Positions 1-39,430 are shown, numbered from the stretch's first letter. The stretch: DNA of 39,430 bases from a virus (IMGVR_UViG_3300030090_001724:1-39430), one strand, 5' to 3'. Notes: generated by a model from the letters alone, not told the origin. Program-made: numbers and translations.

Positions 1-1412
1 TCTGCAAGATTAATCTTATTACGCAGTGCTTCGACGATCTTCTCATCTATAGTGCCCGGTGATATAAGGTCCACATACGTCACAGACTTCTTCTGTCCTA
101 TCCTATGTGCCCTATCTTCAGACTGCAATCGGCTCTCCAAGTCATAGCTGTTACTATAATACACAACGGTAGATGCTTGGTTTAGTGTAATGCCATAACC
201 ACCCGTCTTAGGCTGACCTACAAAAAACCGTAGCGAACTATCAGGATCTTCAAACCTTTGTACAATATCTTGTCTGTCATCCTGTTTAGTCTCACCATAG
301 TAGGTAGCTACACTATCTTTACCATATACCTCAGACAATCTTCTTTTAATCTCAGCTATGCCATAGACATAGTTACACCATATAATAACCTTACCGCTTG
401 TCTCTTCTATAATGTTCATTAGTTCGTCTAATCTACGGTTGTCTAACACTTCTAAACGGCCCTCGTCACTTTCAAGATAGCCACAGCATATTTGCTGTAA
501 TCTCATCAGCTGAGTTAGAATACTAGCTGTTGTAGCAAGTTCGCCCTTGGACAATCTAGCTAGTGCGAATCGCCGCATTTCCTCATAAACTTTAACTTGT
601 TGTGCTGTAAGTTCTACGTTTCTTCTTATGTATATTTTATCAGGTAAGTCCAAACAATCCTTCTTTAGTGTACGAGCTGAAAAGCTGACAAGCTTGGCAT
701 TAAGCTCATCTAATCGTCTATATCCTACTATATCATTGAAGCTACGACCACCAAATGTTTTACGCTGTATGATGGCGTATCTGTTTTGAAATGTGAAATA
801 AGATGACTGACCCAAGGCTTGTGGATCAAGGAACTGACATTGAGAAAACAAATCCATAGGTGACTTGGTCACAGGAGATCCTGTCAGTATACGTTTGTAT
901 TTAGCAAACTTACCCAGCTCCACTAAGTTCTTGGTACGCATAGCTTTTCTGTTCTTAACAGTGGTGCTCTCATCAATAACCATAATGTTGTCAGGGTTTT
1001 GCTTCAGAAAAAAGTACGCAGCCTTTTTACCACGCAAGGTGCTAAACGCCTCTACGTTTATAATAAAAAACTTAACGCCAGCCATAATCTCAAACACAAC
1101 TTTGTTCATATCGTCCTGAAAAGCTTTGGACTTGGATGGTTGCCAACGGACCACAAATCGTTCAAATTCATCAGGTAAATGGCTTGGTATCTCTTGTTTG
1201 ACCCAGTTATCATACACGCCTTTCGGTGCAACGATCATAGCTGCATCAATCTCGCCCTCTAATTTTAACTTACCTATTGTATCAATAATTACTTTTGATT
1301 TACCTAGTCCCATCTCCATGAACAGGGCGTAGTACTTACGTTTCCAACTTAGGTCTAATATTTCTTCCTGATGTCTGAATGGTTTTGTTTTAAATAAATA
1401 TGGCATTTTCAT
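1..1412 (-). CDS. SNF2-family DNA helicase/ATPase (C-terminus cut by window edge)
   Basis: I translated this frame directly: 470 codons run from the ATG at 1412 to the window edge without a stop. It is a superfamily 2 SNF2-type double-stranded DNA translocase. Visible motifs are the Walker A MGLGKSK (residues 34-40), a motif II variant DEST (147-150) in place of DEAH, TGSP (177-180, motif III), and a second RecA lobe ending in QSEDRAHRIGQ (430-440, motif VI). The start has AGGGAG six bases upstream; an in-frame second Met lies two codons on. Small SNF2 helicases of this form are common in phage replication modules and are thought to act in replication or recombination. It is the only long leftward gene and diverges from the replication operon, sharing its control region. 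Confidence 0.93.
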   Translation of the reverse strand, partial: MKMPYLFKTKPFRHQEEILDLSWKRKYYALFMEMGLGKSKVIIDTIGKLKLEGEIDAAMIVAPKGVYDNWVKQEIPSHLPDEFERFVVRWQPSKSKAFQDDMNKVVFEIMAGVKFFIINVEAFSTLRGKKAAYFFLKQNPDNIMVIDESTTVKNRKAMRTKNLVELGKFAKYKRILTGSPVTKSPMDLFSQCQFLDPQALGQSSYFTFQNRYAIIQRKTFGGRSFNDIVGYRRLDELNAKLVSFSARTLKKDCLDLPDKIYIRRNVELTAQQVKVYEEMRRFALARLSKGELATTASILTQLMRLQQICCGYLESDEGRLEVLDNRRLDELMNIIEETSGKVIIWCNYVYGIAEIKRRLSEVYGKDSVATYYGETKQDDRQDIVQRFEDPDSSLRFFVGQPKTGGYGITLNQASTVVYYSNSYDLESRLQSEDRAHRIGQKKSVTYVDLISPGTIDEKIVEALRNKINLA

Positions 1413-1422
1413 GATAACTCCC

Positions 1423-1451
1423 TTGACAATATATTATATAACGCATATCTT
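1423..1451 (+). promoter_or_regulatory. Predicted promoter of the replication operon
   Basis: TTGACA (1423-1428), a 17-bp spacer and TATCTT (1446-1451) form a sigma70-like promoter about 55 bp before the first rightward gene. The -10 overlaps an inverted repeat and the spacer overlaps the opposing promoter. Confidence 0.5.
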
Positions 1452-1462
1452 CTTATATGCAA
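1433..1462 (-). promoter_or_regulatory. Predicted promoter of the SNF2 helicase gene
   Basis: On the minus strand, TTGCAT (1462-1457), an 18-bp spacer and a perfect TATAAT (1438-1433) precede the SNF2 start at 1412. It lies face to face with the rightward promoter at 1423-1451, so the two probably exclude each other. Confidence 0.5.
1443..1460. repeat. Inverted repeat in the divergent control region
   Basis: GCATAT and ATATGC are separated by CTTCTT, a perfect 6-bp dyad. It covers the rightward -10 and reaches the leftward -35, a typical operator position. No repressor gene can be tied to it; the ribbon-helix-helix protein at 9150 is one candidate. Confidence 0.4.
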
Positions 1463-1506
1463 GTCAATAATAACGACTTTTAATCACGAACAACGGAGAT
1501 TTGAAC

Positions 1507-2076
1507 ATGAGTGATTTATTAAGACAGGTAGAAGCTGACGCTACAGGTGCAGATTCTATTAGTGATGTTAGCACAGATAAGCTGAAAAGCGTAGCTGACA
1601 TTGCACATAAAATAGCCTTAAAAGAAGACGAGGTTTCACAGCTTGAGGATAAACTCAAGACTGCGAAAAAAGAACTTCTTGCCTTAACTGATGAAGATAT
1701 GCCTTTGTTGATGGAAGAGATCAACTTAGAAAGTTTCACTTTATCAGATGGCTCTAAGGTCGAGATTGTGCCTACCTATGGTGGGTCAATTAAAGTAGCT
1801 GATCGCCCACAAGCACATGATTGGCTGCGAGGCAATGGCTTTGGTGATTTAATCAAATCATCTGTAGCGGCTGAGTTCGGTATGGGTGAAGACAACATCG
1901 CCAAAGATTTCTATGAAGCTGCTTTGTCACGAGGATTTACTGTCGATAAGAAAGAGATCGTACATAGCAGTACACTTAAATCTTGGATAAGAGAACAAAC
2001 TGAAGCCGGTCAAGAGATACCGCCAGTGTTTGGTGCGTGGACAGGCCGTAGAGCTAAAATTATGAAAGGAAAGTAA
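1507..2076 (+). CDS. Conserved phage protein with N-terminal coiled coil, function unknown
   Basis: 189 aa. I chose the ATG at 1507, eight bases after CGGAG, over the in-frame TTG at 1501. The N-terminal 70 residues are acidic and helical with a predicted coiled coil (about residues 35-65, KEDEVSQLEDKLKTAKKEL). A beta-rich part follows (LSDGSKVEIVPTYGGSIKV), and the end reads IPPVFGAWTGRRAKIMKGK. It is the first gene of the replication operon and abuts the SSB-like gene, whose ATG directly follows its stop. Similar proteins precede SSB-like genes in other marine phages as far as I recall. A replication accessory role is inferred from position only. Confidence 0.8.
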   Translation: MSDLLRQVEADATGADSISDVSTDKLKSVADIAHKIALKEDEVSQLEDKLKTAKKELLALTDEDMPLLMEEINLESFTLSDGSKVEIVPTYGGSIKVADRPQAHDWLRGNGFGDLIKSSVAAEFGMGEDNIAKDFYEAALSRGFTVDKKEIVHSSTLKSWIREQTEAGQEIPPVFGAWTGRRAKIMKGK

Positions 2077-2916
2077 ATGGCAGAATCAGTAGTAAAAAAA
2101 GAGCAACAGCAAGTTGCGACACTAGATTTCAGTATGGTGGAAGCCGACTCAGGTCTAGGTAATAAAGAAGTCGATCAAGAGACTTTGAGTATTCCGTTTT
2201 TAAAAACTAATTTATCAAAGCAGATACTTGAAGCTAATCGAGGATCTGTATCAGGTGATATGTATAATACAGTGACTGGTGAGATCTACGATAGAGAGAA
2301 AGGCGTGTTGGTTTTACCTTGTGTATTTCAAAGACGTTTTATTCAATGGTCTCCTCTTGGTGATGAGCAGAGTGCACCAATAGCTATATATTCAACAAAA
2401 GAAGAGTGTCCAGCTACAGAAAGATCTAAGGAAGATAATAAAGAATATCTTACCGATGGGTCAGGTCACTACATCGAAGACACTCATCAGCATTACTGTT
2501 TAATTATTAAGACTGATCAAAACGGTAAGCCGACTGGAGCTACAGATGCTGTTATGATTGCTATGAAGAGCACTTCTTTAAAAGCAAGTCGTAAATGGAA
2601 TAGCATAATATCCACAAGACGTAAGCAGAAAGCTGACGGATCTATGTTTATACCGCCAAGGTTTTTATATACTTACAGTCTTGGCACTTACATGGAAAGT
2701 GGACGTAAGGGTGACTATTTTGTTTGGGACATGAAGCTGAAAGAGGAGCTGACTAATATAAACCTTTATAATGAGGCCAAGGCTTTTGCTTTATCTGTTG
2801 AGCAGAATAATGTTGATGTGAAGTATGAACAAGATGAACCTCAAGCAGAAGCACCAAAGCCTGCAACACCGCCGAAAGCTGAAAGCAAAGGCGGTCAAGG
2901 AAATATGCCATTCTAA
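2077..2916 (+). CDS. Probable single-stranded DNA-binding protein
   Basis: 279 aa. The central region (about 35-235) is mixed alpha/beta with many basic and aromatic residues. The C-terminal 45 residues form a low-complexity acidic, Pro-rich tail (DEPQAEAPKPATPPKAE) ending in GNMPF. The last residues resemble the MPF/IPF tip through which bacterial SSB recruits partners; that resemblance and the place between replication genes are the reasons for the call. No OB-fold signature can be proven by eye. The start directly follows the upstream stop, and its last base overlaps the primase start. Confidence 0.55.
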   Translation: MAESVVKKEQQQVATLDFSMVEADSGLGNKEVDQETLSIPFLKTNLSKQILEANRGSVSGDMYNTVTGEIYDREKGVLVLPCVFQRRFIQWSPLGDEQSAPIAIYSTKEECPATERSKEDNKEYLTDGSGHYIEDTHQHYCLIIKTDQNGKPTGATDAVMIAMKSTSLKASRKWNSIISTRRKQKADGSMFIPPRFLYTYSLGTYMESGRKGDYFVWDMKLKEELTNINLYNEAKAFALSVEQNNVDVKYEQDEPQAEAPKPATPPKAESKGGQGNMPF

Positions 2917-4445
2917 TGTGGGAGGCTTTTAGTTCAATATTTGACGGACTAGAAGAGGCGTTTGGCACTTATAAGATAGATAAGACCCAAACCAATGGTA
3001 AGAAGTCCGGTAGAGCGGCTCTCGTGAGGGAGCCACGGACCAAGGATCATTGGGTGGGTCATCTGTCAGGTAAAGGGGACTCTCTAGGTATCATACCAAT
3101 CAATGCACGGTCACAGTGTAAGTGGGGTTGTATTGATATTGATACCTATCCTCTTGACCATAAAGTTCTTGTCGAGAAGATAAGAAAAGTAAAACTACCA
3201 CTGGTTGTATGTCGTTCCAAAAGTGGTGGGGCACACTGCTTTCTATTTAGCGAAGACTGGGTAGAAGCAAAAGATATGCAACAAACCTTACAACATATAT
3301 CAGCTGCTCTTGGCTACGGTCAAAGCGAGATATTTCCAAAACAGATTAAATTACATTTAGATCGTGGCGATGTAGGTAATTTTTTAAACTTACCGTATTA
3401 TGACGCAGAAAGTGGCCTTAGGTACGCGATAAAGGATGACGGCACCTCCGCTACCTTAGAAGAGTTTATCGCTCTGTACGATCAATATAAGCTCAATAAC
3501 GAGCAGATACTAGCATTACAAGTAGAAGATATAAAAGATACACCAATCAAAGATGGTCCACCATGCTTACAGACTTTATGTGAAAGTAAAATCAGTGAGG
3601 GTGGACGTAACAACGGATTATTTAACCTTGCTGTTTATTTACGCAAAGCGTTTCCTGACAGCTGGGAAACAGAGATACTAACCTACAACATGACCTATCT
3701 TGATCCACCATTACCATTAAGTGAGGTTAACCTTGTTGCCAACCAAGCTAAGAAGAAAGACTATGCCTACAAATGCACAGATAGTCCGATCAATGCACAT
3801 TGTAACAAAGAGCTGTGCAGAACACGATTACATGGCGTAGGGTCGGCCGTACAAGGGGCAACAGTCGCTAATTTAAGAAAATATAACTCAACACCGCCAG
3901 TTTGGTTCTTGGACGTCTCAGGGGAGCCCCTAGAGCTAGACACAGAAGCACTGCTATCACAACCTACGTTTCAGAAAGCTTGCATGGAACAGCTTAACTT
4001 CATGCCACGCTCTGTACGAAAAGAGACTTGGGAAGCACGGATCAGTGCTTTGCTTAACGAGATGAAAGAAAACGATGCAGCTATCATAGAAGTAGCTGAA
4101 GACGCAAGCACGAGTGGACAGTTCTACGATTACTTAGAAGAGTTTTGCAGACACTTACAGCAAGCACAGGAAAGAGAAGAGATATTGTTAAGAAGGCCTT
4201 GGACCGATGAAGAGGCACACTTAACTTATTTTCGACTAAGAGACTTTGAAAACTTTCTTAAGAAGAATAAGTTTTTTGAGTACAAGTCGCACAAGATTGC
4301 CCAACGCTTACGGGATATTAACGGGTCCAGTACGGTTATGAAAATCAGTAACCGATCCGTACGCGTTTGGGCAATACCCGCACACCGTAACACGGATCAG
4401 GAGTTTAATACACCAAATTTACAAACAGAAGAGGAGCCTTTTTAA
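2916..4445 (+). CDS. DNA primase, archaeo-eukaryotic (AEP) type
   Basis: 509 aa. The N-terminal domain carries the AEP signature: CIDIDTY with two metal-binding Asp (74, 76), then SKSGGAH (101-107) matching the sxH nucleotide-binding motif. Next comes a helical PriCT-like region with GGRNNGLFNLAVYLRKAF (229-246). Cysteines 217, 287, 296 and 301 could bind zinc or an Fe-S cluster. The family closest by eye is the primase domain of TOTE-type systems and phage primases. It would make RNA or DNA primers for the polymerase at 7059. It overlaps its neighbours by one base at each end (TAATG-type junctions), so it is probably translationally coupled. The C-terminal 170 residues are unassigned. Confidence 0.8.
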   Translation: MWEAFSSIFDGLEEAFGTYKIDKTQTNGKKSGRAALVREPRTKDHWVGHLSGKGDSLGIIPINARSQCKWGCIDIDTYPLDHKVLVEKIRKVKLPLVVCRSKSGGAHCFLFSEDWVEAKDMQQTLQHISAALGYGQSEIFPKQIKLHLDRGDVGNFLNLPYYDAESGLRYAIKDDGTSATLEEFIALYDQYKLNNEQILALQVEDIKDTPIKDGPPCLQTLCESKISEGGRNNGLFNLAVYLRKAFPDSWETEILTYNMTYLDPPLPLSEVNLVANQAKKKDYAYKCTDSPINAHCNKELCRTRLHGVGSAVQGATVANLRKYNSTPPVWFLDVSGEPLELDTEALLSQPTFQKACMEQLNFMPRSVRKETWEARISALLNEMKENDAAIIEVAEDASTSGQFYDYLEEFCRHLQQAQEREEILLRRPWTDEEAHLTYFRLRDFENFLKKNKFFEYKSHKIAQRLRDINGSSTVMKISNRSVRVWAIPAHRNTDQEFNTPNLQTEEEPF

Positions 4446-4750
4446 TGCAAGACGATGAAAGAATGGTAAAAGCTGACGGACTAGAAGATGCTATCATAGG
4501 CACAGGCAGTCGGATCAATATGCCTGATGTACTGGTTTACAGCTACAACAAAGCCGTAAAGATCTTTATGGAACGAGACGGTATGACACATGAAGAAGCC
4601 GTGGAGTGGATGGACTTCAATGTTGTCGGTGCTTGGGTAGGAGAGACAACACCAATCTTTGTCCACGAGATACCATCTGACCAGCAAGTCGATGAGTTCT
4701 TAGAAGACCTTGGCTTTGAACCACCTATCAGTCCTAGTAATGACAACTAA
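4445..4750 (+). CDS. Small acidic conserved phage protein, function unknown
   Basis: 101 aa, acidic. The pattern LEDAIIGTGSRINMPDVLVYSY, then RDGMTHEEAVEWMDFNVVGAWVGETTPIFV is one I have seen in many phage and some bacterial small proteins without known function. It sits between the primase and the SF1 helicase, overlapping each by one base, so it is expressed with the replication genes. No catalytic motif is visible. Confidence 0.8.
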   Translation: MQDDERMVKADGLEDAIIGTGSRINMPDVLVYSYNKAVKIFMERDGMTHEEAVEWMDFNVVGAWVGETTPIFVHEIPSDQQVDEFLEDLGFEPPISPSNDN

Positions 4751-6261
4751 TGTTTCGTATATTCGGGCCCCCAGGTACAGGCAAGACAACAACACTGCTC
4801 AATATGGTAGACAATCATCTTAGCCAAGGTGTACATCCAAACCACATTGCCTTTCTTGCGTTCACAAAGAAAGCAGCCAATGAAGCTAAAGAAAGAGCAG
4901 CGTCTAGATTTAAATTAGATCCTGAAAAAGATTTGTTTTTCTTCAGGACTTTACACAGTCTTGCACTAAATTTGTCAGAAATAAGGCCAGAGCAAGTCTT
5001 GTCACGAGAACATTTCTTAGAGCTGGGACAGAAGATAGGTATATCGTTTGGACGTATTAGCGGTATTGATGAAGATATTATTGATAAACAGAACAACGAT
5101 CATCCCATACTTAATACAATCAATCTAGCACGGCTACGCAAAGTTTCACTACGACAGCAATATAATGAATCATATATAGAAGATGACTGGAACACAGTAA
5201 ATTACGTCCACAAATGCTACATCGAATATAAGAAACAACGTAACCTCTATGACTTCACAGATATGCTTGAGATGTTTGTTAAAGACTATGACCGCATCTG
5301 TCCGACCTTTGAGATTACATTTCTTGATGAAGCACAGGACTTATCGCCTCTACAATGGGACATTGCCCACGCCTTGGATAAGAAAAGCAAAGCTATGTAT
5401 GCAGCTGGAGATGATGACCAAGCTATCTACAGATGGGCGGGAGCTGACGTCGATCAGTTTATTAATTTAGAAGGCACCTCAGAAACACTAGACCAGTCAT
5501 TCAGAGTACCAAGACAGATACACAAGATTGCTGAATCTATTGTTGATAGAATAAAGCATAGGTATCCGAAACGCTATCAGCCCAAAGAAGAAGAGGGCAC
5601 AGTCAAACACATGGCACGACTTGATGACATTGATCTTACAGAGGGACAATGGCTGATCTTAGCTCAAGCGGGTTACATCTTAAATCCAGTCGCAGAAACG
5701 CTCAAGTCTATGGGTCTGCTTTTTTCTCACAAAGGCCACCGTTCCATATCCGCGAAGATATCTTCAGCTGTAAATGGCTGGGAACAACTGCGTAAAGGTA
5801 AACAGATTACACTTGATACAGCAAGAGACGTCTACAGCTTCATGTCCAGTGGCACACGGGTTAAGCGAGGTTTTAAAAAATTAAGTGGCATAGATGATCA
5901 AGATTTGCTAGACATGGCAACATTACAGAACAGTCACGGACTTGTTGTAGGGGATGAACTTATATGGCACAAGGCACTCGATAGATTGCCGGAAGAGTCA
6001 AGAGTATACATTACAGCCCTGTTACGCAGAGGTGAGAAGTTTAATGGCGAGCCTCGCATTACAGTATCCACGATACACGGGTCCAAGGGCGGTGAGTCTG
6101 AAAATGTTGTGATATTCACCGACTTATCGCCCGCGGCTGACGATGCCATGCGGATTGGTAACGATGACGTACACCGCGTATTCTATGTAGCCGTTACACG
6201 GGCCAAACAAAATCTTTACATCATTGAACCTGATGACAACAACAGGAGCTATCACATATGA
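4750..6261 (+). CDS. UvrD/Rep-like superfamily 1 DNA helicase
   Basis: 503 aa, complete set of SF1 motifs: Walker A GPPGTGKTT (6-14), Ia AFTKKAANEA (37-46), II DEAQD (193-197), III GDDDQAIYRWAGA (220-232), IV QSFRVP (249-254), V STIHGSKGGE (440-449) and VI VFYVAVTRAK (477-486). It is an ATP-dependent 3'-5' DNA translocase or helicase. It is shorter than cellular UvrD (about 700 aa), with reduced 1B/2B domains. No DnaB-type replicative helicase occurs in the window, so this protein or the SNF2 protein may support fork movement; that is inference. Its last four bases overlap the SET gene. Confidence 0.93.
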   Translation: MFRIFGPPGTGKTTTLLNMVDNHLSQGVHPNHIAFLAFTKKAANEAKERAASRFKLDPEKDLFFFRTLHSLALNLSEIRPEQVLSREHFLELGQKIGISFGRISGIDEDIIDKQNNDHPILNTINLARLRKVSLRQQYNESYIEDDWNTVNYVHKCYIEYKKQRNLYDFTDMLEMFVKDYDRICPTFEITFLDEAQDLSPLQWDIAHALDKKSKAMYAAGDDDQAIYRWAGADVDQFINLEGTSETLDQSFRVPRQIHKIAESIVDRIKHRYPKRYQPKEEEGTVKHMARLDDIDLTEGQWLILAQAGYILNPVAETLKSMGLLFSHKGHRSISAKISSAVNGWEQLRKGKQITLDTARDVYSFMSSGTRVKRGFKKLSGIDDQDLLDMATLQNSHGLVVGDELIWHKALDRLPEESRVYITALLRRGEKFNGEPRITVSTIHGSKGGESENVVIFTDLSPAADDAMRIGNDDVHRVFYVAVTRAKQNLYIIEPDDNNRSYHI

Positions 6262-6575
6262 AAATTAATTATAACAGGTTTTACTACAATCCATTGCCTG
6301 ATGAAGTTTGTATACAGGTCAGCCCCATTCATGGTCACGGCATTTACGCCACACAAGATATTAAGAAAGGCACCGACCTTGGCTCCACACATATTAAGGT
6401 GCCGATGATCCTCACTTACATTAGAACACCGCTTGGTGGTTTTATAAACCACGCCGATCAGGCCAACTGCTATCTAGAATGCACACAAGACTGGGACGAT
6501 TATCTTGTCTATAATATAATTACAAAGAGACCGATTAAAAAAGATGAGGAGCTGACGTTAAATTATGAAGTATGA
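6258..6575 (+). CDS. Stand-alone SET-domain protein (putative lysine methyltransferase)
   Basis: 105 aa, made up almost entirely of a minimal SET domain: SPIHGHGIYATQDIKKG (N-terminal SET motif), GGFINHADQANC (the NHxxxxN motif binding S-adenosylmethionine) and EELTLNYEV (C-terminal motif). SET enzymes methylate lysines on proteins. The small size and lack of pre-SET or post-SET regions match free-standing phage and bacterial SET proteins. The target is unknown; candidates are host proteins or the phage's own Lys-rich proteins at 32-34 kb, which is speculation. It overlaps the genes on both sides. Confidence 0.82.
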   Translation: MKINYNRFYYNPLPDEVCIQVSPIHGHGIYATQDIKKGTDLGSTHIKVPMILTYIRTPLGGFINHADQANCYLECTQDWDDYLVYNIITKRPIKKDEELTLNYEV

Positions 6576-6858
6576 TGACCACAAACCATATAGAGAAATG
6601 ATACGGGACAAGTACAGAGAGGTAGGAGACATGATACGAAAACAAGATGAAACGGTAAACCATCCACCACACTACAAGCAGAACGCTGTCGAAGCTATTC
6701 ATGTTATACAAGCTGGGTTGGGTGCTGGGTTTGCAGATTATCTAAAAGGTAATATAATGAAGTATCTTATACGTTATAAACATAAAAATGGTGTAGAAGA
6801 TTTAAAAAAAGCTCAGTGGTACTTGGCTAAATTAATAGAGGTAGAGAGTAATGTTTAA
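6565..6858 (+). CDS. DUF3310 (SaV-like) protein
   Basis: 97 aa. Residues 32-92 carry the DUF3310 pattern: NHPPHYKQNAVEAIHVIQ, GNIMKYLIRYKHKNG and DLKKAQWYLAKLI. The family is widespread in phages and has been annotated as nucleotide-kinase-like, without firm biochemical support that I know of. It overlaps the SET gene by 11 bases and the next small gene by 8, within the replication operon. Confidence 0.88.
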   Translation: MKYDDHKPYREMIRDKYREVGDMIRKQDETVNHPPHYKQNAVEAIHVIQAGLGAGFADYLKGNIMKYLIRYKHKNGVEDLKKAQWYLAKLIEVESNV

Positions 6859-7051
6859 GGCAATGGCACTTATATGTGCCGCATGGATATCAAACGGGCA
6901 AGCTAAACAAGCTTGTTTTACACATATGTTTGATTGGGAGTTTGAAACAAAGCGAGAATGTCAGATAAGACTGATCTACTATCGGGCAAAAGAATTACCA
7001 CATTATCACAACATTGTATTAGGCGAATGTATTAAAGTTAACAAACTATAG
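6851..7051 (+). CDS. Small Cys-containing protein with signal-like N-terminus
   Basis: 66 aa. The first 18 residues (MFKAMALICAAWISNGQA) look like a short signal peptide or membrane anchor, followed by a region with three further cysteines. Two disulfides in the periplasm are possible. It overlaps the DUF3310 stop and ends seven bases before the polymerase gene. I do not recognise a family. A small gene at 26620 in the lysis region has a comparable size and a Cys-containing hydrophobic start, but no clear similarity. Confidence 0.6.
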   Translation: MFKAMALICAAWISNGQAKQACFTHMFDWEFETKRECQIRLIYYRAKELPHYHNIVLGECIKVNKL

Positions 7052-7058
7052 GACTATT

Positions 7059-8951
7059 ATGACACTACAAATGGCAATGTTTACACCGAAGAGCGAGTGG
7101 ATACCACCTGAGCAACTTCCTGATTTGTCTTCAGCCAAGACTATCGCAATCGATGTCGAGACCAAAGATCCCGATATCAAAGGTAGCGGTCCAGGTTGGC
7201 CTACAGGTAACGGAGAAATAGTAGGCTACGCCGTAGCTGTCGATGGTTTTAAATGTTATGTGCCCATTAAACATCTTGGTGGCGGTAACCTTGATGAACG
7301 TATCGTCAATAACTGGATGAAGAAGATCTGCGAAAGCCCCGCTGATAAAATCATGCATAACGCACAATACGATGCCGGTTGGCTACGTCGCACGGGTTTT
7401 AAAATTAATGGCCGTATAATCGATACAATGGTTGTCGCATCATTGCTTGATGAGAACAGGTTTAGCTACAGCCTCAACGCACTAGCTTACGACTACATAT
7501 CAAAGACCAAGTCAGAGAAAGGATTGACTGAAGCAGCACAGGAGTTTGGTGTTGATCCTAAAGCAGAGTTGTGGAAGCTACCATCTATGTATGTTGGCCC
7601 CTATGCAGAAACCGACGCCGAGGTCACCTTGGAACTTTGGAATTGTTTCAAGGCTCTCATACAAAAAGAAGACCTACAATCAATCGTCGATCTTGAGCTT
7701 GGCGTCCTACCGGTCCTTATCGATATGACATGGAAAGGCGTTCGTATTGATACAGACCGCGTCGAACGTACAAGAGACTATCTGCTCAAAGAAGAAAAGA
7801 AAGTTTATTCACGGATCAAGGATCTTACCAACGAAAACGTAGAGATATGGGCAGCCGCTTCGCTTGCCAAGGCTTTCGATAACGTCAGCCTACCGTATCC
7901 AAAGACCGATAAAGGTGCACCAAGTTTCACGAAAGCTTTCCTTGCAGAACACACACACGAATTACCAAAGCTGATCCTTAGATGCCGTGAGCTGAACAAG
8001 ACGCACGGTACGTTTATCAGCACCATTATGAAGTATACCACGCCTCAAGGACGTATACACGGGCATATCAATCAGATTAGATCAGATGATGGCGGTACAG
8101 TTTCAGGACGTATCAGTATGAACCATCCTAACCTACAGCAGATACCAGCCCGTGATCCACAGCTGGGGCCGATGATACGCTCCTTGTTTTTACCTGAAGA
8201 AGGAGCCAAGTGGGCTAGTTTAGACTACTCGCAACAGGAACCACGGATCTTGGTTCATTACGCTCATGCTTACGCCCGATCACAGAACCACGACATGAAA
8301 GGCGTCAATGAGTTTGTAGACGGTTACATCAATGATCCCAACATGGATTTCCATACGATGGTCGCTGAAATGGCAAAGATACCACGAAAGCAAGCTAAAA
8401 CGATTAACTTAGGTTTGATCTATGGCATGGGCGTAAATAAGCTGTCAGATCAACTAGATATACCTGTAGATGAAGCTAAAGGTTTAATACAACAATACCA
8501 TGATAGAGTCCCGTTCGTTAAACTTTTGATGAACGGCGTCATGAATAAGCTGAATAATCGCACCAGCTCAGGTTCGATTCGCTCCATACTTGGTCGTAAG
8601 TGCAGATTTGATCTGTGGGAGCCGGATACGTTTGCTCTAAACAAGGCTCTGCCTTATAAAGAAGCGGTCAATGAATATGGGCCAACGACAAGATTAAAGC
8701 GAGCTTACACTTACAAAGCACTTAACAGACTTATACAAGCGTCCGCAGCTGACATGACAAAGCAAGCTATGGTCAATATTTATTCTGAGGGGATTATCCC
8801 GCTAATTCAAATACATGACGAGATAGCCGTATCATTTACTTCAACAGATGAAACAAAAAAGGTTGCATCCATTATGGAAGACGCGGTAAAATTAAATGTC
8901 CCTAGTAAGGTCGATGTAGAAGTGGGGCCTTCATGGGGCGAATGTGAGTAA
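7059..8951 (+). CDS. Family A DNA polymerase with 3'-5' exonuclease domain
   Basis: 630 aa. Exonuclease motifs: IDVET (D32, E34), HNAQYDAGWL (D105) and YAETDAE (Y182, D186). Polymerase motifs: A, LDYSQQEPR (D389); B, RKQAKTINLGLIYG (R443, K447, Y455); C, IHDEI (586-588, H-D-E). All catalytic residues are present, so it should replicate the phage genome with proofreading. There is no 5'-3' exonuclease domain, as usual in phages. The residue matching E. coli Pol I position 762 is leucine (L451) rather than phenylalanine or tyrosine. It ends the replication operon and is followed by a hairpin. Confidence 0.97.
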   Translation: MTLQMAMFTPKSEWIPPEQLPDLSSAKTIAIDVETKDPDIKGSGPGWPTGNGEIVGYAVAVDGFKCYVPIKHLGGGNLDERIVNNWMKKICESPADKIMHNAQYDAGWLRRTGFKINGRIIDTMVVASLLDENRFSYSLNALAYDYISKTKSEKGLTEAAQEFGVDPKAELWKLPSMYVGPYAETDAEVTLELWNCFKALIQKEDLQSIVDLELGVLPVLIDMTWKGVRIDTDRVERTRDYLLKEEKKVYSRIKDLTNENVEIWAAASLAKAFDNVSLPYPKTDKGAPSFTKAFLAEHTHELPKLILRCRELNKTHGTFISTIMKYTTPQGRIHGHINQIRSDDGGTVSGRISMNHPNLQQIPARDPQLGPMIRSLFLPEEGAKWASLDYSQQEPRILVHYAHAYARSQNHDMKGVNEFVDGYINDPNMDFHTMVAEMAKIPRKQAKTINLGLIYGMGVNKLSDQLDIPVDEAKGLIQQYHDRVPFVKLLMNGVMNKLNNRTSSGSIRSILGRKCRFDLWEPDTFALNKALPYKEAVNEYGPTTRLKRAYTYKALNRLIQASAADMTKQAMVNIYSEGIIPLIQIHDEIAVSFTSTDETKKVASIMEDAVKLNVPSKVDVEVGPSWGECE

Positions 8952-8965
8952 AATCGCATAAAATC
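8948..8965. repeat. Direct repeat, copy 1 (GTAAAATCGCATAAxATC)
   Basis: Matches 17 of 18 positions with 9112-9129. This copy overlaps the polymerase stop codon; the other covers the -10 region of the predicted promoter at 9100. The core ATCGCATA is the complement of the TATGCGAT motif found in several other promoter regions of the window. Confidence 0.55.
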
Positions 8966-8977
8966 CTCCAAAAGTAA

Positions 8978-9003
8978 AAGGCCCAGCGTAAAAACTGGGC
9001 CTT
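8978..9003. terminator. Hairpin after the replication operon, possibly bidirectional terminator
   Basis: AAGGCCCAG and CTGGGCCTT form a perfect 9-bp stem with an 8-base loop. On the + strand no T-tract follows; on the minus strand the stem is followed by TTACTTTT, so it may better stop leftward transcription from the 9332-9713 genes. Confidence 0.55.
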
Positions 9004-9099
9004 AGTAACATTGACACCCTCAAATATTTTCAATAATTAAGAAGAAAAATTGAGAGACTTAAAAAGTACCAAATAAAATAGTTAATTGCAACCTTTTTC

Positions 9100-9128
9100 T
9101 TGTAATATCTTGTAAAATCGCATAATAT
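9100..9128 (+). promoter_or_regulatory. Predicted promoter of the ribbon-helix-helix gene
   Basis: TTGTAA (9100-9105), a 17-bp spacer and TAATAT (9123-9128). The second copy of the GTAAAATCGCATAA repeat lies across the spacer and -10. Start codon 21 bp downstream. Confidence 0.45.
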
Positions 9129-9149
9129 CTTAGAAAAAACGAGGTTTAC

Positions 9150-9356
9150 ATGGATACAAACAAGTGGAAAAGCGTTCTTGTGCCAAAAGATGTGTATGAA
9201 AAGATAAAAGTTATCGCAAAAACAGAGGGACGTACCATTGGCGGCCAGCTGAGACACATCTTCTCACAGTATAAGTCAGAAGATCAGGCTAGAGTTGAAG
9301 AGATGGTTGACGCTCACATGAAGCGAAAAAGTCAGTCAGCTGTATCAGCCGAATGA
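9150..9356 (+). CDS. Small ribbon-helix-helix-like DNA-binding protein
   Basis: 68 aa. WKSVLVPKDVYEKIKVIAKTEG, then IGGQLRHIF fits an Arc/CopG-type strand-helix-helix arrangement: an N-terminal beta strand with alternating residues and two helices around a short turn. Such proteins dimerise and repress promoters. It has a clear start (GAGG, six bases upstream) and its own predicted promoter. Its last 25 bases overlap the end of the opposing TSCPAD gene. It is the only plausible small transcription regulator I recognise in the window. The fold is assigned by eye. Confidence 0.6.
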   Translation: MDTNKWKSVLVPKDVYEKIKVIAKTEGRTIGGQLRHIFSQYKSEDQARVEEMVDAHMKRKSQSAVSAE

Positions 9357-9607
9357 AAACCTTCTTTCTGCATTAATTTAGAGGCCGTAACGCCCAAATT
9401 ATATAAAGCGTCCGTCATGGGCCCGTCTGACGCTTTCTTGCCTCTGCTCGTTACAAACAGCTCTACTGGTTCTTCCGTATCAGGATGATACGAGACTGTT
9501 ATGGCAATGCCCTCTCCTACATCAGTTGTGATACACGGCCTACGGTTTGGTAATTTTGTGTGATTTGGTATGTTCATCTTCTCCTCTTCCTTTTGTTCTA
9601 ATGACAT
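9332..9607 (-). CDS. TSCPAD-domain-like protein
   Basis: 91 aa from the ATG at 9607 (AAAGG upstream). The ATG at 9577, behind a strong GGAAGAGGAG, would give 81 aa and is an equal alternative. The body, RRPCITTDVGEGIAITVSYH, EEPVELFVTSRGKKASD and ALYNLGVTASKLMQ, matches the TSCPAD domain that forms the C-terminal part of some class II ribonucleotide reductases and also occurs alone in phages and rhizobia. No reductase gene is in the window, so its role here is unknown. It is one of two overlapping leftward genes, convergent with the 9150 gene. Confidence 0.75.
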   Translation of the reverse strand: MSLEQKEEEKMNIPNHTKLPNRRPCITTDVGEGIAITVSYHPDTEEPVELFVTSRGKKASDGPMTDALYNLGVTASKLMQKEGFHSADTAD

Positions 9608-9713
9608 GAGCTACTTTCCTTTGTATTTTGTGACAGGTACAACCGCTTGAATACTTCTTTCGACCACATTGATGGCAAATGACACACGGCTCTCCTCTGA
9701 AAACTTGATTCAT
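9540..9713 (-). CDS. Cys-rich mini-protein (possible zinc ribbon)
   Basis: 57 aa, read from the ATG at 9713 with AAAGG close upstream. The N-terminal half holds the clustered ligands CVICHQC (10-16) and CTCH (25-28), enough for one zinc site. The C-terminal half is basic and overlaps the start of the TSCPAD gene in another frame. The leftward orientation and metal-binding cluster support it; the short length and overlap weaken it. Confidence 0.4.
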   Translation of the reverse strand: MNQVFRGEPCVICHQCGRKKYSSGCTCHKIQRKVAHVIRTKGRGEDEHTKSHKITKP

Positions 9714-9806
9714 AAACCTTTAACTATAAATAACTTTTTATAAATTAATAGACTTGACATTAAAAAAAGTTATAATCGAATCATAACAACCGCAGAAAGG
9801 TTACAA

Positions 9807-10286
9807 ATGGACCCTGTAACGATTACCGCGGCTTTAAGTGTTGCTAAATCCGCTTTCACCGCAATCAAAAATGGTTTCGCAGTCGGAAAAGATATAGAAT
9901 CTATGGGAAAAGACCTGTCACGCTGGATGGGAGCCCTGAGTGATGTGGACAACGCTGAGAAGACCACGAAGAATGCTTCAGCTTTACGAAAATTATTCAA
10001 GGGCAAAGAAATAGAAGCCTCGGCCATCGAAGCTTTTACAGCTAAAAAGAAACTAGAACAACAAAGACAAGAACTGAAGACGTTTATCAATTTTCACTAT
10101 GGAAGTAATTCATGGAATGAGATTCTTAAACTCGAAGGGGAGATTAGGAAAAAACGCCAACAGGAAATTTATGAGAAAGAGGAGCTTATCAGGAAAATAT
10201 GGGAATGGATCGGTATTGTTATATTGTGTGCCTCAATCATAGGATTTATTACGCTGTTAGCTTATCTTTATGTAAATAAAAATTGA
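9807..10286 (+). CDS. C-terminally membrane-anchored protein, function unknown
   Basis: 159 aa. It starts MDPVTITAALSVAKSAFTAIKNG, continues as a charged helical region (about 80-130) and ends in one transmembrane helix (about 135-155, WIGIVILCASIIGFITLLAYLYV) with a short basic tail. AGAAAGG precedes the ATG at suitable distance. I recall this type (Met-Asp-Pro start, GYGxxxW-like middle, C-terminal anchor) as common in marine phages of several kinds, without known function. A TTGACA (9754-9759) and a TATAAT (9771-9776) lie upstream but only 11 bp apart, so no standard promoter can be called. The gene ends on the promoter at 10283. Confidence 0.8.
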   Translation: MDPVTITAALSVAKSAFTAIKNGFAVGKDIESMGKDLSRWMGALSDVDNAEKTTKNASALRKLFKGKEIEASAIEAFTAKKKLEQQRQELKTFINFHYGSNSWNEILKLEGEIRKKRQQEIYEKEELIRKIWEWIGIVILCASIIGFITLLAYLYVNKN

Positions 10287-10311
10287 CACATATGTGATCA
10301 TATGCGATAAC
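10283..10311 (+). promoter_or_regulatory. Predicted promoter in front of the hairpin row
   Basis: TTGACA (10283-10288), 17 bp, GATAAC (10306-10311), preceded by TATGC. The same arrangement occurs at 12341-12369. No ORF follows before the terminator at 10447. Confidence 0.5.
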
Positions 10312-10314
10312 TGG

Positions 10315-10447
10315 TCTTGAAAAAGAAACAATAAAAACTACCTTTTTCAAGATTCTTTATTTTACGACCTTAATTAAAAATAAAGAACTATATAATGTGT
10401 GATGAAAAGAAGCTGCATAAGACTCCTCCGTTTTATGCAGCTTTTTT
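10315..10447 (+). ncRNA. Candidate structured RNA: three successive 11-bp hairpins
   Basis: Hairpin 1: TCTTGAAAAAG (10315-10325) pairs with CTTTTTCAAGA (10342-10352). Hairpin 2 begins at the next base: TTCTTTATTTT (10353-10363) pairs with AAAATAAAGAA (10377-10387). Hairpin 3: AAGCTGCATAA (10410-10420) pairs with TTATGCAGCTT (10433-10443) and is followed by T's. All three stems are perfect. A promoter lies just upstream and there is no plausible ORF. It could be a phage small RNA of about 130 nt. Alternatively hairpin 1 with its following T-rich stretch ends the 9807 gene, or the row is a replication origin. The predicted transcription start falls near the first arm of hairpin 1, which is a weakness. 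Confidence 0.4.
10410..10447 (+). terminator. Intrinsic terminator (hairpin 3 of the row)
   Basis: Perfect 11-bp stem (AAGCTGCATAA / TTATGCAGCTT), 12-base loop, followed by a run of six T's. A new promoter starts three bases after it. Confidence 0.75.
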
Positions 10448-10449
10448 AT

Positions 10450-10478
10450 TTGACAATGTATGCGATAAATCTTATTTT
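10450..10478 (+). promoter_or_regulatory. Predicted promoter of the methyltransferase gene
   Basis: TTGACA (10450-10455), 17 bp, TATTTT (10473-10478). The spacer holds TATGCGATAA. The start codon lies only five bases after the -10, so the transcript may begin at or next to the ATG. Confidence 0.45.
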
Positions 10479-10483
10479 AAGGT

Positions 10484-11206
10484 ATGTCACAAAATAAAAC
10501 ACACGCTGTTATGAGCCAAAGGCACGAGGATAAGGAGAGTAAAGACTACTTTCCTACTCCGCCTTGGGCAACAAGAGCGTTGTTCGAGAAAGTTTTAAAA
10601 AAATATTGGCGTATACCTGATAAGTTTACTGGTCGATATGGGCATATAAATTGCTTGGAGCCAGCTTGCGGAGCTGGTCACATGACAAAAGTATTAAAAG
10701 AGTATTTTGATACAGTTGTTTCAGCTGACATAGATGATTATGGTCAAGACCGAATTACAGATTTTCTTAAAACAAACGAAAAGCAGAAGTATCATTATAT
10801 TGTAACCAATCCACCATTTAACCTGGCGGAAGAATTTGTATTAAAAGCATTAAAACAAGCGAGATACTGTGTTGCTATCTTTGCAAGAACGCAGTTTCTA
10901 GAAAGTGTAGGAAGATATGAAAGATTATTTAAAGAGACACATCCTGATTTTGTGGCTCAGTTTACAGAGCGAGTACCAATCCTTAAAGGAAAGTTATCGG
11001 CAACGGCGTCCACAGCTACGAGCTATGCTTGGTTTGTTTGGAAAGGCTTTGAAGAAGATGAAAGGTCGTTTGGAACAGATTTGGTTTGGATACCACCATG
11101 TAGAAGTCAGCTTGAAAAGAAGGGAGACTATGAAGAGAGTTTGGGAACATCATATCCTAAGTCCAGAAGTCACGCCTCGCAAAGAGACTTATTTCCAAAA
11201 AATTAA
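10484..11206 (+). CDS. DNA adenine-type methyltransferase
   Basis: 240 aa. LEPACGAGHM (58-67) is the S-adenosylmethionine-binding motif I, and TNPPFN (108-113) the NPPF motif IV typical of N6-adenine (or N4-cytosine) DNA methyltransferases. DYFPTPPWATRALFEK (21-36) is the conserved N-terminal stretch that phage enzymes of this type share. No restriction partner is adjacent, so it probably methylates phage DNA to avoid host restriction or to regulate. The ATG at 10484 follows TAAGGT closely; an internal Met at codon 10 is an alternative start. It is a single-gene unit between a terminator and the iteron region. Confidence 0.88.
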   Translation: MSQNKTHAVMSQRHEDKESKDYFPTPPWATRALFEKVLKKYWRIPDKFTGRYGHINCLEPACGAGHMTKVLKEYFDTVVSADIDDYGQDRITDFLKTNEKQKYHYIVTNPPFNLAEEFVLKALKQARYCVAIFARTQFLESVGRYERLFKETHPDFVAQFTERVPILKGKLSATASTATSYAWFVWKGFEEDERSFGTDLVWIPPCRSQLEKKGDYEESLGTSYPKSRSHASQRDLFPKN

Positions 11207-11262
11207 AAACGCCTTTATATATAGACAGAAAAATAAAAAAAATAATTTTATTAAAAAATAGG

Positions 11263-11367
11263 TGTAACTAGTGTAACCATGTAACTTTTACTGTGTATCC
11301 CTTTATATATAAGGATTATAGCAGTTACATATATGGTTACATTACTTATTTACAAATATGTAACCAT
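11263..11367. repeat. Cluster of six TGTAAC repeats upstream of the small terminase
   Basis: TGTAAC occurs at 11263, 11272, 11280 and 11359 on the + strand and at 11324 and 11336 on the minus strand. The longer form TGTAACCAT is present at 11272, 11359 and, inverted, at 11333-11341. The block lies in the 239-bp gap between the methyltransferase and terS. Candidates are an operator, a replication origin with iterons, or the pac site bound by the small terminase. Confidence 0.6.
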
Positions 11368-11410
11368 ACTGTTAAATCAAATTTGGCCTTATAAGAGCCT
11401 AAAAAGTTTT

Positions 11411-11439
11411 TTGAAAAAAATTAATTTCTGTTATATATA
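11411..11439 (+). promoter_or_regulatory. Predicted promoter of the small terminase gene
   Basis: TTGAAA (11411-11416), 17 bp, TATATA (11434-11439). The ATG starts seven bases after the -10, where the transcript should begin, and no Shine-Dalgarno sequence is present: a likely leaderless message. Confidence 0.45.
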
Positions 11440-11445
11440 TAAGAT

Positions 11446-12030
11446 ATGAGTATTTTAAGACCTTTGAAAAAAGGAAGAGGTCGGCCAAAAGTCGATATAC
11501 ATAGCAAGCTCTCTCGTAAACAAGAGAAGTTTGTTAAAGAGCTTGTCTCAAACGATGGTATGATAACCATGAGAGAAGCTGCAATAAATGCTGGCTTTCC
11601 AGCTTCTTCAGCTCACACAAGAGCCTATGAAATGACTAATCCTGAAATCTGTCCTCATGTTGTAAGAGCAATTCAACTTTATAGAGATGAACTGGATGAA
11701 AAATATGGCGTTAATTATAAACGACATTTAAAAGATTTACAGACAATTAGAGATAGAGCTTTGGAGAATGGTGCTTATTCAGCCGCTGTTCAGGCTGAGT
11801 ATAGAAGAGGACAAGCACAAGGTAATATCTATATTAATAAATCTGAGATTAGACATGGCACGATTGATAGTATGTCTAAAGATGAAGTAATAAAAGCTCT
11901 CAAGGAGATTAAAGATTCGTATGAGCCAAAAAGAGTTGAGGGAGTTATTGACCACGAAGACACCGCCTCAGCCGAAGAAGGAAAACGGCTTCTATCAGGA
12001 GATCAAAAGAGCAGTAGAAAAACTGCCTGA
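11446..12030 (+). CDS. terS: Terminase small subunit with N-terminal AT-hook
   Basis: 194 aa. Residues 9-15, KGRGRPK, form an AT-hook for the minor groove of AT-rich DNA. Then LSRKQEKFVKELV, MREAAINAGFPASSAHTRAYEM and NPEICPHVVRAI fit the helix-turn-helix and following helix of the Terminase_2-type small subunit. The rest is helical with an acidic end. It should recognise the packaging site and load the large subunit. It lies about 7 kb before terL instead of next to it, the accessory region lying between. Just upstream are the TGTAAC repeats. Its end overlaps the nuclease gene by 110 bases in another frame. Confidence 0.78.
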   Translation: MSILRPLKKGRGRPKVDIHSKLSRKQEKFVKELVSNDGMITMREAAINAGFPASSAHTRAYEMTNPEICPHVVRAIQLYRDELDEKYGVNYKRHLKDLQTIRDRALENGAYSAAVQAEYRRGQAQGNIYINKSEIRHGTIDSMSKDEVIKALKEIKDSYEPKRVEGVIDHEDTASAEEGKRLLSGDQKSSRKTA

Positions 12031-12355
12031 TAATATAATCCTGACAAGAATAGAAAACTGGATGACACTCGGCATACCTGATTTACTTGTCTGTGATGCA
12101 AAAGGTAGATTTCATTTTATAGAATTAAAAGTTACAGTCGGTAATGTTGTTAAGCTTTCTCCTAATCAGGTAGCTTGGTTGACTCGGCATGGACATGGTT
12201 CAACTTGGATTATGGTCAGAGGCCTTGAGGATTTATATTTGTATCAAGGCAAAGATGCAGTAGAGCTGAGAAGCAAAGGCCTTCAGCTCGAACCATATCT
12301 TCAACTTAAATATCCTTTTGACTGGAAAAAACTTTTTGATTTGACAATAAATTAA
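11921..12355 (+). CDS. PD-(D/E)xK nuclease, VRR-NUC-like
   Basis: 144 aa. GIPDLLVCDAKGRFHFIELKV gives the core: D54, E68 and K70 of the GxPD...ExK motif. LSPNQVAWLTRHG after it matches the Q-containing helix of VRR-NUC enzymes. Phage proteins of this family are thought to be structure-specific nucleases, possibly Holliday-junction resolvases, that process replication intermediates before packaging. The ATG at 11921 gives a 110-base overlap with terS; a shorter protein from codon 23 onward would still hold the domain, but no other Met is available before the active site except at 48. Next to terS, a DNA-processing role in packaging is plausible. Confidence 0.85.
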   Translation: MSQKELRELLTTKTPPQPKKENGFYQEIKRAVEKLPDNIILTRIENWMTLGIPDLLVCDAKGRFHFIELKVTVGNVVKLSPNQVAWLTRHGHGSTWIMVRGLEDLYLYQGKDAVELRSKGLQLEPYLQLKYPFDWKKLFDLTIN

Positions 12356-12369
12356 TTGTATGCGATAAC
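12341..12369 (+). promoter_or_regulatory. Predicted promoter of the first accessory unit
   Basis: TTGACA (12341-12346), 17 bp, GATAAC (12364-12369) with TATGC before the -10, overlapping the end of the nuclease gene. The leader that follows has TACACA and TATAGGAG, close to the leader shared by later units. Confidence 0.55.
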
Positions 12370-12396
12370 TCTTATACACATTATATAGGAGATTGT

Positions 12397-12648
12397 ATGA
12401 AAAATTACTATTTTAAGTTAGATGCTAATATTTGGCTTGATCAAAATTTTGATATTGAAGCTAATTCTTTAGAAGAAGCTAAAAAAAAAGCTAAAGCTGT
12501 AGCGAAAAAATTACTGGAAGACGCCCCAGATGTTTACAATGGTAGGGACGGAGGTAAATCATTAGAGCTGTTGGCAAATTATTTATCGGACTGGACTTTT
12601 GGAGATTTACGTTTCGATGTTGTTAATGTTGAGGAGGAAGAGGAATGA
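12397..12648 (+). CDS. Small acidic protein, DpnD/PcfM-like
   Basis: 83 aa. MKNYYFKLDANIWLDQNFDIEANSLEEAKKKAKAVAKKL shows a beta-strand start followed by a V/I-E-A-x-S/N-x-E-E-A helix. This resembles the short DpnD-PcfM type domain and recurs in the genes at 13724 and 14458, so the three look like distant paralogues. It ends in poly-Glu (VNVEEEEE). The GAGGAGG codons of that tail double as ribosome binding site of the next gene, whose ATG overlaps the stop (ATGA). Good own start signal (TAGGAG). Function unknown. Confidence 0.75.
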   Translation: MKNYYFKLDANIWLDQNFDIEANSLEEAKKKAKAVAKKLLEDAPDVYNGRDGGKSLELLANYLSDWTFGDLRFDVVNVEEEEE

Positions 12649-12869
12649 AACAATATAATAGCTTAGGTTTCCTTGGTTTTACCGTAAACCATAAAACAGA
12701 AGATCCTTACAAATCAGTAACAGCTGATGACATTAGAAAAGCAATCATAAAAAGATTAGCTAATTGCTCTGATGAAGACTTGTTAAGTGAAGTTGAATTA
12801 AATGACACACAGACAGAGGTTTCTCTTTTGATTAAACATAAACCATCAAAGGAGATTTCTGATGATTAA
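12645..12869 (+). CDS. Small protein of the accessory region, unknown
   Basis: 74 aa. Four-base overlap (ATGA) with the preceding gene and strong ribosome binding site. The segment SVTADDIRKAIIKRLANCSDEDLLSEVEL looks helical. No family recognised. Confidence 0.7.
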   Translation: MKQYNSLGFLGFTVNHKTEDPYKSVTADDIRKAIIKRLANCSDEDLLSEVELNDTQTEVSLLIKHKPSKEISDD

Positions 12870-13161
12870 AGCATATTTTATTACTAATAAGCATAGCGAT
12901 TGGATAGCTACATTTGATAATGAGGATGTATACGATGTATGTTGGCCACAATTAGAAAAGTTAGCTAAAAAACAGAGAATGGAGCTTTCTGAATCTTGTG
13001 CAATGGATGACAGAGAAGAATTCTTTGAGTGGTTAGAGACTTGTCCAGTCAATTACAGAGTAGACCAAACAGATGATGATGGAGACAATGAAATTAAAGT
13101 TATTGGTTTTGTTGTGCCAAAAGAGGATACATATAAGGAGGACTACGATGACCAAGATTGA
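12862..13161 (+). CDS. Acidic protein, unknown
   Basis: 99 aa. Good start: AAAGGAG, nine bases before the ATG, overlapping the preceding stop. It begins MIKAYFITNKHSDWIATFDNEDVYDVCWPQLEKLAKKQ and ends in a strongly acidic tail (EDTYKEDYDDQD). The high net negative charge is shared by most genes of this block; acidic phage proteins are often inhibitors of host enzymes, but nothing here identifies a target. Confidence 0.7.
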   Translation: MIKAYFITNKHSDWIATFDNEDVYDVCWPQLEKLAKKQRMELSESCAMDDREEFFEWLETCPVNYRVDQTDDDGDNEIKVIGFVVPKEDTYKEDYDDQD

Positions 13162-13366
13162 ACTGACCAAAGAAGATAAAGAAGAAATCCTATCTTGTGT
13201 GGCCGAGATTAAATTTATTTTAGGAAATGGTTTAGATCAAGGTTATGAAGCAGTAAATTCATCTACGATAGGAGGTTATAGTTATGATAATGACGATGAT
13301 CTACACACAGATTTTTTAAAAATTGCAAATTTAAAAGCTAAATTGGAGATTTTATGGAAAAGCTAA
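13148..13366 (+). CDS. Small acidic protein, unknown
   Basis: 72 aa. I chose the ATG at 13148 behind AAGGAGG; the same frame is open further upstream, but that part overlaps the preceding gene and lacks a start signal. MTKIELTKEDKEEILSCVAEI is a likely amphipathic helix, followed by an Asp-rich loop (YSYDNDDDLHTDF) and a final helix. Confidence 0.7.
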   Translation: MTKIELTKEDKEEILSCVAEIKFILGNGLDQGYEAVNSSTIGGYSYDNDDDLHTDFLKIANLKAKLEILWKS

Positions 13367-13731
13367 AAGACTTAGGCAATCTTTGTATCGATTGCAAAGA
13401 AGATACAAGTTTTGGATCAGGTAAGTTTGTCAATCGTATTCCAGCTGATGACGGAGAAGTTTCAGGATTTATGTGTGCTGATTGTCAGATGGTTGAATGT
13501 GATTCTTGCGAACAAAAAGTTTATGAATATGCAACAAGTGAAGATGGTGCATGGTATTGTATTGATAAATGTTACAAACCTGAAACATTAGTTGATATTA
13601 AGACTAAGTTCAGAGATGCTCAAGGTATGTTTGAAAGCTTATTAGAAACGTATCCTGATGACCAAGAAATAGACTTATTTAGTAGAAAACTTAACGAACT
13701 TTTTGTACTGATGGAGGGAGAAAATGACTAA
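13354..13731 (+). CDS. Zinc-ribbon-like protein, unknown function
   Basis: 125 aa. The N-terminal 75 residues hold paired cysteines: CIDC (12-15), CADC (41-44), CDSC (49-52) and the spaced Cys in WYCIDKC (67-72). They are enough for two zinc sites. The C-terminal half is helical (VDIKTKFRDAQGMFESLL). Its start overlaps the preceding gene by 13 bases with GGAG upstream. It might bind nucleic acid or protein. Confidence 0.7.
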   Translation: MEKLKDLGNLCIDCKEDTSFGSGKFVNRIPADDGEVSGFMCADCQMVECDSCEQKVYEYATSEDGAWYCIDKCYKPETLVDIKTKFRDAQGMFESLLETYPDDQEIDLFSRKLNELFVLMEGEND

Positions 13732-13900
13732 GTATTATGTAAAAGTTACCCAAATTAATGAGTTTTATATTGAAGCGAAAAATAAAAAAGAAGCTGAAGA
13801 TATAGCACATGAGGATTACATTTGGGACGAAGATCAGAATTATCCTGATACCTATGGCTATAAAATAAATGTTGAGGAGGTTAATGATGAGCAAAATTGA
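13724..13900 (+). CDS. Small DpnD/PcfM-like protein
   Basis: 58 aa, read directly from the ATG at 13724 behind GGAGGGAG. MTKYYVKVTQINEFYIEAKNKKEAEDIAHED has the same strand plus I/V-E-A-x-N-x-x-E-A helix pattern as the genes at 12397 and 14458. It ends VEEVNDEQN; the EEV codons (GAGGAGG) are the ribosome binding site of the next gene. It overlaps both neighbours by 8-14 bases. Confidence 0.65.
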   Translation: MTKYYVKVTQINEFYIEAKNKKEAEDIAHEDYIWDEDQNYPDTYGYKINVEEVNDEQN

Positions 13901-14117
13901 GATGTCAGATAGTGAGTTTACTAAATTTCAGGATGACTTTTATAATCTTTTGGAAAAGCATGGTGTAACTGAAATAACTTGTGACCATCAACACTTTAAT
14001 CAAATATGCGAAATAAGAAATAAAGTAGCGGAGTTTATTGAAGAAGAGAAATATTTAAACCAACACAAAGAATTACACAGAGATGCTGTAATAGATAACC
14101 AATATGAAAGGAGGTAG
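13887..14117 (+). CDS. Small helical acidic protein, unknown
   Basis: 76 aa from the second of two adjacent ATGs (13884 and 13887), six bases after GAGGAGG. Sequence is mostly helical (MSDSEFTKFQDDFYNLLEKHG; ICEIRNKVAEFIEEEKYL). No family recognised. Confidence 0.65.
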   Translation: MSKIEMSDSEFTKFQDDFYNLLEKHGVTEITCDHQHFNQICEIRNKVAEFIEEEKYLNQHKELHRDAVIDNQYERR

Positions 14118-14118
14118 A

Positions 14119-14214
14119 ATGTTTTTTTTAATGGAATGGTTAGCAAAACTTTTTTATGGAAAAGATTACGACAAACATAAAAATGTTAAATTTAAAACAA
14201 AACGTAGAAAATAA
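14119..14214 (+). CDS. 31-aa basic peptide, possibly membrane-associated
   Basis: MFFLMEWLAKLFYGKDYDK, then a Lys/Arg-rich end (KFKTKRRK). The ribosome binding site AAGGAGG is excellent and the start is one base after the preceding stop. The hydrophobic N-terminus and basic C-terminus suggest an amphipathic membrane peptide. It is the last gene before the terminator at 14220. Confidence 0.5.
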   Translation: MFFLMEWLAKLFYGKDYDKHKNVKFKTKRRK

Positions 14215-14219
14215 AATAT

Positions 14220-14246
14220 AGGCCATGTTTGACATGGCCTTTTTTA
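14220..14246 (+). terminator. Intrinsic terminator
   Basis: AGGCCATGT / ACATGGCCT, a perfect 9-bp stem with the 3-base loop TTG, then a T-tract. TTGACA lies across the loop and 3' arm (14229-14234), but no good -10 follows at the usual distance. The next unit's leader (TCACA, TATAGGAG) follows. Confidence 0.85.
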
Positions 14247-14290
14247 TTTGATAAATATATAAGATAAATCACATATTATAGGAGAAAATT

Positions 14291-14455
14291 ATGTCGAGAT
14301 ATAATTCAGATGCTTTAGACGAAGCTTGTGAAGAAATGCTAGGCCACACAAACTGGGCATATGGCAGAAATCCAAATAAAAAAGAAATAGAATGTGTAGT
14401 TATATTCTATAAAGAACCTGATGAAAATGACGATGAAAATGAGGAGGAGGAATAA
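14291..14455 (+). CDS. Small protein with poly-acidic tail
   Basis: 54 aa: MSRYNSDALDEACEEMLGHTN start, then a beta-like segment (EIECVVIFYKE) and the tail DENDDENEEEE. TATAGGAG lies ahead of the ATG. The poly-Glu codons form the ribosome binding site of the next gene. No family recognised. Confidence 0.65.
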   Translation: MSRYNSDALDEACEEMLGHTNWAYGRNPNKKEIECVVIFYKEPDENDDENEEEE

Positions 14456-14457
14456 TT

Positions 14458-14619
14458 ATGGAAAAATATAAAGTTTTTATGTCAGGTTGGCTCAAAACTA
14501 CTGTGTATGTTGAAGCTGAAAATGAAGATGAAGCTTTAGATAATGCACAAATGGAAATGTCTTTTGATAATTTAGAAGAGATAGAAGTTTTAGGAACTGT
14601 AAACGAGGAGGAGGAATAA
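14458..14619 (+). CDS. Small DpnD/PcfM-like protein
   Basis: 53 aa, too short for many gene finders. MEKYKVFMSGWLKTTVYVEA and ENEDEALDNAQMEM is the clearest of the three DpnD/PcfM-like sequences (also 12397, 13724). It ends NEEEE, encoded by GAGGAGGAGGAA, which is also the start signal of the next gene. Confidence 0.7.
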   Translation: MEKYKVFMSGWLKTTVYVEAENEDEALDNAQMEMSFDNLEEIEVLGTVNEEEE

Positions 14620-14621
14620 TC

Positions 14622-14855
14622 ATGGAATACAGAGAAGCAAAACAAAAATTTTTAGATGAAGTTGATGAGCTAGAGGATAGAGACTTGATGTACTTTTTGT
14701 TACATCAAATTAGCGGAAAAAATCCAAACCCTGATTACTATCATGTTTTACAACCTTTTGACGATGATAATTTAACTGGTTTTATGGCAGATCATATTTC
14801 AAATAGTGCCGCTAGAAGTTGGATTAAAGAATTACTTGAAGATAGGGAGTTATAA
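14622..14855 (+). CDS. Small acidic protein, unknown
   Basis: 77 aa, two bases after the preceding stop with GAGGAGGAGG upstream. Helical start (MEYREAKQKFLDEVDELEDRDLMYFLLHQI) and end (ARSWIKELLEDREL). Not recognised. Confidence 0.7.
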   Translation: MEYREAKQKFLDEVDELEDRDLMYFLLHQISGKNPNPDYYHVLQPFDDDNLTGFMADHISNSAARSWIKELLEDREL

Positions 14856-14856
14856 A

Positions 14857-15216
14857 ATGCCAGTAATGATAAGAACTGTTGAAAATGAGGGAACGTATGA
14901 GCGTTCCCACAAACATTTTTTTGAACTTTTAGATTGTAAGTTAATTGAACGTAATTTTGAGGGCAGACCTTGGAGCGAGAAAATTGCAGTAAATCAAAAA
15001 GGTAAACAGATTAAAGAAATAGATTTACTTAGATTAATTTATGCTAATTTTAAAGTTTTTAAAAAAAATGGCTATGATGATTTCTTTATGGTTAGAGAAT
15101 ACATTGACGATGATGGCGATTGTCAGCATTCCCCTGAGATTGAAGTTTATATTGATCGAATAGATCATGTAGATGAAGACGATATTAAAGTTTTGAAAAG
15201 ATGGGGATTTGCATAA
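14857..15216 (+). CDS. Small alpha/beta protein, unknown
   Basis: 119 aa. I chose the ATG at 14857, just after the preceding stop and behind AGGGAG; the frame is open upstream only inside the previous gene. MIRTVENEGTYERSHKHFFELLDCKLI, then VFKKNGYDDFFMVREYIDDDGD and an acidic end. Last gene of its unit. Confidence 0.7.
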   Translation: MPVMIRTVENEGTYERSHKHFFELLDCKLIERNFEGRPWSEKIAVNQKGKQIKEIDLLRLIYANFKVFKKNGYDDFFMVREYIDDDGDCQHSPEIEVYIDRIDHVDEDDIKVLKRWGFA

Positions 15217-15247
15217 AGCTTTACATATAAGAAATATCTGATATATT

Positions 15248-15280
15248 AAAAACTGAGTATTTATTGCTCAGTTTTTTTTT
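15248..15280 (+). terminator. Intrinsic terminator
   Basis: AAAAACTGAG / CTCAGTTTTT with a 9-base loop, followed by T's. ATCACACAAAGGAG, the leader of the next unit, lies 12 bases on. Confidence 0.85.
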
Positions 15281-15311
15281 ATGTTTTAACCATCACACAA
15301 AGGAGAAAAAT

Positions 15312-16472
15312 ATGAGACATTTAGAAAACGACAGTAGGACTTTAGAGAGTTTGTTAATTGACATCAAAAGTCATAACGATATGAAGCAAGACTTCATTGC
15401 ACCTACAAATCAACTTCAGTTTAAAACCATTGAGAATGACAAAGGCGTTAAAATCAGTCAGATTATCATGGAAGCTGATAGAGGTGAGAAAACCCAAATC
15501 TTAAATGCAAATCAAGTATGTTTAGATCAAATTGCAAATAAGATTGAAATCCAAGCTCCAACATTTAGGCGTTTATTAAATGAAGTTCCTCAGGAAACGG
15601 ACGCCGTTGTTAATGCTTTATTTGAAAAAAATCCAGTTAGGAGAATGATTAGAACTTATGATAATCCTCATGCATTATCTCCATTTAATTATGACCATCA
15701 TACTGGAATTGCTAGAGCATTTGTTTCTGATAAGTTTAAAACTTTTGATAATTCTGATTTATTAGAATCTGCCTTGCCTACACTTGGGGAGTCTGGTGCT
15801 TCATGGAAGATTGTTAACTATGCCAACAGCGATAAAAAACTTTATATAAGATTGAAAAGCGAAGTTATAACAGCTGATGCAGGTGTTAACGATATAATGG
15901 CACATGGAATCGGTATTTCTAACAGCGAAGTTGGTTTTGGTAGTATTTCAGTTTTTGGCATATCTTGGACATTAGCTTGTTTAAATGGGATGCAAACTGA
16001 AAATGTAACTAGGAAAGCACATATTACGAGTGCAAGAACTGGAGACCATTATAACATTTTAACCGATGAAACTAAGGACGCCGATAACCACGCCCTGAAG
16101 CTTCAATTAAGAGATATAATTTCTTCTTATGGTAGTAGGGAAACATTTGATGAAAATGTTGAGAAAATTAGATTAGCTAAAGAAGATAAAATTGCTGTTG
16201 GCAAAAATTATACTGAAGCTGTTGAGGACTTGGGCAAGGTTATGTCTTTATCTAAAAAAGAAACTTCAAGCGTTTTGGATGGTTTATTAAATACCATAGG
16301 ACAAAGAGGTTATGAACAAGGACAGCCAATATCTAAGGCAACTTTAGTTAATGCTTGCACTAATGTTGGAAATACAGCTGAAGCCGACAACGTAGACTTT
16401 TGGCAAAAATTAGGAGGGAAAGTTTTAAATCTTAAATCTAATGATTGGAATAGAGTCGCTTTAGCTTCTTAA
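15312..16472 (+). CDS. DUF932-like phage/plasmid protein
   Basis: 386 aa from the ATG at 15312, behind AAAGGAG; the frame is open upstream only through the terminator. ARAFVSDKFKTFDNSDLLESALP (about 138-160) is the hallmark of DUF932 (phage/plasmid-like protein), and GIGISNSEVGFGSISVFGISW later in the chain matches the family's second conserved block. The family is common on phages and plasmids, often near conflict or DNA-repair genes, without a settled function. It is the largest gene of the accessory region and forms a unit of its own between two terminators. Confidence 0.75.
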   Translation: MRHLENDSRTLESLLIDIKSHNDMKQDFIAPTNQLQFKTIENDKGVKISQIIMEADRGEKTQILNANQVCLDQIANKIEIQAPTFRRLLNEVPQETDAVVNALFEKNPVRRMIRTYDNPHALSPFNYDHHTGIARAFVSDKFKTFDNSDLLESALPTLGESGASWKIVNYANSDKKLYIRLKSEVITADAGVNDIMAHGIGISNSEVGFGSISVFGISWTLACLNGMQTENVTRKAHITSARTGDHYNILTDETKDADNHALKLQLRDIISSYGSRETFDENVEKIRLAKEDKIAVGKNYTEAVEDLGKVMSLSKKETSSVLDGLLNTIGQRGYEQGQPISKATLVNACTNVGNTAEADNVDFWQKLGGKVLNLKSNDWNRVALAS

Positions 16473-16496
16473 TAACCCAACATTAAAACCTACTAT

Positions 16497-16532
16497 AAAC
16501 GGCGTAATTTGACTTTTACGTCGTTTTTTTTT
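16497..16532 (+). terminator. Intrinsic terminator with promoter element in its loop
   Basis: AAACGGCGTAA / TTACGTCGTTT, 11 bp with one G-T pair, then eight T's. The loop contains TTGACT, the -35 of the promoter at 16509-16537. Near-identical to the copy at 18061-18096. Confidence 0.88.
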
Positions 16533-16537
16533 ATTAT
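16509..16537 (+). promoter_or_regulatory. Predicted promoter overlapping the terminator
   Basis: TTGACT (16509-16514, in the hairpin loop), 17-bp spacer made of the 3' stem arm and T-tract, TATTAT (16532-16537). The leader then carries ATCACA and TATAGGAG before the ATG at 16575. Confidence 0.55.
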
Positions 16538-16574
16538 CCCATAATATCACATATTTTATAGGAGATTGTTAGAT

Positions 16575-16901
16575 ATGGCTTTATATTACGATTACACACA
16601 ATGTGATGTTAAAGACATCCCAAAAGAAATTATTGAAACAATGATTCATATTACAATGATTATTGATGTTGGGGAGTTTACCAAAAAAAATATTAAGGAT
16701 GTTTTTTATCGAATTAAAATATCTGAAATGTTTAATGGTAGCCCTTTTATGTATACTGATTCAGATAACCCAAAATCAGTACTAGATGATCTTGAATTAA
16801 TTGAAAAATTTATTGGTTTAAAAACTAATGTTAAAACGATCAGTTTAAGAAAATGGTTTAGTAATAAAGTAAAACAATATGGAGTTTTAAATGAAAGATA
16901 A
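16575..16901 (+). CDS. Small protein, unknown
   Basis: 108 aa from the ATG at 16575, 10 bases after AGGAG; the in-frame TTG at 16566 is too close to the start signal. Mostly helical, with MALYYDYTQCDVKDIPKEIIETMIHITMII at the start. Very AT-rich codons. Overlaps the next gene by 11 bases. No family recognised. Confidence 0.65.
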   Translation: MALYYDYTQCDVKDIPKEIIETMIHITMIIDVGEFTKKNIKDVFYRIKISEMFNGSPFMYTDSDNPKSVLDDLELIEKFIGLKTNVKTISLRKWFSNKVKQYGVLNER

Positions 16902-17085
16902 TTTAGGACTCGAAAATACTAGAAGACAATTACAACAATTAATTAATTTTCTTAATAAACAAAGTTTAAAAGAAAATGATAATTTATTAGATGAAGCTGT
17001 TAATAGGTTAATGGCTTCACAAAGTTATTTAAATAAATTTGCACAAAATAAAATTTTAAATTGGAGGTTAAACAATGAAGATTAA
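16891..17085 (+). CDS. Small helical Asn/Leu-rich protein, unknown
   Basis: 64 aa; RRQLQQLINFLNKQSLKENDNLLDEAVNRLMASQSYL suggests an all-helical fold, possibly a helical hairpin. Its start lies inside the end of the preceding gene with GGAG upstream, and its own end overlaps the next gene by 11 bases (ttGGAGGttaaacaATG). Confidence 0.6.
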   Translation: MKDNLGLENTRRQLQQLINFLNKQSLKENDNLLDEAVNRLMASQSYLNKFAQNKILNWRLNNED

Positions 17086-17278
17086 TTATAAAAAAATAAA
17101 TTGTGAGGTTTGTTATCTTATTAATGAAACATTAATTGGAGATGAAGAAATTAAAGATGCTGATGATTTTTTATTTTGTGACGAATGCGAAAAAGATTTA
17201 CCCTTTTATTATGCTTTAAAAAACAACGATAAAAGAGCAATCAGAGAATTAAAAAAGTCTTTTACTTATTTACGTTAA
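17075..17278 (+). CDS. Small zinc-ribbon-like protein
   Basis: 67 aa with two Cys pairs, CEVC (10-13) and CDEC (35-38), spaced as in a single zinc ribbon, and a basic helical end (RAIRELKKSFTYLR). GGAGG lies ahead of the ATG. Last gene of its unit. Confidence 0.65.
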   Translation: MKINYKKINCEVCYLINETLIGDEEIKDADDFLFCDECEKDLPFYYALKNNDKRAIRELKKSFTYLR

Positions 17279-17300
17279 ATTTAACTAACTTAACAGATCC

Positions 17301-17336
17301 AAACGCCAACAATTGACTCTGTTGGCGTTTTTTTTT
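17301..17336 (+). terminator. Intrinsic terminator with promoter element in its loop
   Basis: AAACGCCAAC / GTTGGCGTTT, a perfect 10-bp stem with a 10-base loop, then T's. The loop holds TTGACT. Confidence 0.9.
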
Positions 17337-17341
17337 ATATT
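17313..17341 (+). promoter_or_regulatory. Predicted promoter overlapping the terminator
   Basis: TTGACT (17313-17318), 17-bp spacer, TATATT (17336-17341). TTCACACA lies at the expected transcript start, and AAAGG precedes the ATG at 17371. Confidence 0.55.
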
Positions 17342-17370
17342 AATAGTTCACACATTTAAAAGGTAAATTT

Positions 17371-18036
17371 ATGTTAAAAACTACAATATATAAAAAGAAC
17401 ATTTTTGAATTAGAAAATTATCAATTCAAAATATTAAAACCTAGTACAAATAAAAAACTTGGTAAAAAAGTTTTAAAAGGCAAATATAAAAATTATAAGT
17501 TTGTAACTTTAACACTTGTAGAGCGTGAGACTTGCCCGAAAGATTGTATCCATTGGCTAGATTGTTACGGCAACAACATGCCATTTGCACACCGAATAAG
17601 TGCAAAAAATGAACAGCTTTTAGAACAAAGAATTTACAACGATTTATTAAACAGTACTAATCAACTTTTATTAATTCGATTGCATATTTTAGGCGATTTT
17701 TTCAGCGTGAAATATGTTAAATTTTGGCGTAAAATGTTAAACACTTTTAATAATATTGCTTTATATGGATATACAGCAAATAATATTAAATCATCTATTC
17801 CACTATCAAGAGCAATAGCAAAAGAGATTATTAAGCTTAATAATAATGAACATTGCCACATTAGATTCAGCAATGATTTAAAAGCTTCATTTAGTGCTAA
17901 TTCATACGATGTTGTTAAACCTGTTAAAGGCGTATCAATATTATGTCCAGTACAAGAAAATAAAACCGCTAATTGTGGAACTTGCGGACTATGTTGGAAT
18001 CAAAAAGACCAGCAAATTATATTTAAAACGCATTGA
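17371..18036 (+). CDS. Cys-rich Gp88-like phage protein
   Basis: 221 aa. ETCPKDCIHWLDCYG (about 53-67), RLHILGDFFSVKYVKFWRKML (about 104-124) and CGTCGLCW near the end recall the Gp88-type family first named in mycobacteriophages, where a T-C-P...C-Y, a GDF and a C-x2-C-x2-CW motif recur. The eight or so cysteines suggest a metal or Fe-S site. An enzymatic role on nucleic acids has been suspected by analogy but is not shown. It is a one-gene unit with its own composite promoter/terminator. The family name is from memory of the motif. Confidence 0.6.
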   Translation: MLKTTIYKKNIFELENYQFKILKPSTNKKLGKKVLKGKYKNYKFVTLTLVERETCPKDCIHWLDCYGNNMPFAHRISAKNEQLLEQRIYNDLLNSTNQLLLIRLHILGDFFSVKYVKFWRKMLNTFNNIALYGYTANNIKSSIPLSRAIAKEIIKLNNNEHCHIRFSNDLKASFSANSYDVVKPVKGVSILCPVQENKTANCGTCGLCWNQKDQQIIFKTH

Positions 18037-18060
18037 CCAGAGATTTATAAAGTAAAATTA

Positions 18061-18096
18061 AAACGCTGTAATTTGACATTTACGGCGTTTTTTTTT
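18061..18096 (+). terminator. Intrinsic terminator with promoter element in its loop
   Basis: AAACGCTGTAA / TTACGGCGTTT, 11 bp with one T-G pair, then at least eight T's. TTGACA lies in the loop. Closely similar to 16497-16532. Confidence 0.88.
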
Positions 18097-18101
18097 ATTC
18101 T
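18073..18101 (+). promoter_or_regulatory. Predicted promoter overlapping the terminator
   Basis: TTGACA (18073-18078), 17-bp spacer, TATTCT (18096-18101). ATCACACAA follows at the expected start, then TATATAGGAGG before the GTG at 18143. Confidence 0.55.
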
Positions 18102-18142
18102 TTTTTTATCACACAATTAATTTATATATAGGAGGTTTTATT

Positions 18143-18313
18143 GTGAAAAATTCAAAATTTAAATATGAATTAAAAAAACAATTCGATGATTTAATTTACG
18201 AAATTGTTAAAACTAGGATTCTTAATTATAGCGATGATATTAATCAGCTTATTAAACAGATGACTCCAACAATCGAGAAAATAAATAATTTATTGGAGGA
18301 GAAAACAAAATGA
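18143..18313 (+). CDS. Small helical protein with GTG start
   Basis: 56 aa. GGAGG lies seven bases before the GTG; the TTG at 18141 in another frame runs straight into a stop. It is all helical and charged (FKYELKKQFDDLIYEIVKTRI; LIKQMTPTIEKINNLLEE), a likely coiled coil. The end overlaps the next micro-gene by four bases. Confidence 0.6.
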   Translation: MKNSKFKYELKKQFDDLIYEIVKTRILNYSDDINQLIKQMTPTIEKINNLLEEKTK

Positions 18314-18387
18314 AATTAACAGAGGAACAATTTATTAAATTAATGATTAGAACAGTTAATATAAATAAATTACCTTTACATAAATAA
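18310..18387 (+). CDS. 25-aa peptide, possible micro-gene
   Basis: MKLTEEQFIKLMIRTVNIN, then KLPLHK. The ATG overlaps the preceding stop (ATGA) and TTGGAGGAG lies upstream, so translation is likely. Terminator follows at 18415. Its function is unknown. Confidence 0.4.
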   Translation: MKLTEEQFIKLMIRTVNINKLPLHK

Positions 18388-18414
18388 ACTTTAACAGCTG
18401 TTAGAAGCTGATAG

Positions 18415-18444
18415 AACGCCGTTAATTATTGACGGCGTTTTTTT
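18415..18444 (+). terminator. Intrinsic terminator at the end of the accessory region
   Basis: AACGCCGT / ACGGCGTT with a 9-base loop, then T's. The loop also contains TTGACG, but the -10 at the right distance is poor, so this may be a decayed fourth composite element. Confidence 0.85.
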
Positions 18445-18936
18445 ATGTTTTAAATAGTTAAACACAGCCCAGACGGACGCAAACAGCTGTTTAAAACCTA
18501 TGGCCGAATATTTACGGCCTGAGAACATCGACCAGAGATTCAAGAATCAAAAACCTTGGAGAAATTAAAAAGCAATTTGGACAACTTGCCGTGATCCACG
18601 AACCAAACGACCTGGAATTTTTAAAATTAAACCATTGATATTATTAAAATTGTTACGTCCAGCAGCTTCGAACGGAACGGAAAAAAAGCAGCACTTAAAC
18701 GCCCAAATAATGAGCCGTGAGCCGTGTAAAATTGTTTAAGGATCCTTAGAGAATAAAGGTTAATTTATACGCCTAGAATCAAGAAAAATGGCCAAAAATT
18801 CACGGACGCCGTGCAATCGCCAGCGGTCGCTTGTGCCAAGTTTTTCACAAATATTCACATATAATTTGAAATAGCCGTTAACTAGATTATAATAAGCGAT
18901 AAATGGCATAAAATAACATAGCTTAGGGGCCCCTAC
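18445..18936. other. About 490-bp stretch without a convincing gene, before terL
   Basis: No ORF with start signal and plausible composition is seen; a 22-codon ORF at 18499 and leftward frames look accidental. Base use differs from the flanking AT-rich region, with many CG steps and short GC-rich dyads: GGCCG / CGGCC near 18500, CACGG / CCGTG near 18800, and the tandem GAGCCGT near 18712. The right end carries the terL promoter (18866-18893). It could hold the packaging or end-processing site, an untranslated RNA, or the remains of a gene. No tRNA cloverleaf could be built. Confidence 0.5.
18866..18893 (+). promoter_or_regulatory. Predicted promoter of the head/packaging genes
   Basis: TTGAAA (18866-18871), 16-bp spacer and a perfect TATAAT (18888-18893), about 45 bp before terL. 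The leader contains the palindrome AGGGGCCCCT (18925-18934), which includes the likely ribosome binding site AGGGG seven... bases class before the ATG, so the site could be hidden by pairing. Confidence 0.55.
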
Positions 18937-20391
18937 ATGGATGGTAATAGACACGACGAGAGACGCTTAAAACTAGAACTAAGACTAGCTCAGTTAGAGA
19001 AGAACGAAGCTTGTAAAAATAACTTTTTATCATTTGTTAAAACCATATGGCCGTCTTTTATACAGGGCCGTCACCATGAGATCATTGCAGAGAAATTAGA
19101 ACGAGTTGCGAATGGGGAACTAAAGAGACTTATTATCAACATGGCACCAAGACATACGAAGTCAGAGTTCGCATCCTTTTTGTTTCCAGCATGGATGATG
19201 GGCAGAAACCCAAATATGAAAATCATTCAGGCAACACACACAACAGAGCTTGCAGTAAATTTTGGGCGTAAGGTAAAAAATCTTTTGGACACGGATGAGT
19301 TCCATGAAGTTTTTCCAGAAGTTAAACTTGCAGCTGATAGTAAAGCGTCAGGAAGATGGGATACAAACAAGGGTGGTATGTACTATGCCGTAGGTGTGGG
19401 ATCAAACTTAGCTGGTCGTGGTGGTGATCTTGTTATTATCGACGATCCACACTCAGAACAAACTGCGATGAGCAACAATGGCTTTGAAGATGCCTGGGAT
19501 TGGTACACTGGGGGCCCTCGACAGAGACTACAACCCGGTGGCACGATCGTCTTAGTGCAGACCCGATGGTCCGAAAAGGATTTAACTGGTCAGTTAATAC
19601 GTTCTATGGCTAAAGACCCGTTGGCCGATCAGTGGGAAATCGTGGAACTCCCTGCAATATTCGAGAGCGGTGAGCCTTGTTGGCCCGAATACTGGAGCTT
19701 GAAAGACTTAACGGCTGTAAAAGCGTCAATACCTCCAAGCAAATGGAATGCTCAGTACCAGCAGCAGCCAACGGGCGAAGAGAATGCTATAATTAAACGT
19801 GAATGGTGGCAAAGATGGGAAAAAACAAGCGTACCGAACCTACAATATGTCATTCAGAGCTACGATACAGCTTTCTCGAAACGTGAAACAGCAGATTTTA
19901 GTGCGATTACGACGTGGGGCGTGTTTTATCCAGAAGAAGAAGGCGGTCAACCCGCTCTGATTTTGCTTGATAGCAAAAAAGGACGGTGGGATTTTCCAGA
20001 ATTGAAGGAATTAGCGTTAGAAATGTACAATTATTGGGACCCCGAGACAGTAATCGTTGAGGCTAAGGCGTCAGGTATGCCCTTGACCCACGAATTACGG
20101 AATATGGGCATTCCAGTTGTCAATTTCACACCGAGTAAAGGTAACGATAAGGTATCAAGGGTACATTCTGTGTCTCCGTTGTTTGAAGCGGGCATGGTTT
20201 GGGCCCCCGATGAAACTTTTGCAGACGAAATGATAGAAGAGGTTGCAGCTTTTCCAAATGGAGAGTATGATGACCTTGTAGATAGTATGACACAAGCCTT
20301 AATGAGGTACCGTCAGGGTAATTTTGTACAGTTGCCGAGTGACGATTGGGGCGATGAGGTTGATTCTGTCAAAGTTAGAGCGTATTATTGA
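18937..20391 (+). CDS. terL: Terminase large subunit
   Basis: 484 aa. The ATPase half has the variant Walker A MAPRHTKS (69-76), Walker B LVIIDD (165-170) and the coupling motif VLVQTRWSE (205-213). The nuclease half has SYDTAF (D310), VIVEA (E375) and DDLVDSMTQAL (445-455), giving the three acidic metal ligands. It is the motor that moves DNA into the prohead and cuts the concatemer. RHTKS in place of the classic GKT is typical of this branch of phage terminases. The ATG at 18937 follows AGGGG within a palindrome. The predicted promoter at 18866 suggests it starts the late genes. Confidence 0.96.
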   Translation: MDGNRHDERRLKLELRLAQLEKNEACKNNFLSFVKTIWPSFIQGRHHEIIAEKLERVANGELKRLIINMAPRHTKSEFASFLFPAWMMGRNPNMKIIQATHTTELAVNFGRKVKNLLDTDEFHEVFPEVKLAADSKASGRWDTNKGGMYYAVGVGSNLAGRGGDLVIIDDPHSEQTAMSNNGFEDAWDWYTGGPRQRLQPGGTIVLVQTRWSEKDLTGQLIRSMAKDPLADQWEIVELPAIFESGEPCWPEYWSLKDLTAVKASIPPSKWNAQYQQQPTGEENAIIKREWWQRWEKTSVPNLQYVIQSYDTAFSKRETADFSAITTWGVFYPEEEGGQPALILLDSKKGRWDFPELKELALEMYNYWDPETVIVEAKASGMPLTHELRNMGIPVVNFTPSKGNDKVSRVHSVSPLFEAGMVWAPDETFADEMIEEVAAFPNGEYDDLVDSMTQALMRYRQGNFVQLPSDDWGDEVDSVKVRAYY

Positions 20392-20398
20392 GGATAAA

Positions 20399-20809
20399 AT
20401 GGCTAAATCAGTAGTAAAAAATGCAACCAAAGAAACGATAGAGGAGCTACCAGAGATCGACATATTTGATCGTTTGATGGATAGAGCAACACAGCCCGAA
20501 GTCTTTGATTTAAGAGAAGAACAGTACGAGGGTATGGCACCACCTCTTTATGATGTTGACATAGGTGATATTACTTATGAAGCTCCAACAGAACTACCGA
20601 TGGAATCAGAGGGTATCCGTTCAATAGGACTTGGTATGGGTGGTAATGCCGGTATTGAGACTTTGAAGCAAACAACCATACAGCTACAAGAGATCCCACC
20701 TGACAGAAACATGACAGTTTTAAAAAGAATGATGAAACAAGCAGGGGCCCCGGCACAGGACCCGAAGCTCTTAGCTCAAGTTTCACAAGTTTTAGGAAGA
20801 GATGACTAG
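20399..20809 (+). CDS. Conserved small acidic protein between terminase and polyvalent protein
   Basis: 136 aa. I chose the ATG at 20399 behind GAGGA; the frame is open earlier only within terL. Acidic N-terminal half (ATKETIEELPEIDIFDRLMDR), a Gly-rich stretch (SIGLGMGGNAG) and a helical end (VLKRMMKQAGAPAQDPKLLAQVSQVLG). It overlaps the next gene by eight bases. Not recognised; by position it may be a virion or head-assembly protein. Confidence 0.7.
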   Translation: MAKSVVKNATKETIEELPEIDIFDRLMDRATQPEVFDLREEQYEGMAPPLYDVDIGDITYEAPTELPMESEGIRSIGLGMGGNAGIETLKQTTIQLQEIPPDRNMTVLKRMMKQAGAPAQDPKLLAQVSQVLGRDD

Positions 20810-23675
20810 CTATTTAGCAAAACAGCAAGCTTACAAAGAAGATCCGGAAGCATTTGCGGAAGGACAATATTTTGGTGCTTCTATGATGCCCGTATCAGGT
20901 GAAGCTATAGCGGCTTACGAGCTACCGGGTATTTTATCTCAAGCTAAAACTTTAATGCAAGATCCGGACTACAAAAAGGCGTTGTTAGGTCTTGGCTTAG
21001 GTATATTAGGCACAGCTTCGGTTGCTCCGGGCGTAGGTCCTTTTGCAAGAGGTGCCAAAAGAGGACTTGAGGGTTTCATTCCTTATCTTGGTCCAAAACC
21101 AGCAGCGGAGGGTGTAGACACTTCTATCTTGATGGCAGGGTTTGGTAAAGACCCAACAAAATCAACTCCTGGAAAAGTTCCTGACATAGAAAAAGCAAGA
21201 GAGCTTGGTCAGGAAGAGCTCTTTCCTTCAGCTGTAAAAAAAGAAGATCAGAAAGAAGAATTAAGTTTTGCCACAAAAGGTGATGAAACATATAGTTTGG
21301 GGCCCGGTAGTTTGTTTAACCCGGAAACAAAACAAGGACGTAAGCTTTTGATCATATCCTGTAGCGAAACAAAATGCCCTGATGATAAGGACATGAAAGC
21401 GATAGATAGATACTTAGGTCCTGTTTTTCAAACGCTTAAAGCTCAAGGTGTCCCAGAAAACGTAGATGTCGCTATTATGTCCGCGAAACACGGACTTATA
21501 AGATCGAACACCCCATTGAAAAACTATAATGAGAAAATGACAAAAGCAAAAGCTCAGGCATTTAAAAACGATCCTGATCAATTAAACAGGATTAGAAATA
21601 CCATGATGGGGTACGACAAGGTTATTGTGCAGGGCGGGAAAGACTATAAGGACGTTCTAAGAACAGCTGCTGGAGATCTGAAGATTAATGAGATACCGGG
21701 TGGCAGGGGCATAGGCGATCAACGAGAATTTGTCATGGACGCCATTAATCCTTTTAGAAAAATTAAAACACCGGTTTATCATTTTACTTTAAATCCAGGT
21801 TTCACGAAATTTGATAAATCAAAGCAAGCTTTGTATGATTTTGGACCTCATGTATCTTCTACTCCAAAAGGAGCTCAAGATCGTTTTGTAAGTCAAGTTG
21901 GAGGCGTAACCACAAAAGACGGAGAGTTAATTCTGAAAACAGATTCAGATTTAAAAGGCGGTTCAATCCCTTTAAAAGCTAATTTGACTAGACCTTTTAA
22001 TAATCCAAACACTAAAAAGCCTTTTACTGAAGGTGAACTTATGGACTTTAAGGTTGAAAGGCTAAAAAAAATATTAGGAGATAATTTTACTAAAGATGAT
22101 TTGTTATTAGAAACAGACAACTTTAGCGTGACAGAAATTAGAAACGCTATTGATAAAGTTTCTAAAGATTTAGCAGAAAAAGGTTTTACCCATGTTCCTT
22201 ATGTAAATGAGTTTGAAGATAAAGGTCAGTTATCTTTTGAGATGTTAATAGACCGACCCAAAGGCAAGCCGAAGGTTTTGCAGGGAACCTTTGCTAAGAA
22301 AGACCCTGAAGCTTTTGACGATCCAGACTTTATGATGAAAGCAGGCGGCGTGGTTGAAATGAAAGACAAGGCAATCAATATGAACCGCGGCCCACGGGGC
22401 ATAGGACCTTTTGCACAGTATCTTGAAACTGGAGGTGAGGTTCAGCCAGAAAGAAATATATTTGAAGAGCAAGCTCCAAAAATAATTCCTGCCAAGACAG
22501 AGGCAGAGGCTCTTTCAGAACTTGCTGACCAGGAAATGGGTTTAGAATTAATTAACAGGGTAGGCTTTGATCCACTGGCTTACAAAATGATGCAAGCTGG
22601 TTTGAGAGATAACAGAACTTTATCTGATTTTTTGACAATATATCCAACAGTAACGGACGATATGACCGAAAAACAAAAAAAAGACGCTTTAACAGAACAA
22701 ATAAGAGGTCTGGGTATTGCTAGAGGTATGTATTTTCCTTTGGATAATATGGTAGTCGTAGAGCCAATGACCGTAGCAGATGATTATTTTCAAAGTCCTA
22801 CTGATATGATAATTATGCACGAAATTTTACACAAGGGAGCAGAAACTTTAAAAAAAGATCCTAACGTAAATATAAAAACTTTGAGAGAAAAGTTAGACAC
22901 AGATGATTATGCAAACATAGGTGATGAAACAAAACCCGGTCGTGCTGAACATAGATTCATCCAAGCTATAGTTAACAAAGCTTATGTAGATAATATGCTA
23001 ACACAGTCTTCAATTTACGCTAACAGAGCTATTAATGAGGCTCGAAAAATTTTAAATGATCCAAAATCTGATGATTTTAAAAAAGAGCTCGCAGAAGATG
23101 CTATAAAATTTGAATCTAAATATGTAGAGAGAAATCAAAAGAGAGCTTTATTAAAAGAAATTAGACGATCTACAGACTTCTACATGGAGCAATCAGGTAA
23201 AAATAAATTTAAACAAGAAATGAATAATATGTATCCCGACAGAGGTTTATTTAATGAAGATGCAGAGGATGTAGAAAATAATTTTACATTAAAAGAATTA
23301 AAACAAATATTTAATTTACTTAATACTACGATGTTGGACCAACCAGGCACTAAAGAATTTGTTTTGGAAATGTCAAAGTCAGCTCCAGCTGGTGCATCAA
23401 TCAAAGGTTATTCAGATCTTTTTCCTACTCAGTTTGCAGATCCAACCAAACCTTATTTCAATGAACGACGAAAAAGAACATATGACTTAGAAGGAATTGA
23501 GGACCCAAGCTATATTCAAGTTATGAGTGCAAGAAGTAAATATTTAGAAAAAATGAGAAAAGATAGAGAAAAACAAAATAAGGCTAAAGGCGGCGTGGTT
23601 GAAATGAAAGATAAAGCTGTTAATATGTTTAGAGGTACACAAGGTATTGAACCTTTTATCAAATATATGGTATAG
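20802..23675 (+). CDS. 957-aa multidomain 'polyvalent'-type protein (YaaA/DUF6884-like + ADP-ribosyltransferase-like + HExxH)
   Basis: In order: a hydrophobic Gly-rich segment (61-80, LLGLGLGILGTASVAPGVGP); a YaaA/DUF6884-like domain (about 180-290) with LLIISCSETK and IMSAKHGLI; an ADP-ribosyltransferase-like domain (about 322-485) opening TPVYHFTLNPGFTKF, with DFGPHVSSTPKGAQDRF as the usual second block and a Glu (E480) in the last strands; a motif GGVVEMKDKA...GIGPF (515-537); a zincin-like segment with HEILH (673-677) and further His/Glu downstream (E716, H717); a helical part; and a second copy of the motif at the very C-terminus (930-957). Such domain mixtures are known as polyvalent proteins, thought to be injected with phage DNA to counter or reprogram the host. 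It lies between terL and portal, fitting a virion protein. Domain calls are by eye. Confidence 0.7.
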   Translation: MTSYLAKQQAYKEDPEAFAEGQYFGASMMPVSGEAIAAYELPGILSQAKTLMQDPDYKKALLGLGLGILGTASVAPGVGPFARGAKRGLEGFIPYLGPKPAAEGVDTSILMAGFGKDPTKSTPGKVPDIEKARELGQEELFPSAVKKEDQKEELSFATKGDETYSLGPGSLFNPETKQGRKLLIISCSETKCPDDKDMKAIDRYLGPVFQTLKAQGVPENVDVAIMSAKHGLIRSNTPLKNYNEKMTKAKAQAFKNDPDQLNRIRNTMMGYDKVIVQGGKDYKDVLRTAAGDLKINEIPGGRGIGDQREFVMDAINPFRKIKTPVYHFTLNPGFTKFDKSKQALYDFGPHVSSTPKGAQDRFVSQVGGVTTKDGELILKTDSDLKGGSIPLKANLTRPFNNPNTKKPFTEGELMDFKVERLKKILGDNFTKDDLLLETDNFSVTEIRNAIDKVSKDLAEKGFTHVPYVNEFEDKGQLSFEMLIDRPKGKPKVLQGTFAKKDPEAFDDPDFMMKAGGVVEMKDKAINMNRGPRGIGPFAQYLETGGEVQPERNIFEEQAPKIIPAKTEAEALSELADQEMGLELINRVGFDPLAYKMMQAGLRDNRTLSDFLTIYPTVTDDMTEKQKKDALTEQIRGLGIARGMYFPLDNMVVVEPMTVADDYFQSPTDMIIMHEILHKGAETLKKDPNVNIKTLREKLDTDDYANIGDETKPGRAEHRFIQAIVNKAYVDNMLTQSSIYANRAINEARKILNDPKSDDFKKELAEDAIKFESKYVERNQKRALLKEIRRSTDFYMEQSGKNKFKQEMNNMYPDRGLFNEDAEDVENNFTLKELKQIFNLLNTTMLDQPGTKEFVLEMSKSAPAGASIKGYSDLFPTQFADPTKPYFNERRKRTYDLEGIEDPSYIQVMSARSKYLEKMRKDREKQNKAKGGVVEMKDKAVNMFRGTQGIEPFIKYMV
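22338..22412 (+). repeat. Internal copy of the GGVVEMKDKA motif
   Basis: Codes for residues 513-537 of the 957-aa protein and matches 23583-23657, including an identical run of over 20 bases at the 5' part. It separates the transferase-like and metallopeptidase-like parts. Confidence 0.8.
23583..23657 (+). repeat. C-terminal copy of the GGVVEMKDKA motif
   Basis: Codes for residues 928-952, ending five residues before the stop. Third-position changes beyond the identical core show protein-level conservation. Confidence 0.8.
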
Positions 23676-23694
23676 TTCTCGGAAGGAGACTTAG

Positions 23695-26100
23695 ATGGCA
23701 GATAAACCAAGCATGGTGGATAAAGTTCCAACTCAACTAGATGAAGAAGAACTTAAAGCTGAAATGGATGTTGAAATACCTGAGGGTATGGACATTAACG
23801 AAATACCAGACAACGTAGAGATTGTGGAAGAAGAAGATGGCAGTGTAGTCGTTGATTTTGACCCTCGTGAAAATAAGGGTATGGACGGTGACTTTTATGC
23901 TAATTTAGCAGAAGATATGTCCGATGAAGAGCTTGGCCGTTTGTCAGGTGAGTTAACAGGTGAGTTTGAAGAAAACAAAAGCAGTAGACAGGAGTGGGAA
24001 GATGCCTTTGCCAATGGTCTTGAATTACTTGGATTTAGTTACGAAGAAAGATCCCAACCCTTTAGGGGTGCCAGCGGAGTTACTCATCCATTACTTGCAG
24101 AGTCCGCTACACAGTTCCAAGCACAAGCTTTTAATGAGCTCCTTCCACCGGGCGGTCCAGTTAGAACTCTTGTCATGGGAACAAGCACACCAGAAAAAGA
24201 AGATCAGGCTCAAAGAGTAAAAGAATTTATGAATTACTACATAACTTCTGTTATGGAAGAATATACGCCTGAGTTTGACCAGATGCTGTTCTATTTGCCA
24301 CTTGCAGGCTCAACCTTTAAAAAAGTTTACTACGATGAGAACTTAGATAGAGCTGTCAGTAAGTTTATACCGGCTGAAGATTTAGTTGTACCCTACAGCA
24401 CATCTGATCTAGAGACCTGTCCTAATATTACTCATGTTGTCAAAATGAGCTTAAATGATCTCAGAAAAAGACAACTATCGGGTTTTTACAGAGATATACC
24501 TGTTATACCAGCACAAGGCGAAACTTCTTCTGTCAAAGAGGAGTTAGAGCGTATAGACGGTATGTATCCATCTAATGTCGATTATGATTGTACTTTACTT
24601 GAGTGTCATGTGGATTTAGACCTTGAAGGATTTGAAGAAGAGAATGAGGAGGGCGAAGCAACGGGGATCAAGGTACCTTACGTTGTAACGATTTCTCAGG
24701 ACAACGGTCAGGTTTTATCTATACGCAGGAATTATAAAGAAGACGATGAGAAAAAGAAAAAGATACAATATTTTGTACATTACAAGTTTTTACCGGGGTT
24801 CGGGTTCTACGGACTAGGGTTAATACATACCATAGGCGGACTATCAAGAACCGCGACAGCTGCACTAAGACAGTTAATCGATGCAGGAACGCTATCAAAC
24901 TTACCAGCAGGATTTAAGGCCCGCGGCCTACGGATCAGGGATGATGACGAACCGTTACAGCCCGGAGAGTTTAGAGACGTCGATGCACCGGGGGGAGATA
25001 TCAAAGCCAGTCTTATGTCTTTACCTTTTAAGGGTCCAGACCAAACATTGATGGCACTTTTAGGCTTTGTAGTTGACGCTGGACGGCGATTCGCAACGAT
25101 TACAGACATGAAAGTAGGCGATGGTAATCAGCAGGCAGCGGTCGGTACTACGATTGCTATGTTGGAACAAGGCTCACGGGTCATGTCAGCTGTGCACAAA
25201 AGATTGCATTATGCCATGAGATTGGAATTTAAACTGCTCGCTAATGTTATGGCTGAGTTTTTACCAGACAGTTATCCTTACACGATTGCAGGCGTGGACA
25301 GTTCAGTAAAGTCAGAAGACTTTGATGAAAGAGTAGATGTGCTGCCTGTATCTAATCCTAACATCTTTTCGCAAGCTCAGAGAATAGCGTTGGCACAGAC
25401 CAAGATGCAGATGGCCACAGCAGCACCTGAAATGCACAATATGTATGAAGTATTTAGAGATATGTATGAGGCATTGGGTGTAAGAGATATTGACAGAATA
25501 CTGAAAAGAACACCTGAGCCAGAAGCAGAGCCAAAAGATCCCGCTTCAGAAAACATAGATGCTTTAGATATGCTGCCTTTGGTAGCTTTTGAGGGTCAGG
25601 AGCATGAAGCTCATATCATGTCACACATGGTTTTTGGTTCAACACCCCTTGTAGCAGGCACACCGCAGATTGCAGTATCTTTACAGAAGCATATTATGGA
25701 TCATGTGAGAATAAGTGCCAGAGAAAAAGCAGCTGTGGAGATGATACAAAGCAGTGGTGGTCAGGCGTTGTCAGAAGAGCAGATGCTCGATGTGGAAGCA
25801 AAAACAGCTCAATATGTCGCAGAGGGCATGACAGCCTTGAAACAATTAAGTGCTCAACTATCGGCACCAGGCCCTGATCCGTTAGTACAACTAAAGGAGA
25901 AGGAACTTCAAGTCAGAGCACAGGCTGAACAGAATGATGCACAGATTGATGCGGCTAAATTAGGTCTTGAGCAGCAGAAAGTACAGCAAAGAGACGCTCA
26001 GTTTGATAAGCGACTTGATAGTCAGGAAAGACAGACTGCTGCTAGAATTAATGCAGCTGAAAGGCGTGAAATGATGAAACAACAAAAAGGAGGTCAGTAA
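23695..26100 (+). CDS. Portal protein (large form)
   Basis: 801 aa. The acidic N-terminal 95 residues lead into WEDAFANGLELLGFSYEERSQPF, GASGVTHPLL and ESATQFQAQAFNELLPPGGP (about 101-155). These, and the middle block around LSRTATAALRQLIDAGTLSNLPAG, are the signature of the long portal proteins of marine short-tailed phages. The C-terminal 150 residues are Gln/Ala-rich and helical (LEQQKVQQRDAQFDKRLDSQERQ), likely the barrel or crown that projects into the head. The dodecamer forms the DNA entry vertex and binds terL and the adaptors. GGAAGGAG precedes the ATG. Confidence 0.9.
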   Translation: MADKPSMVDKVPTQLDEEELKAEMDVEIPEGMDINEIPDNVEIVEEEDGSVVVDFDPRENKGMDGDFYANLAEDMSDEELGRLSGELTGEFEENKSSRQEWEDAFANGLELLGFSYEERSQPFRGASGVTHPLLAESATQFQAQAFNELLPPGGPVRTLVMGTSTPEKEDQAQRVKEFMNYYITSVMEEYTPEFDQMLFYLPLAGSTFKKVYYDENLDRAVSKFIPAEDLVVPYSTSDLETCPNITHVVKMSLNDLRKRQLSGFYRDIPVIPAQGETSSVKEELERIDGMYPSNVDYDCTLLECHVDLDLEGFEEENEEGEATGIKVPYVVTISQDNGQVLSIRRNYKEDDEKKKKIQYFVHYKFLPGFGFYGLGLIHTIGGLSRTATAALRQLIDAGTLSNLPAGFKARGLRIRDDDEPLQPGEFRDVDAPGGDIKASLMSLPFKGPDQTLMALLGFVVDAGRRFATITDMKVGDGNQQAAVGTTIAMLEQGSRVMSAVHKRLHYAMRLEFKLLANVMAEFLPDSYPYTIAGVDSSVKSEDFDERVDVLPVSNPNIFSQAQRIALAQTKMQMATAAPEMHNMYEVFRDMYEALGVRDIDRILKRTPEPEAEPKDPASENIDALDMLPLVAFEGQEHEAHIMSHMVFGSTPLVAGTPQIAVSLQKHIMDHVRISAREKAAVEMIQSSGGQALSEEQMLDVEAKTAQYVAEGMTALKQLSAQLSAPGPDPLVQLKEKELQVRAQAEQNDAQIDAAKLGLEQQKVQQRDAQFDKRLDSQERQTAARINAAERREMMKQQKGGQ

Positions 26101-26309
26101 TGGCAAAAGAAAGCGATAAAAGAACAGAAAAAGACCTAAGGAAAGAATTTTTTGATGGTCCAGCTTCAGATATTATGAGTTTTGAACAGTTTCTTATGCA
26201 GCAGGGCCGCGGTGATTTAGTAAAGCCTATTAAGAAAAAAGAAGGTGGCGTTGTGACTGAATACGAATTTGTACGCGGTGATCCAAACTACTTTAAAGAC
26301 TTACTATGA
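26100..26309 (+). CDS. Small protein after portal, unknown
   Basis: 69 aa. One-base overlap with portal (TAATG) and AAAGGAGG upstream. KRTEKDLRKEFFDGPASDIMSFEQFLMQQGRGDLVKPIKKKEGGVVTEYEFVRGDP. The KKEGGVVTEYEFVRG stretch faintly recalls the GGVVEMKDKA motif of the 957-aa protein. Not recognised. Confidence 0.65.
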   Translation: MAKESDKRTEKDLRKEFFDGPASDIMSFEQFLMQQGRGDLVKPIKKKEGGVVTEYEFVRGDPNYFKDLL

Positions 26310-26623
26310 GTAAGAAATTACAGAAGTCTTCTCAATATGAAAAATACGATATGGACGGAGACGGTGTAGTTTCAGACGATGAATTTGCTCACATGGCTGA
26401 AATAAAAAGACTTGAGCATGATTTACGAAAGCAAAGGGCACAAAGGCGTATGGCAACAGCTAGTCTGGTTGCAATGGCTTCTTTTACTATTGCAATGTTC
26501 TTGGTCGATCTCGAAAGAGTTAAAGCACTGGCCGATATTAGTAATCTTTTTTATATCACTGGTGGCGGCATTGTGTCTGTATATATGGGTGCATCAGCTT
26601 ATATGAACAGGAATGGAAAATGA
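26306..26623 (+). CDS. EF-hand membrane protein
   Basis: 105 aa. YDMDGDGVVSDDEF (16-29) is a canonical 12-residue EF-hand loop with Asp at 1, 3 and 5, Gly at 6 and Glu at 12. A charged helix follows, then two transmembrane helices (about 48-66 and 78-96). It probably binds calcium and sits in the inner membrane, next to the holin; calcium-dependent control of lysis or of DNA entry is a guess. Similar single-EF-hand, two-TM proteins occur, as I recall, in many marine phages. It overlaps both neighbours by four bases (ATGA). Confidence 0.8.
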   Translation: MSKKLQKSSQYEKYDMDGDGVVSDDEFAHMAEIKRLEHDLRKQRAQRRMATASLVAMASFTIAMFLVDLERVKALADISNLFYITGGGIVSVYMGASAYMNRNGK

Positions 26624-26814
26624 AGCCTGCCTTCCTGCTCATGTGCTATTTGGCGGGTAATCCAGCGGGCACCTTACATTTTCAGTCAGTGAAGACAGCA
26701 GACTATTTTAAGTCATATCTTGACAACCAGACCGTGCGGATTGGCGATGATACGAAAAAATATGACTGTTTTGTAAAGTTGGTAAAAGTAAATGAAGAAA
26801 TGAGGTTATGGTAA
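26620..26814 (+). CDS. Small protein of the lysis region, unknown
   Basis: 64 aa; ATGA overlap with the EF-hand gene. Short hydrophobic start (MKPAFLLMCYLAG) with a Cys at residue 9, then SVKTADYFKSYLDNQTVRIGDD and a second Cys. It could be exported. No lipobox or spanin feature is clear. Confidence 0.6.
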   Translation: MKPAFLLMCYLAGNPAGTLHFQSVKTADYFKSYLDNQTVRIGDDTKKYDCFVKLVKVNEEMRLW

Positions 26815-27221
26815 TGATACAAGCTTTAATAGGTCCAGCAACAAAATTGCTTGGAAAATTTATAGAAGATAAAGATCAAAAGAACAAATTGGCACATGAA
26901 TTGGCAACGCTTGCCTCTCGTCATGCTCAGGAGCTGGCGAAAGGTCAAATTGCAGCTAACGCTGAACAGGCGAAGCACCCTTCAATATTTGTAGCCGGGG
27001 CCCGCCCCGCCATAATGTGGATTTGTGCTCTCGGCCTACTAACGCAATTTTTTATCATGCCCATTGCAGAATGGGCTACTATGATATGGATGCCTGAAAT
27101 TAGTTTGCCAAAACTTCAAACGGGGGAACTTATGACCTTAACCCTTTCCTTACTAGGATTGGGAGGAATGAGATCCTATGAAAAGTCAAAAGGTGTAGCA
27201 AGGGAGAATATGAAAAAATGA
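26814..27221 (+). CDS. Holin, three-transmembrane GTA/phage type
   Basis: 135 aa from the ATG at 26814, eight bases after GAGG; the ATG at 26808 is too near that site. After an amphipathic start (MIQALIGPATKLLGKFIEDKDQ) and a helical region comes HPSIFVAGARPAIMWICALGLLTQFFIMPIAEWATM and LMTLTLSLLGLGG, the pattern of the 3-TM holin family known from gene transfer agents and marine phages. It would permeabilise the inner membrane at the end of infection. No endolysin gene was found nearby. It overlaps the next gene by four bases. Confidence 0.8.
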   Translation: MIQALIGPATKLLGKFIEDKDQKNKLAHELATLASRHAQELAKGQIAANAEQAKHPSIFVAGARPAIMWICALGLLTQFFIMPIAEWATMIWMPEISLPKLQTGELMTLTLSLLGLGGMRSYEKSKGVARENMKK

Positions 27222-27358
27222 GTTTATATAGAAACATACACGCGAAAAAGAAAAGAATTGCAGCTGGTAGTGGAGAGCGTATGCGAAAAAAAGGACAAAA
27301 AGGTGCACCAACTGCAAAAAACTTTAGGCAAGCAAAGAAAACTGTGAGAAAAACATAA
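27218..27358 (+). CDS. Small basic conserved phage protein
   Basis: 46 aa: MSLYRNIHAKKKRIAAGSGERM, then RKKGQKGAPTAKNFRQAKKTVRK. ATGA overlap with the holin gene. I recall this SLYxNIHAKxKRI...GAPT form as common in marine phages. Highly basic; possibly DNA-bound in the virion. Function unknown. Confidence 0.75.
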   Translation: MSLYRNIHAKKKRIAAGSGERMRKKGQKGAPTAKNFRQAKKTVRKT

Positions 27359-27402
27359 CGCAGGATTTATTTAGACATTTAAGAATACATACAAGTCATA
27401 GA

Positions 27403-27540
27403 ATGGAAACAATATTGTGTGAAAGATGTAAGGTTGCGATGAACAAAACAGAGCTCGCTTATGTTTATCGTTGCCCTATGTGTTTTACAGTTGTGGAAGA
27501 ACCACCAAAAGATCAAACAATAGTTGAAGAAAAAGACTAA
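27403..27540 (+). CDS. Small zinc-ribbon protein
   Basis: 45 aa. Two Cys pairs, CERC (6-9) and CPMC (24-27), give one zinc ribbon, followed by an acidic tail. No Shine-Dalgarno is seen before the ATG. The frame is open back to about 27361 and reads RHLRIHTSHR there, so a non-ATG start upstream may be the real one. Confidence 0.5.
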   Translation: METILCERCKVAMNKTELAYVYRCPMCFTVVEEPPKDQTIVEEKD

Positions 27541-27595
27541 ATCTGTTACTGTGTATAAGAAGATATAAGACAAAGTAGGAAGTTATAAGTTAATT

Positions 27596-27799
27596 ATGTC
27601 AAAAAGTGAGATTTATCTTGCAGAAGCGGTTTTTCGTATTATAAATGAAAGAAAGAAACAAATTTCTGAGGCTTTGTTGTACGACAGCGTAAAAAATATG
27701 GAGCAGTATCGACAGCTCATGGGTGAAAGAAAAGCTTTAGAGTATGTTGATGAGGAACTAAAAAGTTTACTGGACCGTCAGGAGAAAGACGATGAATGA
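27596..27799 (+). CDS. Small helical protein before the co-chaperonin gene
   Basis: 67 aa, all helical and charged (YLAEAVFRIINERKKQISEALL; YRQLMGERKALEYVDEELKSLLDRQ), likely coiled coil. Overlaps the next gene by eight bases. Not recognised. Confidence 0.65.
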   Translation: MSKSEIYLAEAVFRIINERKKQISEALLYDSVKNMEQYRQLMGERKALEYVDEELKSLLDRQEKDDE

Positions 27800-28205
27800 T
27801 ACAGCATTAGACAAAATGTATGTAGAGCCCCAAGAAAGGGTCTTAGACCCGAGTTTAGCAGATCAGAGCCTAATAGACCGGATGCCAAGTCCAACGGGCT
27901 GGAGGCTGCTTATTTTGCCTTACAGGGGTAAAGGAAAAACAGAGGGTGGTTTATACCTTCCAGATAAAGTTGTTGAAGACAACCAAATATCTACACAAGT
28001 TGGATTTGTTTTAAAGATGGGTCCTATGGCTTACAAAGATCCAGAGAAGTTTCCTAGTGGTCCTTGGTGTGCGGAAAAAGACTGGGTGATGTTCGCACGA
28101 TACGCAGGTTCAAGATTTAAAATAGACGGTGGTGAAGTTAGAATACTGAACGATGATGAGATTTTAGCCAAAATACAAGAACCTGAAGATATTTTACATT
28201 TTTAA
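27792..28205 (+). CDS. GroES-like co-chaperonin
   Basis: 137 aa, against about 97 for GroES and 111 for T4 gp31. SPTGWRLLILPY (33-44) is the first strand; GKGKTEGGLYLPDKVVEDN (46-64) fits the mobile loop that docks on GroEL; then TQVGFVLKMGPMAYKD, DWVMFARYAGSRFKIDG and VRILNDDEILAKI complete the Cpn10 beta-barrel. It probably replaces host GroES so that host GroEL can fold the major capsid protein, as gp31 does in T4. Its place directly before scaffold and capsid supports this. It has an extra N-terminal 30 residues. Ribosome binding site GGAG. Confidence 0.88.
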   Translation: MNDTALDKMYVEPQERVLDPSLADQSLIDRMPSPTGWRLLILPYRGKGKTEGGLYLPDKVVEDNQISTQVGFVLKMGPMAYKDPEKFPSGPWCAEKDWVMFARYAGSRFKIDGGEVRILNDDEILAKIQEPEDILHF

Positions 28206-28214
28206 GAGGAAGAT

Positions 28215-29117
28215 ATGAACCAACCAAAAAAAGAAGAACAATTAGATTTAGAGATTGATGAACAGCAAGAGGAGGCTCAAGATGTTGAAATCCCTGTCCA
28301 AGATCAAGCTGAAAATGCTGAGACTACAGTGGTACAAGAAGATGAACCAGCTCAAGACCAGTTTGAAGAAGCTAAAAACAAAACTGAAAAGCGTATTAAC
28401 AGGCTTACAAAAAAAATGCGGGATCATGAAAAAAACGCAGACGAAGCCCTTAAGTTCGCCCAACAAAAGGAAAAAGAAAACCAAGAGCTAAGAGAACGGC
28501 TAAATAAAATGGATACCAGTTATTTAAGCGAATATACTGGTAGGGTAGATAGTCAAATGGCACAGGCTGAAGCTACTTTAAAATCCGCTATGGAATTAGG
28601 TGATACTGAAGCGGCCGTAGCTGCTCAAAAACAAATAAGCCAATTAGCTGTGCAAGCAGATAGAGCAAGTCAGGCTAAAGCTGCACAAGAGAAAAAAGTA
28701 GAGCAAGCTAAAGCACAGCCTCAGGTACAGCCTCAGGCTCAACAACCTGCTGCTCCCCTGCCACCAGATCCTAAGGCTCAGGCATGGGCTGAGAGAAACG
28801 ATTGGTTTGGTAACGATAGTGCTATGACTTATGCTGCTTTTGGTATACATAAAGAATTAGTAGAACAAGATGGTGTTGACCCGAAGACCGATGAATACTA
28901 TACTGAATTAGACAGACGTATGAGTGAAGAGTTTCCTCATAAGTTTGCTAGTAAGACGCAAAGCAAAAAACCCGTCCAGAGCGTTGCTTCCGCGTCAAGA
29001 TCGAGTTCTGGACGCAGTAGTGGGAAGAGATCTGTCAAGCTTACAGCAAGACAGGTTGCGTTAGCAAAAAAACTAAATGTACCTCTTGAAGAGTACGCAA
29101 AATATGTCAAGGAGTAA
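28215..29117 (+). CDS. Head scaffold protein
   Basis: 300 aa, position just before head genes. Acidic low-complexity N-terminus, long coiled coil (about 55-110, EKRINRLTKKMRDHEKNADEAL), Gln/Pro/Ala-rich linker (QPQVQPQAQQPAAPLPP), a conserved Trp-containing segment (AWAERNDWFGNDSAMTYAAFGIHKEL) and a basic C-terminus with LTARQVALAKKLNVPLEEYAKYV. The acidic helical body and basic capsid-binding tail are typical of scaffold proteins, which direct prohead assembly and leave before DNA enters. Confidence 0.82.
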   Translation: MNQPKKEEQLDLEIDEQQEEAQDVEIPVQDQAENAETTVVQEDEPAQDQFEEAKNKTEKRINRLTKKMRDHEKNADEALKFAQQKEKENQELRERLNKMDTSYLSEYTGRVDSQMAQAEATLKSAMELGDTEAAVAAQKQISQLAVQADRASQAKAAQEKKVEQAKAQPQVQPQAQQPAAPLPPDPKAQAWAERNDWFGNDSAMTYAAFGIHKELVEQDGVDPKTDEYYTELDRRMSEEFPHKFASKTQSKKPVQSVASASRSSSGRSSGKRSVKLTARQVALAKKLNVPLEEYAKYVKE

Positions 29118-29123
29118 TTGATT

Positions 29124-29609
29124 ATGGCAACACAAGACGAAATGTTTGAGAAACCTATTTCGAGGTCTCCTAGAACATCTAATACAAGAGAAAAGACAGC
29201 TGCAAGAAAACCGTGGGCTCCACCATCTATGTTGGATGCACCTCCTGCACCTGACGGCTACAAACATCGCTGGATAAGAGCGGAAACCAGGGGATTCAAC
29301 GATACAAAGAATATCTCTGCTAAAATACGAGAAGGTTGGGAACTCGTAAGAAAAGATGAATATCCAGATTTTGAAGCACCAGTTATAGAGTCAGGTAAAT
29401 ATGAGGGTATATTCGGAGTCGGTGGATTAATTTTAGCTCGTATTCCTGAAGAAACTGTAGCAGAAAGAACTGCATACTTTGCAGAAAGAAGTGCAGATCA
29501 AATGCAGGCAGTGGATCAGGATATGATGAGGGAAAATGCTCACTCTACTATGACGATTAGTAGACCAGACCGTCAATCTCGCGTAAGTTTCGGAGGGAAA
29601 AAATCTTAA
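29124..29609 (+). CDS. Conserved head-region protein, unknown
   Basis: 161 aa from the ATG at 29124, nine bases after AAGGAG (an in-frame TTG lies two codons before). RKPWAPPSMLDAPPAPDGYKH and WIRAETRGFNDTKNISAKI, then GWELVRKDEYPDF and GIFGVGGLILARIPEE. I recall this sequence type in several marine phages between scaffold and capsid genes. Likely a structural or assembly protein. Confidence 0.72.
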   Translation: MATQDEMFEKPISRSPRTSNTREKTAARKPWAPPSMLDAPPAPDGYKHRWIRAETRGFNDTKNISAKIREGWELVRKDEYPDFEAPVIESGKYEGIFGVGGLILARIPEETVAERTAYFAERSADQMQAVDQDMMRENAHSTMTISRPDRQSRVSFGGKKS

Positions 29610-29633
29610 CTTTTAACTTAAACGGAGACTTAA

Positions 29634-30266
29634 ATGGCTAATAACTTATCAGGTGGCTATGGTTTACGTCCAATAGGTTTAACAGGTAATGCCGCTAACA
29701 CTACTGGAGCAACTCAGTACGAAATTGCGTCAAATAATACAAATGCTATCTATCAGGGTGGCATAGTTATTCCTACTGCGGCGGGAGTTATAGACATCAC
29801 CGACCAAGCGGTCAGCCCGTTAGGTGTTTTTTATGGTGTTGAATATGTCGACTCAGGCACAAAAAAGACAACATTTAAAAACTTCTGGCCGGGATCAAAT
29901 AATGTCAGTGTTGATACAAACTTTCCTATTAAGGCGTTTGTATATGACAATCCTATGCAACTCTTTACTGTTGTTGCAGATGGAACTAACACAAATAGAG
30001 CGACAGCTTTAGCCGACGTTTTTGCAAATGCTGCTATGGCAAGCGTAAATAATGGTAGCACCAACACGGGTCAGTCTACTGATATGCTTGACATATCTAC
30101 AGCTGCAACAACAGGAACTTTAGATGTCAGAATAGTAGGGTTGTATGAAGATGAAGGTAATACAGATTACTCAGCAGTGGGGCATCAGTATATTGTACGT
30201 CTTCTAGGACACTTTAACTCAGGCTTTGCAGCTGCTGTAAATACAGCAGACAACGCAGGTATATAA
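29634..30266 (+). CDS. Head/capsid-associated structural protein
   Basis: 210 aa. MANNLSGGYGLRPIGLTGNA, then beta-rich sequence rich in Gly, Ala, Thr and Asn (GGIVIPTAAGVIDITDQAVSPLGVFYGVEYVDSGTKK; MLDISTAATTGTLDVRIVGLYEDEG). This form, directly upstream of the major capsid gene, fits a minor capsid or decoration protein. ACGGAG precedes the ATG. Confidence 0.7.
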   Translation: MANNLSGGYGLRPIGLTGNAANTTGATQYEIASNNTNAIYQGGIVIPTAAGVIDITDQAVSPLGVFYGVEYVDSGTKKTTFKNFWPGSNNVSVDTNFPIKAFVYDNPMQLFTVVADGTNTNRATALADVFANAAMASVNNGSTNTGQSTDMLDISTAATTGTLDVRIVGLYEDEGNTDYSAVGHQYIVRLLGHFNSGFAAAVNTADNAGI

Positions 30267-30278
30267 GGAGAATAGAGT

Positions 30279-31184
30279 ATGGCTATATCAAGAGCACAAT
30301 TAGCTAAAGAGCTAGAGCCTGGTCTTAATGCCTTATTTGGGCTTGAGTACGACAGGTATGAAAATGAACACGCAGAGATATTTGATGAAGAATCATCAGA
30401 TAGAGCGTTCGAAGAAGAAGTGATGTTAGCAGGCTTCTCAACTGCACCGACTAAATCAGAAGGTGGAGCTGTGAGCTTTGACGATGCACAAGAAACATTT
30501 ACTGCAAGATATACACATGAGACTATCGCTCTTGCTTTTTCAATCACTGAGGAAGCTATTGAGGATAATCTTTATGATAGACTTGCAAGTAGATACACCA
30601 AAGCATTAGCTAGATCTATGGCACAAACCAAACAGATCAAAGCTGCCGCTATTCTAAACAATGCGTTTAGTACAAGCAGTGCGATTGGTGACGGTGCTGC
30701 ATTAGCGTCATCTTCTCACCCAACCATCAATGGTAACCAAAGTAACATCTTATCAGTTGCTTCTGACTTGAATGAGACATCACTTGAGCAAGCATTGATT
30801 GATATTGCTGGTTTCAAAGATGAAAGAGGACTGAAAATTGCTGTAAGAGGCACAAAACTTATAATTCCAAAAGAATTACAGTTTACTGCTGAAAGAGTGT
30901 TGAACAGTAATCTTAGAGTTGGAACTTCAGATAATGATCCAAACGCAATTAAAAACATGGGTATGTTACCAGAAGGAGCGGTTGTAAACCACTTCTTAAC
31001 AGACACAGATGCGTTTTTCATTAAAACAGATGCTCCAAACGGTTTTAAATATTTTAATCGTGCACCAATCAAAACTGCTATGGAAGGCGATTTTGATACA
31101 GGAAACATGAGATTTAAAGCCAGAGAGCGTTATAGTTTTGGTGTTTCCGACTGGAGATGTGTATTTGCAACTCCTGGAGCATAA
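30279..31184 (+). CDS. Major capsid protein (HK97 fold, gpT-like)
   Basis: 301 aa. RAFEEEVMLAGFSTAPTKSEGGAVSFDDAQETFTARYTHETIALAFSITEEAIEDNLYDRL is the E-loop/N-arm and spine-helix region typical of the Mu gpT-like major capsid group. Later LIIPKELQFTAERVLNS, LPEGAVVNHFLTDTDAFFIKTDAPNGFKYF and RYSFGVSDWRCVFATPG complete the P domain and A domain pattern. It follows the scaffold and precedes a strong terminator, so it is probably the most abundant product of the operon. Confidence 0.88.
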   Translation: MAISRAQLAKELEPGLNALFGLEYDRYENEHAEIFDEESSDRAFEEEVMLAGFSTAPTKSEGGAVSFDDAQETFTARYTHETIALAFSITEEAIEDNLYDRLASRYTKALARSMAQTKQIKAAAILNNAFSTSSAIGDGAALASSSHPTINGNQSNILSVASDLNETSLEQALIDIAGFKDERGLKIAVRGTKLIIPKELQFTAERVLNSNLRVGTSDNDPNAIKNMGMLPEGAVVNHFLTDTDAFFIKTDAPNGFKYFNRAPIKTAMEGDFDTGNMRFKARERYSFGVSDWRCVFATPGA

Positions 31185-31202
31185 AAATATCCTAATATTT
31201 TT

Positions 31203-31230
31203 AAAGGGGTCTTTTCAGGCCCCTTTTTTT
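31203..31230 (+). terminator. Terminator after the major capsid gene
   Basis: AAAGGGGTC / GGCCCCTTT (one T-G pair), 6-base loop, then T's. TATAAT follows at 31234-31239 without a good -35, so a weak promoter for the next genes is possible. Confidence 0.9.
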
Positions 31231-31246
31231 ATGTATAATAGAAATA

Positions 31247-31291
31247 CCTTGACGAAGAATTAACTTCGACAATAGCCAAGACAAGGAGACA
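31247..31291 (+). promoter_or_regulatory. Leader with dyad that can cover the ribosome binding site
   Basis: TTGACGAAG and CTTCGACAA (31249-31257, 31264-31272) pair except for one position. Flanking CCTTG (31247-31251) can instead pair with CAAGG (31282-31286), which is part of the Shine-Dalgarno AAGGAG of the gene at 31295. The two pairings compete. Confidence 0.35.
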
Positions 31292-31294
31292 TAT

Positions 31295-31801
31295 ATGGCT
31301 AATTCAACTTTCTCAGGTCCTATAAGATCTGAAAGCACAATTAAAACTGTAAGTAAAAATAGTTCTACCGGAGCAATCACAGAAGTAATTACTATGGGTG
31401 ATGCACCAGTTGCACTAGGTGACGAGGATAAAACATTAGATAACGCTACACATAGCGGAAGAGTTTTAGCTGTTCCAGCACTTGCCTCTGACAGAACAAT
31501 AACTTTACCAGCACCAGTTGCAGGAGCTACTTTTAAGTTTATATATGCAGGAGCCGCTGAAGAAGCACAAAATTTAATAATAGTCACTCCCGGAAACTCA
31601 AACTTTTTCTTAGGCAATATTCAGCATTTAGACACAAACGCAGACAACGTAGGCGTTTATGCGAACGGTAGCTCTAACTCAAAGTTAACCTTAACAGATT
31701 TTGGCAGCATGGAAATAAATATAGTAGGCAAAGATAGCACAAACTACTATATTTGGGGTAGCGTAGTTTCTGAAGACGTACCAGCTTTTGCTGACCAATA
31801 A
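31295..31801 (+). CDS. Small beta-rich structural protein
   Basis: 168 aa. ANSTFSGPIRSESTIKTVSK, then RTITLPAPVAGATFKFIYAGAAEEAQNLIIVTPG and SKLTLTDFGSMEINIVGKDSTNYYIWGSV. Ser/Thr/Gly-rich beta sequence without charge clusters, as in capsid decoration or fibre-tip proteins. The ITLPAPxxGxxFxF element also occurs in phage fibre domains. AAGGAG start. Directly after the capsid terminator. Confidence 0.7.
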   Translation: MANSTFSGPIRSESTIKTVSKNSSTGAITEVITMGDAPVALGDEDKTLDNATHSGRVLAVPALASDRTITLPAPVAGATFKFIYAGAAEEAQNLIIVTPGNSNFFLGNIQHLDTNADNVGVYANGSSNSKLTLTDFGSMEINIVGKDSTNYYIWGSVVSEDVPAFADQ

Positions 31802-31813
31802 TAGGAGGCTTAA

Positions 31814-32086
31814 ATGGCAGGCTCTGACGTAAAAGCAAAAAGAATTACTGGAACGGGTTCACTCGCTGTAGGACCTGCTCGAATAAGGCAGATACAATTG
31901 AAAACTGCATCTGGAACGCCACGACTTACTGTAACCGATGCAAGTGGAGGTGCTACTGTTTTGGATTTGGATTTCAATGCTTCAGACACTCATTCTGTAA
32001 ATATTCCTGCTGAAGGAATTAAGGTTAGTGATATATTTGTTAGCACATTAACTAATATTACAGCAGCAACCTTTTTCTTTAATTAG
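31814..32086 (+). CDS. Small beta-sheet structural protein
   Basis: 90 aa. MAGSDVKAKRITGTGSLAVGPARIRQIQLKTASGTPRLTVTDASGGATVLDLDF, then SVNIPAEGIKVSDIFVSTLTNI. A single beta-sandwich is likely, of the type seen in small head-decoration or fibre proteins. AGGAGG precedes the ATG. Confidence 0.68.
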   Translation: MAGSDVKAKRITGTGSLAVGPARIRQIQLKTASGTPRLTVTDASGGATVLDLDFNASDTHSVNIPAEGIKVSDIFVSTLTNITAATFFFN

Positions 32087-32093
32087 GAAAAAT

Positions 32094-32378
32094 ATGGCTA
32101 GGAAAAGGGACAAACAACCGCCTAGAACAAAAAAATATTACCGCTCCACTAAAAGTGGGGCGGGCATGACAGCAGCTGGTGTTGCCAAATACAGACGGGA
32201 TAATCCTGGAAGTAAGCTAAAGACAGCGGTGACTGGCAAAGTTAAGAAGGGTTCAAAGGCAGCTAAAAGAAGAAAATCATTTTGTGCAAGAAGTGCAGGA
32301 CAAATGAAGAAGTTTCCAAAAGCAGCTAAAAATCCAAACAGCAGATTAAGACAAGCAAGAAGACGATGGAAGTGTTGA
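32094..32378 (+). CDS. Very basic small protein with SFCARSAGQM motif
   Basis: 94 aa, about a third Lys/Arg. GMTAAGVAKYRRDNPGSKLKTAV, then RRKSFCARSAGQMKKFPKAA and NPNSRLRQARRRWKC. The SFCAR...M...P(N/D)SR...RRWxC pattern recurs in small proteins of marine phages (I believe DUF6321-like, not certain). First of a run of basic genes. Confidence 0.75.
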   Translation: MARKRDKQPPRTKKYYRSTKSGAGMTAAGVAKYRRDNPGSKLKTAVTGKVKKGSKAAKRRKSFCARSAGQMKKFPKAAKNPNSRLRQARRRWKC

Positions 32379-32584
32379 TGGCAACAAAAAGAGAAAAAGA
32401 TTTTTTACATAATTTAGACAAAAGAATGTCTGTGCTTGAAGAGGTAATCAAAAGATTAGAAAGCAATCACCTTACACATTTACAAGCACAAATTGATAAG
32501 ATAGACAGACGGGTTTGGATGTTAATTGCAGGTGTGGTTATACAACTTGTATCTATCGTATTTATTTTTGTAGGAGGTAGATGA
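32378..32584 (+). CDS. Small coiled-coil protein with C-terminal TM helix
   Basis: 68 aa from the ATG overlapping the preceding stop (TGATG). DFLHNLDKRMSVLEEVIKRLESNHLTHLQAQIDKIDRRV forms a coiled coil, then WMLIAGVVIQLVSIVFIFVGG one membrane helix. This layout resembles XhlA-like membrane proteins that assist holins. GGAGG at its end serves the next gene. Confidence 0.68.
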   Translation: MATKREKDFLHNLDKRMSVLEEVIKRLESNHLTHLQAQIDKIDRRVWMLIAGVVIQLVSIVFIFVGGR

Positions 32585-32724
32585 TGGCCTTAACGGGTGT
32601 AGCAAAAAGAAAAGTAAAAAAAGTTCAAGGTAAATTAAAAAAGGCTAGTAAAGCTCATGCTAACCAATCAAAAATACTAGGAAGTTTACTTAAAAATGGC
32701 AAAAAAAAGAAAAAAAGATCCTAA
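32584..32724 (+). CDS. 46-aa Lys-rich protein
   Basis: MALTGVAKRKVKKVQGKLKKASK, then AHANQSKILGSLLKNGKKKKKRS. GGAGG lies ahead of the ATG, which shares its first base with the preceding stop. Overlaps the next gene by 29 bases. Nearly half of the residues are basic. Confidence 0.65.
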   Translation: MALTGVAKRKVKKVQGKLKKASKAHANQSKILGSLLKNGKKKKKRS

Positions 32725-32992
32725 AGTTGGAACAGGAAAAAAGCCAAAGGGTTCTGGCAGACGCTTATATACGGACGAAAACCCTAAGGACACGGTTAGT
32801 ATTAAATTTGCTACGCCGTCGGATGCCAGAGCAACTGTTGCCAAGGTTAAGAAAATCAATAAGCCTTTTGCGAGAAAGATACAAATTCTTACAGTCGGTG
32901 AGCAAAGAGCAAAAGTGATGGGCAAAACTCAAGTTGCAAATATATTTAAAAAAGGTAAAGATAGTATTAGAAAACAAAGGAGCACAGCATGA
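32696..32992 (+). CDS. Basic conserved small protein
   Basis: 98 aa. DPKVGTGKKPKGSGRRLYTD, ENPKDTVSIKFATPSDARATVAKVKK, then NKPFARKIQILTVGEQRAKVMGKTQV. I recall this well-conserved sequence from other marine phages. Unlike its neighbours it has an ordered core between basic ends. Function unknown. Confidence 0.75.
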   Translation: MAKKRKKDPKVGTGKKPKGSGRRLYTDENPKDTVSIKFATPSDARATVAKVKKINKPFARKIQILTVGEQRAKVMGKTQVANIFKKGKDSIRKQRSTA

Positions 32993-33207
32993 CCGTTGTT
33001 AGAACTGGACCCAAACCGGGTAAACAAAAGGTTACATATTTTAAAAAAGGTGGTGCCGCAAAAAGTAAAGGTAGTAAAATTTGTCCAGCTGGCAAAGCAT
33101 GGGCTAAAAGAACTTTTGATACATATCCTTCAGCTTATGCAAACATGGCAGCATCAAAATACTGTAAGGACCCTAATTATGCAAAAGGGGCAAAAGGTAA
33201 AAAGTAA
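32989..33207 (+). CDS. Basic small protein with KICPAGKAWAKRTF motif
   Basis: 72 aa. KICPAGKAWAKRTFDTYPSA, then YANMAASKYCKDPNYAKG. The two conserved cysteines and aromatic residues suggest a small ordered core in a Lys/Gly-rich chain. ATGA overlap with the preceding gene. Confidence 0.72.
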   Translation: MTVVRTGPKPGKQKVTYFKKGGAAKSKGSKICPAGKAWAKRTFDTYPSAYANMAASKYCKDPNYAKGAKGKK

Positions 33208-33587
33208 TGGGTGCACTTAAAGATTGGGTCAAACAAGATTGGGTGCGAATCGGCACTGACGGTAAAATAAAAGGTAAATGTGGAACTTCCAAAGACAAAA
33301 AAAATCCAGACAGATGTTTGCCAAGATCCAAAGCAAATAGCTTATCACAAAAAGAAAGAGCTGCCACTGCAAAAAAGAAAAAGCGAGAGGGGTCAAAAGG
33401 CAAAACTTTTGTATCTAATACTAAAGCAGCGAAGGTTACAAAGATGGGAACAGGTGGAGCTGTACCAAGTACAAAAGCAAAAAGACCCTTTAAAGGTAAA
33501 GTAAAAACAGGTAGTGTAGTAGCTAGAGGCTGTGGAGCTGTTATGTCTAACAGACGTAAGGTTACAAAGGGTTCAGTAAGTAGTTAA
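33207..33587 (+). CDS. Basic protein with DRCLPRSKANSLS motif
   Basis: 126 aa. DWVRIGTDGKIKGKCGTSKD and KNPDRCLPRSKANSLSQKER, AATAKKKKREGSKGKTFVS, then an Arg/Lys/Gly-rich end. This motif set occurs in phages and, as I recall, in some large eukaryotic DNA viruses (family number uncertain). Two conserved cysteines. One-base overlap with the gene before. Confidence 0.74.
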   Translation: MGALKDWVKQDWVRIGTDGKIKGKCGTSKDKKNPDRCLPRSKANSLSQKERAATAKKKKREGSKGKTFVSNTKAAKVTKMGTGGAVPSTKAKRPFKGKVKTGSVVARGCGAVMSNRRKVTKGSVSS

Positions 33588-33601
33588 CAAAGGAGGGCAA
33601 A

Positions 33602-33871
33602 ATGCCAGCAAAAAAGAAAAAAAATATGAAGAAAAAAGGTTACGCCAAAATGATGAGTGGAGGTGCAGCCGGAATGAAAAAGAAAGGTTTCGCTAAAGGC
33701 GGAACTGTGAAAAAGATGAGAGCCGGCGGTGCAGCTGGAATGAAAAAGAAAGGTTACGCTAAAGGTGGTGCCGTTAAGAAGATGATGGGTGGCGGTGCAG
33801 CTGGCATGAAGAAAAAAGGTTTTGCCAAAGGCGGTGCTATCAAGAAGATGAGAAGAGGCGGCCGAGCATAA
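33602..33871 (+). CDS. Lys/Gly repeat protein
   Basis: 89 aa: basic start (MPAKKKKNMKKKGYAKMMSG), then three 22-residue repeats of the form GGAAGMKKKG(F/Y)AKGG(T/A)(V/I)KKM. About 40% Lys/Arg, Gly next; no acidic residue. Likely intrinsically disordered and DNA-binding, like a histone tail or viral core peptide. Strong start signal AAAGGAGGG indicates high expression. Confidence 0.8.
   Translation: MPAKKKKNMKKKGYAKMMSGGAAGMKKKGFAKGGTVKKMRAGGAAGMKKKGYAKGGAVKKMMGGGAAGMKKKGFAKGGAIKKMRRGGRA
33659..33856 (+). repeat. Three tandem 66-bp repeats
   Basis: Each unit codes for one 22-residue repeat (residues 20-41, 42-63, 64-85). The bases differ at many third positions, so the repeats are kept at protein level or are old. 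Confidence 0.85.
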
Positions 33872-34540
33872 GTGCCTTATCTTCAAAGTAACATCCCGCA
33901 TTTCAAATGCTGGGTGAGAAGAGAGTATACGCACAATCACGAAAAATATCATGGTGAATTTATTCATGCTATGGCAATTGCAGTCACCACTGTGCCTGAT
34001 AGATGTTTGAGTTTTCAAATGATTTTTACAGGTTGTGAGTCTGATTTTGATGAAAGTCAAAATATTAACGGTGGGGCTATGTGGGCTCGTATGCCGATTA
34101 CAGCTCTAGTTGCAGATACTCCTTTGGACAATTGGCCAGAGCCTATGCCTGTTCATTTAGTCCAACCTTGGGATTGTAGTTCTCATCATCATTCAATAAT
34201 AAAACTAGACCGAGTAAGCTCAAGTCCTTGGAAATGTAAAATTGATGGTAAGTTTTACACAGGTAAATACCTCTTTACTGTAGATTATACAGAGTCAGAC
34301 ATAGCTGATGACCCTGCTCAACACAAACAAAGTCATGTAATAGAATTAACTGATGCTGGTAAATGGACTGGAAATATAGTAGCATTACCTAATAATAGGG
34401 TTCGTGCGACGAGTCCTGCATTATGGGAGACTGGCGAGGGTGCACCTGATTTTAAACCAAGTCAGTGGATTCATAATGCAGAATGTGATAATAGTTATAT
34501 GGACCCAAGTGTTACGTTTGATAATTTGTATAAGGATTAA
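33872..34540 (+). CDS. Conserved virion-region protein, unknown, GTG start
   Basis: 222 aa; the GTG at 33872 follows the previous stop directly, with a weak GAGGCGG upstream. PYLQSNIPHFKCWVRREYTH and NHEKYHGEFIHAMAIAVTTV, then CLSFQMIFTG, NINGGAMWARMPITALV and WDCSSHHHSIIKLDR. It is rich in His, Cys and Trp and has mixed alpha/beta character. I recall near relatives in marine phages and none of known function. Position before the adaptor suggests a virion or morphogenesis protein; clustered His/Cys could bind metal. Confidence 0.75.
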   Translation: MPYLQSNIPHFKCWVRREYTHNHEKYHGEFIHAMAIAVTTVPDRCLSFQMIFTGCESDFDESQNINGGAMWARMPITALVADTPLDNWPEPMPVHLVQPWDCSSHHHSIIKLDRVSSSPWKCKIDGKFYTGKYLFTVDYTESDIADDPAQHKQSHVIELTDAGKWTGNIVALPNNRVRATSPALWETGEGAPDFKPSQWIHNAECDNSYMDPSVTFDNLYKD

Positions 34541-34542
34541 AT

Positions 34543-35211
34543 ATGGCAACTTCTAATTCAACAGACTTCGAGCTAGATGTAGCTGAATACATTGAAGAAG
34601 CTTTTGAGCGGTGTGGCTTAGAAGTTAGGACAGGGTATGATTTAAAAACAGCAAGACGCTCCATGAATTTAATGTTAGCGGAATGGGCAAACAGAGGTCT
34701 TAATCAATGGACTATTGAACAACGCACACAAACAGTTACAGCCGATGATGTTGATTATTCTTTGGGCACTGATGTTATAGATATTCTATCAGCTGTGGTA
34801 AGAAGAAGTGGTACAGACTTTAGTTTAAGTAGGATTAGTAGGGATAGTTACTTATCAATACCAAACAAAACTACAACAGGACGTCCTACACAGTTTTTTT
34901 TAGATAGACAGATAACACCTAATTTAAAAATATGGCCTGCTCCTGAAAACAGCACCGATGTAATTCATTATGACGCTTTAACCAGAATACAGGACGCTGA
35001 TGGTTCAGTAAATACTTTAGAGGTACCTTTTAGGTTTTACCCTTGTTTGACAGCTGGTTTAGCTTACTACATTTCTTTGAAAAAAAATCCGAACTTAACA
35101 CAAATGTTAAAAGCAATTTATGAAGAAGAATTTGAAAGAGCGATGGGCGAGGACAGAGACAGGTCGAGCTTTACAGTTACTCCTGAGTACAGCTATTTGA
35201 GGAGTAATTAA
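34543..35211 (+). CDS. Head-tail adaptor, P22 gp4-like
   Basis: 222 aa. DVAEYIEEAFERCGLEVRTG, YDLKTARRSMNLMLAEWANRG, LNQWTIEQRTQTV is the signature of the gp4-like tail accessory factor that docks under the portal ring in short-tailed phages. Later GRPTQFFLDRQITPNLKIWPAPE is also typical. It would close the portal after packaging. AAGGATT start signal; one-base overlap with the next gene. Confidence 0.85.
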   Translation: MATSNSTDFELDVAEYIEEAFERCGLEVRTGYDLKTARRSMNLMLAEWANRGLNQWTIEQRTQTVTADDVDYSLGTDVIDILSAVVRRSGTDFSLSRISRDSYLSIPNKTTTGRPTQFFLDRQITPNLKIWPAPENSTDVIHYDALTRIQDADGSVNTLEVPFRFYPCLTAGLAYYISLKKNPNLTQMLKAIYEEEFERAMGEDRDRSSFTVTPEYSYLRSN

Positions 35212-35714
35212 TGGGTAGATTTGCCACAGGCAAACACGCTTACGGCATTTCAGACCGTTCAGGTTTAAGATATAGATTAAGAGATATGAAGTTTGAGTGG
35301 AATGGATCTTTGGTAGGTCCTGATGAGTTTGAACCAAAGCATCCTCAATTGGGTCCTTTTCATGTACCTTCGGACGGTCAAGCTATTAAAAATGCAAGGC
35401 CTGCAAGAACAGAAAATCCTATAGAACGATTACTTAACCCAGACTCGTTTCTTTCAGGGTCTGCGAGTTCAGCTGTAATAACTGTTACAGAACCAAGTCA
35501 CGGTAGAACAACAGGAGACACTGTTAGATTTAAAAAGGTTAATGGTTTTGACGGATTTACTCCATCTGTTTTGACACAATCTATTGGGTATAGTATAACT
35601 GTAGTAACAACAGATACCTACACTTTTAGTGCTAATGGTCAAACAGCAACAACTGGAGGCATAAAAGGTGGCGGTGTAAATGCAACGGCAGGGCCAGTGA
35701 GTGTGACACCATGA
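35211..35714 (+). CDS. Tail/connector structural protein
   Basis: 167 aa. N-terminal part: GKHAYGISDRSGLRYRLRDM, KFEWNGSLVGPDEFEPKHPQ and ARPARTENPIERLLNPDSF, a conserved block I know from marine phage tail proteins. The C-terminal 80 residues are beta-rich (SSAVITVTEPSHGRTTGDTVRF; YTFSANGQTATTGG), like a tail or fibre domain. It overlaps both neighbours. Confidence 0.75.
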   Translation: MGRFATGKHAYGISDRSGLRYRLRDMKFEWNGSLVGPDEFEPKHPQLGPFHVPSDGQAIKNARPARTENPIERLLNPDSFLSGSASSAVITVTEPSHGRTTGDTVRFKKVNGFDGFTPSVLTQSIGYSITVVTTDTYTFSANGQTATTGGIKGGGVNATAGPVSVTP

Positions 35715-36358
35715 GTTTTACATACGCACAATTAAAAACAGCAATACAAGATTACACAGATAATAGTGAGACTACTTTTGTAAATCACTTAAATGATTTC
35801 ATAAAAGCATCAGAAGAAAAGTTGTTGAAGTCTGTAGATCTTGATTATTTTAGAAAAAATGTTACAAGTACTTTAACTTCATCTGATCAGTTTCTAACAG
35901 TACCTACAGATTATTTAGCATCTTTTTCATTACAAATCACTGCTTCTGGATCAGAAAGTTTTCTTTTGCAAAAGGATGTAAATTATTTAAGAGAATATAC
36001 GCCAGCTGCTTCAACAACTGGATTACCCAAATATTATGCTAGATTTGATGAAAACAATTTTATATTGGCCCCTACACCTGATACTGCCTACACAATTGAA
36101 TTACATTATTTTTACAGGCCTACTAGTTTAACTGCTGGAGCAGATGGTGGGACAACTTGGTTAAGTACAAATGCACCATATGCTTTACTTTACGGATCGC
36201 TCATAGAAGCGTATACTTTTATGAAAGGCGAGCCTGATGTCATACAAAATTATACAAATTTGTATATGCAGTATTTAGAAAGAGTTAAAGATCTTGGAGA
36301 AGCAAGAGAAAACACAGATGGATATAGAGTTGGTCTACCATCAAGGCCAAGAACATAG
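35711..36358 (+). CDS. Phage adaptor protein
   Basis: 215 aa. FTYAQLKTAIQDYTDNSETT and FVNHLNDFIKASEEKLLKSV, then TVPTDYLASFSLQIT, LPKYYARFDENNFILAPTPD and YTIELHYFYRPTSL match the phage adaptor proteins that join head and tail in short-tailed marine phages. The last part (LLYGSLIEAYTFMKGEPDVI) is helical. ATGA overlap with the preceding gene. Confidence 0.8.
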   Translation: MSFTYAQLKTAIQDYTDNSETTFVNHLNDFIKASEEKLLKSVDLDYFRKNVTSTLTSSDQFLTVPTDYLASFSLQITASGSESFLLQKDVNYLREYTPAASTTGLPKYYARFDENNFILAPTPDTAYTIELHYFYRPTSLTAGADGGTTWLSTNAPYALLYGSLIEAYTFMKGEPDVIQNYTNLYMQYLERVKDLGEARENTDGYRVGLPSRPRT

Positions 36359-36367
36359 GAGTAGAAA

Positions 36368-36841
36368 ATGGCAACAGCAAATGCAGCAACCACCTTTTTA
36401 GAAAATAGACTTCTAAGTTTTATTTTCAAAAATAATGCCGCATCGTTTAGTTCACCAGGTGATAGCATTTATGTTGGACTAGCAACGGCAGTATCTAATT
36501 TTAATGATTCAACTGGAGAGTCTGGCGATCCAACAATAACAGAAGCGACTTTTACAAATTATGCAAGAGTGCAGGTTACTGCATCTAATTGGACGCTAAC
36601 TGCTGAGTCAGCAGATACACAGACAATAAAAAATGCGGCTAACATAGAATTTGCAGCCTCTGGCGGGACTAACAATACAATCACTCATGTCTTTGTAGCA
36701 ACTCACGCAACCGCTAGTTTAGATGTTGTGGGGTCTGGTGGTAATGTTTTATTTATTGGAGCATTAGATGCAAGTAAGGCAATAGCAAGTGGTGACATAT
36801 TTAGAATAAATGCAAACAACTTAACAATAGAGCTTAAATAA
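36368..36841 (+). CDS. Tail-fibre or collar structural protein
   Basis: 157 aa. ATTFLENRLLSFIFKNNAAS, SPGDSIYVGLATAV, then ITHVFVATHATASLDVVGSG and NVLFIGALDASKAIASGDIF. The order (NxLENKLLD-type helix, YVGLxTA, GGNxLFxGxLxxSKxxxxGDxF) is that of a fibre-associated domain common in phages. One-base overlap with the fibre gene. Confidence 0.75.
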   Translation: MATANAATTFLENRLLSFIFKNNAASFSSPGDSIYVGLATAVSNFNDSTGESGDPTITEATFTNYARVQVTASNWTLTAESADTQTIKNAANIEFAASGGTNNTITHVFVATHATASLDVVGSGGNVLFIGALDASKAIASGDIFRINANNLTIELK

Positions 36842-38133
36842 TGGCATTAGTATTAAACGATAGGGTAAAAGAAACTACCACTACAACTGGCACTGGTACA
36901 CTTACTTTAGCTGGAGCCGTCACTGGATTTGAAACTTTTGGCACTGGAGTTGGTAATTCTAACACAACATATTATGCAGTAACATTACCAGGCACGGCAG
37001 AGTTTGAAGTCGGTTTAGGCACATTAAGTAGTGATTCCAGCACTATAGCTAGAACCACAGTTATTAGCAGTTCCAACAGTGATAATGCAGTAAACTTTAG
37101 TGCAGGAACTAAAACTATATTTTGCACATTACCAGCGTCAAAGACTGTGTTTTTAGATGGAAGTGGTAATGCAACATTAGGTGCAGATTTGTCTGTGGGT
37201 GATGATCTTACAGTAGAGGGTGGTGTAATAGAATTAAAAAACACTGGGGCACAATCAGAATTAAGAATGTATTGTGAAAGCTCTAATGCTCACTATGCAG
37301 CTTTAAAAGCACCTGCCCACTCTGACTTTGCAGGTAATACAACATTAACCTTGCCTGCCACCACAGATGTTATTGTAGGTAGAGCAACTACAGATACATT
37401 AACAAACAAAACTTTAACAACTCCAACTATTACAACACCAGTTGTAAATGCTGGAATACAATTAAAGAATGGTGCAACAAGTGCGGGTTTTGCAGAGTTT
37501 TTTGAAGACAGTGATAATGGTACAAACAAAGTAACTTTAATAGGACCAGCTTCCACGGCAGATGTTACTGTTACACTACCTGCTTCTGCTGGTACAATAG
37601 CACTTACTTCTGACATAGCAGGAACAACAGTTACAAATGCAACAAACTCCGCTCATGTTTTAGTAACAGATAACGAAAACACTGACGAAGAAAACTTAAT
37701 TACATTTGTAGAAGATGCTACATCTAGCACTGGTAATGTTGGTTTAGAGATGGATGGCAACTTAACATATAACCCAAGCACAGGTCGGTTATCAGCTACG
37801 CAATTAACAGGTACTTTGCAGACAGCAGCACAAACCAATATAACATCGTTAGGTACACTTACTGGATTAACCACTTCAGGTAATATAGAGTTAGGTCATG
37901 CTAGTGATACAACTTTAGCAAGATCAAGTGCTGGAGTTGTGACTATAGAAGGCAATACAATAATAACAACAGGTAACTCAGACACACCATCAACCACAAC
38001 ATCAAGTAGTGATGCAGACTTCGTTTTAGTAGATGATGGCGGTACAATGAAAAAGATTACACCATCTAATTTAGGAATAACCTCTGGTAGTGCATCAAAA
38101 GGTTTTGCCGTAGCAATGGCTATAGCGTTATAG
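36841..38133 (+). CDS. Tail fibre protein
   Basis: 430 aa, Thr/Ser/Gly/Ala-rich with short beta repeats. LTNKTLTTPTITTPVVNAGI (about 186-205) is the classic phage fibre shaft motif. Preceding it are TTYYAVTLPGTAEFEVGLGT and FEDGTxT-like segments; after it come ATSSTGNVGLEMDGNLTYNP and SDADFVLVDDGGTMKKITPSN. The protein probably forms a trimeric fibre that binds the host surface. No chaperone domain is seen at the C-terminus (GFAVAMAIAL). Confidence 0.85.
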   Translation: MALVLNDRVKETTTTTGTGTLTLAGAVTGFETFGTGVGNSNTTYYAVTLPGTAEFEVGLGTLSSDSSTIARTTVISSSNSDNAVNFSAGTKTIFCTLPASKTVFLDGSGNATLGADLSVGDDLTVEGGVIELKNTGAQSELRMYCESSNAHYAALKAPAHSDFAGNTTLTLPATTDVIVGRATTDTLTNKTLTTPTITTPVVNAGIQLKNGATSAGFAEFFEDSDNGTNKVTLIGPASTADVTVTLPASAGTIALTSDIAGTTVTNATNSAHVLVTDNENTDEENLITFVEDATSSTGNVGLEMDGNLTYNPSTGRLSATQLTGTLQTAAQTNITSLGTLTGLTTSGNIELGHASDTTLARSSAGVVTIEGNTIITTGNSDTPSTTTSSSDADFVLVDDGGTMKKITPSNLGITSGSASKGFAVAMAIAL

Positions 38134-38142
38134 GAGTAAAGA

Positions 38143-38469
38143 ATGGCACAAGATTTTGAACGAAATGTAGCAAACGCAGTTGGGACTAGTGCAGTTACAC
38201 TTAGGACAGCAAACTCAGATGATGCTTTAGTTGGCATAACAGTAGCCAATGTTTTAACCTCACAAATAACAGTTGAAGTGTATATAAGTAGCGGTGGTAA
38301 TGATATACATATTGTAAAAGACGCACCGATACCTGCTGGATCAAGTCTGCAAGTTCTTGATGGTGGTGCTAAGATTGTTATGGAAAGCGGAGATGCTTTA
38401 AAGGTTAAGAGTAATACAGCAAGTTCTGCTGATGTGTGGGTGTCAGTTGTAGACACAATTAGTGAATAG
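38143..38469 (+). CDS. Small beta-sheet structural protein, fibre-associated
   Basis: 108 aa. NVANAVGTSAVTLRTANSDD, ALVGITVANVLTSQITVEVY and DIHIVKDAPIPAGSSLQVLD, then GDALKVKSNTASSADVWVSV. A single beta-sandwich similar to small fibre-tip or decoration proteins next to phage fibres. TAGGAG precedes the ATG. Confidence 0.72.
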   Translation: MAQDFERNVANAVGTSAVTLRTANSDDALVGITVANVLTSQITVEVYISSGGNDIHIVKDAPIPAGSSLQVLDGGAKIVMESGDALKVKSNTASSADVWVSVVDTISE

Positions 38470-38478
38470 GAGTAAGTC

Positions 38479-38934
38479 ATGCCTTTGATTGGTAACGATA
38501 TATCACCAGCTTTTGAGAGCTTACCAACAAGACAAGAGTTTAGTGGCGATGGCAGTACAACAACTTTCACATTAAATAAAACTGTAAGTTCAGAACAAGA
38601 AATCGTAGTTAGTGTTGATGGTGTTGTGCAAGAGCCAACTGGATCTTATACAGTTCCAGATGGCACAACATTAACATTTAGTGAGGCTCCAAGTTCTAAT
38701 TCTGGCAATAATATTTTTGTTATGTTTTTTGGTAGAACTTTTGGGACTGTTACTCCAGCCGCAGAAAACAAAGGTAACTTTAAAGGTGGTGGTTTATTTA
38801 GAACAAATGCACAATCTTTAACTTCAAATATAACTATACTTGCCACAGAGAATGCACAAGTTACAGGTCCTTTAACAGTTGCATCTGGTGTAACTCTTAC
38901 AGTTGAAAGTGGTGGAAGGTTGGTGACTTCGTGA
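38479..38934 (+). CDS. Short tail-fibre module
   Basis: 151 aa. FSGDGSTTTFTLNKTVSSEQ, EIVVSVDGVVQEPTGSYTVP and TTLTFSEAPSSNSGNNIFVM are the conserved fibre domain (F-x-GDGST-x-x-FTL...VDGVxQ...LTFxxAP) widespread in marine phages. The last 40 residues form a beta-helical-looking tail (NAQVTGPLTVASGVTLTVES). It overlaps the next gene by four bases. Confidence 0.82.
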   Translation: MPLIGNDISPAFESLPTRQEFSGDGSTTTFTLNKTVSSEQEIVVSVDGVVQEPTGSYTVPDGTTLTFSEAPSSNSGNNIFVMFFGRTFGTVTPAAENKGNFKGGGLFRTNAQSLTSNITILATENAQVTGPLTVASGVTLTVESGGRLVTS

Positions 38935-39326
38935 GTACAATCAAAGTAGATACAGTACAAAGCACAGGTGGTGGTGCAGCAACATTTACTAATCAACACG
39001 CAGCTAAAGCATGGTCTAATTTTGACCAACGAGAAAGTCTTAGTGTTTCTGACTCTTTTAATCTTAGCAGTCAATCAGACGTTGAAGCAGGTAACATTGC
39101 TATTACTTTGTCCAATAATATGAGTGATGGAAATTATGTTGTAGCAGGTCTTGGTCATTATATAGACAGTTCAGAAAATACACTTGTTCCTGGAATGGGT
39201 TTGCGTAGAGGTGTAGCAAAAACATCTAGTGTTTATGAAACACAAACTGTTACTACTGTGTGGAATGCTAGTTCGGGAACAGATGTAGATTCTGTTATGA
39301 CTGTAGTACACGGAGACCTAGCATGA
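38931..39326 (+). CDS. Short tail-fibre module, GTG start
   Basis: 131 aa. STIKVDTVQSTGGGAATFTN and AAKAWSNFDQRESLSVSDSF, then LSNNMSDGNYVVAGLGHYID: the STIKVDT(I/V)Q...AKAW(V/S)NF form that is frequent in marine phages as small tail-fibre proteins. GTG (38931) overlaps the preceding stop; GGAAGG lies upstream. It overlaps the next gene by four bases. Confidence 0.8.
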   Translation: MSTIKVDTVQSTGGGAATFTNQHAAKAWSNFDQRESLSVSDSFNLSSQSDVEAGNIAITLSNNMSDGNYVVAGLGHYIDSSENTLVPGMGLRRGVAKTSSVYETQTVTTVWNASSGTDVDSVMTVVHGDLA

Positions 39327-39430
39327 GTACCTTAAAAACAAACACCTTAACAGGTACAACTTCAGCAGGAAGCATTGTTGTTACAGGAGAGGGTGGTTCA
39401 ACCACAACGAACTTACAACAAGGGTTAATC
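39323..39430 (+). CDS. Tail-fibre module (cut by window end)
   Basis: First 36 codons: STLKTNTLTGTTSAGSIVVT, then GEGGSTTTNLQQGLI. The same family as the preceding gene (STxKxxTLxGxTSAGxI), so this is at least the third fibre module in series. The rest lies outside the window. Confidence 0.75.
   Translation, partial: MSTLKTNTLTGTTSAGSIVVTGEGGSTTTNLQQGLI

What the first reader, a model, noticed from the sequence alone, without database searches (positions are those of the whole stretch)
20802..23675. A 957-residue polyvalent-type protein between terminase and portal: YaaA/DUF6884-like, ADP-ribosyltransferase-like and HExxH modules in one chain
Seen: LLIISCSETK and IMSAKHGLI about 40 residues apart (180-233); TPVYHFTLNPGF with DFGPHVSSTPKGAQDRF (322-362); HEILH at 673-677. 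Known: proteins that mix ART, peptidase and base-modification-related domains (polyvalent proteins) are carried by phages and conjugative elements and are thought to enter the host with the DNA to act against defences. Inferred: this is a virion-borne effector that acts in the first minutes of infection. The combination with a YaaA/DUF6884-like domain in a short-tailed marine phage is, to my knowledge, not described as a unit.
Basis: partly seen in the sequence, partly recalled or inferred. Interest (0 to 1): 0.85.

Follow-up and report, generated by a model that had tools for sequence, protein, structure and literature searches.

The report
Phage effector with swappable enzyme cassettes
A large protein encoded between the DNA-packaging genes of an uncultivated marine phage is a chain of enzyme-like modules, and comparing near-identical phages shows that whole modules are swapped or dropped at fixed points, one of them a short repeated tag, which suggests a quickly re-tooled set of weapons carried into the host cell.

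Summary
A 957-aa ORF (20802-23675) lies between terminase and portal and holds the three modules named. (1) Residues 183-308 are a bona fide DUF6884 domain (E=2e-9): CxxxK/SAxxG motifs, YaaA-like fold, DpdC relatives. (2) Residues 323-495 are an ADP-ribosyltransferase-like (ART) domain. No library hit falls on the window itself; support is Foldseek matches to polyvalent ARTs and sub-threshold PF18760 matches in two related loci. Its conserved H...H signature is not the H-Y-D of known polyvalent ARTs. (3) HEILH (673-677) is invariant across 14 relatives, but zincin membership is unproven.
A 28-aa tag (GGVVEMKDKAxNMxRGxxGIxPF) closes each unit. In near-identical phages the HExxH unit is gained or lost exactly between the two tag copies. 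The ART core is replaced wholesale (portal 95-99% identical, ART about 56%), with the left breakpoint within -1 to +4 codons of the VYH motif in 15/15 pairs from three backbones; 46 loci carry 18 ART classes against 6 portal clusters.
Best reading: a head-packaged polyvalent-type effector precursor with exchangeable cassettes. Packaging, injection and all enzyme activities are inferred. New variant of a known kind.

The parts
20802..23675 (+). Slot gene: 957-aa modular protein between terminase and portal
   Evidence: conserved position in related loci
18937..20391 (+). Terminase large subunit (upstream neighbour)
   Evidence: PF17289 E=1.4e-7, phrog_38 E=8e-110
20354..20809 (+). Small variable ORF between terminase and the slot gene; its stop overlaps the slot ATG
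   Evidence: sequence; 133-355 aa in relatives; no family found
20802..20891 (+). N-terminal leader (aa 1-30), replaced by an unrelated leader in L003
   Evidence: blastn blocks against L003 end at 20804 and resume at 20889
20979..21047 (+). Hydrophobic Gly-rich segment (aa 60-82), possibly membrane-active
   Evidence: sequence only; inference
21348..21725 (+). DUF6884 / YaaA-like domain (aa 183-308) with CxxxK (187-191) and SAxxG (227-231)
   Evidence: PF21818 E=2e-9, phrog_5935 E=3.5e-13, Foldseek YaaA/AF0587 prob 1.00, PADLOC PDC-M57A and DpdC
21768..22286 (+). ART-like core (aa 323-495): H327 of VYHFT (strand 1), H350 (strand 2), R361, E472, S478 conserved; exchangeable cassette
   Evidence: alignments A1, A8, A10, AF2 model, Foldseek to polyvalent ARTs, breakpoints
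22344..22427 (+). Tag copy 1 (aa 515-542, GGVVEMKDKAINMNRGPRGIGPFAQYLE)
22428..23588 (+). HExxH unit (aa 543-929), presence/absence cassette; HEILH at 22818-22832, AEHR at 22944-22955
   Evidence: alignment A5; absent between tag copies in L047 and L043
23589..23672 (+). Tag copy 2 (aa 930-957, GGVVEMKDKAVNMFRGTQGIEPFIKYMV), C-terminus
23695..26100 (+). SU10-type portal (downstream neighbour)
   Evidence: PF23899 E=6.7e-11, phrog_1216 E=1e-56

Best explanation
The gene is a polyvalent-type effector locus in the packaging operon. It makes one precursor: N-leader with hydrophobic segment, DUF6884 DNA-base/lesion-handling domain, ART-like domain, tag, HExxH metallopeptidase-like unit, tag. Shown: the module anatomy, the DUF6884 identity, the wholesale exchange of the ART core between nearly identical phages at fixed joints, and the exact in-frame gain or loss of the HExxH unit between the two tag copies. 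Inferred: the protein is made late with terminase and portal, packaged in the head and ejected with the DNA. The ART-like domain then modifies a host target with ADP-ribose (the module under strongest pressure to change). The DUF6884 domain acts on bases or lesions in DNA. The HExxH unit, when present, cuts the precursor or a host protein. The tag DNA serves at least as a homologous recombination joint; the tag peptide may in addition be a sorting or processing signal.
For: DUF6884 above cut-off with both signature motifs, YaaA-like fold and DpdC relationship (PMC11888242). ART: Foldseek E=1.5e-3 and 5.9e-3 (prob 0.99 and 1.00) to proteins annotated ART-PolyVal-like / PolyVal ADP-ribosyltransferase; related loci L143/L144 match PF18760 over 103 of 140 positions at E=1e-5 and 2e-6 per record, below the cut-off. 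HExxH: invariant in 14 relatives, and other HExxH-bearing units (HELMH, HELAH, HETQH) occur in relatives. Cassette exchange: portal 96-99%, HExxH unit 95-96%, ART 55-57% identity against L003, L004, L009; 173 of 221 locus pairs with portal at least 95% have ART below 70%; 18 ART classes vs 6 portal clusters in 46 loci; left breakpoint within -1..+4 codons of VYH in 15/15 pairs. Tag joint: L047 equals the two flanks of L004 joined in a 41-nt shared tag core, and L043/L003 likewise with 28 nt. Packaging-operon position and the head-packaged-effector theme: PMC5512222, PMC9503650.
Against: No proteomic or expression data for this phage; virion presence is untested. The ART-like domain has no Pfam or PDB sequence hit of its own, hhalign to reference ARTs is weak (P about 0.01), and its strand-2 residue is His, not Tyr. 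The peptidase model is low confidence (pLDDT 50), its PDB search gave nothing, and the third zinc ligand is unidentified. The compared pairs are not independent, so the counts are not probabilities.
Confidence: 0.6

Rival explanations
1. The protein is a morphogenesis or structural factor (assembly protease, scaffold or ejection-channel component) that acts inside the virion or during assembly; the enzyme-like domains serve assembly and are not delivered effectors.
For: Terminase-portal operon position; HExxH unit as a possible processing protease; hydrophobic N-terminus; some ART relatives carry tape-measure-like segments.
Against: A structural part should track its capsid and portal, yet the ART core is replaced while the portal stays 95-99% identical and the HExxH unit is dispensable. 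The isolate HTVC023P has only a 201-aa protein here.
Confidence: 0.17
2. A nucleic-acid repair package: the ART-like domain belongs to the H-H-h clade (KptA-like, acting on RNA ends or small molecules) and, with DUF6884, repairs host-damaged tRNA or DNA lesions rather than attacking host proteins.
For: Conserved His residues sit on strands 1 and 2; the H-H-h clade is mainly RNA repair and small-molecule chemistry (PMC9503650); DUF6884 member YfjM binds DNA lesions (PMC11701544).
Against: Rapid cassette exchange is unusual for a housekeeping repair enzyme. Foldseek matches are to polyvalent ARTs; KptA was not among the listed PDB matches. The third residue is unassigned.
Confidence: 0.15
3. The tag is kept for a peptide function (head-packaging signal or protease site); recombination inside it is a by-product of having repeated sequence.
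For: Tag peptide ends nearly every unit, C-terminally and internally, and is conserved beyond the 23-nt identical DNA core.
Against: A looser GG-box is only weakly enriched in slot proteins of other phages (2.2-fold, p=0.07), so no general sorting signal was shown. Some C-terminal tags are truncated (GGVIGLKDKAVNMYRNRL).
Confidence: 0.35
4. The ART divergence is in-place diversifying selection, not cassette exchange.
For: Effector domains can evolve fast; the pairs are not independent.
Against: Identity at all codon positions falls from 89-96% to 51-65% within a few codons of VYH in every qualifying pair and recovers near or before the tag, strongly so in 7 of 15; length differences of up to 46 aa; one ART class sits on different portal backbones.
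Confidence: 0.07

Closest known systems
Polyvalent proteins of phages and conjugative elements (Iyer et al. 2017, PMC5512222)
   Same: Several disparate enzyme-like domains in one chain, ART-like and HExxH units among them, in a terminase-portal phage next to packaging genes; module shuffling.
   Different: YaaA is not mentioned in that paper's main text. The ART active-site signature differs (H..H, not H-Y-D). Tag-bounded, in-frame exchange of modules between near-identical phages was not found described in the papers searched.
ART-PolyVal (PF18760) / Tox-ART-HYD2 ARTs, e.g. Roseovarius Plymouth podovirus 1 vRNAP
   Same: Order of motifs YHxT, FxxFD, G-x-[YFH], A..[DR], G[FY]; fold matches; related loci L143/L144 match PF18760 sub-threshold.
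   Different: His replaces Tyr/Phe on strand 2; the aligned Asp of GYDG is Thr; invariant Glu in NxxE; no direct HMM hit on the window.
DUF6884 (PF21818), DpdC, YfjM, YaaA
   Same: Fold, CxxxK and SAxxG motifs; weak DpdC HMM match.
   Different: Embedded in a multidomain phage protein; TGT/DpdA and QueC genes absent from the window and six related records, so self-made 7-deazaguanine DNA is not its likely substrate.
T4 Alt and the internal-protein strategy
   Same: Proposed logic: ART packaged in the head and injected.
   Different: Alt is of the R-S-E clade; packaging of the present protein is unproven.

Membership tests
DUF6884 (PF21818) | Profile match above the gathering score | tested here: met
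   38.2 bits vs 30, aa 183-308
DUF6884 (PF21818) | CxxxK and LSAxxG motifs (PMC11701544) | tested here: met
   CSETK and (M)SAKHG; C, K, S, A, G invariant in A3
DUF6884 (PF21818) | YaaA-like fold | tested here: met
   5caj and 2q07 prob 1.00, E 6e-3 and 3.6e-3
ART superfamily | ART fold | tested here: inconclusive
   AF2 pLDDT 80 for the two-domain model; BFVD matches to annotated polyvalent ARTs; no ART among the 50 listed PDB matches, which the DUF6884 half dominates
ART-PolyVal / HYD2 | Profile match PF18760 | tested here: inconclusive
   none in the window; two related loci match at 20.5 and 21.4 bits, below the 31.2 cut-off
ART-PolyVal / HYD2 | H (strand 1), Y (strand 2), D (strand 5) active site | tested here: not met
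   H kept, Y is His, D not at the aligned place
ART H-H-h clade | His in strands 1 and 2, hydrophobic third residue | tested here: inconclusive
   both His conserved; third residue unassigned
Zincin-like MPTase | HExxH | tested here: met
   invariant in 14 sequences
Zincin-like MPTase | Third zinc ligand (Glu) and beta-sheet/helix core | tested here: inconclusive
   hairpin before the helix in a low-confidence model; E of AEHR is Ala in L016, the following His is invariant
Zincin-like MPTase | MPTase-PolyVal profile PF18818 | tested here: not met
   no match, but the RPP1 control with a reported MPTase also gives none, so the test is weak
Polyvalent proteins | Two or more unrelated catalytic-type domains in one chain | tested here: inconclusive
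   three modules present; only DUF6884 passes a curated cut-off
Polyvalent proteins | Encoded by a portal-terminase phage near packaging genes | tested here: met
Polyvalent proteins | Packaged in the virion and injected | not testable with these tools
   needs mass spectrometry and ejection assays

The most novel reading that the evidence does not exclude
The terminase-portal slot is a dedicated effector-exchange locus. Short in-frame repeats (the tag) and conserved joints (VYH and MLxDRPKG) let phages swap ART cassettes and add or drop a peptidase unit by ordinary homologous recombination, giving combinatorial diversity of injected enzymes on an otherwise nearly unchanged phage.
Probability: 0.45. 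Interest if true: 0.78.

Novelty: new variant of a known kind. Interest (0 to 1): 0.62.

Why it matters
Polyvalent proteins are known mostly as static domain lists. Here the exchange is caught between phages whose portal proteins are 95-99% identical, with breakpoints mapped to codons, so two questions become testable: what drives replacement of an ART-like effector, and whether a repeated in-frame tag is a recombination joint, a packaging signal or both. The relatives include pelagiphages HTVC023P and HTVC027P, which have a cultured host, so the slot could be studied in a living system.

Tried and rejected
Pfam, NCBIfam and PDB sequence searches for the ART and HExxH parts: nothing significant. 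hhalign of the ART alignments to reference ARTs from roseophages and a crAss phage: the later run aligned YH.T/F..FD/G in register, but scores were weak; kept only as minor support. AlphaFold of the HExxH unit: unusable, and its PDB fold search was empty as expected. MPTase-PolyVal search: negative, but the positive control also failed, so given little weight. Hypothesis that a GG-box marks virion proteins in general: 2.2-fold enrichment in slot proteins, p=0.07, dropped. Hypothesis that DUF6884 serves a phage-made 7-deazaguanine pathway: TGT and QueC absent from seven records, dropped. Expression timing of the same slot in HTVC027P: the paper's main text does not name these genes. ART-core relatives in bacterial genomes: one contig only, a Rhodobacteraceae MAG.

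Full report
1. What is there. The ORF 20802-23675 encodes 957 aa. It starts inside the stop of a small ORF (ATGA overlap) that follows the large terminase, and it is followed by an SU10-type portal. The nearest isolates by terminase include phage 023Pt_psg01 and pelagiphages HTVC027P and HTVC023P (55-63% identity); the host of the window phage is unknown. No isolate phage record holds this protein; the only phage matches (28-32% identity, 11-22% of the length) are Burkholderia phage proteins over the DUF6884 part and its surroundings. In the environmental virus collection, 24 loci encode relatives, and where the flanks are covered the gene lies between terminase and portal.

2. DUF6884 module. 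PF21818 matches aa 183-308 at 38.2 bits against a cut-off of 30; phrog_5935 agrees. The family motifs CxxxK and SAxxG are invariant in 15 relatives (motif definition from PMC11701544). AlphaFold of aa 167-514 gave mean pLDDT 80; Foldseek ranks AF0587 (2q07) and E. coli YaaA (5caj) first, and vaccinia uracil-DNA glycosylase chains are frequent further down. PADLOC gives a candidate-defence family and DpdC (E=3e-4). Published work places DpdC in DUF6884 (PMC11888242) and gives it a role converting dPreQ0 in DNA (PMC12839542). The window and six related records have no TGT/DpdA or QueC, so a phage-made 7-deazaguanine substrate is unlikely. Action on DNA bases or lesions is an inference from these relatives.

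3. ART-like module. In 27 relatives (mean column identity 30%) G-x-H (strand 2), A and R after it, P, E, and later T, P, Y, N-x-x-E, S and M-L are invariant; the strand-1 YH motif is conserved where the alignment covers it. The strand order in the model is compatible with an ART. BFVD matches include a protein annotated PolyVal ADP-ribosyltransferase (167 aa, prob 1.00, TM-score 0.51 by target length) and ART-PolyVal-like proteins. The related loci L143 and L144 match PF18760 over positions 8-110 of 140 at E=1e-5 and 2e-6 per record, below the curated cut-off. Direct sequence searches with the window domain found nothing. Compared with roseophage and crAss ARTs, strand 2 carries His instead of Tyr/Phe, and Thr stands at the aligned Asp (register judged by eye). 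By the published scheme (H-H-h, H-Y-[EDQ], R-S-E; PMC9503650) the H..H pair looks like H-H-h, but the third residue is not assigned. I therefore call it ART-like and do not file it in ART-PolyVal/HYD2.

4. HExxH unit. HEILH is invariant in its HExxH residues in 14 relatives with 34-96% identity to the window, including variants written HEVLH and HELMH. It follows a GxYxPxxN hairpin. The Glu of AEHR, a third-ligand candidate, is Ala in L016; the next His is invariant. The model is poor and PF18818 is negative, with a failed control. Zincin-like is a reasonable reading, not a demonstrated one. Other HExxH-bearing units occur in relatives: HELAH (L019, L066, L076, L095) at the same place between tags, and HETQH (L073) upstream of DUF6884.

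5. The tag and the mosaic. A repeat GGVVEMKDKAxNMxRGxxGIxPF ends the ART unit (aa 515) and the whole protein (aa 930). In relatives it ends nearly every unit, internally and at the C-terminus. At DNA level L047, a short form, matches the left flank of L004's first tag and the right flank of its second: the two blastn blocks (L004 5707-7722 and 8927-11572, 95% and 92% identical) overlap in L047 by 41 nt, which is the tag core; L043 behaves the same against L003 with 28 nt. Gain or loss of the HExxH unit by recombination in the tag is the simplest account; the direction is not known.

6. ART cassette exchange. Against L003, L004 and L009 the portal is 96-99% identical and the HExxH unit 95-96%, but the ART 55-57%. 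Over 221 locus pairs with portal at least 95%, the median identities are portal 97, HExxH unit 95, DUF6884 84 and ART 56; 173 pairs have ART below 70%. Forty-six loci hold 18 ART classes and 6 portal clusters, and the same ART class occurs on different backbones. Change-point analysis on codon alignments puts the left breakpoint within -1 to +4 codons of VYH in all 15 qualifying pairs, from three portal clusters (identity 0.89-0.96 before, 0.51-0.65 after). The right breakpoint falls about 30-36 aa before the tag in seven pairs, at the end of the ART core, with strong support, and near the tag in most others. The pairs share members, so these are descriptions, not probabilities. In some pairs the N-terminal leader differs as well.

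7. Same slot in isolates. HTVC027P carries two unrelated proteins there (483 and 892 aa), 023Pt_psg01 two, DSL-LC04 a PcfJ-like protein (PF14284 E=5e-9), and HTVC023P only 201 aa. The slot therefore tolerates quite different contents.

8. Interpretation. A large, multi-module, packaging-operon protein with exchangeable enzyme-like cassettes fits the polyvalent-effector concept (PMC5512222) and the observation that phage ARTs cluster with terminase and portal genes (PMC9503650). New here, as far as the searches show: the DUF6884 partner, the H..H ART-like variant, and exchange of modules at fixed joints including a repeated in-frame tag. Packaging, injection, ADP-ribosylation and proteolysis remain predictions.

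Noticed in passing
window 2916-4445: Primase with an AEP-TOTE domain (TOTE conflict-system primase family, PF22548) and PriCT_1 in the replication module.
   Followed up: no
window 27792-28205: Phage-encoded Cpn10/GroES co-chaperonin (PF00166, E=1.5e-9) upstream of the capsid gene, also annotated in related isolates.
   Followed up: no
L116 9430-11907 (DSL-LC04): The same terminase-portal slot holds a PcfJ-like protein.
   Followed up: partly
L010 1030-1458, L028 1485-1997, L073 964-1821: Further unassigned modules replace or flank DUF6884 in relatives; the L073 insert has LLHETQHLVDFIEG...GEVRAR, like zincin units of polyvalent proteins.
   Followed up: partly
L143, L146, L152, L160, L165: ART-like relatives in other viral contigs are fused to a segment like VRDDIPARLSEGEYVVPADVVRYFG that matches hypothetical proteins of HMO-2011 and Roseobacter CRP phages, and tape-measure families in some.
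   Followed up: partly
window 20354-20809; L015 4866-5930: The small ORF between terminase and the slot gene is itself highly variable in length (133-355 aa) and unassigned.
   Followed up: no
L190 4635-6038: A Rhodobacteraceae MAG contig carries a slot protein of this family, probably a phage contig binned with the host.
   Followed up: no
window 17371-18036: Protein with a GP88 match (PF17338, E=4.9e-7), upstream of the terminase.
   Followed up: no
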